DNA from: an uncultured Acholeplasmatales bacterium
GTDB lineage: Bacteria > Bacillota_I > Bacilli_A > Acholeplasmatales > UBA5453
Assembly: GCA_927433595.1 (NCBI GenBank)
Contig: CAKMJY010000012.1
Coordinates: 1 to 51,984 of the forward strand
Length of the DNA: 51,984 nucleotides
Direction: 5' to 3'
The stretch's first letter is position 1, and each line of letters begins with the position of its first letter. Position numbers and translations under genes: made by a program. The notes below the pieces were generated by a model. The model worked only from the letters and a program-made list of their open reading frames with translations, was not told the origin of the DNA and did not search any database. Shown here in pieces: positions 1 through 51,984 of the stretch.

Positions 1-138
1 TTTGATCATTCACTATTTAAATAATCAAATGAGGGTGTAGCTACCTTTTATAGATTCATATTTTAAACTTAGGCTTCCATTGGAGGTCTTTTACTATTTA
101 ATATCATTAATCACTTGACTTATTATAGTAAGTCTCCT
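1..138. other. Intergenic edge, no gene recognised
   Basis: This stretch lies downstream of the leftward MgtE paralogue and runs to the window edge. No open frame of useful length is visible on either strand. A short dyad (GACTTA/TAAGTC) at about 117-134 is not followed by a convincing T-run on the minus strand, so I do not call it a terminator. Nothing else is supported. Confidence 0.4.
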
Positions 139-1107
139 TTAAATTAATAGAATGGTTGCTAATGTAAAATATATCACCAACGATATGACATCGTTTAAAG
201 TGGTCATGAACGGGCCGGATGCGACCGATGGGTCAACATGCAGTTTTCTTAATAATAACGGGACAAATGCCCCAGTAAGTGACCCTACTAATAGGGCTAG
301 CAATAGTGTTAAACCTACGATGATACTAACCATGAGGTGTTGTCCCTCATTAGGTTGAAATATGAATAGAAATCCTAAACTAAAACTAAATCCAATCATA
401 GAAACAAAAAAACTATTAATGCATCCAATTAAAAGCTCTTTTTTTAAAAAAGATGTCACATCATGGTTTGGGTCTTCATTGATGTGTAAGATGGTCTTTG
501 CCAGAGATTGTGTCGAAATATTACCAGCTGCATCCAAGATCATCGGTTGGAATAATACCAATAAAATGACCGTTTGAATCGTGGTTTCAAAAATTGATAG
601 AATGGTTGCTGTAATAAGGGATAAGACCAGTAATATAATTAACCACGGTAATCTTTTCTTACTTCTCGTGAATGGTTTAGAATGCACATCATATTCTGAT
701 AATGACGCCATCTTATGAAAGTCTTCTAGCGTTTCATCTGCCAGTAAATCAAGTGCTTCAGATGCCGTTAGCACGCCAACCATTTGATGTGATTTAGATA
801 CAACGGGTATCATATCTTGGTCATAGTTTTGAACCGTATCAATGGCTTTAGCAATTGAGTCACTGTCATACACGAAATGAAATTTAGAGTTCATGATTTT
901 GTCAATGGTCATTGGTGTTCTTGCAATAATCAGTTCTTTGAGGGTTAAGACACCGATAAGTTTCTTCTTAGTATCCAACACATACAATTCGTCAATCAAT
1001 GTATCATCATTTGAAACATTAACAACTCTTTTCATCGCTTCTTTTACATCCATATTGGCTTCTAGCGTTAAATAATTTTTATCTAGTACATCTTTTAACA
1101 ATTTCAT
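139..1107 (-). CDS. MgtE-family Mg2+ transporter paralogue lacking the N domain
   Basis: This 322-residue membrane protein is a short relative of the MgtE magnesium channel. Residues about 15-135 form a pair of CBS domains, which in MgtE sense cytosolic Mg2+. From about residue 150 to the end come roughly five membrane segments with MgtE signatures: a PMILDAAGNISTQS segment, where full-length family members read like PLILSMVGNAGTQT, and DPSVASGPFMTTLND with the pore Asp kept. The helical MgtE_N domain present in the upstream neighbour is missing. The start ATG overlaps the TGA of the upstream mgtE by 4 bp, so the two are translationally coupled and may work together, possibly as a heterodimer (inference). 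The CBS pair and pore signatures make the family call safe; the exact cation is inferred. Confidence 0.85.
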   Translation of the reverse strand: MKLLKDVLDKNYLTLEANMDVKEAMKRVVNVSNDDTLIDELYVLDTKKKLIGVLTLKELIIARTPMTIDKIMNSKFHFVYDSDSIAKAIDTVQNYDQDMIPVVSKSHQMVGVLTASEALDLLADETLEDFHKMASLSEYDVHSKPFTRSKKRLPWLIILLVLSLITATILSIFETTIQTVILLVLFQPMILDAAGNISTQSLAKTILHINEDPNHDVTSFLKKELLIGCINSFFVSMIGFSFSLGFLFIFQPNEGQHLMVSIIVGLTLLLALLVGSLTGAFVPLLLRKLHVDPSVASGPFMTTLNDVISLVIYFTLATILLI

Positions 1108-2435
1108 AAGAACACCCCAATCAGGATAGATGCTAACCCATAATAAATGATAATGGTTGATATATCAATCATCGTTGTAATGAGTGGACCTGATGCAGCT
1201 GCTGGGTCTAGGCCAACTTTCTTAATCGAGACAGGAATAATACTTGAAAAAAACGTACCTGTTGTAATAGAACACCAAACAGATAAAGCAATAATTAAGC
1301 CAAATAATAGCGGGCTTTGATCTAATGATGGATTAATCAATATAAACAATATAGTTACTAAAAACGAGATTGATCCTAAGATAAAACCTGAGGATACTGC
1401 AGATAAAAGTTCATATAATATATTCTTTTTGATGACATGATTCGGTTCGTCATCGGATAACATGATTAAGCTAAATGTTAAAGTTTGTGTGCCAGCATTA
1501 CCAACCATTGATAAAATCAGTGGTTGTAGTATAACTATAATGGTATAACTTTGCAAGACGTGCTCAAAAGTTAATGCCAGCCTAGCAATAGGCAATGCTA
1601 AAAATAGTAATAGCACTAACCAAGGGAGACGCTTTAATGCACTAGCGAAAGGTTTCTCATCACTTTCATCTCCTAACAACGTCATCTTTTGAAAGTCTTC
1701 AATCATTTCATCTTCATATGTATCGATGGCATCGTCTAGTGTAATCACACCAACTAGTTCATTTTGTTCATTTAAAACAGGGCATAGATTGATGCCACTC
1801 TCTTGAATAAAGTTGACTGAATCTTCAATGTCATCTTTATCGAACACAAACTGACTAGGTTCATATAAATCTTGAATAAAAAGTGGTGATTTCGCTTTGA
1901 TGAGTTTCTTTAATGGGACAATCCCAATAAAGGTATCGTGTTTATCAACGACATAAAGCTTTGAGATGATTTCTAATTCAGGTGCATCTTTAATCAGCAA
2001 TTTCATCACGGATTTGATTTCCATATCTGGTGTAATCTTTAAAAATGAGGTGGTCATAATTGACCCTGTCTCTTGTTCACTGTATTGTGATAAACTGATA
2101 TATTCTGCTTTAAAATCGGCTTCAAGTTCAGGGATTAATAGTGCTTTTTCATCTTCATCTAATTCGTTGATGATATCAATCGCATCATCCGGTTCCATTT
2201 CTTGGAAGATATCTGCTTGTTCGCTTACTTCAAGTTCTGACACCAGTTCTACAGCATCATCTATATCAAGATAGCTTAGTAAATCCGCTTTTTTCTCATC
2301 GGTTAATATATCAAATAATGCATCTTGTTCAACCTCATCTAAAGACAGATAAAGCTCTTTTAAATCATAGGCATGGAGGTCTTCAATTAACAACTTTTTT
2401 TCTTCTAATTGTAATTCTTTATAGTTTTCTAACAT
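1104..2435 (-). CDS. mgtE: Magnesium transporter MgtE
   Basis: Full-length MgtE (443 residues, the usual size). The acidic, helical MgtE_N domain covers about residues 1-130, two CBS domains follow to about 255, and five membrane helices occupy about 275-443. Pore signatures PLILSMVGNAGTQT and DPAAASGPLITTMID are present, including the Asp that binds Mg2+ in the pore of the family. MgtE is a dimeric Mg2+ channel gated by cytosolic Mg2+ bound to the N and CBS domains. The start has a good AGGAGG site 8 nt upstream, and a TATACT -10 box lies at 2458-2463. It is followed without a gap by a second, shorter MgtE-type gene. Confidence 0.93.
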   Translation of the reverse strand: MLENYKELQLEEKKLLIEDLHAYDLKELYLSLDEVEQDALFDILTDEKKADLLSYLDIDDAVELVSELEVSEQADIFQEMEPDDAIDIINELDEDEKALLIPELEADFKAEYISLSQYSEQETGSIMTTSFLKITPDMEIKSVMKLLIKDAPELEIISKLYVVDKHDTFIGIVPLKKLIKAKSPLFIQDLYEPSQFVFDKDDIEDSVNFIQESGINLCPVLNEQNELVGVITLDDAIDTYEDEMIEDFQKMTLLGDESDEKPFASALKRLPWLVLLLFLALPIARLALTFEHVLQSYTIIVILQPLILSMVGNAGTQTLTFSLIMLSDDEPNHVIKKNILYELLSAVSSGFILGSISFLVTILFILINPSLDQSPLLFGLIIALSVWCSITTGTFFSSIIPVSIKKVGLDPAAASGPLITTMIDISTIIIYYGLASILIGVFL

Positions 2436-2457
2436 GGATAAAACCTCCTTCTTTTAT

Positions 2458-2463
2458 AGTATA
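2458..2463 (-). promoter_or_regulatory. Probable -10 box of mgtE
   Basis: TATACT lies about 22 bp before the mgtE start codon, upstream of the AGGAGG ribosome binding site. No good -35 box is visible at the right distance, so the call is tentative. The terminator at 2486-2515 lies just upstream, which argues that mgtE needs its own promoter. Confidence 0.4.
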
Positions 2464-2485
2464 ACGCAAAACCCCATTTTTCTAT

Positions 2486-2515
2486 AAAGAAAAAGCCGTA
2501 AAATTTACGACTTTT
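2486..2515 (-). terminator. Intrinsic terminator of the ABC exporter operon
   Basis: On the minus strand an AAAGTCGTAAA / TTTACGGCTTT hairpin with one G-U pair is followed by a T-run. It overlaps the stop codon of the second exporter subunit and ends the operon that starts near 7400. Confidence 0.75.
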
Positions 2516-4325
2516 AGTTATCTTTTTGTTCATACTGAAGTTGATATAACTTATAGTATAATCCTTTTTGTTTTAATAGATCTTGGTGCTTGCCTGACTC
2601 TTTGATTTCACCTTGTTGCATGACGATGATTTTATCGGCATGTTGGATGGTTGAAAGCCTGTGGGCAACAACTAACATCGTCGATAGCTGCATCATTTTC
2701 TCTAATGAGGTTTGAATGAGCGCTTCTGTTTCAGAATCGATGTTCGCAGTTGCTTCATCTAAGATCATCACAGTCGGTTTATAGGAGAGTGCCCTAGCGA
2801 AACTCAAAAGTTGTCTTTGACCAGTTGAGAAGTTATTCCCACGTTCTCTGACGATATGATCATAGCCATCATCTAGTTTGTTAATGAAGGTATCAACACC
2901 GACATATTGACTAGACTCTATCATCTCTGCTTTCGTGATTGCTTCATTATGCAGGGTAATATTGGATTCAATCGACCCTGAGAATAAGAAGACATCTTGT
3001 GGCATTTGTCCAATGTGCTTTCTTAAGCTATCGCGTTTGATTTTTTTGATATCGATGCCATCAATTAAGATTTGACCTTTTTGGATCTCATAGTTTCTCA
3101 CGATTAAACTCATGATGGTCGTTTTACCAGACCCAGTAGCCCCAACAAAGGCAACGGTATCATTCGGATTGACTTTGAATGAGACATCTTTTAATACCCA
3201 TTCGTTTTCAATGTATGAAAACCAAACGTTTTTAAATTCGATTTCACCTTTAAAATCGGTTAGTTCAATGGCATCTACTGCATCTTCAATTTCTGGTAAG
3301 GTATCCAAGACATCAAAAATCTTTTCACTTGAAGCCAGTGCACTTTGTAAGACATTGAACTGTTCTGCTAATTGTTGAACCGGTTCAAATAAACTTTGTG
3401 CATATTGATACATCATAACCAGCAAGCTCACTTTTAATAGAATAACTTCTGGTGAGGCATTATTTGCTAAAAGCGTGAGGATATCATTACCAATATAGTA
3501 GATGACGATGATGGTTGCTGCCATCGAGAATAGATACATTAAAGGTCTATAGATGGCAAATACCATTAATTCGTTAAAATAAGCATTTCTGAGTTTTTTA
3601 CTTTGATCAATAAAGGCTAACTTTTTCTTTTCTTCTTGATTGAATATTTGTGTTAACTTCATACCGGATAAGTTTTCGGATAAAAACGCATTGATATTTG
3701 ATACCCTGTTTCTAACCATACGGTATGACTTTCGGGATAGTTTTCTGAATAAGAATGTGGATAATATCACCAATGGGAATATCAACGACATAAATAGCGT
3801 TGACTTATAATCAATAACTAACATGATGACATAATAGGTCAACATCATCAAGGTATTCCTTAATAAGGTGACGATTACACTTGAATACATTTCCGATAAC
3901 GTGTTGGTATCGTTGGTTACTCTGGTCACTAACTTGCCAACTGGGATTTGATTCAATTGGTTATTGGATAAAGTATGGATGTGACCAAACACGTCCATTC
4001 TAATGCCATAAACGATTTTTTGACCAGCCCGTTGAAGTAACCAGTTTTGATAATAAATAATGATAGAAACAACACCAATGATCCCTAAGAATAAAATGGA
4101 TAGCCATAAGAATTGATACATCTTATCTGAGATACTACCGGTATCGCCTATGATTCTAATCGATAACCCAATTAAAATCGGACCAAGTGCAGATACGGCA
4201 ACATCGCCCAACATTAATAGAGCGGACAATAAGAAATCTTTTGTAAATGGTTTGGCATACCTAACTAATCTAGCAATGATCGTTCTATCTGCCTTGGTTA
4301 TGGTTTGTTCTTGGAAGTCTTTCAT
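2514..4325 (-). CDS. Heterodimeric ABC exporter subunit, BmrD/YheH type
   Basis: This is a half-transporter of 603 residues: six membrane helices (about 20-330) followed by an ATPase domain. Walker A GATGSGKTT, Q-loop QMPQDVFLFSG, signature STGQRQ, Walker B MILDEATANID with the catalytic Glu, and H-loop VAHRLST are all present. Its partner directly upstream has Asp in place of that Glu, the pattern of heterodimeric exporters such as BmrC/BmrD and LmrC/LmrD, where only one site is fully active. A longer frame exists, but I chose the ATG at 4325 because it has a GGAGGG site 5 nt upstream and overlaps the partner's TGA by 4 bp. Expected substrates are drugs or lipids; the sequence does not tell which. 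Confidence 0.9.
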   Translation of the reverse strand: MKDFQEQTITKADRTIIARLVRYAKPFTKDFLLSALLMLGDVAVSALGPILIGLSIRIIGDTGSISDKMYQFLWLSILFLGIIGVVSIIIYYQNWLLQRAGQKIVYGIRMDVFGHIHTLSNNQLNQIPVGKLVTRVTNDTNTLSEMYSSVIVTLLRNTLMMLTYYVIMLVIDYKSTLFMSLIFPLVILSTFLFRKLSRKSYRMVRNRVSNINAFLSENLSGMKLTQIFNQEEKKKLAFIDQSKKLRNAYFNELMVFAIYRPLMYLFSMAATIIVIYYIGNDILTLLANNASPEVILLKVSLLVMMYQYAQSLFEPVQQLAEQFNVLQSALASSEKIFDVLDTLPEIEDAVDAIELTDFKGEIEFKNVWFSYIENEWVLKDVSFKVNPNDTVAFVGATGSGKTTIMSLIVRNYEIQKGQILIDGIDIKKIKRDSLRKHIGQMPQDVFLFSGSIESNITLHNEAITKAEMIESSQYVGVDTFINKLDDGYDHIVRERGNNFSTGQRQLLSFARALSYKPTVMILDEATANIDSETEALIQTSLEKMMQLSTMLVVAHRLSTIQHADKIIVMQQGEIKESGKHQDLLKQKGLYYKLYQLQYEQKDN

Positions 4326-6070
4326 TTTTCGCCCTCCACCATGGCTTCTAGTGTTTGTTTCTTTACCATGTCTTGATATAATTCGCATCTAGAAAGTAGT
4401 GCTGCATGCGTACCGATATCTAATAATTTACCATCATCAAGTAATATGATCTTATCCATTTTTTTAACGGTTGAGATTCTATGTGCAATGATGATGGTTG
4501 TTTTGTTTTTTCTGATATCGTGTAAGTTTTTAATGATTGCTTCTTCTGTTTTCGTATCCACTGCAGATACAGAATCATCTAGAATCAGTATTGGGGCATC
4601 TTTAGCCAGTGCTCTTGCGATTGAAACCCTTTGTTTTTGACCACCAGATAACGTGACCCCACGTTCACCAATTTCCGTTTGATAGCCTTCTTTAAACCCA
4701 AGAATATTGTCATGTACATCGGATAATGTAGCATAGTAACTCGCTTTATCGATTGACATATTGTCTTCACTAAAACCAATGTTATTTAGAATGGTTTCTG
4801 AGAATAAGAAGTTATCTTGTGGGACATAGGCAATTTGTTTTCTTAAGTGTCTAAACTGAATGGACATAATGTCTTTATCATCCATAAATAGTGTATTTGG
4901 TGTGACATTATATAATCTAAGTAATAAGTCAACGAGCGTACTTTTACCTGAACCAGTTCTACCTAAGATACCCACCATTTCACCAGGTTTGATTTCAAAA
5001 GAAATATCTTTTAACACCAATGTATCTGGATCATCTGGGTAGCTAAAGTTTAAATGATCAAAGGTAATACCACCTTTAATATCAATTGCCTCTGCAGTTG
5101 CCTCATCTTTAATCATGACTTTTTCATCTAAGAAATCACTGATCCGTTTTTTACTGGCTTGCGCTTGGCTTCTAATGGATGCGAATTGTGACAATGCCAT
5201 TACAGGCCAAATCAATAAGGTGAATAAAGTGAAATACTCTGTTAAGTCACCTGCTGTGAAATTGCCCGTTAAGGCAATATAAGCACCATATACAATGATC
5301 GTTAAGATGGTTAAGTTAATGAACACATTGATGATGATATTGACGAAAATCATCGTTTTGACGAAGTCGACATGTTTTTCATAAAAATGATCATTTTTGA
5401 GTTTGAAAAAATAAGCCTCTTTGGCTTCTCTGACGAACGCTCTGATGACAGAAATCCCTGAGAAAGATTCCTGAGTAAAGTCATTCATTTGTTCAAAAGC
5501 TTCTTGTCTATATTTATATTTTAAACGCATGCGTTTTAAAATGAACACCGCTACAACCCCTAGTAATACCATTGGAATGACCGCAATCAATGTCATGGTT
5601 TTGGATAGTTGTGTCATTCTGATGACGACAATGGTCCCAAGCGCTAATGAATCAAAAAACATCAGGATGCCTGGCCCAAATGCCATTCTAATCGCATCTA
5701 AGTCAGCAGTGAAATAGGTCATGATGCCGCCTGTTTTATGTTTAGCGTAATAATCAATCCCTAAGTTTTCTGCTTGAATGAATAAATCTGTTCTAATATC
5801 ATGTTCGATGAATCTTGCCGACCCAAAGACGAATATACGCCATAAGAAACGCCCTAAAACCATGACTAAAACAATCAATGAGAGCCTAATTAGGCCCTCA
5901 TTAAATGCTTGTTTGGTTAGGGTGTTTTGATCAAATCCGTCGATGAGGTTCGCAATGATCCTCGGGATATCTACTTGTATCATATCCACATAGATCAAGG
6001 CAGCTATACCTAAGATGAGTGGGATTGCGTATTTCAAGTAGAATTTGTTTAAGTGTTTTCCGAATATCAT
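4322..6070 (-). CDS. Heterodimeric ABC exporter subunit, BmrC/YheI type (degenerate catalytic site)
   Basis: A 582-residue half-transporter with an N-terminal six-helix membrane domain (about 10-310) and an ATPase domain. Walker A GRTGSGKST, signature LSGGQKQ and H-loop IAHRIST are canonical, but Walker B reads LILDDSVSAVD, so the catalytic Glu is Asp. This substitution is typical of the BmrC/LmrC half of heterodimeric multidrug exporters. It sits first in the pair and overlaps the BmrD-like gene by 4 bp, so the two surely assemble together. Upstream in the same operon are four small genes, two of them of regulator-like families, which suggests that expression of the exporter responds to a membrane or drug stress (inference). 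Confidence 0.9.
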   Translation of the reverse strand: MIFGKHLNKFYLKYAIPLILGIAALIYVDMIQVDIPRIIANLIDGFDQNTLTKQAFNEGLIRLSLIVLVMVLGRFLWRIFVFGSARFIEHDIRTDLFIQAENLGIDYYAKHKTGGIMTYFTADLDAIRMAFGPGILMFFDSLALGTIVVIRMTQLSKTMTLIAVIPMVLLGVVAVFILKRMRLKYKYRQEAFEQMNDFTQESFSGISVIRAFVREAKEAYFFKLKNDHFYEKHVDFVKTMIFVNIIINVFINLTILTIIVYGAYIALTGNFTAGDLTEYFTLFTLLIWPVMALSQFASIRSQAQASKKRISDFLDEKVMIKDEATAEAIDIKGGITFDHLNFSYPDDPDTLVLKDISFEIKPGEMVGILGRTGSGKSTLVDLLLRLYNVTPNTLFMDDKDIMSIQFRHLRKQIAYVPQDNFLFSETILNNIGFSEDNMSIDKASYYATLSDVHDNILGFKEGYQTEIGERGVTLSGGQKQRVSIARALAKDAPILILDDSVSAVDTKTEEAIIKNLHDIRKNKTTIIIAHRISTVKKMDKIILLDDGKLLDIGTHAALLSRCELYQDMVKKQTLEAMVEGEK

Positions 6071-6095
6071 AACGTGCCCTTTACTTTCTTAATTT

Positions 6096-6485
6096 TTATT
6101 CGATGACGATTTTTACGATATCCCCATCTGCTGAACTAATGTCAACGAGTTCACCAATATGACCTTCTTCGATCATTTCGATGATGGCGTCTACATCGAT
6201 GTTATTGAGCACATCATTCTTTTCGCCTAAGTTAATCTTACCAGATTTTAATGCCGTTTTCGCAAACTTCAGTGGAATATTGATATTCACTTTATCGCCA
6301 TCTGCAGATAAGATTCTTACCTTAAATAATAAGTTCTTTGGATCTGTTTTATACTTAGGTACAATCACTTCTACCTTGTTTGAATCATTTGGTTCTTTTT
6401 CTAATGCTCTAAGTAATCTGTCTGCTTCATCCACAGAGATGATACCTTCTTTAAGCATTTCTAATATTTTCATTTTATCGCTCAT
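6096..6485 (-). CDS. YvlB/LiaX-like protein with SHOCT-like N-terminal helix pair
   Basis: This 129-residue soluble protein begins with KMKILEMLKEGIISVDEADRLL, a short helical hairpin typical of the N-termini of YvlB and LiaX-like proteins of Firmicutes, which are linked to the cell-envelope stress response. The rest (about 40-129) is predicted beta-rich with two ADGD motifs (SADGDKVNI and SADGDIVKI) that look like an internal repeat. It has no signal peptide or membrane helix. The start has an AGGAGA site 7 nt upstream. It lies between a DUF2089 gene and the ABC exporter genes, so a regulatory or sensing role for the exporter operon is plausible but unproven. Confidence 0.6.
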   Translation of the reverse strand: MSDKMKILEMLKEGIISVDEADRLLRALEKEPNDSNKVEVIVPKYKTDPKNLLFKVRILSADGDKVNINIPLKFAKTALKSGKINLGEKNDVLNNIDVDAIIEMIEEGHIGELVDISSADGDIVKIVIE

Positions 6486-6494
6486 ATAATTCTC

Positions 6495-6863
6495 CTATTT
6501 AAGTTTCTTTAATAATACTTCAGCGTCCTCGATTGTAAGTTCGCCATTTCTAATCTTTTCAAATATTTCAATGCGCTTATCATCGTCTTTTTCTTTTTCG
6601 ACTTTATAGCCTAATGCCAATGACACATCTTCTAAATTCTTTTTTACAGTCGGATATGAAATGCCAAGTTCTTTTTCGATTTGTTTGATGTTTCCTTGGT
6701 TTTTAATGAACACTTCGATGAAGTATTGTTGTTCCTTGGTTAAATAGTCAAACTTAGATAATTGAAACTGACCTCTAATGGTAATGTCTTTTGCCTTACT
6801 TTGAATTTCAGTGACGACTAAATCTGCACCGACCAATTCAAATGCTTTTGTAATGTCTTTCAT
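6495..6863 (-). CDS. DUF2089-family protein without the zinc-ribbon cysteines
   Basis: A 122-residue protein resembling DUF2089: GQFQLSKFDYLTKEQQYFIEV, then a helix-turn-helix-like GNIKQIEKELGISYPTVKK, then a short C-terminal helical module (IFEKIRNGELTIEDAEVLLKK) related to the start of the neighbouring YvlB-like protein. Family members normally begin with a CPxCG...C..C zinc ribbon. Here the matching part (VGADLVVTEIQSKAKDITI) contains no cysteine at all, so the metal site is lost. DUF2089 proteins are presumed DNA-binding regulators, and this one may regulate its own operon. Its AGGAGG site overlaps the TAG stop of the small gene before it. Confidence 0.75.
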   Translation of the reverse strand: MKDITKAFELVGADLVVTEIQSKAKDITIRGQFQLSKFDYLTKEQQYFIEVFIKNQGNIKQIEKELGISYPTVKKNLEDVSLALGYKVEKEKDDDKRIEIFEKIRNGELTIEDAEVLLKKLK

Positions 6864-6871
6864 GTGTCCTC

Positions 6872-7036
6872 CTAGTGGTTAAACGTGTGTTGTTGGAAGT
6901 ATAGATCTTTATCGATATCTTTAACAACTGGTTTAACTTTAATGTCTTTTTCTTCTTGATAACCTTTAATGCGTTCGATACTTCTTAAGGTTTCTAATAC
7001 GTCATTTACTGCGATGTTTGATGGTTTAATTCTCAT
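6872..7036 (-). CDS. Small protein of 54 residues in the exporter operon
   Basis: An ATG frame of 54 codons plus TAG that begins MRIKPSNIAVNDVLETLRSI and ends near FQQHTFNH. It is basic, soluble and probably helical in its first half. I do not recognise a family. Support for it being real: it fills almost exactly the gap between two genes of the operon; a GGGGGG stretch formed by the end of the upstream gene sits 7 nt before its ATG; the upstream stop codon is 2 nt away; and its TAG is fused to the AGGAGG of the DUF2089 gene, the arrangement of coupled translation. Codon use resembles that of its neighbours. Function is unknown. Confidence 0.65.
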   Translation of the reverse strand: MRIKPSNIAVNDVLETLRSIERIKGYQEEKDIKVKPVVKDIDKDLYFQQHTFNH

Positions 7037-7038
7037 TG

Positions 7039-7392
7039 TTATGCCCCCCATATTTCAAACTGGAAATCTTCTTTAGGTGAGGAAACACCTAATATCAAAT
7101 TATGCTTCCCTAATGTTTTAAGAAGCGGCACCATATCTTTTGTATCAAATGATTGAAAATCTACCGCACCGGTTTGGTTAGGTATCTTTTTAATCCATCT
7201 ACCAAAATATCTAAATATCCAAAATGGAATCTTCGGTGTTAAGAATAAATAGCGCCCTTTCATAATGACAACTCTAAAACCGCTTGCTTTTCTATACCGG
7301 TATGGTCTTAAGTTGTCTACCTTGTATTTAAGGTATTCATGAACGGATAGTTTTCCTTTTTCCACCATTTCTAGTGAATACTTCATACTCAT
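7039..7392 (-). CDS. Unknown protein, first gene of the exporter operon
   Basis: A basic protein of 117 residues that I do not recognise. A central YRYRKASGFRVVIMKGRYLFL section is followed by an aromatic segment (KIPFWIFRYFGRWIKK) that may be an amphipathic, membrane-touching helix rather than a true membrane span. The C-terminal half (FDTKDMVPLLKTLGKHNLI) looks like an alpha/beta fold. A GTG at 7401 is an alternative start, but it falls within the AGGTGATC ribosome binding site of the ATG at 7392 (6 nt spacing), so I prefer the ATG. Being promoter-proximal in the DUF2089/YvlB/ABC operon suggests a link to envelope stress or exporter control (inference). Confidence 0.6.
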   Translation of the reverse strand: MSMKYSLEMVEKGKLSVHEYLKYKVDNLRPYRYRKASGFRVVIMKGRYLFLTPKIPFWIFRYFGRWIKKIPNQTGAVDFQSFDTKDMVPLLKTLGKHNLILGVSSPKEDFQFEIWGA

Positions 7393-7411
7393 ATTGATCA
7401 CCTACACCTAC

Positions 7412-7439
7412 ATTATAGCACCCGAATTTATATTGTCAA
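7412..7439 (-). promoter_or_regulatory. Near-consensus sigma-A promoter of the exporter operon
   Basis: On the minus strand TTGACA (7434-7439), a 16-bp spacer and TATAAT (7412-7417), with an extended -10 TG (TGCTATAAT). The region upstream (7440-7500) is almost pure A/T and could act as an UP element. It fires into the unknown gene at 7392. This is the strongest promoter I see in the window. Confidence 0.85.
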
Positions 7440-7648
7440 CACTTTTTATTAATATTTTTAATTTCAACATTGATTTTATTAATTTTAATATCAATTATAG
7501 GGCTTTAATCTAAAATTGGCATTAATTTATTTGATTATATGATTAATAACAAGACATTTGCATGAAAAGTCATTCGTCAAATTTATAATGAGTCTATCTT
7601 TCCTAAATTATGGGTTGGTGTTATAGTATTCATATGGAGGTTTTTTAT

Positions 7649-8863
7649 ATGAACTTAGTTGATAGATTTTTAAAATATGTTTCAATCGATACACAATCAG
7701 ATCCTAATGTAGATACATGCCCTTCTACCCTTAAGCAAAAAGACTTAGGTAGATTATTAGTAAGTGAATTGCATGAATTGGGTTTAGATAATGCCTATAT
7801 GGATGAACACGGGTACGTGTACGCATTAATAAAAGCAACGACAGATAAAGCGACATCTCCAATTGGGTTTATCGCACACATGGATACATCACCAGATGCA
7901 CCAGGGGTAAATGTCAAACCTAGAATCATTAAGGCATATGATGGTAAAACCATTCAATTGAATGACACCTTATCCATGAACCCAAGCCAATTTGACGCAC
8001 TAAACTATGTCGTAGGTGAGGATTTAATCGTCACCGATGGCAATACACTATTAGGGGCAGATGATAAAGCAGGGGTTGCAGAAATCATGGCCATGGCTGA
8101 AATCATGGTTCAAAATCCATTCCCGCATGGCGATATCTATATCGGCTTTACACCAGACGAAGAAATCGGTAGAGGTGCAGATTTATTTGACCTTGATTTC
8201 TTTAAAGCAAAATTCGCATATACCATGGATGGTTCTTTAATTGGTGGTATTGAATATGAAAACTTCAATGCAGCTACCGCAAAAATAGATTTTGTCGGTA
8301 AATCCATTCATCCAGGGTCTTCAAAAAACAAGCTAGTCAATGCGATGCACATCGCATTTGAATTCCATCTAATGTTACCGACCTTCTTAAACCCAGCTTA
8401 TACAGAAGGCTATGAAGGCTTTAACCACTTAAGTCATATGAGTGGTTCAGTTGAAAATGCTCATTTAGAATACATCATTAGAAACCATGATATGGGTAAG
8501 TTCAATAACCAAAAAACAGATTTTGAACGCGTGAGAGATTACTTAAATCAAAAATTCGGTTATGAAGCTGTTAAACTTTCGATTATAGATAGTTACTTCA
8601 ATATGGTTGAAGTCCTTAAACATGATATGACACCAGTAAGACTTGCTGAAAAAGCCATTTCGAATGTGGGGTTAACCCCTCATTCTACAGCCATTAGAGG
8701 TGGCACAGATGGGGCAAGACTCACTTATATGGGCTTACCTTGTCCAAACTTAGGGACGGGTGGATTCAACTTCCATGGTCGTTATGAATTTGCAAGTATC
8801 AATCAAATGACACAAGCATTAGATGTCATGATTGAAATCATTAAACTACATTCACAAGTGTAA
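7649..8863 (+). CDS. pepT: Peptidase T (tripeptide aminopeptidase)
   Basis: A cytosolic di-zinc aminopeptidase of the M20 family that releases the N-terminal residue of tripeptides. It has 404 residues, close to the 408 of E. coli PepT. Visible metal and catalytic motifs: IAHMDTSPDAPG (His, Asp), LGADDKAG (bridging Asp), TPDEEIGRG (catalytic Glu pair), the MDGSLIGG stretch, HPGSSKN of the dimerisation domain and NFHGRYEF near the C-terminus. A longer frame begins at 7610, but the ATG at 7649 has an ATGGAGG site 8 nt before it and matches the family start (MNLVDRFLKYV). It is a single-gene unit: it is flanked by divergent and convergent genes and ends in a strong hairpin. Confidence 0.95.
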   Translation: MNLVDRFLKYVSIDTQSDPNVDTCPSTLKQKDLGRLLVSELHELGLDNAYMDEHGYVYALIKATTDKATSPIGFIAHMDTSPDAPGVNVKPRIIKAYDGKTIQLNDTLSMNPSQFDALNYVVGEDLIVTDGNTLLGADDKAGVAEIMAMAEIMVQNPFPHGDIYIGFTPDEEIGRGADLFDLDFFKAKFAYTMDGSLIGGIEYENFNAATAKIDFVGKSIHPGSSKNKLVNAMHIAFEFHLMLPTFLNPAYTEGYEGFNHLSHMSGSVENAHLEYIIRNHDMGKFNNQKTDFERVRDYLNQKFGYEAVKLSIIDSYFNMVEVLKHDMTPVRLAEKAISNVGLTPHSTAIRGGTDGARLTYMGLPCPNLGTGGFNFHGRYEFASINQMTQALDVMIEIIKLHSQV

Positions 8864-8867
8864 ATAG

Positions 8868-8906
8868 ACAAAAACCACGGCATTTAGTAATGTCCGTGGT
8901 TTTTGT
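8868..8906. terminator. Bidirectional terminator between pepT and the esterase gene
   Basis: The 11-13 bp stem ACAAAAACCACGG / CCGTGGTTTTTGT has a 13-base loop, with T-runs on both strands. It can end pepT from the left and the convergent hydrolase operon from the right. Confidence 0.85.
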
Positions 8907-9658
8907 TATATGATTTGATCAATGATTTTTCCAATGCGGTTACGCCAACTCGATTCATGGTGTTTGCCACCTTTAATGATCTCGTAGTGTGGATTTAAAC
9001 CTTTATCTTTTAATGCTTGATAGACTAAGTCATTGGATTTTAAGTAAGTGAAATCGTGTTCGTCTTCACTATCACCAGTGTCTAAATAAATCGCGCCATA
9101 GTGTTTCTTTCGGTTCTTCTGGATGAATTTAACTAAGTCTTTCTCTGAAATCCAAAACGCGTTGGATAGGCAAATGGCATTTTTAAACACATGTGGGTAC
9201 ATCAAAGTTGCATATATGCTAATGTGTCCGCCCATCGATGAACCACCTATTGTGATATTGGTTTTATCGATTGAATAGACTTCATATAGATATGGTAATA
9301 CGTCTGATTGAATATCATGTAAGTATTGATCCCCTTTACCACCGGTCGTTCTAGGTGTTTCACCGAAACCGACTTTTAACTCTGATAAAAACGGGTTATA
9401 CTCATCTAATCTATCTAAGCCATTTGCACATGATATACCAGCAATGATGATTGGTTTTTTTGACTCATTTTCATATAAGTCATTTAAACCCCATGATACA
9501 CCAAAAGAGGCTTCTTCATCATAAAATAGATTTTGACCGTCGTGCATCAATAATAGAGGGTACTTCTCATCTTTTGTGTAATGCTTTGGCAACATGACAT
9601 AAAGCGTTGCTTGTCTTTTTAAACTAGGTAGTAGGATTTGTTCTTTAAAGATTTGCAT
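8906..9658 (-). CDS. Esterase-family alpha/beta hydrolase
   Basis: A 250-residue cytosolic serine hydrolase of the putative-esterase (PF00756) type. It shows LLLMHDGQNLF (oxyanion region), the nucleophile elbow GGSSMGG, a probable acid residue in LDTGDSED and the catalytic His in GGKHHESSW. There is no signal peptide. It is the last gene of the operon and its ATG overlaps the upstream stop by one base (TAATG). Relatives act on carboxylic esters such as S-formylglutathione, acyl sugars or siderophore esters; none can be singled out here. Confidence 0.8.
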   Translation of the reverse strand: MQIFKEQILLPSLKRQATLYVMLPKHYTKDEKYPLLLMHDGQNLFYDEEASFGVSWGLNDLYENESKKPIIIAGISCANGLDRLDEYNPFLSELKVGFGETPRTTGGKGDQYLHDIQSDVLPYLYEVYSIDKTNITIGGSSMGGHISIYATLMYPHVFKNAICLSNAFWISEKDLVKFIQKNRKKHYGAIYLDTGDSEDEHDFTYLKSNDLVYQALKDKGLNPHYEIIKGGKHHESSWRNRIGKIIDQII

Positions 9659-10932
9659 TAAAGGTCTCCTTTTTTCTGGTGGAAAGTTTTAACAGATTCT
9701 AAATACATCTTTGATGGTTCATGGCCCATTTTCGCGGCTTTTTCCCAATAATGAACAGCGGTTTTCTCGCTTTTTGTGACACCCATGCCTTTCATATAAA
9801 GCATGCCTAAGTTATACATCGCACCTAATACGTCTTTTTCTGCGGCTTGTCTGTATAATACGGACGCTTTTTCATAATCTTGTTTAACAAAGTCACCATT
9901 TTGATACATGACACCTAAGTTATACTGTGCATAAGGGTGTTTTTGGTTGGATGCTTTATTCAACCAGTAAAACGCCTTATCAAAGTAGGCTTTACCTTTA
10001 AACTGAAAATACATGATGCCTAAATTGTACTGTGCATTCATATCATTTTGATTGGCTGCTAAAGTCAGATAACTGACTGCTTCATCTGGATTTTTATCAA
10101 TCCCTAGCCCATTTTTATACATCAAACCCACATAATATTGGCTTTCTGCATAGCCTAAATCGGCTGCTTCTTTTAAATAAGTAAAGGCTAGTTCATAATC
10201 TTTCTTACCAAATTCACCTTCATAAAGCATTAAACCTAAGGTGTGTAACGCTAAATAGTGGTGTTGCTTAGCAGATGCTTCTAACCACTTTTTCGCTTCT
10301 TTAAAGTCTGATTGAATGACATCTGATTCAATATATAGAAGTGCCAATGCGTATTGCGCATAAGCATGACCTTGTAGGGCAGCTTGTGAGTAGTAATCAA
10401 ATGTTTCTTTTCTTTTATCGACATCATGATTTACGGCTTCATAAATGGAACCCAATAGGAACTGCGCTTCTGCATAACCGAGATTTGCTGATTTTTCTAG
10501 GTAAGAAATTGCGGTTGCTACATATTTTTTGACGTAAAAGCCATGGTAGTAATAACTACCTAATATATATAGTGATACAGGATCACCTTGTTCTGCTTCT
10601 GCTTTTAAACCTTCAAACCCAGCTTCAAAATAGTCTTTCGCAAGTCTTTCATCTTGTAAGACGCCATAACCCGTTTTATGGAGTAAAGCATACCCATAAA
10701 AACACTTAAGGCTACCTAATGACATGCCAGTTTCATATAATGCTTTGGCTTTGACGACATCCATTTGGTTACCTTCACCAATTGCGTAGCTTCTACCTAA
10801 ATGATAGAAACTATCGGCATACTCATTGATCGCAAGCGTTTCTAGCAGTTTGATGGCTTTTGATACATTTTTTTCTGTCACATTTAAGCCTAAATAGCTC
10901 AATGCTTCTTGATACATCGTTTCTAAACTCAT
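9658..10932 (-). CDS. Sel1-like repeat protein
   Basis: A soluble protein of 424 residues built almost entirely from about ten Sel1-like (TPR-type) repeats of roughly 36 residues, each with the AxAQYxLGxxYxxG core (for example PYAQYNLGVMYQNG and MNAQYNLGIMYFQ). Such solenoids are scaffolds for protein contacts. No signal peptide or enzymatic domain is present. A longer frame begins at 10977, but its first 15 codons cover a TGGTATAAA promoter-like element; the ATG at 10932 has a GGTGAT site 6 nt upstream. It overlaps the esterase gene by one base. Its partner is unknown; the operon suggests another hydrolase of this cluster. Confidence 0.85.
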   Translation of the reverse strand: MSLETMYQEALSYLGLNVTEKNVSKAIKLLETLAINEYADSFYHLGRSYAIGEGNQMDVVKAKALYETGMSLGSLKCFYGYALLHKTGYGVLQDERLAKDYFEAGFEGLKAEAEQGDPVSLYILGSYYYHGFYVKKYVATAISYLEKSANLGYAEAQFLLGSIYEAVNHDVDKRKETFDYYSQAALQGHAYAQYALALLYIESDVIQSDFKEAKKWLEASAKQHHYLALHTLGLMLYEGEFGKKDYELAFTYLKEAADLGYAESQYYVGLMYKNGLGIDKNPDEAVSYLTLAANQNDMNAQYNLGIMYFQFKGKAYFDKAFYWLNKASNQKHPYAQYNLGVMYQNGDFVKQDYEKASVLYRQAAEKDVLGAMYNLGMLYMKGMGVTKSEKTAVHYWEKAAKMGHEPSKMYLESVKTFHQKKGDL

Positions 10933-10948
10933 ATTAATCACCATAACA

Positions 10949-10957
10949 TTTATACCA
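10949..10957 (-). promoter_or_regulatory. Extended -10 box before the Sel1-repeat gene
   Basis: TGGTATAAA lies just before the GGTGAT ribosome binding site of the Sel1-repeat gene. No good -35 is seen. If used, it makes the Sel1-esterase pair separately transcribed after the weak hairpin at 10985-11011. Confidence 0.4.
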
Positions 10958-10984
10958 TGTATTGACTTTTTTTTCATCCCTTAC

Positions 10985-11011
10985 GCAATAAAAGATGTCT
11001 AAATGACATCC
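10985..11011 (-). terminator. Weak hairpin at the end of the SGNH hydrolase gene
   Basis: GATGTC / GACATC stem with a 5-base loop followed by TTTTATTG on the minus strand. It overlaps the stop codon. The stem is short, so it may only attenuate. Confidence 0.45.
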
Positions 11012-11967
11012 TTCAGCTTCTCTAAGATATGATTTGCGATTTCAATCATCCCATATTGACTAGGGTGTATTAAATCTTTGGATAAGTGGTGTTTATCAAT
11101 GACGGTTTTGCCATCAATGAAAATAAAGTTTGGGTAGTTCACCATAAGCGATTCAAATGCTTCTCTAAATGCGACTAAATCTAGGTAAGTGCCTCTTTGT
11201 TGATCAAACCCATAACAGCGCCAGTTATTCAAAATAGATAGCCCAACCACGACTGCGTTTGGCTGTGATTCTTGGATGCGGTTTAGTAAGTAGGTTAGTC
11301 TTTGCTTGAATTCATCAACTGAAAAGTGATCGCCTAACATATTGACCGATAATTCTAATGTGATTAGGTGATAGGTATCTTTCAACATATCATCCACAAG
11401 CGCTTGATCTATATAACAAGACCCGCTCATCCCAAGATTTGTAACGTCATAACCTAATTCAAAGGCGATGAGCTGTGGATAAGTTAAATCCGGTGTAAAA
11501 CTATTTCTACCCTGTGTAATGGATGTCCCGTAAGCTAGATATTTCTTTTTAGGCATATCATCTATTGAGGGTAAATGGTATTTGCCTTCAATGGCTTTTA
11601 ATATTAATGATTCTTTAAATAGGATTCTTAAGCAATTTGGATGAAACCTATGAAAAGGCATGACTTTATCTAAATCTTCTTTTTTAAATGGGTTTTCTAG
11701 TATTAATGTGGTTTCGCCTTCAATCTTGAAAAGCTCGCCTTGAAAGTCGCCATAATAAATCATCACTTCAGACACATCAAGTGAATTCAACGTGATTTTG
11801 ATGGGTGAATCCATCATCAATCTGATTTCTGCCCCATGAAAAGTGTGTCTATTTTTTTGGCCTTTTTCGCTGATGCCTTTTAATACCGCTAGATCGAACT
11901 TCTCAAAGAGATAACCTTGATCGGTCTTGGTATAGGTTTTAATGTTGTGTAGGTATACCTTATCCAT
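10999..11967 (-). CDS. SGNH/GDSL-family hydrolase with N-terminal beta domain
   Basis: A protein of 322 residues. The first 120 or so are predicted beta-rich, like the jelly-roll domain that precedes SGNH hydrolases of the acetyl-xylan-esterase type. The SGNH domain follows: block I YGTSITQG with the catalytic Ser, block II GMSGS with the Gly, block III LSVNM with an Asn, and block V DLIHPSQYG carrying the Asp-x-x-His pair. It lacks a signal peptide, so it is cytosolic and probably deacylates a small glycan or lipid-derived ester. It overlaps the upstream glycerophosphodiesterase gene by 8 bp, which points to a joint role. Confidence 0.8.
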   Translation of the reverse strand: MDKVYLHNIKTYTKTDQGYLFEKFDLAVLKGISEKGQKNRHTFHGAEIRLMMDSPIKITLNSLDVSEVMIYYGDFQGELFKIEGETTLILENPFKKEDLDKVMPFHRFHPNCLRILFKESLILKAIEGKYHLPSIDDMPKKKYLAYGTSITQGRNSFTPDLTYPQLIAFELGYDVTNLGMSGSCYIDQALVDDMLKDTYHLITLELSVNMLGDHFSVDEFKQRLTYLLNRIQESQPNAVVVGLSILNNWRCYGFDQQRGTYLDLVAFREAFESLMVNYPNFIFIDGKTVIDKHHLSKDLIHPSQYGMIEIANHILEKLKDVI

Positions 11968-13429
11968 TTTGTTTCACTTCCAATGTGACTAAATCACTCA
12001 TAATCGTATAGGTGATATCATTTGTACTCACCTCATATAATAAATAGAAATAGGTCAACCCTTCTAGAGTTGCACCAGTAATCACATTTTGATGAATGGT
12101 TAAACCAAGTGGGTTGTCAAATAAGACTTCGATGTTACCTGTGACTTTTAACCCTTTATCGGTAAATAAATCGATTTCTAGTGTATCGCCTATATTGTAG
12201 GTATATTTGGTTTTGACCAACGTGTATTTAACGATATCTTTGAAGAAGTCAGATTCATTCGTATTAATACCATAATACCCACTTAAAAAGGCTTGTTTTA
12301 AGTCTTTGGTATCTCTTAATCCCCATGGACAGTACATAATTCCACGTTTTTTTAAGATTTCAGTTAAGTTGGTTTTTTTATGATCAAAATAAGGGTGTAA
12401 GATCAAATTGTACTTATTGGTTATCTTGATGATATCTGGAATACTCATATGGTTCGTTTGAAAATCAACTAAAAAGCCTCTACTATATTCTTTTAGATAC
12501 TTCTTAAAATTGACTAAGGCAATCGGATAAAAACTCATGAGTAGTGGTGGTTTATCCATGTCTCTTAAGATGTTCTTCATTTTCTTCATAGCCTGTGCCG
12601 ATGTTATCTTTGATTCTATCAATAAAGAGGTATTGGTATCTTTAATCTGTTTATGGAAGAATGGTAAGGTTGGGATGACTTCATTGGTTTTCTTGCCTTG
12701 ATACGTCATCTTGATCGATTGAAGTGATTTTAAGGTGTCTTTTTTAATGACATAGTCTTTTTCATAGGTTCTACCTAAGGTATCGTCGTGGTTAACGACG
12801 ATGTGTTTATCTTTCGTCATATGAAAATCAAGTTCAATAAAATCAGCAGATACAGAAACTGCAGCTCTGGCTGCTTCAATGGAGTTTTCTTGTGCATTTT
12901 TATGTAGACCGCGGTGTGCAATGATGAATGGTGGGTATGGGTAATCCCCTTTTAATAAAACATCTTTTTTAGTGATATCCTCGCCAAATACACCATCCGT
13001 ACCTGCTAAGACCGCTTGGTATAAATCGGTTTTTTTGTCAACTTTTGTAAAAACGGTTACCCCATAAGATTTTAATCGTCTAATCATTTGTTGAGAGACA
13101 TTCTTCGCATCTAAACAAACGGTATGGGCATGTGATGAAAAAGCCTCTTTGGATAGATCTGGTAGGCTATTAAAGGTATCTGGCATATAGATGAGTCTAG
13201 CATATGGATATATGCCATAAATGGTTTTTAAGACTGCTTTTGAACGTGAAAAAATAAAGATGTCAAATAGCTGGTGTTTATATGACATACGCCCAACTTT
13301 CTTCGCATCTTTAATCTGATCTAAAACGATGGCATTCAAGCCTTCGATGAGTAATTCTTCATTATACGTCTTCAACCATTTGATGTCGCTATTCGCGTTA
13401 TTTGAAATCACAATGACCTTTTTTAACAT
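11960..13429 (-). CDS. Glycerophosphodiester phosphodiesterase with extra N- and C-terminal domains
   Basis: A protein of 489 residues with a central GDPD domain (about 165-400): FIIAHRGLHKNAQENS (His-Arg, Glu), FIELDFHMTKD (Glu, Asp metal ligands) and VVNHDDTLGRTY (catalytic His). It should hydrolyse deacylated phospholipids such as glycerophosphoglycerol to glycerol 3-phosphate. The first 160 residues form an alpha/beta domain that I cannot name, and the last 90 a beta-sandwich-like domain. No signal peptide. The frame opens at 13450, but ATG 13429, preceded by GGAGTGAGGG, gives the natural start (MLKKVIVIS). The gene overlaps the SGNH hydrolase gene by 8 bp. Confidence 0.85.
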   Translation of the reverse strand: MLKKVIVISNNANSDIKWLKTYNEELLIEGLNAIVLDQIKDAKKVGRMSYKHQLFDIFIFSRSKAVLKTIYGIYPYARLIYMPDTFNSLPDLSKEAFSSHAHTVCLDAKNVSQQMIRRLKSYGVTVFTKVDKKTDLYQAVLAGTDGVFGEDITKKDVLLKGDYPYPPFIIAHRGLHKNAQENSIEAARAAVSVSADFIELDFHMTKDKHIVVNHDDTLGRTYEKDYVIKKDTLKSLQSIKMTYQGKKTNEVIPTLPFFHKQIKDTNTSLLIESKITSAQAMKKMKNILRDMDKPPLLMSFYPIALVNFKKYLKEYSRGFLVDFQTNHMSIPDIIKITNKYNLILHPYFDHKKTNLTEILKKRGIMYCPWGLRDTKDLKQAFLSGYYGINTNESDFFKDIVKYTLVKTKYTYNIGDTLEIDLFTDKGLKVTGNIEVLFDNPLGLTIHQNVITGATLEGLTYFYLLYEVSTNDITYTIMSDLVTLEVKQNG

Positions 13430-13514
13430 ACCCTCACTCCAGTATATCAATCATACAACAATTACCTTAAATTATCAACTGATTTATGGTATTTTTGATG
13501 CCTTTTTAAAATCA

Positions 13515-13538
13515 TTAAAGGGTGATTGCTCACCCTTT
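13515..13538 (-). terminator. Weak hairpin after the HAD/phosphoesterase gene
   Basis: AAAGGGTGA / TCACCCTTT, a perfect 9-bp stem with a 4-base loop, overlapping the TGA. The sequence after it on the minus strand is A/T-rich but without a clean T-run, so partial read-through into the GDPD gene is likely. Confidence 0.5.
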
Positions 13539-15068
13539 ATCTTTTGGTATAAAACCCTTGCCAATTTTAATGATTTCAGTGGTCATTCTACCATCTTCAA
13601 ATAAAGAAATCACACGAGCACCTTTCTCATAACCTTTTCTACCGTACTCATAATAACCGCTCACTCTACCATAGGCGAATAAGATATTATCATGGTAAAA
13701 CGAAAAGTCATTGTAGTGGTCATGACCTACAAAAATGCCTTTTGTACTATTTTGTTTATGTAAGTATGCCAACAGTTTATTTTCAACTGGTGGCGTACAT
13801 GGCTTTTCTTCAAATGTCCCTGTGAAACTATCTTTTTGGTTTTGATCAACCAAACTAAATTCATAAGGTGGTATATGCATGAATATGAGGCTATCTGGTA
13901 CTTTTTCATAGGGATAATGATACTGAGATAATACTTGATCATACCACTTGAGCTGATTGACCTTGAGTGACCCGTAACCCCAGGTTGGTTTGTCATCGAT
14001 CATATAGTAATCTGAGACATGCGTATCTAAGAAAAATAGAATGCCTTTTGTTTTTCGGTTAGCCCTAAGTTCAATGAAGAAATTACCGACGCCAAAGGCT
14101 TTAGGTCCAGGCTTAAAGATAAGATGTGGGCTGTTTAGGCCTTCAAGTATGTGATCATATGTCACATTAAAGTCGGTATCGTGGTTTCCAAAAACAAATG
14201 TCCAAGGGATACTGTGTACCTCAATCCAAGCGGCTAGTTTTTGATAAAGCATTGGGGCTTTATCTGACATCGTTTGATCCCCAGTAAAACAGATTAAATC
14301 TGGCGATACACGCTTGATGAGTTTATCGAGTAGTTTCTTGGTTTTGATATCATTATCGTTATCCATTAAATGTAAGTCTGTAAATTGTAAGACTTTAAAA
14401 CTGCCGTCTTTCTGGTAGTTAAATCTGTAGGCAGGTTCATAGGCGATGACATAATCCAACAGTTGGAGCGGATCTGTCATAACATCATCAAAAAAGATGG
14501 TCTTGGTTTCGTCTTTATGGTGATTAAAATAAACGGTTCTAATGCCAGCGTTTTTGCCTGCTTGACCATCTATTTGACTGTTTCCAATAAATAGCATTTC
14601 GTGCTTGTTATAGCGTTTTGAGACCATGAGTTTTAATAGCCCTTCCGCATCTGGTTTGGGTCTTTCAACGTCTTCAAATGCGATGACGTCTTCAAAGAAA
14701 TGATAAATCGATAACCCAACTAATTCAGTAATCGCGATGCGTCTTAATTCAGAGGTAAACAGATATAACCTAATGCCTCTTTCTTTTAACGCTTCTAGTG
14801 TTTTAACGATATTTGGATAAAGCTTTAAGTGATCACAAAGCAACGCTTCATGGATATGATAGATTTCGTTTAAATATTTTTCATCTGGCTTTGTGTATAA
14901 TTGTTTTAATATTTCGATATAACTTCTTGACAACAAGGTCTCTTGATCAATGGTAGACAACTTGATATCTGGAGGAAACTGTTTGGTTAGGCGTTCATAA
15001 ATGTTTAAAACAAGGTCATCTGAATCGATCAGTGTCCCATCTAAATCAAACACAATGGCTTTATACAT
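13530..15068 (-). CDS. HAD phosphatase fused to a calcineurin-like metallophosphoesterase
   Basis: A protein of 512 residues joining two phosphatases. Residues 1-205 are a HAD domain of the phosphoglycolate phosphatase type: FDLDGTLIDSD (Asp8, Asp10), LFTSE, RPKPD (Lys138) and GNSQID (162-167, where GDS is usual). Residues about 220-512 are a metallophosphoesterase with every metal motif: FTDLHL (230), FTGDQ (263), FGNHD (295-298), MHIPP (His398) and VGHDH (448-451). The second half resembles DCR2-like phosphoesterases. No signal peptide. I know of no standard family with this order. The frame has no internal stop, so it appears to be a genuine fusion. It is first in the leftward hydrolase run. 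Confidence 0.85.
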   Translation of the reverse strand: MYKAIVFDLDGTLIDSDDLVLNIYERLTKQFPPDIKLSTIDQETLLSRSYIEILKQLYTKPDEKYLNEIYHIHEALLCDHLKLYPNIVKTLEALKERGIRLYLFTSELRRIAITELVGLSIYHFFEDVIAFEDVERPKPDAEGLLKLMVSKRYNKHEMLFIGNSQIDGQAGKNAGIRTVYFNHHKDETKTIFFDDVMTDPLQLLDYVIAYEPAYRFNYQKDGSFKVLQFTDLHLMDNDNDIKTKKLLDKLIKRVSPDLICFTGDQTMSDKAPMLYQKLAAWIEVHSIPWTFVFGNHDTDFNVTYDHILEGLNSPHLIFKPGPKAFGVGNFFIELRANRKTKGILFFLDTHVSDYYMIDDKPTWGYGSLKVNQLKWYDQVLSQYHYPYEKVPDSLIFMHIPPYEFSLVDQNQKDSFTGTFEEKPCTPPVENKLLAYLHKQNSTKGIFVGHDHYNDFSFYHDNILFAYGRVSGYYEYGRKGYEKGARVISLFEDGRMTTEIIKIGKGFIPKDKG

Positions 15069-15142
15069 GTTATCCCCTCCTTCTTATATTCTATCAAATG
15101 TTTGGTTATTTTTATCATTATTTTTAATGATTTCTCATTTCC

Positions 15143-15174
15143 GTTAAAAAAAGACGAGTGGGGGAACTCGTCTT
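15143..15174 (-). terminator. Intrinsic terminator of gdhA
   Basis: AAGACGAGT / ACTCGTCTT, a 9-bp stem with a 6-base loop, followed on the minus strand by seven Ts. It begins 7 bp past the gdhA stop codon. Confidence 0.85.
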
Positions 15175-15181
15175 GTCTTTG

Positions 15182-16531
15182 CTAAACAATACCTTCATCC
15201 ATCATCGCTTCATACACTCTTAAGAATGAGGCAATATTCGCACCAGCCACTAAATCATAAGGATTCTTATATTTTCTGGCTGCTGTATAAGCTTTTAAGA
15301 AAATATCACGCATGATGCCTTTTAATTTTTCATCGACGTCATCATAACTCCATGGATAGTGAGAGGCATTTTGACTCATTTCGAATAAGGATACTGCCAC
15401 CCCACCTGCATTGGCTGCTTTACCAGGGGCAAACAAGATTTGGTGGTCTTGGAAGTAACGTTCCGCATCCAGTGTACAAGGCATATTCGCGCCTTCAGCA
15501 ACCAAGAAACAGCCATTGGAGACTAATGTCTTCGCATCATTCAAATCGAGTTCATTTTGAATCGCACAAGGCATGGCGATATCACAAGGCTGTTGCCAAA
15601 GGTCTTTTGGGTTTGGCCCATAAATACAGTCTTCTTTTTCTTTATACTTAATGGTTAATTCGCCGTTTGTACATAGTTCTGTCACGACATCCATCTTTAA
15701 CCCGTTTTCATTATAGATAAACCCTTTTACATCAGACATACCAACCACTACAGCCCCAAGTTCATGGGCTTTTACCGCTGCGTGTAAGCCGACTTTACCT
15801 GAGCCAGAGATGATCACACGTTTATCATCGATTCTTTCGCTTCGATAGGTCTTAAGCATCTCAGAAACGAAATAGACCAAACCATAGCCGGTTGCTTCTT
15901 TTCTGACTAATGACCCACCATAAGTTAAGCCTTTACCAGTTAAGACACCCGTAGCTTCATTTACGATTTTCTTATACATACCATATAGATACCCGATTTC
16001 TTTATACCCTACACCGATATCCCCTGCAGGCACATCCGTATCTGGGCCGATGTGTCTATAAAGTTCTAGCATAAAGTTTTGACAGAAACGCATGATTTCA
16101 CCATCAGATTTACCAATTGGATTGAAATCACTGCCACCTTTACCGCCACCAAGTGGTAAACCGGTTAAGGCATTCTTAAAGGTTTGTTCAAACCCTAAAA
16201 ACTTCATCGTCGATTCGTTGACCGTTGGGTGAAATCTTAATCCACCCTTATATGGTCCAAGCAATGAACTAAACTGAACACGGTAGCCACGGTTAACTTT
16301 CGTATTGCCTTTATCATCTACCCATGTGATTCTAAATTTAACCAAACGTTCTGGTTCTACCAAACGCTCCATAATCGCGAACTTTTCAATCGTTGGTGTG
16401 TGAATAATGAGGTCATCCATCGACAAAAAGAAAGTCTCTACTGCCTGAATAAATTCTGGCTGAAAGGGATCTTTCTTCATCACATCGTCAAACACTCTTT
16501 GTAAATAAGGACTTTTAAACATAGTTGCCAA
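15182..16531 (-). CDS. gdhA: NADP-type glutamate dehydrogenase
   Basis: A 449-residue hexameric enzyme that interconverts 2-oxoglutarate plus ammonia and glutamate. The length and order match the bacterial GdhA group of about 445-450 residues. Seen: GYRVQFSSLLGPYKGGLRFHP, the catalytic Lys segment PLGGGKGGSDF, PAGDIGVG, RKEATGYG and the dinucleotide-binding SGSGKVGLHA, with SDVKG after the second strand (Asp-containing; NADP preference is assumed from the family, not proven). It is a single-gene unit with its own promoter and terminator. A near-perfect 19-bp inverted repeat covers the -10 box and the leader, so expression is probably regulated. With ald nearby it links carbon and nitrogen metabolism. 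Confidence 0.96.
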   Translation of the reverse strand: MATMFKSPYLQRVFDDVMKKDPFQPEFIQAVETFFLSMDDLIIHTPTIEKFAIMERLVEPERLVKFRITWVDDKGNTKVNRGYRVQFSSLLGPYKGGLRFHPTVNESTMKFLGFEQTFKNALTGLPLGGGKGGSDFNPIGKSDGEIMRFCQNFMLELYRHIGPDTDVPAGDIGVGYKEIGYLYGMYKKIVNEATGVLTGKGLTYGGSLVRKEATGYGLVYFVSEMLKTYRSERIDDKRVIISGSGKVGLHAAVKAHELGAVVVGMSDVKGFIYNENGLKMDVVTELCTNGELTIKYKEKEDCIYGPNPKDLWQQPCDIAMPCAIQNELDLNDAKTLVSNGCFLVAEGANMPCTLDAERYFQDHQILFAPGKAANAGGVAVSLFEMSQNASHYPWSYDDVDEKLKGIMRDIFLKAYTAARKYKNPYDLVAGANIASFLRVYEAMMDEGIV

Positions 16532-16557
16532 CCCTTCAAATGTTTTTTTTAAATTAA

Positions 16558-16610
16558 AAAGACTACTTTTTAATATCGGTTCTACACACCTATATTAAAA
16601 CGCAGTCTTT
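16558..16610 (-). promoter_or_regulatory. 19-bp inverted repeat across the gdhA promoter
   Basis: Arms at 16558-16576 and 16592-16610 match at 17 of 19 positions and are separated by 15 bp. The right arm covers the -10 box and the left arm lies in the leader. A transcript from the promoter at 16594-16622 would contain only one arm, so a protein-binding operator is more likely than an RNA hairpin. Confidence 0.6.
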
Positions 16611-16622
16611 CTTAGTTGTCAA
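16594..16622 (-). promoter_or_regulatory. Sigma-A promoter of gdhA
   Basis: TTGACA at 16617-16622, a 17-bp spacer and TTTAAT at 16594-16599 on the minus strand. One mismatch from consensus in total. Confidence 0.75.
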
Positions 16623-16688
16623 TGCTTTATAGCGCGATTTTTCGGCTTTTTTCAAAAATGATTAAAAATTTAGAGAAAACGCTATTAT

Positions 16689-17567
16689 TTACTTTTTATT
16701 TCTGTTGACATCATAAAGGCCCCAGTGCTTTTCTGGTTCCGCATTAGACCCTGAACCTTTCCAAGGCTCATCAAATGCTTCAAAGTAATAGATGAGGACA
16801 TTTTCTTTTTTTGCCCATTCGTCTAAGCCTTCAATATAAGCTTTGTGAACCTCATTATTCGTATACGTATCTTCTAGATTCGATTTAGTTGGCCAACCGG
16901 CTTCTGTGATCACGATTAGTTTAGAAGGGATGTTTTCTTTGGTTGCTTCAAAAAACTCAATCGTATATTGTAAGGCCTCTTCAATTGGTTTTCGTTGCCA
17001 AAAAGGGTAAATATGGATGCTCAAAAAGTCTACTTCTTCCACTAGCGGTAAGGCTTCTGTGTTCCAGAAATATGCGCCTTCACAAAATGTCACTGGTTGT
17101 TTGACGTTTTTCTTTAAGATCTTTATGTACTTTGCCATTTCTGTGACAGATACCATTTTAGGATTCCAACTGGATGTATTTTCATTACCAGCTGACACAT
17201 AATTGATGATATCAGGATATGCGTTTGAAAGTTCGATTAGTGCATCTAACTGTTTTTGATTGTTTTTCTTGTTTTGAATGATGTCTTTCGTTTTAAGTGG
17301 TTCACCCCAACCAACATTATAGTTGATGACTTCCCCATCTAAATCCATGCCTAACATGACTTTGATTGGTAATTGATTGTCTTTAATGACTTTGAGTGTA
17401 CGCTTTGCATGTTCACTTGGGTCATATAGTCTGATTTGTTCATAACCATCTTTTATCAATATGGTTAAATCCTCTAGTATTTCTCTTTCACTTGGGTAAA
17501 TCTTTAATCCTGGGCTTTGGTTTTCACGATACCCTGAATAACAAATTGATTTTTTATATATGTTCAT
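16689..17567 (-). CDS. Glycoside hydrolase family 17-like beta-glucanase, cytosolic
   Basis: A (beta/alpha)8-barrel protein of 292 residues like GH17 (1,3-beta-glucan hydrolases). It has YSGYRENQSPG at the start, IRLYDPSEHA in the first strands, VSAGNEN with the acid/base Glu (about 129), LSIHIYPFW, and ITEAGWP with the nucleophile Glu (about 222), all GH17 landmarks. No signal peptide, so it acts in the cytosol, which is unusual for an endoglucanase; it may cut short imported or internal beta-glucosides. The frame opens at 17588, but ATG 17567 has GGAGG 5 nt upstream. A cre-like palindrome lies 31 nt before the start, suggesting carbon catabolite control. Confidence 0.82.
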   Translation of the reverse strand: MNIYKKSICYSGYRENQSPGLKIYPSEREILEDLTILIKDGYEQIRLYDPSEHAKRTLKVIKDNQLPIKVMLGMDLDGEVINYNVGWGEPLKTKDIIQNKKNNQKQLDALIELSNAYPDIINYVSAGNENTSSWNPKMVSVTEMAKYIKILKKNVKQPVTFCEGAYFWNTEALPLVEEVDFLSIHIYPFWQRKPIEEALQYTIEFFEATKENIPSKLIVITEAGWPTKSNLEDTYTNNEVHKAYIEGLDEWAKKENVLIYYFEAFDEPWKGSGSNAEPEKHWGLYDVNRNKK

Positions 17568-17598
17568 AGTAACCTCCACTACCATCATAACATATTCT

Positions 17599-17612
17599 TA
17601 AAAACGTTTTCA
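17599..17612 (-). promoter_or_regulatory. cre-like operator upstream of the GH17 gene
   Basis: TGAAAACGTTTTTA on the minus strand matches the CcpA consensus TGWAANCGNTNWCA at 13 of 14 positions. It ends 31 nt before the GH17 start, exactly the distance of the similar box before lplA. It may also affect ald, read the other way. No CcpA gene is in the window. Confidence 0.5.
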
Positions 17613-17668
17613 TCTTTTTTGTTTATAAATATAACCCTTATGTTAAAATAGGTGTGAGAGGTGAAACT

Positions 17669-18754
17669 ATGATTATTGGATGTGTCAAAGAAATTAAAAA
17701 ATATGAGTTTAGAGTTGGTTTAACCCCTAATGCAGCATCTGAATACTTAAGATACGGTCATCAAGTATGGATTGAAAAAGGTGCAGGCATTGGGTCTGGT
17801 TTTAAAGACAGTGATTATGAAGCCATGGGTTGTATCTTAAAGGATAATGCCAAAGAAGTTTGGCAAAAAAGTGATATGATCATTAAGGTAAAAGAACCGC
17901 TAGAAAGCGAATATGCCTTATTTAAAGAGAACTTGATCCTTTATACTTACTTACACTTAGCATCTAATGAACCTTTATATAGAGCTTTAAAAGAAAAGAA
18001 AGTGATTTCGATTGCTTATGAGACCATGAGCTATCAAAATCAGTTGCCTTGTTTAGAACCGATGAGCATGGTCGCAGGCCGTTTGTCTGTTTTAGAAGCG
18101 GCTAAATATAGCGAAGCATTCTTTGGTGGTTCTGGGATTTTGATGTCTGGTTTACCAGGCACACCAAGAGCGAAAGTGACCATCATTGGGGCTGGGATTG
18201 TCGGTCAAAACGCATGCCGTATGGCAGTGGGTTTAGAAGCGGATATCACGGTTTTGGACTTAGATACCAAACGCTTGGCTTTCTTAGAAGACTTGTACCA
18301 CAATAAGATTAAGACCCTTTATTCTAACCAAGAAAACTTAAGAAAATCCATCATTGAAAGTGATGTTGTCATTGGGGCAGTATTGATCCCTGGTGATGCC
18401 GCACCGAAGCTGATTAAAGATGAATACCTAGATCAAATGAAGCCAGGTTCAATCATTGTGGATGTTGCGATTGACCAAGGTGGTATTTCTAATTACTCTA
18501 AAGTGACTTATCACGATGACCCAATTTATAAGGTCAAAGATGTATTATTTTATGGGGTTGCCAATATGCCAGGTTCCGTGCCTAAGACATCTTCTATCGC
18601 ACTTAATAATGCGACACTAAGATATGGTTTAGAAATGGCCAATAAAGGCATTGATGAGGCCTTACTCAATCCTGTCATTAACAGTGGCTTACAAACCAGA
18701 GACGGGATTGGTATTTATCCAACCCTAATCAAACTATTTGAACACGCAGAATAA
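17669..18754 (+). CDS. ald: Alanine dehydrogenase
   Basis: A 361-residue NAD-dependent enzyme interconverting alanine and pyruvate plus ammonia; family members have about 370 residues. Seen: MIIGCVKEIKKYEFRVGLTP (substrate Arg), VKVKEPL, LYTYLHLA with the catalytic His, SMVAGR, the NAD-binding loop IIGAGIVGQNA, VDVAIDQGG and NMPGSVPKTSS. The frame can be opened at a GTG at 17654, but the ATG at 17669 has GAGAGGTG 6 nt upstream and is the family start. It is a single gene ending in a strong hairpin. Together with gdhA it allows ammonia release or fixation coupled to NAD(P)H. Confidence 0.95.
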   Translation: MIIGCVKEIKKYEFRVGLTPNAASEYLRYGHQVWIEKGAGIGSGFKDSDYEAMGCILKDNAKEVWQKSDMIIKVKEPLESEYALFKENLILYTYLHLASNEPLYRALKEKKVISIAYETMSYQNQLPCLEPMSMVAGRLSVLEAAKYSEAFFGGSGILMSGLPGTPRAKVTIIGAGIVGQNACRMAVGLEADITVLDLDTKRLAFLEDLYHNKIKTLYSNQENLRKSIIESDVVIGAVLIPGDAAPKLIKDEYLDQMKPGSIIVDVAIDQGGISNYSKVTYHDDPIYKVKDVLFYGVANMPGSVPKTSSIALNNATLRYGLEMANKGIDEALLNPVINSGLQTRDGIGIYPTLIKLFEHAE

Positions 18755-18756
18755 CA

Positions 18757-18824
18757 AATAAATCGGACGATAAGCGGCACTACCATTAGGTAAGTTATGC
18801 CATTTATCGTCCGATTATTTTTTT
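18757..18824 (+). terminator. Strong terminator of ald
   Basis: A perfect 13-bp stem (AATCGGACGATAA / TTATCGTCCGATT, arms 18761-18773 and 18804-18816) with a structured loop, followed by ATTTTTTTA. It lies at the convergent end of the membrane protein gene and may serve both. Confidence 0.88.
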
Positions 18825-19755
18825 ATATAGATAAGTTTTCTACCGTTTTACTAAATAGATATATGAGTGGAGCTGATAGACATGCCATTAAAAGGATATA
18901 GGCAACAATCTTGCTTGGTTTTAGTATATATAGTGTGATCAATAGGTCAAACAAGGCATACCCGCCCATTAAAAGATAATATATATCTAGTGATTTAATA
19001 CCTGTCCTCATCATGATTAAGTGATAACTGAGTAGAAACATCACGCTATAACCAAGCACAACCAAACACGTTAATAAAAATGTCTTAAGCGTTAATTTGA
19101 TATGAATATGCAGTAGATGTGAGAGTATAAAGCGGATACTGATGATAAACACCATATAGAATACTGATACAATGAATATCACTAAAACCAAGACCATGAT
19201 CCATGTATCGAGTACCACACGAATATCGTTTTCTAGGGTCAACGTGCCATAGTCAAACGTCAAGGTTGTATACCCTTTTTGATATCGGTTTGGCTGTGTC
19301 ACTTCTATGACATCTGATTCAAATAAAACAGCACCAGCATCGTCAAAGTAGACAAGTTTAATGTTACCAAGTTTATGGGTTTCAAATCTGGCAAACGTGT
19401 AATAACACGCACCATACTGATTGTCTGAATCATATTTCGTATAGACACTTGGTGAAGTCGCGTAAGCAAAGTAACTTACAAAAGTACCATCATCTAAAAA
19501 ATCATAATCTGCATAATTGGGATAAACAGTCTTGAATCGTTCATTGATTTGATCATTGATCTCTCCCAAATAGGATGATTTTTCCACCAGCAAATCGATA
19601 TGTCCTGGCATATCAAACCCACTAAAAGCAGATTCATCTGCGGTACAGTTGTTGATGTATACCACCAAGCCATAAGGATCAGGTCGTGCCATTTCAAGGG
19701 GCATTAAGGTAAACATATTTAAAAACAACAGTAAACCACTGAATAACAGTTTCAT
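18823..19755 (-). CDS. Membrane protein with external N-terminal domain, unknown function
   Basis: A protein of 310 residues that I cannot assign. It starts with a signal peptide or anchor (MKLLFSGLLLFLNMFTLM, no lipobox). An external, beta-rich domain of about 150 residues follows with two Cys (NNCTADES and YGACYY). The C-terminal 130 residues contain four to five membrane helices. The overall plan, an external sandwich domain followed by a helix bundle, resembles some sensor or export-associated proteins, but no motif decides. ATG 19755 was chosen because the signal peptide starts there and an AGG-type site precedes it. It is a single gene with its own promoter. Confidence 0.7.
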   Translation of the reverse strand: MKLLFSGLLLFLNMFTLMPLEMARPDPYGLVVYINNCTADESAFSGFDMPGHIDLLVEKSSYLGEINDQINERFKTVYPNYADYDFLDDGTFVSYFAYATSPSVYTKYDSDNQYGACYYTFARFETHKLGNIKLVYFDDAGAVLFESDVIEVTQPNRYQKGYTTLTFDYGTLTLENDIRVVLDTWIMVLVLVIFIVSVFYMVFIISIRFILSHLLHIHIKLTLKTFLLTCLVVLGYSVMFLLSYHLIMMRTGIKSLDIYYLLMGGYALFDLLITLYILKPSKIVAYILLMACLSAPLIYLFSKTVENLSI

Positions 19756-19777
19756 GATATCGCCTACTTCCATGTTT

Positions 19778-19807
19778 ATTATATACGATATGACTATCAT
19801 TAAACAA
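19778..19807 (-). promoter_or_regulatory. Promoter of the membrane protein gene
   Basis: TTGTTT (19802-19807), an 18-bp spacer and TATAAT (19778-19783) on the minus strand, 22 bp before the chosen start codon. It lies downstream of the convergent-free gcvPB terminator, so the gene is transcribed separately. Confidence 0.6.
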
Positions 19808-19823
19808 TTAATATTGAATCACT

Positions 19824-19869
19824 TCAAAAAAAGACGCAGATTGAAGACTAAATGTCATCATCAGCGTCT
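19824..19869 (-). terminator. Terminator of the glycine cleavage operon
   Basis: A hairpin with an outer AGACGC / GCGTCT stem and inner pairing, followed on the minus strand by TTTTTTTG. It lies 9 bp past the gcvPB stop codon. Confidence 0.8.
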
Positions 19870-19877
19870 GTTTCATT

Positions 19878-21332
19878 TTATATTAAATCTTTATATTTCA
19901 CTTTTGGTTGACGTGCTGCTAGCACTTCATCTAGTCTTCTAACGACGGTTGTATATGGCGCATGTTTGACCTTTTCTGGGTCAGTTTTCGCTTCATAGGC
20001 AATTTGTTTAAGAATACCAATGAAATGGTCTAGTGTTTCTTTCGATTCATTTTCAACCGGTTCAATCATCAATGATTGATGGAATACGAGTGGGAAATAA
20101 ATCGTTGGTGGGTGAACCCCAAAATCTAGCATGCGTTTTGCAACATCCAATGTGGTTACACCAGTTGACTTATCTTTTAAGCCATCAAATACCACTTCAT
20201 GTTTACATAATCCTTTAATTGGTAAAAAGTATTCATCTTCTAGCGATGCTTTAATGTAATTCGCATTTAGAACAGATAACCCACCTACTTTTGATAAGTT
20301 TTCTTTACCTAAAGTTAACATAAAGCTATAGGCTTTTGTAACAACTGAGAAGTTACCATAAAAGGATGAGACCCTGCCAATGGCATCTTGTTCATACTTA
20401 AAGTCGTATTGATTTCTTTTCTTAATCACGGTTGGGGCTGGCAAGAAGCTTCTAAGTTTCTTACATACGCCAACTGGACCAGACCCTGGTCCACCACCAC
20501 CATGTGGGGTTGAGAAGGTTTTATGTAAGTTGATATGGATGATGTCAAAACCCATGTCACCAGGTCTAGCGTAGCCAAGTAGCGCATTGAGGTTTGCGCC
20601 ATCATAATAGAGTAAGCCGTCTACTTGATGAATCAAACGGCTAATCTTTAAGATGTCTTTTTCAAATATGCCAAGCGTATTTGGATTGGTGAGCATGATG
20701 CCTGCGACTTCATCTGTTATAGCCGCTTTTAAGGCTTTGATGTTGACTGTACCATCTTGATTAGACTTCACTTCGATGATATCAAATCCAGCTACCGTTG
20801 CGGATGCTGGGTTGGTACCGTGTGCTGAATCAGGGACAATGACCTTGGTTTTATGGGTATTGCCTTTTTTTAGATGATACGCCTTCATAATCATTAATCC
20901 GGCTAATTCCCCTTGTGCACCTGCAAATGGGTTAAGTGAAAACTGGTGTAACCCTGATAATTCAGATAACATCCTAGCCGTCTCATAGTATATATGAAGT
21001 GAGCCTTGGACGGTATTGACCGGTTGTAAAGGGTGAACGCCTCTTAAGTTAGGTAATGCAGCCATTTCTTCATTGATTTTTGGGTTATACTTCATCGTAC
21101 AAGACCCAAGTGGATAAAACCCTGTTTCAATCCCAAAGTTCTTTCTTGAGACATTTGAATAGTGTCTAACGACATCAAGTTCAGCCACTTCTGGCAGGTA
21201 AGTCTCTTCAGTTCTTTTTAAGGATTGTGGGATATCTTTGGATAAGTCATAGTCTCCAAACGGATTTGGTAATGAATACCCGACTCGATCTTTTGTCGAG
21301 AGTTCAAATATTAATTTGTCGTATGGTGTCAT
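19878..21332 (-). CDS. gcvPB: Glycine dehydrogenase (decarboxylating) subunit 2
   Basis: The PLP-carrying half of the split P-protein of the glycine cleavage system, 484 residues. The PLP lysine is in NLHKTFSTPHGGGGPGSGPVG. Other fold-type I features are the DSAHGTNPASA segment and YYDGANLNAL. With subunit 1 it decarboxylates glycine and hands the aminomethyl group to the lipoyl arm of GcvH. Last gene of the operon; its ATG overlaps the gcvPA stop by 4 bp and has an AGGGGG site. The split gcvPA/gcvPB form is the rule in Firmicutes. Confidence 0.96.
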   Translation of the reverse strand: MTPYDKLIFELSTKDRVGYSLPNPFGDYDLSKDIPQSLKRTEETYLPEVAELDVVRHYSNVSRKNFGIETGFYPLGSCTMKYNPKINEEMAALPNLRGVHPLQPVNTVQGSLHIYYETARMLSELSGLHQFSLNPFAGAQGELAGLMIMKAYHLKKGNTHKTKVIVPDSAHGTNPASATVAGFDIIEVKSNQDGTVNIKALKAAITDEVAGIMLTNPNTLGIFEKDILKISRLIHQVDGLLYYDGANLNALLGYARPGDMGFDIIHINLHKTFSTPHGGGGPGSGPVGVCKKLRSFLPAPTVIKKRNQYDFKYEQDAIGRVSSFYGNFSVVTKAYSFMLTLGKENLSKVGGLSVLNANYIKASLEDEYFLPIKGLCKHEVVFDGLKDKSTGVTTLDVAKRMLDFGVHPPTIYFPLVFHQSLMIEPVENESKETLDHFIGILKQIAYEAKTDPEKVKHAPYTTVVRRLDEVLAARQPKVKYKDLI

Positions 21333-22642
21333 TTTTTGAACCCCCTAATCAGTGATACAAACTGATCAATTTCAGGCTGTGTGCGCTTTTCAGTTACGGC
21401 AAACGCGACATAACCGTTGCCTAAATGATGGCCAAACAAGTAGCCTTTTTTCGCTAAGTAAGTTTCCAATTTTTCTACATCTAAGTCGGTTTTTAATGTG
21501 AATTCCTTGATATAGAACCCATCAAATGCTTTTTCAAAAAGGTCTGTTTCTAACAGTTTTTCTGCCAGGTAATGGCTATTGGCATAACATAGATCATTGA
21601 CTTGTTTTAAGCCGTTTTTACCCATGATACTCATATAGATGGTTACCCATAAAGCCATTAAGGATTGGTTTGAACAAATATTAGAATTGGCTTTTTCTCT
21701 TCTGATGTGTTGTTCTCTTGCCTGTAAGGTTAAGACAAACCCTCTTTTGCCATCGACGTCTTTGGTCACGCCACATATACGGCCTGGCATCTTTCTAATC
21801 AGTTTATCTGTTGTTGCTAAATACCCGACGTATGCACCACCAAATGATAATGGCACGCCTAAGCTTTGACAATCACCTACGGCAATATCCGCACCCATTT
21901 TTCTTGGGGATTCAACGACCGCAAGTGTTTGTGGGTCCGCGTAAATCACAGAAATAAGGCCATTTTCTTTAAGGATACTAGATACATCAGATAGGTTTTC
22001 GATCAACCCATATTTATTTGGTACTTGTCCAATAAACCCAGATGCGCCTTCAAGTTTGTTTTTTAAATCGGTTCTATCTACTAAACCCTTATGAGACTGA
22101 ACTGTTACAATGTCGATTTGTCGATATTTTGCATACGTTTCAATCACAGATTTGACATGATCAAATACGTTATCCGCGACTAAAAAGCGTTGTTTTTTAG
22201 TTTGTGCAACCGCCATAAACATCGCCTCAGCTGCTGAGGTAGCCCCATCATACATGGAGGCATTGGATACATCCATGCCAGTTAAATCGGTGATCATGCT
22301 TTGGAACTCAAAAATATATTGAAGTGTCCCTTGGGCAATCTCCGGTTGATAAGGTGTATAAGCGGTTAAGAATTCTTCTCTTGAGACCAAGGGTGGAATA
22401 ATAGAAGGTGTATAGTGATCATATGCCCCATGACCTCTAAAAATGGTTAAGGCTTGATTCTTTTTTTCAAGGTCGCTAAAGTGCGCTCTTAATGCTAACT
22501 CTGAATAGGCGTTTGGGACATTGTAGTCCGGTCTTTTTAGTTTATCTGGAATATCACTAAAAAGCGCGTCCACACTAGAAACACCTATTTTATCTAACAT
22601 CTCTTTTATGTCTTTTTCGGTGTGTGGAAAGTATTTAAACAT
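21329..22642 (-). CDS. gcvPA: Glycine dehydrogenase (decarboxylating) subunit 1
   Basis: The non-PLP half of the split P-protein, 437 residues (about 445 in Bacillus). It begins FKYFPHTEKDIKEML, and shows FRGHGAYDHYTPSII, TPYQPEIAQGTLQ, NASMYDGATSAAEA and GGAYVGYLA, all typical. It lacks the PLP lysine, as expected for this subunit. It pairs with GcvPB, encoded immediately downstream with a 4-bp overlap. Its AGGT site lies in the short gap after gcvH. Confidence 0.95.
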   Translation of the reverse strand: MFKYFPHTEKDIKEMLDKIGVSSVDALFSDIPDKLKRPDYNVPNAYSELALRAHFSDLEKKNQALTIFRGHGAYDHYTPSIIPPLVSREEFLTAYTPYQPEIAQGTLQYIFEFQSMITDLTGMDVSNASMYDGATSAAEAMFMAVAQTKKQRFLVADNVFDHVKSVIETYAKYRQIDIVTVQSHKGLVDRTDLKNKLEGASGFIGQVPNKYGLIENLSDVSSILKENGLISVIYADPQTLAVVESPRKMGADIAVGDCQSLGVPLSFGGAYVGYLATTDKLIRKMPGRICGVTKDVDGKRGFVLTLQAREQHIRREKANSNICSNQSLMALWVTIYMSIMGKNGLKQVNDLCYANSHYLAEKLLETDLFEKAFDGFYIKEFTLKTDLDVEKLETYLAKKGYLFGHHLGNGYVAFAVTEKRTQPEIDQFVSLIRGFKK

Positions 22643-22650
22643 AGAGATAC

Positions 22651-23016
22651 CTAGTGAAGTGTCTTTTGGTAGCTATCAAAATCTAGTAAGCTATCCAATT
22701 CACTTAAATCTTTGACTTCAATTTTGATCAAGTAGTGTTTAACTGGGTCTTCATTCAACAGTTCTGGTTGGTTGGTCAATGCGTCATTGACTTCAAGGAC
22801 TTTACCTGAGATTGGCATCATCAAATCAGATGCAGCTTTCACTGATTCAACGGCTCCAAATACGTCTTGTTGGCTAATTGAGTCACCAACACTTGGTAGG
22901 TCAACAAACACGACTGAACCAAGGCTCTTTTGTGCATAATCGGTGATCCCGATGGTTGCGTGATGCCCACTAACTAATACCCATTCATGGGTTGGTGTAA
23001 ACTTATAATCCTTCAT
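22651..23016 (-). CDS. gcvH: Glycine cleavage system H protein
   Basis: A lipoyl carrier of 121 residues. The lipoyl-lysine is in the ESVKAASDLM motif (Lys about 62) between two beta sheets; THEWV near the start and the FVDLPSVGD turn are family marks. It shuttles the aminomethyl group from P- to T-protein. Modification is presumably by the LplA-type ligase encoded at the head of the operon. The start lies 1 bp after the gcvT stop, with its AGGAGA site inside gcvT. Confidence 0.96.
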   Translation of the reverse strand: MKDYKFTPTHEWVLVSGHHATIGITDYAQKSLGSVVFVDLPSVGDSISQQDVFGAVESVKAASDLMMPISGKVLEVNDALTNQPELLNEDPVKHYLIKIEVKDLSELDSLLDFDSYQKTLH

Positions 23017-23017
23017 C

Positions 23018-24103
23018 TTATTTATCTCCTTTTATGTATTTCTTTTCCATAAACTTGCGGTTTCTGATCACTGCTTTGACACGTTTATTTCTGATTTCAA
23101 CGGTGACTTCCGTGCCAATCTTTAATTTTGAATCTATCATCGCGTTTGCTAGTGCTTTATTGGTGTTAGGAATCATATAACCGGTTGTGATATATCCAAC
23201 CATTTGTTCCCCTTGATAAACGATATACCCGTCTCTGGCAATATTTCTTTCTAAGAGTTCAAGGCCGATTAAACGACGTTCTAAACCCTGTTCTTTTTGA
23301 GCTAATAAAACATCACGGCCTACGAAGTCTTTCTCGAGTTTACAGAAATACCCTAAACCAGCTTCTAATGGGGTAATAAACCCGTTGATTTCATGACCGT
23401 AAAGTGGTAACCCTGCTTCAAATCTTAGAGTATCTCTCGCGCCTAAGCCACATGGTTCTGATAAGTCTTTTAAGACATCAAACAATTTTACAGTGACTGG
23501 GTTTGATGCATATATTTCAAAACCATCTTCACCGGTGTAGCCACTTCTTGAGATGATGATTTGTTCGCCACTAAAGGTAAAATAATTGAACATCATGAAC
23601 TTAAGTTGGTCAACACCAGGTATGATTTGATTTAAAACGTCGACGGCTTTTGGCCCTTGTAATGCAAGCTGCCCATAGAAGCCTGAGACGTTTTCTAACG
23701 TGATATGGAAGGCATCTTTTAACCCAACCAACCACTTATAATCTTTTTCTGTATTAGATGCGTTTACAACCAATAACCATTCCGTATCTGAGATTTTATA
23801 GACCATCAAATCATCGACTACTCCACCTGATTTTTCTAAGATTAAGGTGTACTGTAAGCTTAAATTAGGTAGGTTGCTAAAATCATTGGTGGACACATAA
23901 TTTAAGAACATAATCGAATCATTGCCCTTCAGTAAAATCTCACCCATGTGTGAACAATCGAATAAACCAGATGCCTCTCTAACGGCTTTGTGTTCATCTA
24001 AGATGCCTTTATAACTAACCGGCATGTCAAACCCACCAAACTCAGTCATCTTGGCATTGAGCTTTAAGTGTCTATCGTGTAGACATGTTTTCTTTAAATC
24101 CAT
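23018..24103 (-). CDS. gcvT: Aminomethyltransferase (glycine cleavage T protein)
   Basis: A 361-residue tetrahydrofolate-dependent enzyme that releases ammonia from the aminomethyl-lipoyl arm of GcvH and makes methylene-THF. Seen: MTEFGGFDMPVSYKGI, SHMGEI with FLNYVSTND, NASNTEKDY, QGPKA, SRSGYTGEDGFE (folate site region) and GLGARDTLRFEAGLPLYGHE. Of two adjacent ATGs, the second (24103) has the better 6-nt spacing from GGAGG. Its start lies inside the end of lplA (32-bp overlap), so translation is coupled. Confidence 0.96.
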   Translation of the reverse strand: MDLKKTCLHDRHLKLNAKMTEFGGFDMPVSYKGILDEHKAVREASGLFDCSHMGEILLKGNDSIMFLNYVSTNDFSNLPNLSLQYTLILEKSGGVVDDLMVYKISDTEWLLVVNASNTEKDYKWLVGLKDAFHITLENVSGFYGQLALQGPKAVDVLNQIIPGVDQLKFMMFNYFTFSGEQIIISRSGYTGEDGFEIYASNPVTVKLFDVLKDLSEPCGLGARDTLRFEAGLPLYGHEINGFITPLEAGLGYFCKLEKDFVGRDVLLAQKEQGLERRLIGLELLERNIARDGYIVYQGEQMVGYITTGYMIPNTNKALANAMIDSKLKIGTEVTVEIRNKRVKAVIRNRKFMEKKYIKGDK

Positions 24104-25070
24104 CATTAACCTCCACTAGACTGTAAAAGTCTTCATTTGTAATGCCCAATATATAGTCACTAACATTGATATCTTGAAATAGTGATTGTAAGTTTAAACC
24201 TTCAAACGGTTGTTTTAGTAAACGCGTTTTAAAGATATCCAATTCTTGATTTAAGAAGAAATCACCATAGATGACGACATCTTCGATTAAACCTTTTTTG
24301 ACATCGAGTTTAAGCCCTAAGGTACCGCCTTCAAACCGTTTTTTGTTTTCATATGCATATGGTGGATTAAAGCCTTCAATGAACGCTTTATCGTGATATA
24401 TAGCTTGTTGCTTCAAGATACGTGCTTCTTGAGATGCACTCAAATGATAAACGCCATCACACAAGCGTTCCTCTAATGTTTTTTCTAGTTGTTCTTGTGT
24501 TATGGATAAGTAAGGTTTTAAGTTAATGACCCTACTTCTGACCGACTCAATCCCTTTGGAAATCAATTTTTCATTTGAAGGGGTAATCGATTTAACGAGT
24601 TTTTCAAAGTCTGTGTCATAAAGGATGGTACCGTGTAAGACCGACCCGTAGTTATTTCTGTAAAATGCATTGCCAGAAAACTTCTTACTTTGGTATAGCA
24701 TGTCGTTTCTACCTGATATTTCAACCTCTAAACCAAGCGCTGTAAAAACAGATTTGATTTTATTTAATGCGTTATTAAAAATGGTTGTTTTGTCATAGTT
24801 TTTTGATAAGAAACTAAACTTGATACAGCCCTCATCTGAGTAGACTGCACCACCACCAGATAATCGTCTAAACACCTTAATGTGTTCGCTATTTAAGAAC
24901 TCTTGGTTGACTTCACTACCGATTAATTGGTGTTTGCCAATGATAACTGCGCCATAAACATGCCATATAAAAAATAAGTCTTCTTCTAAATCTTTGAGTA
25001 ATTCTGTTTCTAAGGCAAAGAAAAAGGGATCTTCTTGTCTGCCAAATTTAGATAAATCTACATATTTCAT
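24072..25070 (-). CDS. lplA: Lipoate-protein ligase
   Basis: A 332-residue LplA-type ligase that attaches lipoate to acceptor lysines through a lipoyl-AMP intermediate. It shows the family core RRLSGGGAVYSDEGCIKFSF region, the GNAFYRNNYGSVLHGTIL segment with the adenylate-binding residues, and a C-terminal accessory domain, so the full two-domain size is present. It heads the gcv operon, and GcvH is its obvious substrate. The frame opens at 25100, but ATG 25070 has GGGAGG 5 nt upstream and starts at the family N-terminus (MKYVDLSKFG). A cre-like box lies 31 nt before the start. Confidence 0.92.
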   Translation of the reverse strand: MKYVDLSKFGRQEDPFFFALETELLKDLEEDLFFIWHVYGAVIIGKHQLIGSEVNQEFLNSEHIKVFRRLSGGGAVYSDEGCIKFSFLSKNYDKTTIFNNALNKIKSVFTALGLEVEISGRNDMLYQSKKFSGNAFYRNNYGSVLHGTILYDTDFEKLVKSITPSNEKLISKGIESVRSRVINLKPYLSITQEQLEKTLEERLCDGVYHLSASQEARILKQQAIYHDKAFIEGFNPPYAYENKKRFEGGTLGLKLDVKKGLIEDVVIYGDFFLNQELDIFKTRLLKQPFEGLNLQSLFQDINVSDYILGITNEDFYSLVEVNDGFKENMSTR

Positions 25071-25091
25071 AAGAGCCTCCCTCATGCTTAT

Positions 25092-25097
25092 ATTATA
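25092..25097 (-). promoter_or_regulatory. -10 box of the lplA-gcv operon
   Basis: TATAAT 21 bp before the lplA start. The expected -35 position reads GGTGAT, which is poor, and the interval between holds the cre-like palindrome. No glycine riboswitch is visible in the short leader. Confidence 0.55.
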
Positions 25098-25101
25098 CAA
25101 T

Positions 25102-25115
25102 ATAAAACGTTTTCA
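25102..25115 (-). promoter_or_regulatory. cre-like operator in the lplA-gcv promoter
   Basis: TGAAAACGTTTTAT on the minus strand matches the CcpA consensus at 12 of 14 positions and sits in the spacer just upstream of the -10 box. The 14-mer AAAACGTTTTCATC is identical to the one before the GH17 gene. Confidence 0.5.
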
Positions 25116-25127
25116 TCACCTTTAAAA

Positions 25128-25157
25128 TGAAAAAGATTTGAGCGCACTCAAATCTTT
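25128..25157 (-). terminator. Terminator of the CotH-like gene
   Basis: AAAGATTTGAG / CTCAAATCTTT, a perfect 11-bp stem with a 4-base loop, then TTTC on the minus strand extending the T-run to five. It starts 14 bp past the stop codon. Confidence 0.85.
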
Positions 25158-25170
25158 ACTGTTTCTATGA

Positions 25171-26628
25171 TTAATCTAAATAATAACCTTGATCATTCAG
25201 TTCATTCTGTAGCCAATCTTTACGCATCGTTAAATACGTCTTTAAATAGCTGATTTGTTTGGAATATGTATTCGCTTCTACCATTTCTTGTGGGTTTGGC
25301 CAAACATAGATGCCTAGGATATCCCACTTCTCGAAGTTTCTTATCGCGTGTGGGTATAGTTGACCAGATACATAATCAATTTCTGCAATAAACGCATCGA
25401 AGTGATTGTTCATTATGTCGTTAAAACGTGCGATAAAACGAGCTTCAAATGAGTCTTTTTGTATGAGTTTATAAAACCATGGGTTATAGTCAACCCAGTA
25501 GTTTTGATACGTATAGTCATAATAATCCCCATTACCACTTGAGATATCAAAATCCCATGATGGTCCCATCATGAGCTTTTGATCAAGGTCTTTAAATGCG
25601 AAGACACTTGAATAGCCAATATCCACTTGTTTAAAGAACTCTGCTAGGATGAAGTAATCGATGAAATTATCTGTATCAATATAGGTATCATAGGTATCTG
25701 TTTCAATCGATGCCAAGAAGTCATTTAAATAGGTTTTCATATAGGTTATTTTTGATGTCACAATTGCTTCAGGATAATCCTCGACATCAGGGCTTTTCAC
25801 TAAGAAGTATCGGTTATCTACGGTAAACCAGTTATAATTCTCGATGCCTTCTTTCCACATTCTATCTTCGGTTTCAAGTTCAATCAAAAACCCGCCTGAC
25901 GCTAAGTCTGATTCATCGATATTGAGTCTATTTTTGTCGACTTCGATTTGTTCAGTTAGTAAATAGACGCCACGATATGACCCGTTCAAATAGAGGTTCA
26001 CAAACCGTGTTTCTAACTGATGTCCAGTGTCTAAAAAGCCTGTCATAAAGTGTGCCATATAATTACGAATTAAAGATTTATCGTTGTATTCGGCAAGTAA
26101 CACATAGTCTTTCGCCTTTGCCATACCCAATAGTGATGTTCTTGAATCAAACTTGATTTTATAAGGTTTCTTTGGGTATTCCCATGAGGAATTACCTCGA
26201 CCTCTGATTTGCATCGACTGATTTGAAAGATTAAAAGGTTCTGACCCTTCTACGCTCACAAACCCTGCAACATAATCCTCTTTCGATGTAATATCATTGC
26301 CATCTAGTGTGGTGATATATAAATCATGGATGATTGGTGACTTTTTAATCAAGATGGTTTTATCGACGGTTAAATCTTTATAAGATACTTGTAGGGTAAT
26401 CACCGTATCTTTATTGAAATACGGATAAGGCAATATCCCTTCTAATAATTCGCCTTGGTAATGGTAAGTAACCACTTGTTGGTTCAAAGACGTTTCTAAA
26501 ACTAGGTCTTCAGTAATCTCACCAGGGATACTTTCTACAAAGTCAGAAAACACATTTTCGACTGTCTCACAAGCCGTTATGCCGAATGTTAAGAACAATA
26601 TTGATAGAGTTAATAGTAATTTTTTCAT
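25171..26628 (-). CDS. CotH-family protein, surface lipoprotein
   Basis: A 485-residue predicted lipoprotein. The signal peptide MKKLLLTLSILFLTFGITAC ends in a lipobox Cys, so it is anchored outside the membrane. After a region of about 100 residues the CotH domain follows: MQIRGRGNSSWEYPKKPYKIKF reads as the family's RGxxS...KKxyxiKfd block, then NLYLNGSYRGVYLLTEQIEVD, and GPSWDFDISSGN with the catalytic Asp pair. CotH proteins are atypical kinases that phosphorylate secreted proteins in spore formers; this organism group makes no spores, so the substrate is open. The start at 26628 fits the signal peptide and a GAGGT site. It is a single gene. Confidence 0.85.
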   Translation of the reverse strand: MKKLLLTLSILFLTFGITACETVENVFSDFVESIPGEITEDLVLETSLNQQVVTYHYQGELLEGILPYPYFNKDTVITLQVSYKDLTVDKTILIKKSPIIHDLYITTLDGNDITSKEDYVAGFVSVEGSEPFNLSNQSMQIRGRGNSSWEYPKKPYKIKFDSRTSLLGMAKAKDYVLLAEYNDKSLIRNYMAHFMTGFLDTGHQLETRFVNLYLNGSYRGVYLLTEQIEVDKNRLNIDESDLASGGFLIELETEDRMWKEGIENYNWFTVDNRYFLVKSPDVEDYPEAIVTSKITYMKTYLNDFLASIETDTYDTYIDTDNFIDYFILAEFFKQVDIGYSSVFAFKDLDQKLMMGPSWDFDISSGNGDYYDYTYQNYWVDYNPWFYKLIQKDSFEARFIARFNDIMNNHFDAFIAEIDYVSGQLYPHAIRNFEKWDILGIYVWPNPQEMVEANTYSKQISYLKTYLTMRKDWLQNELNDQGYYLD

Positions 26629-26646
26629 GTTTAATACCTCATGAAC

Positions 26647-26655
26647 ATTATAACA
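26647..26655 (-). promoter_or_regulatory. Extended -10 promoter of the CotH-like gene
   Basis: TGTTATAAT on the minus strand, 19 bp before the start codon; a weak TTGTTT-like -35 lies about 17 bp further up. Confidence 0.6.
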
Positions 26656-26672
26656 TCTATTTACGTTGAAAC

Positions 26673-26703
26673 AAAAAGGAAACAAATAAAGCTTGTTTCC
26701 TTC
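26673..26703 (-). terminator. Terminator of the gnd-zwf-cyclase operon
   Basis: AAGGAAACAA / TTGTTTCCTT, a perfect 10-bp stem with a 7-base loop, then TTTTTG on the minus strand. It lies 15 bp past the cyclase gene. Confidence 0.85.
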
Positions 26704-26717
26704 TTTGATATATGTGA

Positions 26718-27347
26718 TTATGTTGATGATTGCCCAATCAAAACTGCTCTGACGGGTGAGGCATCTAATCCTTTGAGTTTAAGCGGTAAGGCAATGAGGG
26801 TATAAGACCCCACACCAATATCTTTTAACCTTAAGCCTTCTAAAATGATGATATTTTTGGCCATTAAATGCTTATGGGTTGGATGGCCTTTTTGGCTACG
26901 CTCAACCCCAAGGGCATCAATACCAACGCCTTTAATGCCAATTTCACTTAAATAGATGGCAGCTGATTCAGCTAAAAACACGAATTCAGGGTTAAATTTA
27001 TCTTCTTGTGAATTTCTGGTTTTAAGGAGAATGAACTCATTTTTCTTAATACCTAAATGGACTAAATTCTCTTTTTCAATGCGTTCTAGTACATAGCTTA
27101 AATCTAGGACTCTAGCTTCACTAATATAATTGCTGATGACAGCTTCAGATGAGGTCGCGCCATCCTTTAACATGTGTAAGTTAAAATCGACATGTGTCCC
27201 AGAATGGACGTTCATGTGGATATCTGTTTCATAGTGTTCATTTTCAGTATGATTAGACACATTGATGAATCGAGGTTTTTTACTTTCTAAGTCTTTATAG
27301 ACAGGCATTTGTTCACTGATTTCCATTGAGATATCATAAATCTTCAT
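26718..27347 (-). CDS. Cyclase/formamidase-family metal hydrolase
   Basis: A 209-residue protein of the cyclase family (kynurenine formamidase-like, PF04199). The metal site HSGTHVDFNLH fits the family pattern HxGTHxDxPxH with Asn in place of Pro, and the later GIDALGVERS and HKHLMAKNIIILEGL segments match too. Family members hydrolyse amides, lactone-like rings and related bonds. No tryptophan-degrading genes are nearby. Instead it ends an operon with gnd and zwf, overlapping the zwf stop codon by one base, and no 6-phosphogluconolactonase gene is present here. A lactonase-like job is therefore an attractive guess, but only that. Confidence 0.82.
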   Translation of the reverse strand: MKIYDISMEISEQMPVYKDLESKKPRFINVSNHTENEHYETDIHMNVHSGTHVDFNLHMLKDGATSSEAVISNYISEARVLDLSYVLERIEKENLVHLGIKKNEFILLKTRNSQEDKFNPEFVFLAESAAIYLSEIGIKGVGIDALGVERSQKGHPTHKHLMAKNIIILEGLRLKDIGVGSYTLIALPLKLKGLDASPVRAVLIGQSST

Positions 27348-28708
27348 TAAAATGCCTCCTCTTTTTCGGTAATTAAATCGTATAAATCACTTGGTTTTTT
27401 ATAGATGGTTAACGGGATTTGTTTATCTTTGATGTCTTGTTTGATTTTATCAATGAATTGCCAAGATAGCTCAATTTCATCCCATCTCGTGAATAAGGAT
27501 TTATGGTGTTCAGTCATATCTAAGATGAGTTTTTCATAGGCTTCTGGCATGTTGCCCACTGCATTACATGCGATACAGTATTCTAAATCTACTTGTTCAA
27601 CGTCGTTTCTTAAGCCTGGGACTTTTGAGTTTAACGTCAAACTAATGCCATCGAGTGGGGCAATTTTAATATATAGTTTATTGGTTTTAAGTGGTAAATC
27701 CCATTTGTGTTGTTCAGGGGTTTCTTCAAACTCAATGATGATGACCGATTCTTTTTCTTCTAATGCTTTACCGGTCATTAAGTAAAATGGGACGCCTTTA
27801 AATCTAGGTGTATCCACAAAGGCTTTTAAGAAGACAAATGTTTCTGTTTTTGAGTCTTGATCAATATTGGGTTCATTTAAATACCCTTCATATTGACCAA
27901 TGACTAAGGATTTACGGTCGTATCTGAGTTTATCGAATACCTTGACCTTTTCATTCTTTAAGTCTTCACTTTGATAGCTTAATGGGACTTCCATGGCGAC
28001 CAAGGCAAGCATTTGAAGTAAGTGACTTTGAACCATGTCTTTGAGTGCACCTGAGGTATCATAATACCCAGCTCTGGATAAAATGGTGTCTGTCTCTTTA
28101 GCGATAATTTTGACATTTTTAATGGCGTGATTGTGCCATGAACCTTCAAATATTTTATTGGCAAAACGGACAGTTAAGATATTTTGAATCATTTCTTTCC
28201 CTAGATAATGATCGATTCGATATAACTGCTTTTCATCGAAATACTGCCATAATAGACCATTAATTTCTCTAGCAGATATTAAGTCTTGTCCAAATGGTTT
28301 TTCAAATGTGATAGAGGCATTTAAATCGCCTTTTGTTACTAAGTTGGATAAACCGATGTTTGAGGCAATACTGGTCAGTAAATCTGGTCCAACGGCTAAG
28401 TAAAATACACGTCTAGTTTCACCGTATGACTGAATTTTTTCATTTAATCTTTGATAGTCACTTAACGCATCAATATCTAGTTTAAAGTACTCTAAATTCG
28501 GTGCGATAAAATCGACATCGAATTTATGGGGTGAGTTTTTCTTCACAAAGTCTAAGTACTCTACTGTCTGATAGTTTCTTCTACCGATTGCGAGGACCAG
28601 TGTATCTTTTTCTAATAGTTTTTCTTCTAATAAACGCTTGATGGCAGGTAGTAGTTTTCTAATCGTAAGGTCACCTGTTGACCCAAAAATCGTGATGATA
28701 TTTCTCAT
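27347..28708 (-). CDS. zwf: Glucose-6-phosphate dehydrogenase
   Basis: A 453-residue enzyme oxidising glucose 6-phosphate to 6-phosphogluconolactone, the first step of the oxidative pentose phosphate branch. Seen: IFGSTGDLTIRKL (nucleotide-binding GxxGDL), FEKPFGQDL, the active-site RIDHYLGKEM with catalytic His, and NAVGNMPEAYE near the C-terminus. It is shorter than the usual 480-490 residues, mainly in loops; no key motif is missing. It overlaps gnd by 4 bp upstream and the cyclase gene by one base downstream. Confidence 0.93.
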   Translation of the reverse strand: MRNIITIFGSTGDLTIRKLLPAIKRLLEEKLLEKDTLVLAIGRRNYQTVEYLDFVKKNSPHKFDVDFIAPNLEYFKLDIDALSDYQRLNEKIQSYGETRRVFYLAVGPDLLTSIASNIGLSNLVTKGDLNASITFEKPFGQDLISAREINGLLWQYFDEKQLYRIDHYLGKEMIQNILTVRFANKIFEGSWHNHAIKNVKIIAKETDTILSRAGYYDTSGALKDMVQSHLLQMLALVAMEVPLSYQSEDLKNEKVKVFDKLRYDRKSLVIGQYEGYLNEPNIDQDSKTETFVFLKAFVDTPRFKGVPFYLMTGKALEEKESVIIIEFEETPEQHKWDLPLKTNKLYIKIAPLDGISLTLNSKVPGLRNDVEQVDLEYCIACNAVGNMPEAYEKLILDMTEHHKSLFTRWDEIELSWQFIDKIKQDIKDKQIPLTIYKKPSDLYDLITEKEEAF

Positions 28709-29598
28709 TTTTTATAAGTAGCGTGACCGCCAAATTCCTTTCTCATTGCGGCAACCACTTTTTCAGCAAACTTCTCATCGTCTTTTGATTTAAAGCGTGT
28801 GAATAAACTTGCAGTAATGGTTGGTAATGATACTTTTTTCTTTAAGGCTTCTTCGATCATCCACATACCTTCACCAGAATCATCGACTCTACCACTGATC
28901 TCATCTAATTTAGCATCTTTAGAAAAGGCATTTTGAATATACCCAATCAAAGCGGATTCGATGATAGACCCGTGATTCCATACAGCAGATAAGCCTTCAT
29001 AATCGATATCGTAACCGCTTTTGCTTAACAGTTCATACCCTTCACCAATGGCTTGCATCATCCCGTATTCAATGCCGTTATGAACCATTTTGACGTAGTG
29101 ACCTGATGCTGGTCCACCGACATGAATGTAGCCACCTTCAATGGCGATGCTTTCAAATAAATGGTTGACTTGTTTAATGACGTCAGGCTCGCCACCTACC
29201 ATCAAACAAGCACCGTGTCTTGCGCCATAAGTCCCACCTGATGTGCCGCAGTCGACAAAATCAATGCCATCTGCTTTTAAGGTTTGATAGCGTCTTAATG
29301 AATCATTAAAGTTTGAGTTACCGGCATCAATGATGATATCACCAAGTTGTAAGAATGGTTTGACTTGTGTGATGACACTTTCCGTGATTGGTCCTGCTGG
29401 GACCATTAAAAAGACCACTTTTTGGTCTTTTCCTTCCAGTAGCGCTTCAAGGGTATCCACCACTTGAATGCCTTCTTTTTTTGCGAGTTGTTTTTGTGTA
29501 TCATTTAAATCAAATGCTAACACATCGAATTTGTTATCTTTCATATTTAAGGCAAGATTAAATCCCATCTTACCTAAGCCAATTAATCTAATTTTCAT
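28705..29598 (-). CDS. gnd: 6-phosphogluconate dehydrogenase (decarboxylating), short form
   Basis: A 297-residue enzyme of the short, YqeC-like class that converts 6-phosphogluconate to ribulose 5-phosphate, CO2 and NAD(P)H. Seen: IGLGKMGFNLALNM (Rossmann loop), FDLN ending the second strand (Asp favours NAD), DAGNSN, DCGTSGGTYGARHG, GPASGHYVKMVHNGIEY with the catalytic Lys, and VDDSGEGMW. The frame opens at 29610, but ATG 29598 has GGAGG 5 nt upstream. It is first in the gnd-zwf-cyclase operon. Confidence 0.93.
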   Translation of the reverse strand: MKIRLIGLGKMGFNLALNMKDNKFDVLAFDLNDTQKQLAKKEGIQVVDTLEALLEGKDQKVVFLMVPAGPITESVITQVKPFLQLGDIIIDAGNSNFNDSLRRYQTLKADGIDFVDCGTSGGTYGARHGACLMVGGEPDVIKQVNHLFESIAIEGGYIHVGGPASGHYVKMVHNGIEYGMMQAIGEGYELLSKSGYDIDYEGLSAVWNHGSIIESALIGYIQNAFSKDAKLDEISGRVDDSGEGMWMIEEALKKKVSLPTITASLFTRFKSKDDEKFAEKVVAAMRKEFGGHATYKK

Positions 29599-29626
29599 AA
29601 AATCCTCCAATTACTTTGATAGTCTA

Positions 29627-29635
29627 ATTATATCA
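29627..29635 (-). promoter_or_regulatory. Extended -10 promoter of the gnd operon
   Basis: TGATATAAT on the minus strand, 29 bp before the gnd start; the same nonamer precedes pfkA. No clear -35 is needed for this class. Confidence 0.6.
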
Positions 29636-29728
29636 TGATTGATTCTATTTATAGATAAACTTGCCTAGTGTTTAAAGGCTATTTTACGATATCTTATGAT
29701 AAAATATCTTTAGAAAGTAGGTTTTCTT

Positions 29729-30742
29729 ATGATAAAAATGAATAATGTATCTGTCATCACACTAGATGGTGTTAAAGAAAAGAGCATTTGGATAGAGGAT
29801 AATCTCATTAAAGAAATTTCGGATAAACCTTATGAAGACGGTTTAAGTTTTGGTGGTTTAACCTACTTAATGCCTGGTTTAATTGATTTATATGTCGGTG
29901 GGTTTCAACATAACGCATTTAACCAAGCCAACATTCAAGTGTGTGAACAAATTGTAGAAAATATCCAACAAACGGGTGTCACGTCTATGCTTGCCTTAGT
30001 AGATACCCAAGGTGAGTTAGATAAAAAGATGCTTGCCATAGATTACTACCAAAAAAGAAAAAGCGAACTAGCCGCTAATATTTTAGGGTTGCACTTAGAT
30101 GGACCCTATTTAAATGATGATGTCACACCATCTATCGCAGGGTTTAGAACGTATGAAGATATGACGAAAACATATATCAGAATGATATCACTTAACTTGA
30201 GGGAACAAAAATCAGTTGATCTCATAAAGTACTTAAAAGCCAAGCACATCATCCCAACCTTGAGTACACACTTTAAATCATATGGTCAGTTTGTAGAAGC
30301 AACGTCAAACGGCTTAAGTGTTTCTAGTTATAAAACGCTTCAAACACCCATGTCTTTAAATCCACTGGGTAGTCTAGGAGCAACCTTACTTTATGATGAG
30401 GTCTTTCAAACCATCAACGATGATTTGAGTAGCGTGTCTAAAGAAGCCCTTGAGCTCATTTATAGAAGTAAAGGACCATTTGGATTAATTTTAACTGCGA
30501 TGCATGATAAAGGCTATCAAAATATGAACTTAACCATCAAAAATATCATGGCTTGGTTGAATATTTCCTTAGTTGAGATTACCTGGATGGCATCTTATAA
30601 TCCTGCTAGACTCTTAGGTGTATCCAAAGTAAAAGGTTCTGTTGAAGTTGGTAAAGATGCTGACTTAGTATTACTGAATGAAGATTATGAACCGATCATG
30701 GTCATCATTGATGGTAAAATCACATATCAAAATCAAATGTAA
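29729..30742 (+). CDS. NagA-like amidohydrolase, catalytic residues lost
   Basis: A 337-residue protein with the layout of N-acetylglucosamine-6-phosphate deacetylase: short beta domain, PGLIDL strand, central barrel, and a C-terminal NPARLLG...KGSVEVGKDADLVLL block typical of amidohydrolases. The catalytic positions are gone. The HxH after PGxxD reads LYVGG; HLEGP is HLDGP (Asp124); the histidine blocks GHS and HxxNAM read STHFKSY and LQTPMS; and the TDA catalytic Asp block reads LTAMHD. It is unlikely to deacetylate GlcNAc-6-P the usual way and may be a binding or regulatory relative. The AGTAGGT site supports the start. It stands alone with a strong terminator. Confidence 0.75.
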   Translation: MIKMNNVSVITLDGVKEKSIWIEDNLIKEISDKPYEDGLSFGGLTYLMPGLIDLYVGGFQHNAFNQANIQVCEQIVENIQQTGVTSMLALVDTQGELDKKMLAIDYYQKRKSELAANILGLHLDGPYLNDDVTPSIAGFRTYEDMTKTYIRMISLNLREQKSVDLIKYLKAKHIIPTLSTHFKSYGQFVEATSNGLSVSSYKTLQTPMSLNPLGSLGATLLYDEVFQTINDDLSSVSKEALELIYRSKGPFGLILTAMHDKGYQNMNLTIKNIMAWLNISLVEITWMASYNPARLLGVSKVKGSVEVGKDADLVLLNEDYEPIMVIIDGKITYQNQM

Positions 30743-30744
30743 CA

Positions 30745-30788
30745 AGGCGCATAAAGTGTTTATTTGAGCACTTTATGCGTTTTTTCAT
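30745..30788 (+). terminator. Terminator of the NagA-like gene
   Basis: CGCATAAAGTG / CACTTTATGCG, a perfect 11-bp stem with a 10-base loop, followed by TTTTTTC. Confidence 0.88.
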
Positions 30789-30822
30789 GCAAAAAAAGCA
30801 CAACCCAAATGGATTGTGCTTA
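30789..30822 (-). terminator. Terminator for the RDD-like gene
   Basis: AAGCACAA / TTGTGCTT, an 8-bp stem with a 10-base loop, then seven Ts on the minus strand. It lies about 37 bp past the stop codon of the leftward gene. Confidence 0.75.
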
Positions 30823-30858
30823 AATATGGTCGTTCATTTGATCAAAATGGATGTGTGA

Positions 30859-31281
30859 TCAAATCGCTTTTTTCTTTGAATCATCAACTATTTTCGTCTG
30901 AGTGAATTGATCAATATGAGCGTAATAAGCTTGGATATCACGAATCAATATTGGATGTTTTGATTCCAATAATCGTCTTATTACTAAATTATATAGTAAA
31001 AGTTTCTTCGAGGTTATAGGGGTGACGATTTTAATCTTGTAAAAACGTTTGCCTAGACTAGACTGAAATAGAAAATCTTGAGTGAAGAAAAATAGACCTA
31101 ATGACGCAATTACAGTGAAAATAGCTATCCCTCTAAGATTCTCTCTCGTTTCTAGAATTGAACCTAAAATCACTATTAATATAAATCCGGGTACAAAAAC
31201 TATGGCAGCATCAAAATTTATACTCTTTTTGTAACGCTTAAAAACTTCCGAATTGATTAGATCATGCTTTTTCCTAGACAT
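30859..31281 (-). CDS. RDD-like small membrane protein
   Basis: A 140-residue protein with two clear membrane helices (AAIVFVPGFILIVILG and IAIFTVIASLGLFFF) and a following SLGKRFYKIKIV segment, which is how RDD-family proteins look after their second helix (the GKR...ikvv part). The first Asp of RDD (FDAAIVF) is present in helix 1. The C-terminal 40 residues are basic and soluble. RDD proteins are poorly understood, and some are Na+ antiporters. It is co-transcribed with the aminotransferase gene just upstream (21-bp gap) and has an AAGGAG site. Confidence 0.6.
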   Translation of the reverse strand: MSRKKHDLINSEVFKRYKKSINFDAAIVFVPGFILIVILGSILETRENLRGIAIFTVIASLGLFFFTQDFLFQSSLGKRFYKIKIVTPITSKKLLLYNLVIRRLLESKHPILIRDIQAYYAHIDQFTQTKIVDDSKKKAI

Positions 31282-31302
31282 AAACGCTCCTTGAAAACAA
31301 TA

Positions 31303-32532
31303 CTATTGTAGATGTGCTTTTATTATTTCTGGTAACCCTTTGATTTCTTTTAATGATATCGCCGCAACCGCTACTCTAATGGCATTCGATAATGGAATCA
31401 CAAAGATATCTTTTGTCATTAAAGATTGATATGTCTTTTGTGGGTGTTGACAAGGAATGGTAATAAAGAACCCTTCTTTGTAAGGGTACATCTTTAATCC
31501 AACCTCATTCGCTTCTACTAAAAATGCATGTGCACGTGCTTGTAATAAACTTCTGACTGCTTTTAATTCTTCTATGAAAGTCATTCTTAGAGTGTCATCT
31601 TGATCGAGTGCAGTCATGATATGAATAGGTGTGGTTGGTGGACAGCTCCAAGTGCTTCTTGCTTTATAAAGGCTTATGCGTGAGAACTCTTCAATGAGTA
31701 CACCGTTTCTACTAAAACCAATGAGTGCGCCACCTCTTAAGCCGTATACACCAAACGTTTTTGATGCGCTAAAACAAACGGCAACCAGTAAGTCAGATTC
31801 TATTGCTAAGAAGTGTTCAAAACGGTTTCTGGTTAAACTGTAATCCGTATCTGCATAATCGAGATAAGCAATATCATAGATCAAGATAACTGGATGGGAT
31901 TTTGCTTGTAAGTCTAGGTATGCAATGATCGATTGTAGCTCAGTTTTAGATAATGAATAACCAGTCGGATTTTGTGAGGGGTCATTTAATAAAACAACTA
32001 ACTTGCCTGTCTTGTTTAATACATCAAGTGCCTTTTCTTTAAAACCCGAAAGATTGAAGTGGTCACCCTCAAATAATGGGTAGGTATCATAGGTCGCTTT
32101 AGTCTGACCAATGATGGCTTGATAATTGCTCCAATGGATATCAGGGATTAATACGATATCGTCTTCATTCGTATAATTAGATAGTATATTGGATAATGCG
32201 CCACTCGCACCAGGGGTAGCGAGTGAGGTCATATGAAAATGCGATTCTAATGCTGCTCTTTTATCTTTGAAAACCCAGTTTCTGACGGCATTTTGAAAGT
32301 CTTTACCACCATCGACTGGTGGGTATGCACGCAGTTTTTGTGAATCTAGGTTACATCTTAGTGTTTCAATCGATTCAAATGCGAGTAGTTTGCCTTGTTC
32401 ATCCAAAAGCGCACCGATGGTCGCATCTATCGCTTCCGGATGTTCTTTTTTTCTACTTTTCGCACTGGATGCAATCGTTAAGATGTCATCACCTAAATGG
32501 AAGGTGTCTGTAAAAGCATTTGCATATTTCAT
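31303..32532 (-). CDS. Class I/II aminotransferase
   Basis: A 409-residue PLP enzyme of fold type I, nearest to aspartate/aromatic aminotransferases. Seen: GASGALSNI (phosphate loop), DPSQNPTGYSLS with the Asn-Pro pair, LIYDIAYLDY (Asp/Tyr contact PLP) and SASKTFGVYGLRGGALIG with the Schiff-base Lys and phosphate-binding Arg. The substrate cannot be read from the sequence; aspartate or aromatic amino acids are likely. It has an AAGGAG site 6 nt before the ATG. A hairpin upstream separates it from the PHP phosphatase gene. Confidence 0.88.
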   Translation of the reverse strand: MKYANAFTDTFHLGDDILTIASSAKSRKKEHPEAIDATIGALLDEQGKLLAFESIETLRCNLDSQKLRAYPPVDGGKDFQNAVRNWVFKDKRAALESHFHMTSLATPGASGALSNILSNYTNEDDIVLIPDIHWSNYQAIIGQTKATYDTYPLFEGDHFNLSGFKEKALDVLNKTGKLVVLLNDPSQNPTGYSLSKTELQSIIAYLDLQAKSHPVILIYDIAYLDYADTDYSLTRNRFEHFLAIESDLLVAVCFSASKTFGVYGLRGGALIGFSRNGVLIEEFSRISLYKARSTWSCPPTTPIHIMTALDQDDTLRMTFIEELKAVRSLLQARAHAFLVEANEVGLKMYPYKEGFFITIPCQHPQKTYQSLMTKDIFVIPLSNAIRVAVAAISLKEIKGLPEIIKAHLQ

Positions 32533-32553
32533 ATTTTTCTCCTTAAAATAGAT

Positions 32554-32576
32554 AAAGCCAGCAGGGTGCTGGCTTA
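32554..32576 (-). terminator. Hairpin at the end of the PHP phosphatase gene
   Basis: AGCCAGCA / TGCTGGCT, an 8-bp stem with a 3-base loop that includes the stop codon; the T-run after it on the minus strand is interrupted (TTTATC). It may be a partial terminator between the kinase/phosphatase operon and the aminotransferase gene. Confidence 0.5.
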
Positions 32577-33269
32577 TGCTTTAATTGAATCTAGGATCTT
32601 CTTTTGGTTCTCATAGAAGATTTGATCAGCATAGACTTTGCCATACTTCTTTAAGACTTTTTGATATGCTTTTTTTAAGTTTGGTTTACGGTCTGTTAAG
32701 TTATGACAATCGGATGCCACATAATCGACTAATGATTCTTTTAGTAGATAGTGTATTAATTTTCTTCTTCTAAACCCTTCAAGTCCATAAAGCGAGGCTG
32801 CGTTGATTTGAATTTGACCACCGGTTCTTTTAATAGAATGATAGTCAGATTTTTTCAAATAAGGATAGCGTTCAATATGGGCAACGATTGGTTTTAATTT
32901 TAACACCTTTAAATTGAAGACGGTTTCTTCAATCGATTGTTCGTGTGTGGTTGAAAACTCTACTAACGTATAAGTCGTGTGGTCAAACGCCAAGGTATCT
33001 TTTAAGTCTAATAATTGATCTTTAAAGTAAACTTCTTTGCCTAAGTATAAGTTAATTGGTAAGTTTTCTTCAGTCACCGCTTGTTTTAGCCTTGAAAAAG
33101 TCTCTTCGATGTAATTCGTTTTCTCGATATTATGTCTTTTGAAGTGCGGGGTTAAGATGACATCTGTCACACCAATGAGAACTTGTTGTCTTAACATCAA
33201 GAGTGCCATATCCATATCCTTAGCCCCATCATCTACGCCTGGTAGAATATGGGTATGGATATCAATCAT
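32574..33269 (-). CDS. PHP-type protein-tyrosine phosphatase (CpsB/YwqE family)
   Basis: A 231-residue metal-dependent phosphatase of the PHP fold that removes phosphate from BY-kinases. Seen: MIDIHTHILPGVDDGAK (metal-binding HxH and Asp), ILTPHFKR, KEVYFK, PIVAHIERY (His, Glu) and VASDCHNL (Asp, His). The frame opens further up, but ATG 33269 gives the exact family N-terminus; no ribosome binding site precedes it. Its start overlaps the end of the kinase gene by 8 bp, so it probably depends on translation of that gene. Confidence 0.88.
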   Translation of the reverse strand: MIDIHTHILPGVDDGAKDMDMALLMLRQQVLIGVTDVILTPHFKRHNIEKTNYIEETFSRLKQAVTEENLPINLYLGKEVYFKDQLLDLKDTLAFDHTTYTLVEFSTTHEQSIEETVFNLKVLKLKPIVAHIERYPYLKKSDYHSIKRTGGQIQINAASLYGLEGFRRRKLIHYLLKESLVDYVASDCHNLTDRKPNLKKAYQKVLKKYGKVYADQIFYENQKKILDSIKA

Positions 33270-33960
33270 AGTACTTATAAGTGTAACCGTAGCGGTTGCC
33301 TTTATTGACACGGTCTTGTGTCATGGCGATACCGATGATTGGCACATTGTTTCTCGTTAAACTTGTAATCGCTTCTTTGACCATCGATTTTCTACCTTGC
33401 CCATGAGCAACGACGAAAATGATGCCATCTGCTACTTTATTGACTAATAGGGCATCAGATACAACAATGACTGGTGGGGTATCTAATAAGATATAATCGT
33501 ATTCTTGTTTTAATTCATTGAATAAGTCTTGAAGTTTTTGAGATTGTAAGACTTGAACGACGGATGTGGTCTTTTCACCACTGATGATAAAGTCAACTTT
33601 ATCTTCAGAGTGTTGAATTAGATCTTTCTTTTCAATCTTTCCTAATAAATAATCGGTTAACCCTAATTTATTGATGACAGAGAATATGCGATTAATCTTT
33701 GGTCTTCTTAAATCTAGGTCAACCATTAATACTTTTTTCCCTCTTTGGGCTAGTAAGTATGCAACATTCGAGATTAAGGTTGTTTTACCTTCAGCTTGCA
33801 TGCTGGATGTAAATTGAATGACTTTATATTTTTGATCAATATTGGCATATTCTAAATTGACAATGAGTTTTTGAAGTGATTCTGTGACATAGGAATTTGG
33901 TGCTTCTTTGGCAATTAGGAACCCATAATTGTCTGCTGTTTTTTTGGTAAATAATTTCAT
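33262..33960 (-). CDS. BY-type protein-tyrosine kinase (CpsD/YwqD family)
   Basis: A 232-residue cytosolic tyrosine kinase. Walker A SSMQAEGKTT, Walker A' VLMVDLDLRRP and Walker B YDYILLDTPP are all present. The C-terminus ends in a tyrosine cluster (NRYGYTYKYYD), the usual site of autophosphorylation. In Gram-positive bacteria such a kinase needs a separate membrane activator, which is the Wzz-like protein encoded one base upstream. It controls polysaccharide chain length or export in other species; no such genes are in this window. Confidence 0.92.
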   Translation of the reverse strand: MKLFTKKTADNYGFLIAKEAPNSYVTESLQKLIVNLEYANIDQKYKVIQFTSSMQAEGKTTLISNVAYLLAQRGKKVLMVDLDLRRPKINRIFSVINKLGLTDYLLGKIEKKDLIQHSEDKVDFIISGEKTTSVVQVLQSQKLQDLFNELKQEYDYILLDTPPVIVVSDALLVNKVADGIIFVVAHGQGRKSMVKEAITSLTRNNVPIIGIAMTQDRVNKGNRYGYTYKYYD

Positions 33961-33961
33961 A

Positions 33962-34660
33962 TTATAAGTCCTCCTTCACTTCAAAGCTTGGGATGACACC
34001 TAATACTTGAATATCAAAATCCGCTTCGATTTCTTCTTTGGTTCTATAGGTGTTATTGGTTAATTCTTTGACTAATACAATACCAACACCTAAGATACCA
34101 CCTAATAGCACACCAATGATCACAAACAGTGGTTTATTTGGTGAGGCGTATGTGCCGGTTTTCGCAACCGTGGTTGGATCACTGATTTTACCAGCAAATG
34201 ATGAAAAGGTTGGGTTGTTTTCTGCAATGTCTCTTGCTGAGGCAATGATTTGATTTGCAACATCTTTAGCCAACTCAGGGTCTTCATTTTGATAGGTAAC
34301 ATAAACGAAGAACGTTGTGTTAGAAGAGGTAATGGTTAACCCATTTCTCAATTCTGATGTAGACATATCCAGATTAAGTGTTTCAATCACGTCATCTAAG
34401 ACGATATCTTTTTTCATAAACTCTGCGATTGATGGGACCAAACGAAGTGCTGTATTATAGTCAAATCCGAGTTCACCAGATGATTCTACTTGGACAATGA
34501 CATCTGATCTTGATTCATACATTGGGGTCGCAATTCTAAACGCGTAGATAAAAGCTACGGCTGCGATTAAGACGGTTGAAATCCCAATGAATAGCCAGTT
34601 TTTAAGTAATAAGTTAACGAGCTCAATTAGGCTAAGTCCTTTTTCTTCTTGATTTTCCAT
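33962..34660 (-). CDS. Wzz/CpsC-type chain-length regulator and kinase activator
   Basis: A 232-residue membrane protein with two helices (about 22-45 and 176-197) enclosing an external domain of about 130 residues, the Wzz plan. The N-terminus LSLIELVNLLLKNW and the Tyr/Pro-containing MYESRSDVIV after the first helix are typical, and the short cytosolic tail (TYRTKEEIEADFDIQVLGVIP) is the part that activates BY-kinases. The kinase gene starts 1 bp after its stop. An AAGGAG site precedes the ATG. In a wall-less cell the regulated product may be a glycolipid or capsule (inference). Confidence 0.88.
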   Translation of the reverse strand: MENQEEKGLSLIELVNLLLKNWLFIGISTVLIAAVAFIYAFRIATPMYESRSDVIVQVESSGELGFDYNTALRLVPSIAEFMKKDIVLDDVIETLNLDMSTSELRNGLTITSSNTTFFVYVTYQNEDPELAKDVANQIIASARDIAENNPTFSSFAGKISDPTTVAKTGTYASPNKPLFVIIGVLLGGILGVGIVLVKELTNNTYRTKEEIEADFDIQVLGVIPSFEVKEDL

Positions 34661-34708
34661 AAAAATCTCCTTTATTAAATAACACGTGATGTCTTTTCTT
34701 ATAAATCA

Positions 34709-34728
34709 ATTATAGCACACGTATGTGC
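34709..34728 (-). promoter_or_regulatory. Extended -10 promoter with operator-like dyad before the Wzz/kinase operon
   Basis: TGCTATAAT at 34709-34717 is the same extended -10 as at 7412. Overlapping its upstream side is the dyad GCACACGTATGTGC (34715-34728; arms GCACA/TGTGC). A repressor bound there would cover the polymerase site. Confidence 0.55.
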
Positions 34729-34776
34729 GATAATCTAGTTATATAAAAAGGCATAATTTGATTAAATACTTCAAAA

Positions 34777-36528
34777 TTATTTGGTTTTATGCATTAAGTC
34801 GATGACTTTATCAATATCTTTCTTAACCGCTTCAAGCGAGGTCATCCAGAATGCTTTATCTGTGACATCAATGCCCATTGATTTAGCCGCATCTTCAACG
34901 CTTGCTTTACCTGTTAAGGCTAGTAAGTTGTCATAGTTCTTTAAGAATGCTTCAGGGTTTTGTTCATAAAGGGCATATAAACCTTTACCGAATAATAATC
35001 CAAAGGCATATGGGAAGTTATAGTAATTTAAGCCTGCACTATAATAATGACCTTTATTTAACCACATATATGGGTGAAGATTGTTTTCATCTAATCCATC
35101 TTGATAGGCTTGTTTTTGTGCATCTAGCATAAATGATTTCATCTGGTCTTTTGAGATTGGCATACCTGCATGTTCAAATAGTTTGTTTTCAAACATATAG
35201 CGAGACAAAATATCAATGATGACTTGCGTGTCGCCTTGAAGGGATATTTCTAAGACGCTTAATCTTTCTTCATCTGTATTTAACCCTGCATATAATTTGT
35301 TCATGACGATGGTTTCACAGAAGATGGATGCCGTTTCTGCCAAAGGCATTGGATAACTCCAGTTGAGTGGTGCTTCATTTGAAATCACATCACCATGATA
35401 ACCATGGCCAAGTTCATGTGCCAATGTCGATACATCTGATAAAGAACCAGTGAAGTTCAATAAGAATCTGGATTGCTTAATTTGAGGTTGATTTGAACAG
35501 AAAGCCCCACCACGTTTACCTTTTTTAGGGAAGGCATCGATCCAATGGTTATCAAAAGCACGCTTCGCAAAGTCCCCTAAGCGGCTAGAAAAACCATAGA
35601 AGGCATCTAACACGGTTGTTTGAGCTTCTTCGAATGTATAGGACTTACTTAACTTACCGATTGGGGCGAATAAGTCATAAAATGGCAAACCATTTTCATG
35701 ACCTAAATAAGCTGCTTTTTCTTTTAGGTAGTTTGCGAAATGTGGTCTATAAGACATCATCGCTTCAATCATCGCATCTAAGGTCTTTTTTTCCATATGA
35801 GAAGACTCTAACGTCTTTTCAAGTGCACTTTCATACCCTCTTAATTGATTCATCTCGACGACTTCGCGCTTGATGTTTGATAAACTCATTGATACTGCAT
35901 CGGCGATTGGTTCATAGCTTTTAAGTTCAGCTTCATACGCTTGTTTTCTAACTTGTTGACTATTATCATAGGCTAAGTTTCTAACTTCGCTTAAAGTGAT
36001 GGTTTGATCGCCCATTTGAACGTTTAAGTTCGCGGTTAATACACCTTGAAGTTGTTGCCATTGGCTAGATGCGATTTGACGCATCTTCGAATAAAGCACT
36101 TCTTCAGCTTCACTCAATAAATGGGATGCTGATTTTTGTTCAAGGGTTAAAACATATAAATATTGGTTAACCAGTGCACTCTCTTTGGCTAGTGCTTTTA
36201 AATCTAAATCTTTGATAAATCTAGTCATTAACACATTTTCTTTTGTAACCGAAGAGAATAGTTTTTGAAGTTTCGCCATGTAAGACAGCGCTTCTTGGTT
36301 AGTCACATCCGTTGCTGAGGTTAAGGATGCGAAGGCATATAAGTTATGAACCAAGGTTTCAGTTTCTTCTTGAAATCTTAAGTATGCTTCTAGTAAGGCT
36401 AAATCTGATAAATGATCGTCATTCTTAACCAATGCTTTATATGCATCTAGTTTTTGGGCGAATGTGTCTAAGTCTTTTTGATATGTATCGTCAAAGCCTT
36501 TGTATAAATCATTTAAATTCCAATTCAT
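34777..36528 (-). CDS. pepF: Oligoendopeptidase F
   Basis: A 583-residue cytosolic zinc metallopeptidase of family M3B that trims oligopeptides of about 7-17 residues. The zinc motif is TLAHELGHGYHGD (HExxH), with the third ligand Glu in the ETASIFCETIV helix. The N-terminal oligopeptidase F helices and the C-terminal HYYSAGLNYYNFPYAFG segment are present. The length is close to Bacillus/Lactococcus PepF (about 600). It starts 1 bp after the uvrB stop with GAGGA upstream, so the two are co-transcribed although functionally unrelated. Confidence 0.93.
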   Translation of the reverse strand: MNWNLNDLYKGFDDTYQKDLDTFAQKLDAYKALVKNDDHLSDLALLEAYLRFQEETETLVHNLYAFASLTSATDVTNQEALSYMAKLQKLFSSVTKENVLMTRFIKDLDLKALAKESALVNQYLYVLTLEQKSASHLLSEAEEVLYSKMRQIASSQWQQLQGVLTANLNVQMGDQTITLSEVRNLAYDNSQQVRKQAYEAELKSYEPIADAVSMSLSNIKREVVEMNQLRGYESALEKTLESSHMEKKTLDAMIEAMMSYRPHFANYLKEKAAYLGHENGLPFYDLFAPIGKLSKSYTFEEAQTTVLDAFYGFSSRLGDFAKRAFDNHWIDAFPKKGKRGGAFCSNQPQIKQSRFLLNFTGSLSDVSTLAHELGHGYHGDVISNEAPLNWSYPMPLAETASIFCETIVMNKLYAGLNTDEERLSVLEISLQGDTQVIIDILSRYMFENKLFEHAGMPISKDQMKSFMLDAQKQAYQDGLDENNLHPYMWLNKGHYYSAGLNYYNFPYAFGLLFGKGLYALYEQNPEAFLKNYDNLLALTGKASVEDAAKSMGIDVTDKAFWMTSLEAVKKDIDKVIDLMHKTK

Positions 36529-36529
36529 G

Positions 36530-38497
36530 TTAGTGTCCTCTTTCCGCTTTCAGTTCAAAGAGTTGGTCTCTTAGTTCTGTTGCTAATTCGAAATCTAAGT
36601 TCTTAGCGGCTTGTTTCATGTCGCGTTCTAATCTTAGGATTTCTCTATCTATATCTTTCTTCGTATATTTCTTCTTAGGTGTGTCATCTTCAATGTCTTG
36701 TTTCATCTTGATGTCATCACGAATATCTTTTTTAATGGTGACTGGTGTAACGCCCCATTTTTCGTTAAATTCTAACTGAATTTGACGACGTCTGTTGGTT
36801 TCATTGATTGCTTTTTCCATGGCGTCACTGATGTGGTCTGCATACATGATGACATGACCATTTAGGTTTCTAGCTGCTCTACCGATGGTTTGAATTAAAC
36901 TTCTTTCACTTCTTAAGAAGCCTTGTTTATCGGCATCTAAGATGGCAACTAAGGATACTTCAGGTAAATCTAGACCTTCTCTTAATAGGTTAATCCCGAT
37001 TAAGACATCGTATTTACCAATTCTTAAATCTCTGAGTATCACGATACGTTCCAATGACTTAATCTCTGAGTGGAGATAAGCGACTTTTAAGCCTAGTTTC
37101 TTGAAATAAGCGGTTAAATCTTCACTCATCTTGATCGTGAGGGTTGTGACCAACACACGTTCATTATTGGTGATACGTTTGATGATTTCGGCGTATAAGT
37201 CGTCGATTTGTCCAAACGATTTTCTGACCTCAATTTCAGGGTCAATTAGATAAGTAGGTCTGATGATTTGCTCAATGATTGGGAATCCTTTCGATAACTC
37301 ATAATCCCCTGGTGTTGCCGATAGATAGATGACATTATCGAGCTTTTGTTCAAATTCATCGAATTTGAGTGGTCTGTTATCTAGTGCACTTGGTAGTCTA
37401 AATCCATAATCTACCAAGGTTGTTTTTCTTGATCTATCCCCGTTATACATCCCTCTAACCTGTGATACCGTCACGTGGGACTCATCGATGATAAGCAAGA
37501 AATCTCTATTAAAGAAATCAATTAGGGTTGCTGGTGTTTCGCCTTCTTCTTTTAATGCTAAATGTCTAGAGTAGTTTTCAACCCCAGGACACACACCAAT
37601 TTCTTCAAGCATTTCAATATCATATTTGGTACGCATTTGAATGCGTTCCGCTTCTAGTGGTTTTTCGTCATCTTTAAAATACAAAATGCGTTCTTGAAGT
37701 TCATTTTTAATCCGTCTAATGGATTCTTTCAGTTTTTCTTTATTCGTCATGAAGTGGGTTGCCGGGAATATGGTGACATAATCTAGTGATTCAATGGCTG
37801 TCCCTGTTAGGACGTCAAACCGTCTGATTCGGTCTATTTCATCACCAAAGAATTCTATTCGAATCCCATTTTCTCGTTGGTTTGAGGGAATGATTTCTAC
37901 AGAATCGCCTCTGACTCTAAAAGTACCTCTATGAAAATCAATATCATTGCGTTGATAGGTTAGTTCCACTAACTTATTGAGTAGTTGATTACGCTTCATT
38001 GTATCGCCAACTCTGGCAAACACGATGGAGTTTTTATAATCATCTGGGTCACCAATCCCATAAATACAGGATACGGATGCGACGACGATGACATCGTCCC
38101 GTTCTAGCAAGGACGCAGTGGCGCTATGCCTCATTTCATCGATTTCATCGTTAATAGAGGCATCTTTTTCAATATAGGTATCCGAGGTCACGACATATGC
38201 CTCTGGTTGATAATAATCATAATAAGAAATAAAATATTCGACTCTATTTTCTGGGAAAAATGATTTTAACTCACTATAGAGTTGTCCCGCTAAGGTTTTA
38301 TTGTGTGCTAAGACTAACGTTTTCTTACCCATTTTTTCAATGATGTTACTGATGGTAAATGTTTTACCAGTCCCTGTAGCACCTCTTAATACTTGTTGTT
38401 TTAACCCTTTTTCAAAGTTATTGGATAAAGTCTCAATCGCTTCGATTTGGTCACCCATTGGTTTGTATGGGGCTACAAGTTTAAATTTAGACAACAT
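36530..38497 (-). CDS. uvrB: Excinuclease ABC subunit B
   Basis: The 655-residue helicase-like subunit of nucleotide excision repair, which checks damage handed over by UvrA and recruits UvrC. Walker [10 protein letters not shown], the beta-hairpin region [12 protein letters not shown], the DESHV box, helicase motif [11 protein letters not shown] and a C-terminal UVR domain ([21 protein letters not shown], split here only for mention) are all recognisable. GTG 38503 and ATG 38500 are alternative starts; ATG 38497 has the best spacing (5 nt) from AGGAAG. uvrA and uvrC are not in the window. Confidence 0.96.
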
Positions 38498-38533
38498 CAT
38501 CACTTCCTTTTATGGACTATTATACATAATAGT

Positions 38534-38560
38534 TAGAAAAAAAGCACGACATTCGTGCTT
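38534..38560 (-). terminator. Terminator of the Na/Pi cotransporter gene
   Basis: AAGCACGA / TCGTGCTT, an 8-bp stem with a 3-base loop, then TTTTTTT on the minus strand; it overlaps the stop codon. The uvrB-pepF unit follows about 40 bp later. Confidence 0.85.
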
Positions 38561-40259
38561 AATTTAGGCTATTATCTTCTGTATCGAGTCTTGAGACACG
38601 TAGTGGGTTGATAATATTTTCTGCGATATTTTTCAAGTGATCGCCAATGCGTTCCATGTTAGATAAGATTTCGACATAGTTTGTATTAGATGTAAACGTA
38701 AATAAGCCTTCTTTTAAACGTTCAACATAGTTAAATCTGAATTTTTCTTGAAGTTTATCGGTTAAGTCTTCATACTCAATGGCTAACTTAGCTTTCTCAA
38801 CATCGTTATAGATAAATGATGCCAATGTCACATCAAACATTTCTTCCAATACTTTATAGAAATGGCTCAAATCTTCCACTGCTGCATCTGTTAAGGTTTG
38901 GTTCTCATCATAACGATTTTTGAAGAATCCGACTAAATTGGTTAGGTGGTCTCCGATACGCTCAAAGTCTCTAATCGTATCTAAGTCTCTGGATAATCGT
39001 TTAGAGTCTTTTTCAGATAACTCATTGTTTCTAACTAAGGTAATCATATAGTCATGTAGACGTTTATCATAATCGTCTAATGTGCGTTCAAGCTTATCTG
39101 CTTTTTCTTCCACATCTGCTGTATTTTGGAAGCTATAGCGCTTCGTTAATAAGAAATATTGTTTGGATAAATCACCCATTCTATTGATGCCTTTTTTAAC
39201 ATAATAAAGGGCTAATGACGGTGTTTCTTGAAGTAAGGATTCATTGAAGATGACTTGTAGTTCATCTGTGTATGGTTTATCCTTAATTAGCCATTTCGAA
39301 ATCCTAATCATGTGGTCCATGAAATAGAATAATAAAATCGATGTGACGATGTTCATAAACATATGCGCAAATGCCAAGGTTGACATAGAGAATGGTTCTA
39401 AGAATGTTAATTCTACCCATGCAACTAGATGGTAGTAAGGCCATAAGAAGATTAAGAATACAACCGTCCCAAACACATTAAACATGATGTGGATGGATGA
39501 GAAACGTTTGGCTTCTAGTGACCCATTAATAGCTGCGATAACGCTTGTAATGGTTGTCCCGATATTGGCACCTAAAATCAATGGTAATGCACCAATGAGT
39601 GAGAATGTCACGACACCACTTTCAGCATTCAAGTGATACAGTTTTTGAATGATCCCGATTGCGGCCGATGAACTCTGAACGAATGCCGTAAATAATGTCC
39701 CAAACGATACACCAAATAACCAGAAAGCCCCATTGGATGTGTCTGAAAATAAGAAGAATAAATCTTGGACCATATCATTTGCGACAATGGTTTTTAACCC
39801 ATCACCCATGACTTCTAGTCCAAAGAATATTAACCCGAAGCCCAATAAAGTTGTCCCAAGGTTTCTAATCAACTTACGTTTAAAGAAGAATAACATCACG
39901 ACTGCGATGAAAATCATCAATAGCGCATAATCGGCAATTGGTAAACCGATTAAAATGGAAGTCATCGTGGTCCCGATGTTTGCCCCAAAAACCATACCTA
40001 CTGCCTGTTTTAATGTCATCAATCCAGCGCTAACTAATCCGATTACTAAAACCGTTGTACCAGAAGAGGTTTGAAGTAAAACGGTAATCAAAAACCCCAT
40101 CAAAATGGCTTTTAGTGGTGTATTGGTTGTCTTTTCAATCAACATGCGCATTTTATTGCCAGCTGAACGTTTTAACCCTTCACCCATTAAATCGATACCA
40201 TAAAGGAATAACCCCAATCCACCTAGTACCATTAAAATATTCATGGTCATTTCATTCAT
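38559..40259 (-). CDS. Na+/phosphate cotransporter, NptA/PhoU-domain type
   Basis: A 566-residue membrane protein of the Na/Pi cotransporter family (PF02690). Two repeated transport motifs are visible: LLQTSSGTTVLVIGL in the first half and FVQSSSAAIGI in the second (the QSS/QTS signature). GANIGTT occurs in both repeats. About nine membrane helices end near residue 340, and the C-terminal 220 residues are PhoU-like helical bundles with RDFERIGDHLTNL and NMERIGDHLKNI motifs. It imports phosphate with Na+. The frame opens at 40292; ATG 40259 has AAGGGGAT upstream. Expression must pass the hairpin at 40291-40318. Confidence 0.9.
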   Translation of the reverse strand: MNEMTMNILMVLGGLGLFLYGIDLMGEGLKRSAGNKMRMLIEKTTNTPLKAILMGFLITVLLQTSSGTTVLVIGLVSAGLMTLKQAVGMVFGANIGTTMTSILIGLPIADYALLMIFIAVVMLFFFKRKLIRNLGTTLLGFGLIFFGLEVMGDGLKTIVANDMVQDLFFLFSDTSNGAFWLFGVSFGTLFTAFVQSSSAAIGIIQKLYHLNAESGVVTFSLIGALPLILGANIGTTITSVIAAINGSLEAKRFSSIHIMFNVFGTVVFLIFLWPYYHLVAWVELTFLEPFSMSTLAFAHMFMNIVTSILLFYFMDHMIRISKWLIKDKPYTDELQVIFNESLLQETPSLALYYVKKGINRMGDLSKQYFLLTKRYSFQNTADVEEKADKLERTLDDYDKRLHDYMITLVRNNELSEKDSKRLSRDLDTIRDFERIGDHLTNLVGFFKNRYDENQTLTDAAVEDLSHFYKVLEEMFDVTLASFIYNDVEKAKLAIEYEDLTDKLQEKFRFNYVERLKEGLFTFTSNTNYVEILSNMERIGDHLKNIAENIINPLRVSRLDTEDNSLN

Positions 40260-40290
40260 ATAATAATCCCCTTTTTCTAAAATAAAAATC

Positions 40291-40318
40291 AAAAAAAGAT
40301 GCTAAAAAATAGCACCTT
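40291..40318 (-). terminator. Terminator or attenuator between pfkA and the Na/Pi gene
   Basis: AAGGTGCTA / TAGCATCTT, a 9-bp stem with a 5-base loop and one G-U pair, then TTTTTTT on the minus strand. Only about 30 bp separate it from the Na/Pi start codon, too few for a promoter, so the transporter gene must be read through it. Confidence 0.75.
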
Positions 40319-40394
40319 TTAAAGTCCCCAAACTTAAACACGACAGCTCTTTTAAAGCTTTAATATTCAATATTGTGTTTGAATATTGTTTCAT
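40302..40394 (-). CDS. Possible 30-codon leader peptide
   Basis: An ATG frame of 30 codons ending in TAG, starting MKQYSNTILN. It has a very good AGGTGATC site 3-5 nt upstream and ends inside the terminator-like hairpin. The peptide has no run of one amino acid, so classical amino-acid attenuation is not indicated. A 9-bp hairpin (AATATTCAA / TTGAATATT) lies within its first codons at about 40362-40387. It could be a true leader or a chance frame. Confidence 0.35.
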   Translation of the reverse strand: MKQYSNTILNIKALKELSCLSLGTLKGAIF

Positions 40395-40422
40395 ATGATC
40401 ACCTAGACGATAATGTTAGAAT

Positions 40423-41373
40423 TTATTGAAGTTTGCTAACCAATTGGTATAGTTCTTCTGTTGATTCATTGTTCATAGAAAGTACTTCTTTAAATGGTAA
40501 GTAAATCATCTTTGAATTCATTTCGCCGATGGCAACCCCAGTGATACCTCTATTGATTAAGTCAATGGCATATGCACCCATTCTGCCAGCTAGGATTCTG
40601 TCCTGTGCGGTTGGTGAACCACCTCTTTGGACATAACCTAAGACAGTTGCGCGGCATGCAAATCCACTCTTTTCGGTTATTTCTTCTGCTAAATCATGTA
40701 CGTTTGTAATGTTTTCTGTAATCACGATGATGGCATTTCTTCTGCCTTCACTCTTGTGTACTTTTAGTTTTTCAATCAAGGTTGGTTTATCCAGTGGATG
40801 GTCTTTCGTGATGATGAATTCAGCCCCACAGCTTAATCCAGCCATGACTGCTAAATCGCCACAATCTCTACCCATGGTTTCAACCAGTGAACAACGTTGA
40901 TGTGAAGATGCGGTGTCTCTGAGTTTATCGATGGCATCGACGATTGTATTGAGCGCTGTATGAAAACCAATCGTATAATCGGTTCCAGCTAAATCATTAT
41001 CGATGGTCCCAGGAATCCCAATGACTGGAAACCCCATTTCGGTTAAGGCTTGTGCACCTCTATAAGTCCCATCCCCACCAATTGCCACCAAACAATCAAT
41101 GCCGAGCTTTTTCATATTCGAAACAGCTTGTTCCCTGACACTTAATTCTTTAAATTCAGGTAACCTTGCGGTACCTAAAATTGTGCCACCTTTTTGAAGG
41201 ATTTCTGAAACGCTCTTTCTGGTCATTTTTTCAAAATTACCATTAACCAACCCTTGATAGCCATCCATGACGCCATAAACTTCGTGTCCACTATTGAGAC
41301 CTGCTCTAACGACTGCACGGATTGCAGGGTTCATACCTGGGGCATCGCCACCAGAAGTTAATACTGCTATTTT
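40423..41373 (-). CDS. pfkA: 6-phosphofructokinase, ATP-dependent
   Basis: A 316-residue ATP-PFK (319 in E. coli) that commits fructose 6-phosphate to glycolysis. Seen: LTSGGDAPGMN, IGGDGTYRGA with Gly after GGD as in ATP enzymes, PGTIDNDL with the catalytic Asp, ETMGRDCGDL and GYVQRGGSPTAQDR. The longest frame starts at ATG 41397, but that ATG lies at the -10 box (41399-41404) and would be upstream of the expected transcript start. The TTG at 41373 has GGGGTGG 5 nt before it and gives the family N-terminus (KIAVLTSGGD), so I use it. Confidence 0.93.
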   Translation of the reverse strand, partial: KIAVLTSGGDAPGMNPAIRAVVRAGLNSGHEVYGVMDGYQGLVNGNFEKMTRKSVSEILQKGGTILGTARLPEFKELSVREQAVSNMKKLGIDCLVAIGGDGTYRGAQALTEMGFPVIGIPGTIDNDLAGTDYTIGFHTALNTIVDAIDKLRDTASSHQRCSLVETMGRDCGDLAVMAGLSCGAEFIITKDHPLDKPTLIEKLKVHKSEGRRNAIIVITENITNVHDLAEEITEKSGFACRATVLGYVQRGGSPTAQDRILAGRMGAYAIDLINRGITGVAIGEMNSKMIYLPFKEVLSMNNESTEELYQLVSKLQ

Positions 41374-41398
41374 CAATATACCACCCCAAATCGCCATT

Positions 41399-41407
41399 AT
41401 TATATCA
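41399..41407 (-). promoter_or_regulatory. Extended -10 promoter of pfkA
   Basis: TGATATAAT on the minus strand. Transcription would begin about 41392, which rules out the ATG at 41397 and supports the TTG start at 41373. Confidence 0.7.
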
Positions 41408-41449
41408 TTTTTATGGGATGTTTTTACTGCTTTTTTACAAACTTAAACT

Positions 41450-41463
41450 AGAAATCGTTTTCT
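41450..41463 (+). promoter_or_regulatory. cre-like operator between the two phosphofructokinase genes
   Basis: AGAAATCGTTTTCT matches the CcpA consensus TGWAANCGNTNWCA at 12 of 14 positions; only the outer bases differ. It overlaps the -35 region of the plus-strand gene (its probable -10 is TATGAT at 41484-41489) and lies about 43 bp upstream of the pfkA -10 box. Confidence 0.45.
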
Positions 41464-41529
41464 TACAGTATTTTCTACCCTATTATGATAAAATGTTAAC
41501 GAAACACGAATGAAAGGATGCATATATAT

Positions 41530-42774
41530 ATGAAAAACTTAAAAGGGGCCGCAATTTTAGGCCAATCAGGTGGACCTACTAGCGTCATTAACGCAAGTGC
41601 TGCCGGCGTATTTTTAGAAGCTTTAAAACAAGAAAACATTACAGCTGTTTATGGTGCAGCTCATGGTATCAAAGGGATCTTAGATGAACAATTCTATGAC
41701 ATGTCAAAAGAAGACATCAAAGAATTAGAATTATTAAAGAATACCCCATCATCTGCAATCGGTTCAGTCCGTTATAAATTAAAACCATTAAAGAAAGACC
41801 CAAGTGATTATGAAAGATTACTTGAAGTATTTAAAAAATACAACATCCGTTATTTCTTCTATAACGGTGGTAACGACTCAATGGATACATGCAATAAGAT
41901 CAGCAAATACTTCAAGAGTGCTGGTTGGGATTGTAATGTCATGGGTGTACCTAAAACCATCGATAACGACTTAACAGGCACTGACCACTGCCCAGGCTAT
42001 GGTTCAGCTGCTAAGTATGTTGCTACTACATTAATGGAACTTTACCATGATGCGACTGTTTATAACACACCAATGGTCACTGTTGTTGAAGTCATGGGTA
42101 GAAATGCTGGTTGGTTAACAGCTGCTGCACAACTTGCAGTTGCTAAAGGTCAAGGACCAGACTTAATCTATCTACCAGAAGTTGTATTTGATTATGACCA
42201 ATTCTATACAGACGTTGAAAAAGTTGTTGCTAGAAAAGGCAAAGCCATCATCGTTGTATCTGAAGGCATTAAAGATGCAGATGGTAAATATGTACCTGAA
42301 CATTACTCAAGCCTATCTACTGACTCATTCGGTCATGCGCAATTAGGTGGTACTGCTTCTATCTTAGCAGAACAAATCAAAGAAAGATTAAACGTCAAAG
42401 TACGTTCAATCGAATTCTCATTACTACAAAGAAGTGCTGCACACTTAGCGTCTAAAGTAGACGTTAAAGAAGCTTACATGGCTGGTGTTAAAGCCGTTAG
42501 AGCCGCAGTACGTGGTACAACAGATAAAATGGTTGGTTTTGAAAGAGTATCTTCAAACCCATATAAGATTAAATACAAATTAGTATCATTATCTAAAGCA
42601 GCTAACACTGAAAAGAAAGTGCCAGCTGAATGGATTTTACCTAACGGTCAAGGTTTAACTCAAGATTATGTGGATTATGCATTACCATTAATCCAAGGAG
42701 ACGACAAAGCACCGCTAGTTGATGGTCTTCCAAGATTTGCTCAACTTAAAAAAGTATTTGTTGAAAAGAAATAA
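41530..42774 (+). CDS. pfp: Pyrophosphate-dependent 6-phosphofructokinase
   Basis: A 414-residue PFK of the PPi-using class, reversible and saving ATP. Seen: ILGQSGGPTSVIN, YNGGNDSMDT where Asp stands in the position that is Gly in ATP enzymes (GGDGT), PKTIDNDL with catalytic residues, EVMGRNAGWLTAA and LQRSAAHLAS. Acholeplasma is known for PPi-dependent PFK activity. The frame opens at 41518; ATG 41530 gives the natural start, with AAAGGA about 11 nt upstream, a rather long spacing. It is divergent from pfkA and ends in a hairpin. Confidence 0.92.
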   Translation: MKNLKGAAILGQSGGPTSVINASAAGVFLEALKQENITAVYGAAHGIKGILDEQFYDMSKEDIKELELLKNTPSSAIGSVRYKLKPLKKDPSDYERLLEVFKKYNIRYFFYNGGNDSMDTCNKISKYFKSAGWDCNVMGVPKTIDNDLTGTDHCPGYGSAAKYVATTLMELYHDATVYNTPMVTVVEVMGRNAGWLTAAAQLAVAKGQGPDLIYLPEVVFDYDQFYTDVEKVVARKGKAIIVVSEGIKDADGKYVPEHYSSLSTDSFGHAQLGGTASILAEQIKERLNVKVRSIEFSLLQRSAAHLASKVDVKEAYMAGVKAVRAAVRGTTDKMVGFERVSSNPYKIKYKLVSLSKAANTEKKVPAEWILPNGQGLTQDYVDYALPLIQGDDKAPLVDGLPRFAQLKKVFVEKK

Positions 42775-42793
42775 CCAATTAACTCAATAAATC

Positions 42794-42826
42794 AAAACAC
42801 TTCTGTCAAAGGAAGTGTTTTTTTTA
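42794..42826 (+). terminator. Terminator of the PPi-PFK gene
   Basis: AAAACACTTC / GAAGTGTTTT, a 10-bp stem with an 8-base loop, then eight or more Ts. Confidence 0.88.
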
Positions 42827-42847
42827 TTGATAAGCGAATGAATCCAC

Positions 42848-42880
42848 TTGTTAAATGTACAAAAATCATTATAATTTAAC
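42848..42880 (+). promoter_or_regulatory. Promoter of the first cation exchanger
   Basis: TTGTTA (42848-42853), a 16-bp spacer and TATAAT (42870-42875). A 7-bp inverted repeat GTTAAAT / ATTTAAC (42850-42856 and 42874-42880) overlaps both boxes and could be an operator. Confidence 0.65.
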
Positions 42881-42901
42881 TTGTATATAAGGAGATATTA
42901 T

Positions 42902-43858
42902 ATGGATTTTATCATACCGTTTTTGTTGTTAGTATTTGGATTTGTTTTACTCGTAAAAGGCGCCGATTTGTTTGTTGATGGGGCATCATCGATCGCGAAG
43001 TTTTTTAAAGTATCCAGTTTAGTCATCGGTTTAACTGTGGTTGCATTTGGTACCTCGTTACCAGAGGCAGCAGTTAGTATATCGGCGTCCATTGCCGGTG
43101 TCGATGATGTATCACTCGGTAACATCGTAGGTTCTAATATCTTTAATATTTTATTCATCTTGGGGTTATCTGCAGTAATTGTGTCACAAGTAGTTCATGG
43201 TGATTTACTATCGAGAGACTTCTTATTTTCGATTCTATCAGCAGTGATACTAATACCATTTTATTATTTTATTGGCATCGATCATGTAGTTACTAGATTA
43301 GAGGGTATTTTCTTATTGGTCTTATTCGCCCTATTCTTATATGCAGTCTTTAAAAATAGTAAGCAAGTTGAGTTATTAGAGGTTGAAGACATCAAACTCA
43401 AGTATCCGATTAATAAAGCACTAATCATTACGTTGCTCGGTTTAATTGGGATTGTTGCAGGCGGTGTTTTGGTCACAAACGCTGCGAGAGACATTGCCTT
43501 AAAGTTAGGGATGTCTGAATGGTTGGTTGGCTTAACAATTGTATCCATTGGGACTTCATTACCGGAATTGGTAACAAGTGTCGTTGCCGCATTTAAAAAA
43601 GAATCAGATATTGCGATTGGGAATGTCGTAGGTTCTAATATATTTAACGTGTTATTCGTCCTCGGTTTTAGTGCATCCATATCGCCCGTAAATATCAACG
43701 TATCCGCGCTATTTGATGTAGTTTTCTTATTAATCATATCTGTTACTACATACTTATTTGCATTATCCAGTCGTAAGATTAGCCGAATTGAAGGTTTGTG
43801 TATGTTTTTGGCATATCTAGGCTATATGGCTTACATCATCATGAGAGATTTAAATTAA
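42902..43858 (+). CDS. Ca2+/cation antiporter (CaCA family, YrbG type), copy 1
   Basis: A 318-residue membrane protein of about ten helices, built from two inverted halves. Each half has the alpha-repeat: GTSLPEAAVSI plus GNIVGSNIFNI in the first, GTSLPELVTSV plus GNVVGSNIFNV in the second. The Glu of each GTSLPE binds the cation in this family. It exchanges Ca2+ for Na+ or H+ across the membrane. The frame opens at 42881, but ATG 42902 with AAGGAG upstream is better. A paralogue follows directly. Confidence 0.93.
   Translation: MDFIIPFLLLVFGFVLLVKGADLFVDGASSIAKFFKVSSLVIGLTVVAFGTSLPEAAVSISASIAGVDDVSLGNIVGSNIFNILFILGLSAVIVSQVVHGDLLSRDFLFSILSAVILIPFYYFIGIDHVVTRLEGIFLLVLFALFLYAVFKNSKQVELLEVEDIKLKYPINKALIITLLGLIGIVAGGVLVTNAARDIALKLGMSEWLVGLTIVSIGTSLPELVTSVVAAFKKESDIAIGNVVGSNIFNVLFVLGFSASISPVNINVSALFDVVFLLIISVTTYLFALSSRKISRIEGLCMFLAYLGYMAYIIMRDLN
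43583..43614 (+). repeat. 32-bp identical stretch shared by the two exchanger genes (copy 1)
   Basis: This stretch starts GTTGCCGCATTTAAA and is identical to 44645-44676 in the next gene. It encodes VAAFKKESDI in the second alpha-repeat. It reflects a tandem duplication with selection or gene conversion. Confidence 0.8.
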
Positions 43859-43865
43859 CTAAATT

Positions 43866-43929
43866 CTCCCTACATCATTTGACAGATGACAAAAAACCAT
43901 TATAATGGTTATGGAATGATGTAAGGGAG
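43866..43929 (+). promoter_or_regulatory. Inverted repeat flanking promoter and covering the RBS of exchanger copy 2
   Basis: Arms CTCCCTACATCAT (43866-43878) and ATGATGTAAGGGAG (43916-43929) pair over 13 bp with one bulge. The right arm contains the ribosome binding site. A promoter lies between the arms, so only read-through transcripts from copy 1 would carry both and hide the site. Confidence 0.6.
43879..43910 (+). promoter_or_regulatory. Promoter of exchanger copy 2 with palindromic -10 operator
   Basis: TTGACA (43879-43884), a 16-bp spacer and TATAAT (43901-43906). The -10 box is inside a perfect 16-bp palindrome AACCATTATAATGGTT (43895-43910), as expected for a repressor site. Confidence 0.78.
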
Positions 43930-43939
43930 GATTTTTTAT

Positions 43940-44926
43940 ATGACCCTATGGTTATCAGTATTATTATTAATTATCGGATTTTTGTTACTCGTTAAAGGTG
44001 CCGACTTCTTTGTGGATGGTGCGTCTAATATCGCGAGAGTGTTTAGGGTGTCTTCCTTAATCATTGGTTTAACAGTGGTCGCATTCGGTACGTCTCTACC
44101 AGAGGCAGCGGTGAGTATTTCATCCGCATTAGCTGGTGTAGATGATGTGTCTTTTGGCAATATTGTTGGGTCTAACATCTTTAATACAGCATTGATTTTA
44201 GGGGTATCAGCTTTGGTAATCCCACAAGTGGTGCACCTAGATTTGGTTAAAAGAGACTTACCAATCAACGTGTTGGCTGTACTCGTATTGATTCCATTCT
44301 TTTTCTTATTTAGTCAAACAACGAATTTACTAAATCGTTTTGAAGGTGTTGTCTTACTATTCATGTTGGCAGGTTTTATGTATTTAATCTTAAAAGATGC
44401 AAAAAACATGCGTAACCTTGATCCACATCAATTAGCTGAAGCAAAAGAAATTAAAGCCCCAGATATGAGCATCAAAAAGGCCATTATTCTAACCTTAATC
44501 GGGATGGCAGGCATTGTTTTTGGTGGTATATTGGTCACAAATTCTGCAAGAGATATCGCCATTGAACTTGGGATGTCAGAATGGCTAGTCGGTCTAACGA
44601 TTGTCAGTGTCGGCACATCCTTACCTGAACTGGTAACGAGTGTAGTTGCCGCATTTAAAAAAGAATCAGATATTGCCATTGGTAATATCGTGGGTTCTAA
44701 TATCTTTAATATATTATTCATTTTAGGTATGACAGCATTCATCAATCCAGTCAGCTTAAATGCATCCGCCATCATTGATGTTGTGATCTTACTCTGTATT
44801 ACATCCTTTGTATTGGTAGTCGCATACTTTAAACGACATGTTGGTAGATTAAATGGTTTAATCTTATTAATGAGCTATATCGCGTATTTAGTTTATATCA
44901 TCATAAGAGACACACCAACTCTATAA
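43940..44926 (+). CDS. Ca2+/cation antiporter (CaCA family, YrbG type), copy 2
   Basis: A 328-residue paralogue of the preceding gene with the same two alpha-repeats (GTSLPEAAVSI, GNIVGSNIFN; GTSLPELVTSV, GNIVGSNIFNI). It is clearly similar over its whole length, with a longer central loop (about residues 150-185) that is charged. It has its own promoter, a palindromic operator and a possible hairpin over its AAGGGAGG site, so its expression is controlled differently from copy 1. The two may serve different ions or conditions, or form a heterodimer (inference). Confidence 0.93.
   Translation: MTLWLSVLLLIIGFLLLVKGADFFVDGASNIARVFRVSSLIIGLTVVAFGTSLPEAAVSISSALAGVDDVSFGNIVGSNIFNTALILGVSALVIPQVVHLDLVKRDLPINVLAVLVLIPFFFLFSQTTNLLNRFEGVVLLFMLAGFMYLILKDAKNMRNLDPHQLAEAKEIKAPDMSIKKAIILTLIGMAGIVFGGILVTNSARDIAIELGMSEWLVGLTIVSVGTSLPELVTSVVAAFKKESDIAIGNIVGSNIFNILFILGMTAFINPVSLNASAIIDVVILLCITSFVLVVAYFKRHVGRLNGLILLMSYIAYLVYIIIRDTPTL
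44645..44676 (+). repeat. 32-bp identical stretch shared by the two exchanger genes (copy 2)
   Basis: Identical to 43583-43614; see there. It codes for the same VAAFKKESDI segment of the second alpha-repeat. Confidence 0.8.
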
Positions 44927-44927
44927 A

Positions 44928-44963
44928 AAGACAAAACGGCAATTAAAATTTGCCGTTTTTTTT
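44928..44963. terminator. Bidirectional terminator between exchanger copy 2 and the hydrolase gene
   Basis: AAAACGGCAA / TTGCCGTTTT, a 10-bp stem with a 7-base loop and eight Ts on the plus strand; T-rich on the minus strand too. It ends convergent genes. Confidence 0.85.
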
Positions 44964-45725
44964 CTACATTTGGATTTGATTTAAGAATGAGATGACCAAT
45001 GAAAACCACGATTGATTGTGTTTATTTTCTAAATCATAGTGGATTGGATCATCCGTTTGTTCCTTAATGACTGCTTTTGTCCCTAAAGAAATCCCGTGAA
45101 CGCCTTTGTGATATAGGTGTAAGTCCACGATTACTTTATGCTTTTTCAAGGCTTGATAGAAAAGTTCGCTATTTTCAACCGGTACGGCTTGGTCATCCAC
45201 TGTATGCCATAAGAAGGTTGGTGGTGTTGCTTGAGATACTTTTAGTTCAAGCGAAAAATCCTTTCTGCTTTCAGCACTTTTATTGCCATATAATCTTTGG
45301 ATAGAGTCATGATGAGCAAATGCTTTTTTACCCGTGATAACTGGATAAGATAAAATCATGGCTAATGGTTTTTTTAATCCATATTGTTGATAAGTTACCC
45401 CTAGTTTAGCCATATAGTGGCCACCACTTGAAAAACCAACAAGAATAATATCTCTATGCTTAATTGGTAGGCCCTTGTTTTCGATTAAGTATTGATAGAA
45501 CCCTGCTAATTCCAGAATAGCCGCTTCATGCATTAACCATGTTTCGCGGTAATAAATGATAGCCGTATGATACCCATGATGTAAGAATTGTTCTGCAATC
45601 GGCATCGCTTCTCTTGGTGAGGTTCTTTGATAACCACCACCTGGTGCAATCAACACCAATGGCCTTAAGACATTATCTTTTAAGTGAATGTCAATATAGT
45701 TATTTGAGTTGAGTTGATGTCTCAT
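44964..45725 (-). CDS. Alpha/beta hydrolase (esterase/lipase-like, BD-FAE type)
   Basis: A 253-residue cytosolic serine hydrolase. It has the oxyanion motif LIAPGGGYQRTS (HGGG-like), nucleophile elbow GFSSGGH, the acid in WHTVDDQAVP and the His in KGVHGISLG. Such enzymes cleave acetyl or feruloyl esters of sugars or other small esters. It has no signal peptide. Its ATG overlaps the dnaE stop codon by 4 bp, so it is translated from the dnaE message although no functional link is apparent. Confidence 0.82.
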   Translation of the reverse strand: MRHQLNSNNYIDIHLKDNVLRPLVLIAPGGGYQRTSPREAMPIAEQFLHHGYHTAIIYYRETWLMHEAAILELAGFYQYLIENKGLPIKHRDIILVGFSSGGHYMAKLGVTYQQYGLKKPLAMILSYPVITGKKAFAHHDSIQRLYGNKSAESRKDFSLELKVSQATPPTFLWHTVDDQAVPVENSELFYQALKKHKVIVDLHLYHKGVHGISLGTKAVIKEQTDDPIHYDLENKHNQSWFSLVISFLNQIQM

Positions 45726-48688
45726 TTGATATGTTCTAACCTTTCAATGATGAATTTCAAGCCGCCATAGTCATTTGGTCTAACTTGTATTTTATAGACT
45801 TTATTCAGTTCGATTTTACCTTTGTACGTCTGATAAGTATTTGAAAACATCGTCATTTCTAATGTGACAGATCCGTCTGTCACTTCTAGAAATGCCATTT
45901 CTTGTTTGGTTTTGGTGATGATTTCATTGATCTTTTTGATGTAACCAATGGTTTGATGACTATGGGTAGAGAGTGCCTGGAGTTTATCTATTTGATGGTC
46001 TTTGATATAGGTTTCATATTGCATAAACGGTGACATTTGCAAGTTAAAGCCAAGTACTTCTTTTTCTTTTTCAATCAGTGTACCTAAGTCATATTCATCA
46101 AATGTTTTTGACACAATGTCAGAGACAAACAGTTCATATGCATCCACTTGGACGTTTCTTTTTTCAAACAGTGTTTTTCTATTTAATTTAAACCCGTCCA
46201 ATGCCCCACTAAATATCAGTGCGTTCATGACTGGTTCTTTTAATTCACCTTTTAGTCTCGCTTTAAAATCATCGTAGTCTTTAAATGGTTGCACCTCACG
46301 TGCCTCTTTGACTTTTTGAACCGTTTGTGAGCCTACATTCTTAATAGCTATCAAAGGATATATGACGCCTTTATCGGTGAGTTTAAACTCAAAATCCGTT
46401 TGATTCACATCCGGTGGTAAAACCTGAATCGATGCTTTTTTTAATTGATCAATATAGTTTGTAATGGCCTCAACACTTGAGGTCACACTCGATAGTAATG
46501 TCGTCATAAACGCATCAAAATAATTGGCTTTTAAATAAGCCATTTGATAGGCAACAATCGCATATGCAACGGAGTGACTCCGGTTAAATCCATAGTCTGC
46601 GAACTTGACTATGTAGTCATATATCTTATTCGCAAGTGCTTCTGTTTTACCATTTAAAACAGACTTTTTCACAAACTTAATGCGTTCATTTTCAAGTATG
46701 TCGTGGTTTTTCTTAGAGACACCACGTCTTAATAAATCTGCCTCAGCCAACGTATAATTGGCAAATTCATTGGCTATTTTCATAATCTGTTCCTGGTAAA
46801 TGATGATGCCATACGTTGGTTTTAAAATGGACTTTAATGCGGGGTCAATGTAAGAAAACGGTTTGCCGTTTCTTCTTTCAATGTAGACATCGATGTTGTC
46901 CATTGGACCTGGTCTAAATAGTGCGAGTAAGGCAACGACATCTTCAAACGTATTCGGTTTGAGTTTCGTTAGTACACGTCTCATCCCAACCGATTCCAAT
47001 TGAAATACGCCTTGGGTGTCCGCTCTACTCAATAAATCATATGTTTTTGAATCATCAAATGGGATATTCAAGATATCGATATCGATTGACTTAGTGTCTT
47101 TTAGTAGTTTTAACACATCGGTGATGATGCTTAGATTACGGATCCCTAAAAAGTCGATTTTTAATAACCCCAATGATTCTAAATCACTGGCTTCAAATTG
47201 GCTTTGATATAAATCAGATGCCCCTGTTTGGAATGGGATGATCCTCGATAAGTCTTCATTGGATAAAATGATACCTGCCGCATGTGTCCCAGTTTGTCTT
47301 GGTAGCCCTTCGATTTGTTTGGCTAAATCGAGTATTTTTTGAGTGCTTGGATCTAGTATTGAGGTCGCACTAGTTGCGAGTTTGACAATTCGGTTTGTAT
47401 CATTCATCGATAAATTTTGTGTACGGCAAATATCTCTAATCGAACTTTTCACTTGTAAGGTTGAAAAAGTGGTAATCGACAATACGCGTTTTTTACCATA
47501 TTTTTCTGCTACATACTTTATGACTTCATCTCTTCTATTATCCGGAAAATCTAGATCGATATCTGGCATACTAATGCGTTCCGGGTTTAAAAACCGTTCA
47601 AATAATAAATCGTATTTGATCGGGTCAACATCTGTAATGCCTAAGCAATAAGATACCAATGATCCTGCCGCTGACCCTCTACCTGGCCCAACCATGATGC
47701 CATGTTGTTTGGCATATTTGACAAAATCCCAAACCACTAAGAAGTAATCGTCATACCCCATGTTATGGATGGTTTTAAGTTCAAAATCCAGTCTTTCTTT
47801 GTATATATCAGGATTTGCCCATTTGCCTTGTTTATATCGTTTTCGTAAACCCACTAGACATAAATCTTTTAGATAAAGGTCTGATATCACGGTTTTATCG
47901 TCTAAGACTTTTGGCAATTCAAATGTTTTATGATTTAAGTTAAAATCCACTTTAGAAAATGCTTTATTTAGGTTATCAAACACAAAAGGATACTCAGAAA
48001 ATAGTTGTTTTAGTTCATCATACGTTTTAAAACTATAATCGCCATCGTCAAATCGTGCTTTGTTTGGATCGTCAATTTTGATTAAAGCATCAAACGCTTC
48101 CTGTTGGTGTTTCAAGTAATTCGTTTTATGAACTGGTAATATATGAATGCCTTGGCTGTTGGCTAATCTATTGATAAGTGGGGCAACCACCATTTCTTGT
48201 TTAAGGGTTTGTAGGCTTAATCCTATATAAAAATCGCTTAATGCTTGTTTGTAGTCAAGCGTTAATGCTAGTGCTAAATCGAACTCTGATTTTAATAAGG
48301 CTTGATCAATATCCGATTCAAACCCTGGTGTCACAAATATGAGGGATTCTTGATATTTAATCAAATCTTTAAAGTCGATGATGCGTTCTTTGGATAAGTT
48401 AACTAGACTAGAAAGGATGATGAGGTTTTGATAGCCCAAATCGTTTTTAGCATAGGCAAGTAGGCATGTTTTCTTTTGCATGTGCACTAAATCAATCTTC
48501 ATCCCAATGACTTTTTTAATGGGTGTTTTGACGTGTTTAAAAAACTTATATGCGGCATATAAGTTGTTGTCATCAGATAGATAAATCTTGTCATAACCGG
48601 CTTTTAATGACATATCTGCCATGTCTTCAAGCTTGATCATCGATTTTAATAGACTATATTCACTTTGAAAATATAGAAAGCCTGCCAT
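45722..48688 (-). CDS. dnaE: DNA polymerase III alpha subunit, DnaE type
   Basis: A 988-residue C-family DNA polymerase, shorter than the 1100-1160 usual for DnaE. The polymerase core is complete: GPGRGSAAGSLVSY, the catalytic PDIDLDFPD (Asp376, Asp378) and KIDFLG (Asp512), then GVFQLES, FRPGPM, and the fingers ADLLRRGVSKK. A C-terminal OB domain ends the protein. The N-terminal PHP domain is degenerate: the usual HxH (HLHVHSEYSLL) reads FLYFQSEYSLL and TDH reads SDDN, so no metal-dependent proofreading is expected there. In Firmicutes a DnaE extends primers while PolC does bulk synthesis; PolC is not in this window. Confidence 0.95.
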   Translation of the reverse strand: MAGFLYFQSEYSLLKSMIKLEDMADMSLKAGYDKIYLSDDNNLYAAYKFFKHVKTPIKKVIGMKIDLVHMQKKTCLLAYAKNDLGYQNLIILSSLVNLSKERIIDFKDLIKYQESLIFVTPGFESDIDQALLKSEFDLALALTLDYKQALSDFYIGLSLQTLKQEMVVAPLINRLANSQGIHILPVHKTNYLKHQQEAFDALIKIDDPNKARFDDGDYSFKTYDELKQLFSEYPFVFDNLNKAFSKVDFNLNHKTFELPKVLDDKTVISDLYLKDLCLVGLRKRYKQGKWANPDIYKERLDFELKTIHNMGYDDYFLVVWDFVKYAKQHGIMVGPGRGSAAGSLVSYCLGITDVDPIKYDLLFERFLNPERISMPDIDLDFPDNRRDEVIKYVAEKYGKKRVLSITTFSTLQVKSSIRDICRTQNLSMNDTNRIVKLATSATSILDPSTQKILDLAKQIEGLPRQTGTHAAGIILSNEDLSRIIPFQTGASDLYQSQFEASDLESLGLLKIDFLGIRNLSIITDVLKLLKDTKSIDIDILNIPFDDSKTYDLLSRADTQGVFQLESVGMRRVLTKLKPNTFEDVVALLALFRPGPMDNIDVYIERRNGKPFSYIDPALKSILKPTYGIIIYQEQIMKIANEFANYTLAEADLLRRGVSKKNHDILENERIKFVKKSVLNGKTEALANKIYDYIVKFADYGFNRSHSVAYAIVAYQMAYLKANYFDAFMTTLLSSVTSSVEAITNYIDQLKKASIQVLPPDVNQTDFEFKLTDKGVIYPLIAIKNVGSQTVQKVKEAREVQPFKDYDDFKARLKGELKEPVMNALIFSGALDGFKLNRKTLFEKRNVQVDAYELFVSDIVSKTFDEYDLGTLIEKEKEVLGFNLQMSPFMQYETYIKDHQIDKLQALSTHSHQTIGYIKKINEIITKTKQEMAFLEVTDGSVTLEMTMFSNTYQTYKGKIELNKVYKIQVRPNDYGGLKFIIERLEHIK

Positions 48689-48708
48689 CTAATCACATCC
48701 TAATTGAT

Positions 48709-48717
48709 AGTATATCA
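48709..48717 (-). promoter_or_regulatory. Extended -10 box of dnaE
   Basis: TGATATACT about 20 bp before the dnaE start, which has an AGGATGTGAT site. No clear -35 is visible. Confidence 0.45.
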
Positions 48718-48754
48718 TAGATATATATTGATGCTTTATGGAAATTGACTAAAG

Positions 48755-50128
48755 TCATGATTTCTTCAGTTTAACATAATAGATACCAAAGGCAGCAATC
48801 GATAACACACTTCCACCGATGATGACATAGGCAATTCGCATGAGGGACGGATTTTGATCTGGTTTATTTTCAAGAATGGTAATGCTTCTTAAGTGATAGC
48901 TGTGATTCCCAAATGCATCAATCGCCAAATACAGGGCTTGATACTCACCAGGTTCTTCACTCAAATTGGTCTCAACTAAAGTCCATTTGACTGGTAGATT
49001 CGAATTATCAGTCACCTTAATATTTGCATTTAAATCAATCGCTGCATAACTATCTTGTTTAATTGGTGCGATATCAAAGGTTGGTGGTATTAAGTCTCTC
49101 ACGATGATAGACATACGGTATGAAGTCTTATTATTAGACGAATCTGTTAGTTCATAAATGGCTTCATAGTGACCGACTTGGTTGGTGTTTAAATCGGTAT
49201 CTATCAACACATCTGAAACAGAAATTGAATCATAGTTATCACTGGCTTTGATGATTAAATCCGATAATTGAACCGTTTCATTTAAACTGATAACCAGTTG
49301 ATTCGTCTTTAAAGCAAGCGTTGGCTCTAATAAATCTTGGATTTGAAGAAAGGTTTCATGGTAAGTATGATTCCCTGATTGGTCATAAACATCAATTCTA
49401 ATCGGATAACTGCCAATGGCTTGATAGTTAACCTCGTTATCTGTCAATGACACATTTGGTGATTGATCATAGTTATCGGTAATGACATAAAACTGATTCA
49501 AATCCAATGTATCACCGATATTGATGATGGGGTTCTCTTTTTCGACAATGACAGGACATTGGTAATCTTTAACGTGAAGTAGTAATACGTATCTTGATTC
49601 GTTTAAGGATTTATCCATTAAAATGATATGCAGTTTATATAAACCAATTTGGTTCAAATTAATGCCTTGGTAGTCAACTGTAACTGATATATCACTTTTA
49701 GCATCGTAATTATCCTTGTAATCGATATATTTTAAGTAATCAATCACAGTGGTTTTTACTGGAACTTCAATCATGATGCCTTTGGTTAAGATGGGCGGTT
49801 CTGTATCAATGATTCTAAATGTGATGGATTGAACTGATGATTTGTTATATTTTGGTGACGTCACTTTATAATCGAGTCTATATTCTTTTAAGATACTCGT
49901 ATTAATCACGGAAATAAACGTGTAATTGATGCCATTTTTAATATAATAGAGATTATCGTCTCTTAACCCTTCTGTTAGTGTGGCATAAGGCATGTCTAAA
50001 TAGTCCTCTATATTCGCATGGAGTGGGACTTCTACAGTTGTGTTATGCCAAACAAACACTTGATTATTCGCATATATTTTCACTGATATTAACGGCATTA
50101 ATAAAATCATAATCCATAGTTTTTTCAT
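48755..50128 (-). CDS. Surface protein with tandem Ig-like (DUF5011-type) domains
   Basis: A 457-residue protein with signal peptide (MKKLWIMILLMPLISVKIYA), then about four to five Ig-like repeats of roughly 75-80 residues, and a C-terminal membrane helix (about 430-450) with a short basic tail (KLKKS). The repeats share the DNYD-x-(10)-G-x-Y pattern, for example VITDNYDQSPNVSL, KASDNYDSISVS and DKSLNESRY, as in bacterial DUF5011/HYR-like domains of extracellular proteins. It lacks an LPxTG sorting motif, fitting a wall-less cell. Likely a stalk for adhesion or for presenting another factor. ATG 50128 has a GGGTGAT site and starts the signal peptide. Confidence 0.8.
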   Translation of the reverse strand: MKKLWIMILLMPLISVKIYANNQVFVWHNTTVEVPLHANIEDYLDMPYATLTEGLRDDNLYYIKNGINYTFISVINTSILKEYRLDYKVTSPKYNKSSVQSITFRIIDTEPPILTKGIMIEVPVKTTVIDYLKYIDYKDNYDAKSDISVTVDYQGINLNQIGLYKLHIILMDKSLNESRYVLLLHVKDYQCPVIVEKENPIINIGDTLDLNQFYVITDNYDQSPNVSLTDNEVNYQAIGSYPIRIDVYDQSGNHTYHETFLQIQDLLEPTLALKTNQLVISLNETVQLSDLIIKASDNYDSISVSDVLIDTDLNTNQVGHYEAIYELTDSSNNKTSYRMSIIVRDLIPPTFDIAPIKQDSYAAIDLNANIKVTDNSNLPVKWTLVETNLSEEPGEYQALYLAIDAFGNHSYHLRSITILENKPDQNPSLMRIAYVIIGGSVLSIAAFGIYYVKLKKS

Positions 50129-50171
50129 GATATCACCCAATAGATAGATACCAAACTTAACGCATATTTAC

Positions 50172-50206
50172 TTTAAAAAAACAGCCGATTTGTGATCGGC
50201 TGTTAA
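50172..50206 (-). terminator. Terminator of the right-end ABC exporter gene
   Basis: AACAGCCGAT / ATCGGCTGTT, a perfect 10-bp stem with a 5-base loop, then seven Ts on the minus strand. It is 5 bp past the stop codon. Confidence 0.88.
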
Positions 50207-50208
50207 TG

Positions 50209-51879
50209 TTATATGACGTCTGCAAGCTTTTCTTCGCGTTCCGTTAAGAATTGGCGTTTGTATAATTCGAAGTATGCGCCACGTTTCGCAAGCAGTTCTT
50301 TGTGTGAACCTTGTTCAACGATTTTACCATTGGACAAGTAAACAATTAAATCACTCTTCACGATGGTAGATAAGCGGTGCGCAACAATAAAGGATGTTCT
50401 GTCCTTTAATAGCGTATCGGTCGCATCCTGAATTACCTTTTCGGATTCGGAGTCGATCGATGAAGTCGCTTCATCTAGAATTAAGATTCTAGGGTCTGCT
50501 AAGATGGCTCTCGCAAATGATATCAATTGTTTTTGACCAATCGATAATTTATTCCCGCCTTCACCAACTTCGCTTTGGTATTGATGTTCCATTTCTTTGA
50601 TGAAATCATCTGCACCAATTGCTTTAGCAGCAGATATCACTTGTTCATCGGTTGCATCTAAGTTACCATAACGGATGTTTTCCATCACAGTACCTGAAAA
50701 TAGATGTGGTGTTTGTAAGACATAACCTAAACGTTTGTGTAACCAGTGTAAGCTTCTTGCTTTGTAGTTTTTGTTATCGATTAGGATTTCACCTTTGGTT
50801 GGTTCATAAAATCTAGATAATAGGTTGATGATGGTGGTTTTACCACTACCAGTATGCCCGACTAATGCAACTGAGGTTCCCGCTTTTACGGTTAAATTAA
50901 AGTTTTCTAAAATTACTTCATTGTCAACATATTGGAATGTGACATCTTTAAATGTGACATCACCAACAATCGGTTCCCAGTTTTCTTTCTTAGGTGCCAA
51001 TAAATCGCCATAAGCTGCGATGACTTCATCTGTATCGTGGATTTCTGGTTTGGTTTCAATCAATTGTACGACACGTTCTGCAGAAGCTTGTGCTTGTTGG
51101 AATTGCGCTAAGATTCTTGCAATCTGCATGATTGGTTCAAAAAATCTGATCGCATATTCGATAAATGCATAAAGCGTACCAACTGAGATAACCGCCGTTA
51201 GGCCAACCCCTAAAACGCTTCTGCCACCTTCATAGGAAATGACACCAATGACGATATAAGAAATCATCAACATAATTGGTGAGAATACCGCTGAAAATAG
51301 GACTGCTTTCATACTTGCTCTTCTTAAGCCATATGTTTTTTCTTTAAACTCACGTGAGTTTTCAGACTCAATGGCAAGACTCTTGGTTGTTTTCGCACCC
51401 ATGAATGATTCATTATAAGATGCGGTTACTTGTGAGTTGATCTTGCGTGATTCACGATAGCCTAATAATATTTTTCTTCTAAAATAGATTGCAATGACAG
51501 CCATAAATGGAATGGCGACGGTAACAATTAATGCCAACTGCCAGTTCATCGCAAACATGATAATGAGAATCACTAACATGATCATCGCACTCCATAAGAA
51601 GTCAACTAACCCCCATGAAATGATGTTTGCAAGTTTTCTTGAGTCAGATGTCATTCTGGCCATTACCCAACCTTGTGGTGTTTTATCGAAATATGAGAAC
51701 GATAAACGTTGTAAGGTTTCAAATGATTGTTTTCTAAGTTCATAGTTAACCGCAACTTCGATTTTACCTGCTTGGTAAATGAATCCCCAAATGGTTAAAC
51801 CAAATCCGATTGCAACTACGACATTGATGATGATAAATGGTACAAGCGTTTCAAATTCTTTTGCTTTAAAGAATGTACA
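50209..51879 (-). CDS. ABC exporter half-transporter, 5' end missing (partial)
   Basis: The preserved part (about 556 codons) holds the end of the membrane domain and a complete ATPase domain: Walker A GHTGSGKTT, Q-loop YVLQTPHLFSG, signature LSIGQKQ, Walker B ILILDEATSSIDSE with the catalytic Glu, and H-loop VAHRLST. The frame stays open past the ATG at 51663 through family-typical sequence (YFDKTPQGWVMARM, NYELRKQSFETLQRLSF) up to about 51879, but a stop follows at 51904-51906 and the first membrane helices are absent. The gene is cut at a junction with foreign-looking DNA, so I treat it as partial rather than starting at 51663. It belongs to the multidrug/lipid exporter type, canonical-site half. 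Confidence 0.85.
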   Translation of the reverse strand, partial: CTFFKAKEFETLVPFIIINVVVAIGFGLTIWGFIYQAGKIEVAVNYELRKQSFETLQRLSFSYFDKTPQGWVMARMTSDSRKLANIISWGLVDFLWSAMIMLVILIIMFAMNWQLALIVTVAIPFMAVIAIYFRRKILLGYRESRKINSQVTASYNESFMGAKTTKSLAIESENSREFKEKTYGLRRASMKAVLFSAVFSPIMLMISYIVIGVISYEGGRSVLGVGLTAVISVGTLYAFIEYAIRFFEPIMQIARILAQFQQAQASAERVVQLIETKPEIHDTDEVIAAYGDLLAPKKENWEPIVGDVTFKDVTFQYVDNEVILENFNLTVKAGTSVALVGHTGSGKTTIINLLSRFYEPTKGEILIDNKNYKARSLHWLHKRLGYVLQTPHLFSGTVMENIRYGNLDATDEQVISAAKAIGADDFIKEMEHQYQSEVGEGGNKLSIGQKQLISFARAILADPRILILDEATSSIDSESEKVIQDATDTLLKDRTSFIVAHRLSTIVKSDLIVYLSNGKIVEQGSHKELLAKRGAYFELYKRQFLTEREEKLADVI

Positions 51880-51888
51880 CGAGGTAAT

Positions 51889-51984
51889 ATGAACAGCCCA
51901 AACCTAAATCTTGGCCATCCTTGTTTCTCAACGAAAGGGCATGGTAAAACGGGACGTATACACTTGGCGGTAGCACCAGGGTGT
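51889..51984 (+). CDS. NifB-like radical SAM protein, N-terminal fragment (partial)
   Basis: 32 codons from ATG to the window edge. The peptide contains GHPCFSTKGHGKTGRIHLAV followed by APGC, which matches the start of NifB (HPCFxxxAHxxxGRIHLPVAPxCNxxCxxC), the radical SAM enzyme that makes the NifB cofactor of nitrogenase. The next residues would be the FeS cluster cysteines beyond the edge. A GAGG site lies 4 nt before the ATG. GC is about 49%, well above the rest of the window. A NifB gene is not expected in an Acholeplasma-like genome. Confidence 0.75.
   Translation, partial: MNSPNLNLGHPCFSTKGHGKTGRIHLAVAPGC

Follow-up and report, generated by a model that had tools for sequence, protein, structure and literature searches.

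The window, namely the whole stretch of 51,984 nucleotides from an uncultured Acholeplasmatales bacterium, carries on its minus strand the gene pfkA followed by the Shine-Dalgarno (SD) sequence AGGTGATC, a 30-codon open reading frame (ORF), an intrinsic terminator that contains the stop codon of this ORF, and a gene for a Na/Pi cotransporter. The individual features, in the direction of transcription, are as follows.

41462-41451, minus strand: cre-like GAAAACGATTTC in the divergent gap between pfkA and the PPi-PFK gene; recurs in the genus loci
41399..41404, minus strand: -10 box TATAAT with TG extension (TGATATAAT) of the pfkA promoter, from the sequence and five genus loci
40423..41376, minus strand: pfkA, ATP-dependent 6-phosphofructokinase, from the ORF and Pfam/NCBIfam
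40404-40397, minus strand: SD sequence AGGTGATC of the short ORF; AGGTGA in all four distinct genus leaders
40302..40394, minus strand: short ORF of 30 codons encoding MKQYSNTILNIKALKELSCLSLGTLKGAIF, with ATG at 40394 and stop codon TAG at 40304-40302 in the terminator
40362..40387, minus strand: 9-bp A+T-rich hairpin within the short ORF, from sequence and fold (arms AATATTCAA at 40387-40379 and TTGAATATT at 40370-40362, loop of 8)
40294..40320, minus strand: intrinsic terminator stem-loop AAAAGGTGCTATTTTTTAGCATCTTTT, 11 pairs, loop of 5
40293-40284, minus strand: T-rich tail of the terminator
38559..40259, minus strand: Na/Pi cotransporter gene, 566 aa, with C-terminal PhoU domains, from the ORF and domain matches

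The element GAAAACGATTTC is what we take to be a cre-like site. Judging from the position of the -10 box and from relatives, pfkA is likely to start at TTG 41376 rather than at ATG 41397, the start of the longest ORF, because the latter sits directly behind the -10 box. The same box is probably the promoter of the whole pfkA-transporter unit as well. The transporter ATG at 40259 lies 34 nt past the terminator stem. The SD, the 30-codon frame, the 9-bp hairpin and the stop-containing terminator that a preliminary description had placed between pfkA and the transporter gene are all present there on the minus strand, and its remark that the leader matches no known riboswitch agrees with Rfam, which yields no match across the whole window at gathering thresholds. 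Searches of Pfam and NCBIfam likewise yield no match to the short ORF. The leader is single-copy in its own genome, and its fold over the whole length is only modestly better than those of shuffled sequences (z -2.23).

Recurrence of the leader within the genus

The search covered 61 genomes, the window's own genome (G000) included; completeness is 86% for G000, 82% for G006 and 64% for G004. A full-length transporter orthologue, 67-76% identical, is encoded by five of the six same-genus genomes, and the 64% complete G004 carries neither this orthologue nor pfkA. Four of the six, namely G001, G002, G003 and G006, have pfkA directly upstream of the transporter gene in the same layout. The leaders of G001 and G006 are identical, and there are thus four distinct leaders, the window's included. 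The terminator pattern AGGTGCT-N4-8-AGCATCTTTTT occurs once each in the window's genome and in these four, always at this locus, and also in 2 of the 56 remaining genomes.

The four distinct leaders have kept the SD, the ATG, an open frame up to the terminator, and the terminator itself. AGGTGA and an ATG follow the pfkA stop codon in all four, the ATG beginning 16-29 nt past it, and of the three frames the ATG frame alone is open to the stem in every case. Fourfold-degenerate sites of both flanking genes differ by 0.58-0.75 between the four distinct loci, a divergence near saturation, so that the kept SD, ATG and terminator do not merely reflect recent ancestry. The hairpin encloses the stop codon in three of the leaders (G000, G001/G006 and G003), and in G002 the stop codon begins 6 nt ahead of AGGTGCT. 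Of 2000 shuffles per leader, 339 (G000), 143 (G002), 527 (G001) and 721 (G003) likewise place the first stop at the stem; G001 and G003 do not count as independent, no single case is significant, and the three independent cases are jointly unlikely by chance.

The peptides are MKQYSNTILNIKALKELSCLSLGTLKGAIF in G000, MILILTHSMNLIICSRES in G002, MTIHQTCLPMVHMIAYNDTRHSKKVLF in G001 and G006, and MTIHQSRLQPGHMIDHIDTRHSTKVLF in G003. Those of G000, G002 and G001/G003 bear no resemblance to one another, none is conserved and none contains a codon run; with such differences, and with no Pfam/NCBIfam match, a conserved leader peptide was rejected. Of the 145 columns in the G001/G003 leader alignment, 22 are substitutions and 3 are gaps; the changes within the frame are by eye nearly all amino-acid-changing, which gives no sign of selection on the peptide. 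The neighbouring DNA of this pair is equally conserved (44/404 differences upstream of pfkA and 5/60 behind the transporter gene), and hence the leader is not singled out. Identity of the G001 and G006 leaders was rejected as evidence of selection because their flanking noncoding DNA is near-identical too (3/404 and 0/60 differ).

G001 and G003 have in common a long, imperfect hairpin that is predicted to form around the start codon; one of its pairs is by eye changed on both sides, and the changes are mostly unpaired or pair-preserving, which, in two sequences, is no proof. The four distinct leaders, alignable as one pair only, are too few for covariation. The 9-bp hairpin is specific to the window's species and missing from the other genus leaders, and was ruled out as a conserved element. 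Conservation of the leader had been set beforehand as a test of the preliminary description: its layout is kept in the genus, but its sequence is not.

Terminators, promoters and read-through

A survey of 400 kb of G001 took in 386 ORFs of at least 80 aa, 107 of which have a terminator no more than 120 nt from the stop codon. In 41 of these the stem starts before the stop codon is complete; it starts 0-5 nt after the codon in 23, 6-11 nt in 25, 12-20 nt in 7 and later in 11. Because 89 of the 107 gene-end terminators thus overlap or adjoin the stop codon, beginning before it or at most 11 nt after it, a stop codon inside a terminator is ordinary here, and was rejected as a sign of an attenuator. 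In the same 400 kb, 27 terminators lie 10-55 nt ahead of an ORF of at least 80 aa; gene starts were taken as the longest possible, and some of the ORFs behind these 27 have their true start further on. The leader terminators, at -8.4 to -11.8 kcal/mol against a median of -10.9 kcal/mol for the 107 gene-end terminators, are of ordinary predicted strength and not weak, which counts against a leaky terminator.

Co-directional gaps of 90-260 nt were also surveyed, 6 in the window and 67 in the G001 stretch. Short ORFs preceded by an SD occur in 7 of the 67 G001 gaps, most of those away from this locus being evident small genes or weak-SD frames; a strong-SD short ORF that is not an evident small gene and runs up to a terminator fewer than 55 nt ahead of the following gene was found at this locus only.

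The 5' arm of the terminator is predicted to pair with upstream RNA with a probability of 0.76, 0.60, 0.50 and 0.47 in the four leaders, and this pairing is reached by 36, 106, 183 and 191 of 200 shuffles. With upstream pairing in no excess over shuffles, an antiterminator was rejected. The attenuator reading of the preliminary description is therefore largely weakened, and competing structures find no support: pairing of the 5' arm stays at shuffle level, the 9-bp hairpin is species-specific, the peptide is unconserved, and a stop codon in a terminator is common at ordinary genes here.

A TATAAT or TAAAAT box 18-110 nt before the transporter ATG is present in none of the five genus leaders. 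Such a box precedes the transporter gene in 63 of 86 surveyed loci, G005 of the same genus among them (the 86 are those with the locus or an upstream stretch, the excluded matches being mostly weaker or truncated). At the same genus loci pfkA and uvrB possess perfect TATAAT -10 boxes. By consensus boxes, no promoter can be recognised for the transporter gene itself, and its transcription should rely on read-through, in line with what had been claimed. The accompanying claim, that there is no room for a promoter behind the terminator, applies to this gap by consensus (0/5 leaders) but not as a general rule. The gap before uvrB holds a perfect extended -10 TGTATAAT (TG-TATAAT) at 38524-38519 on the minus strand, about 17 nt behind the transporter terminator stem, and a promoter can therefore fit such a gap. 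This box sits inside the palindrome CTATTATGTATAATAG, is kept in five of five genus loci and is possibly a regulated uvrB promoter. The gap between the terminator and the transporter gene contains weak TANNNT hexamers in four of five loci.

Several other leaders came to light in the survey. At about 1790-1985 of L153 (G034, another family), a cre-like site, TATGATATAAT and a 20-codon ORF with its stop codon in a terminator are followed 19 nt on by the transporter gene. Upstream of the transporter gene in L107 (G081) stand a TATGTTAAAAT box and a 19-codon ORF with the SD-like AGGAAAG and its stop codon in the terminator loop. A leader of about 170 nt following a common TATGATATAAT precedes the transporter gene in L098-L101 (G089, G088, G077 and G084), and blocks such as GGGATAAAGCGTGT are common to these four species. 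At gene start 33572 of G001:C2 (joined L154-L173), a terminator and a 'short ORF' resemble by eye a T-box antiterminator/terminator.

Pyruvate kinase genes beside the transporter gene

A pyruvate kinase gene comes next after pfkA in many relatives. G005 has the order pfkA, a second pyruvate kinase gene (pyk2), a putative MFS-like gene recognised from reading its ORF, and the transporter gene; its genome carries two pyk genes, against a single one in each of G000-G004 and G006, and every one of the five short-ORF genomes lacks pyk2. In genus g18 it is pyk itself that comes before the transporter gene, and in G050 a terminator starts 3 nt after the pyk stop codon with the transporter gene 19 nt on. 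A pyruvate kinase gene also ends a few bases before the transporter gene (match at 3001) in L004 of Falcatimonas sp. MSJ-15, a member of the Lachnospiraceae, so this neighbourhood may be old.

In genus g14, pyk2 precedes the transporter gene in 9 surveyed loci. Copy numbers of pyk were surveyed in 16 hand-picked genomes with completeness of 79-99%, 13 of them from g14 and representing part of that genus: the 6 of these 13 with pyk2 beside the transporter gene have two copies, and the 7 without it have one. Four of these seven (L103, L105, L108 and L109) show a MarR-family gene, TATAAT, a GCATC-GATGC terminator and the transporter gene in succession. The MarR-family gene (Pfam MarR_2) has counterparts of 42-44% identity ahead of pyk2 in G090 and G076; the GCATC-GATGC terminator resembles the one behind pyk2; and a cre-like AACGTTTT lies 43-45 nt before the TATAAT in three of the four, compared with 45 nt at pyk2 in G090 and G076. 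The g14 arrangement is a deletion scar, in which a pyk2 promoter has been fused to a pyk2-type terminator.

By its position, the short ORF of the window's genus probably stands where pyk2 was lost as well; position is the guide here because no pyk remnant is detectable in the ORF. Among 18 comparisons covering six short ORFs, no resemblance to pyk goes clearly beyond shuffles, the best being reached by 35 of 300. A resemblance of the G034 ORF to the C-terminus of pyruvate kinase, noticed by eye, is not significant (reached by 86 of 300 shuffles). The pyk2 terminator of G005 differs in sequence from the short-ORF terminators.

A proposed leaky-terminator unit and its known relatives

On balance we lean, with about even confidence, to a reading in which pfkA, a translated mini-cistron at pyk2's place and the transporter gene make up one transcription unit with an internal, leaky terminator. 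Polymerase would start at the pfkA promoter, much of it would halt at the internal terminator, and the read-through fraction alone would make transporter mRNA, so that transporter output would track pfkA transcription at a lower level. The mini-cistron most likely occupies the place from which pyk2 was deleted. The peptide itself would be irrelevant; since the start signal and the stop at the terminator are what is retained, any action should be exerted through the position of the ribosome. What the sequences show is the layout in five genomes with four distinct leaders, the lack of a box-like promoter and of an antiterminator, and where pyk2 is present or missing; translation of the short ORF, read-through, loss of pyk2 at this exact spot and an effect of ribosomes are steps that we infer.

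A good deal less probable is a terminator gated by translation in the manner of the Streptococcus gallolyticus pil1 leader. Ribosomes reaching the stop codon in the terminator would hold the hairpin open, and a well-translated frame would allow the transporter gene to be transcribed, which would otherwise be off. Retention of the SD, the ATG and the stop at the terminator with a varying peptide speaks for such gating, and part of the pil1 study reports the corresponding mutants, in which a leader stop within the terminator or 4 bp before it gives high expression and loss of the SD/ATG gives low expression (PMC3894217). A stop codon 5 bp before a terminator is likewise reported, in part of an Escherichia coli study, to cut termination from about 90% to less than 10% (PMC4824070), and the leader of G034, in another family, combines a promoter, a short ORF stopping in a terminator and a closely following transporter gene. 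However, the position of most G001 gene-end terminators at or just past the stop codon suggests that terminating ribosomes do not block termination in this genus. The same short distance is a published proxy for RNA polymerase outrunning ribosomes, marking uncoupled, runaway transcription in Bacillus subtilis in the account given by part of PMC7858274, and E. coli terminators lying no more than 100 bp into a coding region remain functional, again according to part of PMC4824070.

It is unlikely that the structure is simply a gene-end terminator of pfkA with a decaying remnant, in which case the short ORF would be due to chance and some weak or atypical promoter within the leader or the 34-nt gap would drive the transporter gene. 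The weak TANNNT hexamers in that gap, the SD-preceded short ORFs in other gaps of G001 and the uvrB promoter directly after a terminator would all suit this explanation, whereas the persistence of all three leader features (SD, ATG and open frame) across four loci whose fourfold sites are close to saturation argues against it, as do the perfect TATAAT boxes of pfkA and uvrB at loci whose transporter gene has none. A ligand- or codon-sensing attenuator, be it a riboswitch, a T-box or an amino-acid leader peptide, is very improbable. A structured leader, a terminator and an ORF are indeed present, and the G001/G003 hairpin with one pair changed on both sides could be cited in its favour; yet Rfam gives no match, no codon run occurs, neither peptide nor leader sequence is common to the genus, and antiterminator pairing does not rise above shuffles.

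A broader proposal, which we regard as doubtful, is that repeated deletion of pyk2 from glycolytic operons of this order fused start signals or promoters to a terminator ahead of the transporter gene and that the scars were kept as attenuators, in this genus as a content-free ORF with ribosome-gated read-through. If this were true, an attenuator could originate simply, by deletion of a gene with its start and terminator kept and without invention of a sensor, and phosphate import would be tied both to glycolytic transcription and to translation. Since the arrangement recurs ahead of a single transporter in two genera, such an origin would be testable through sister species with and without pyk2. 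The locus would also serve as a natural experiment on how ribosomes translating a short frame influence a terminator, if at all, in a lineage where gene ends suggest that polymerase outruns ribosomes.

The unit resembles operon-internal intrinsic terminators in that its terminator separates two co-directional genes, the second of which follows closely. Among those of G001 a long gene nearly always ends at the stem, whereas here it is a strong-SD short ORF, the only clear case. The E. coli pyrBI leader likewise has a short translated ORF ahead of a terminator. The pil1 leader, also from Bacillota, shares with this locus an SD, a short ORF, a stop codon in or just before an intrinsic terminator and a downstream gene reached by read-through, and the pil1 model, as set out in part of PMC3894217, treats the peptide sequence as irrelevant. 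In contrast, the pil1 leader is served by a promoter of its own and contains phase-variable GCAGA repeats, and the short ORF described here follows pfkA, is free of repeats and has no visible promoter of its own by consensus. The B. subtilis vmlR leader similarly places a short translated ORF before a terminator, but works by anti-antiterminator/antiterminator switching and drug-stalled ribosomes in the account of part of PMC9226507; such structures were not found here. Titles and abstracts on leader-peptide attenuation, attenuation in Acholeplasma, glycolytic and phosphate-cotransporter operons, and gene loss with attenuators do not describe this leader. The closest parallel for its history is the 'mobile attenuator' of Naville and Gautheret (2010, PMC2965389), in which the terminator at the 3' end of one gene comes to serve another gene as its 5' terminator. 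Mobile attenuators arrive by insertion elements or prophages, as described in part of that paper, whose section on exaptive scenarios does not treat gene deletion; here the intervening gene would have been deleted. Relative to known terminator-leader layouts, the new element would be this origin by gene loss.
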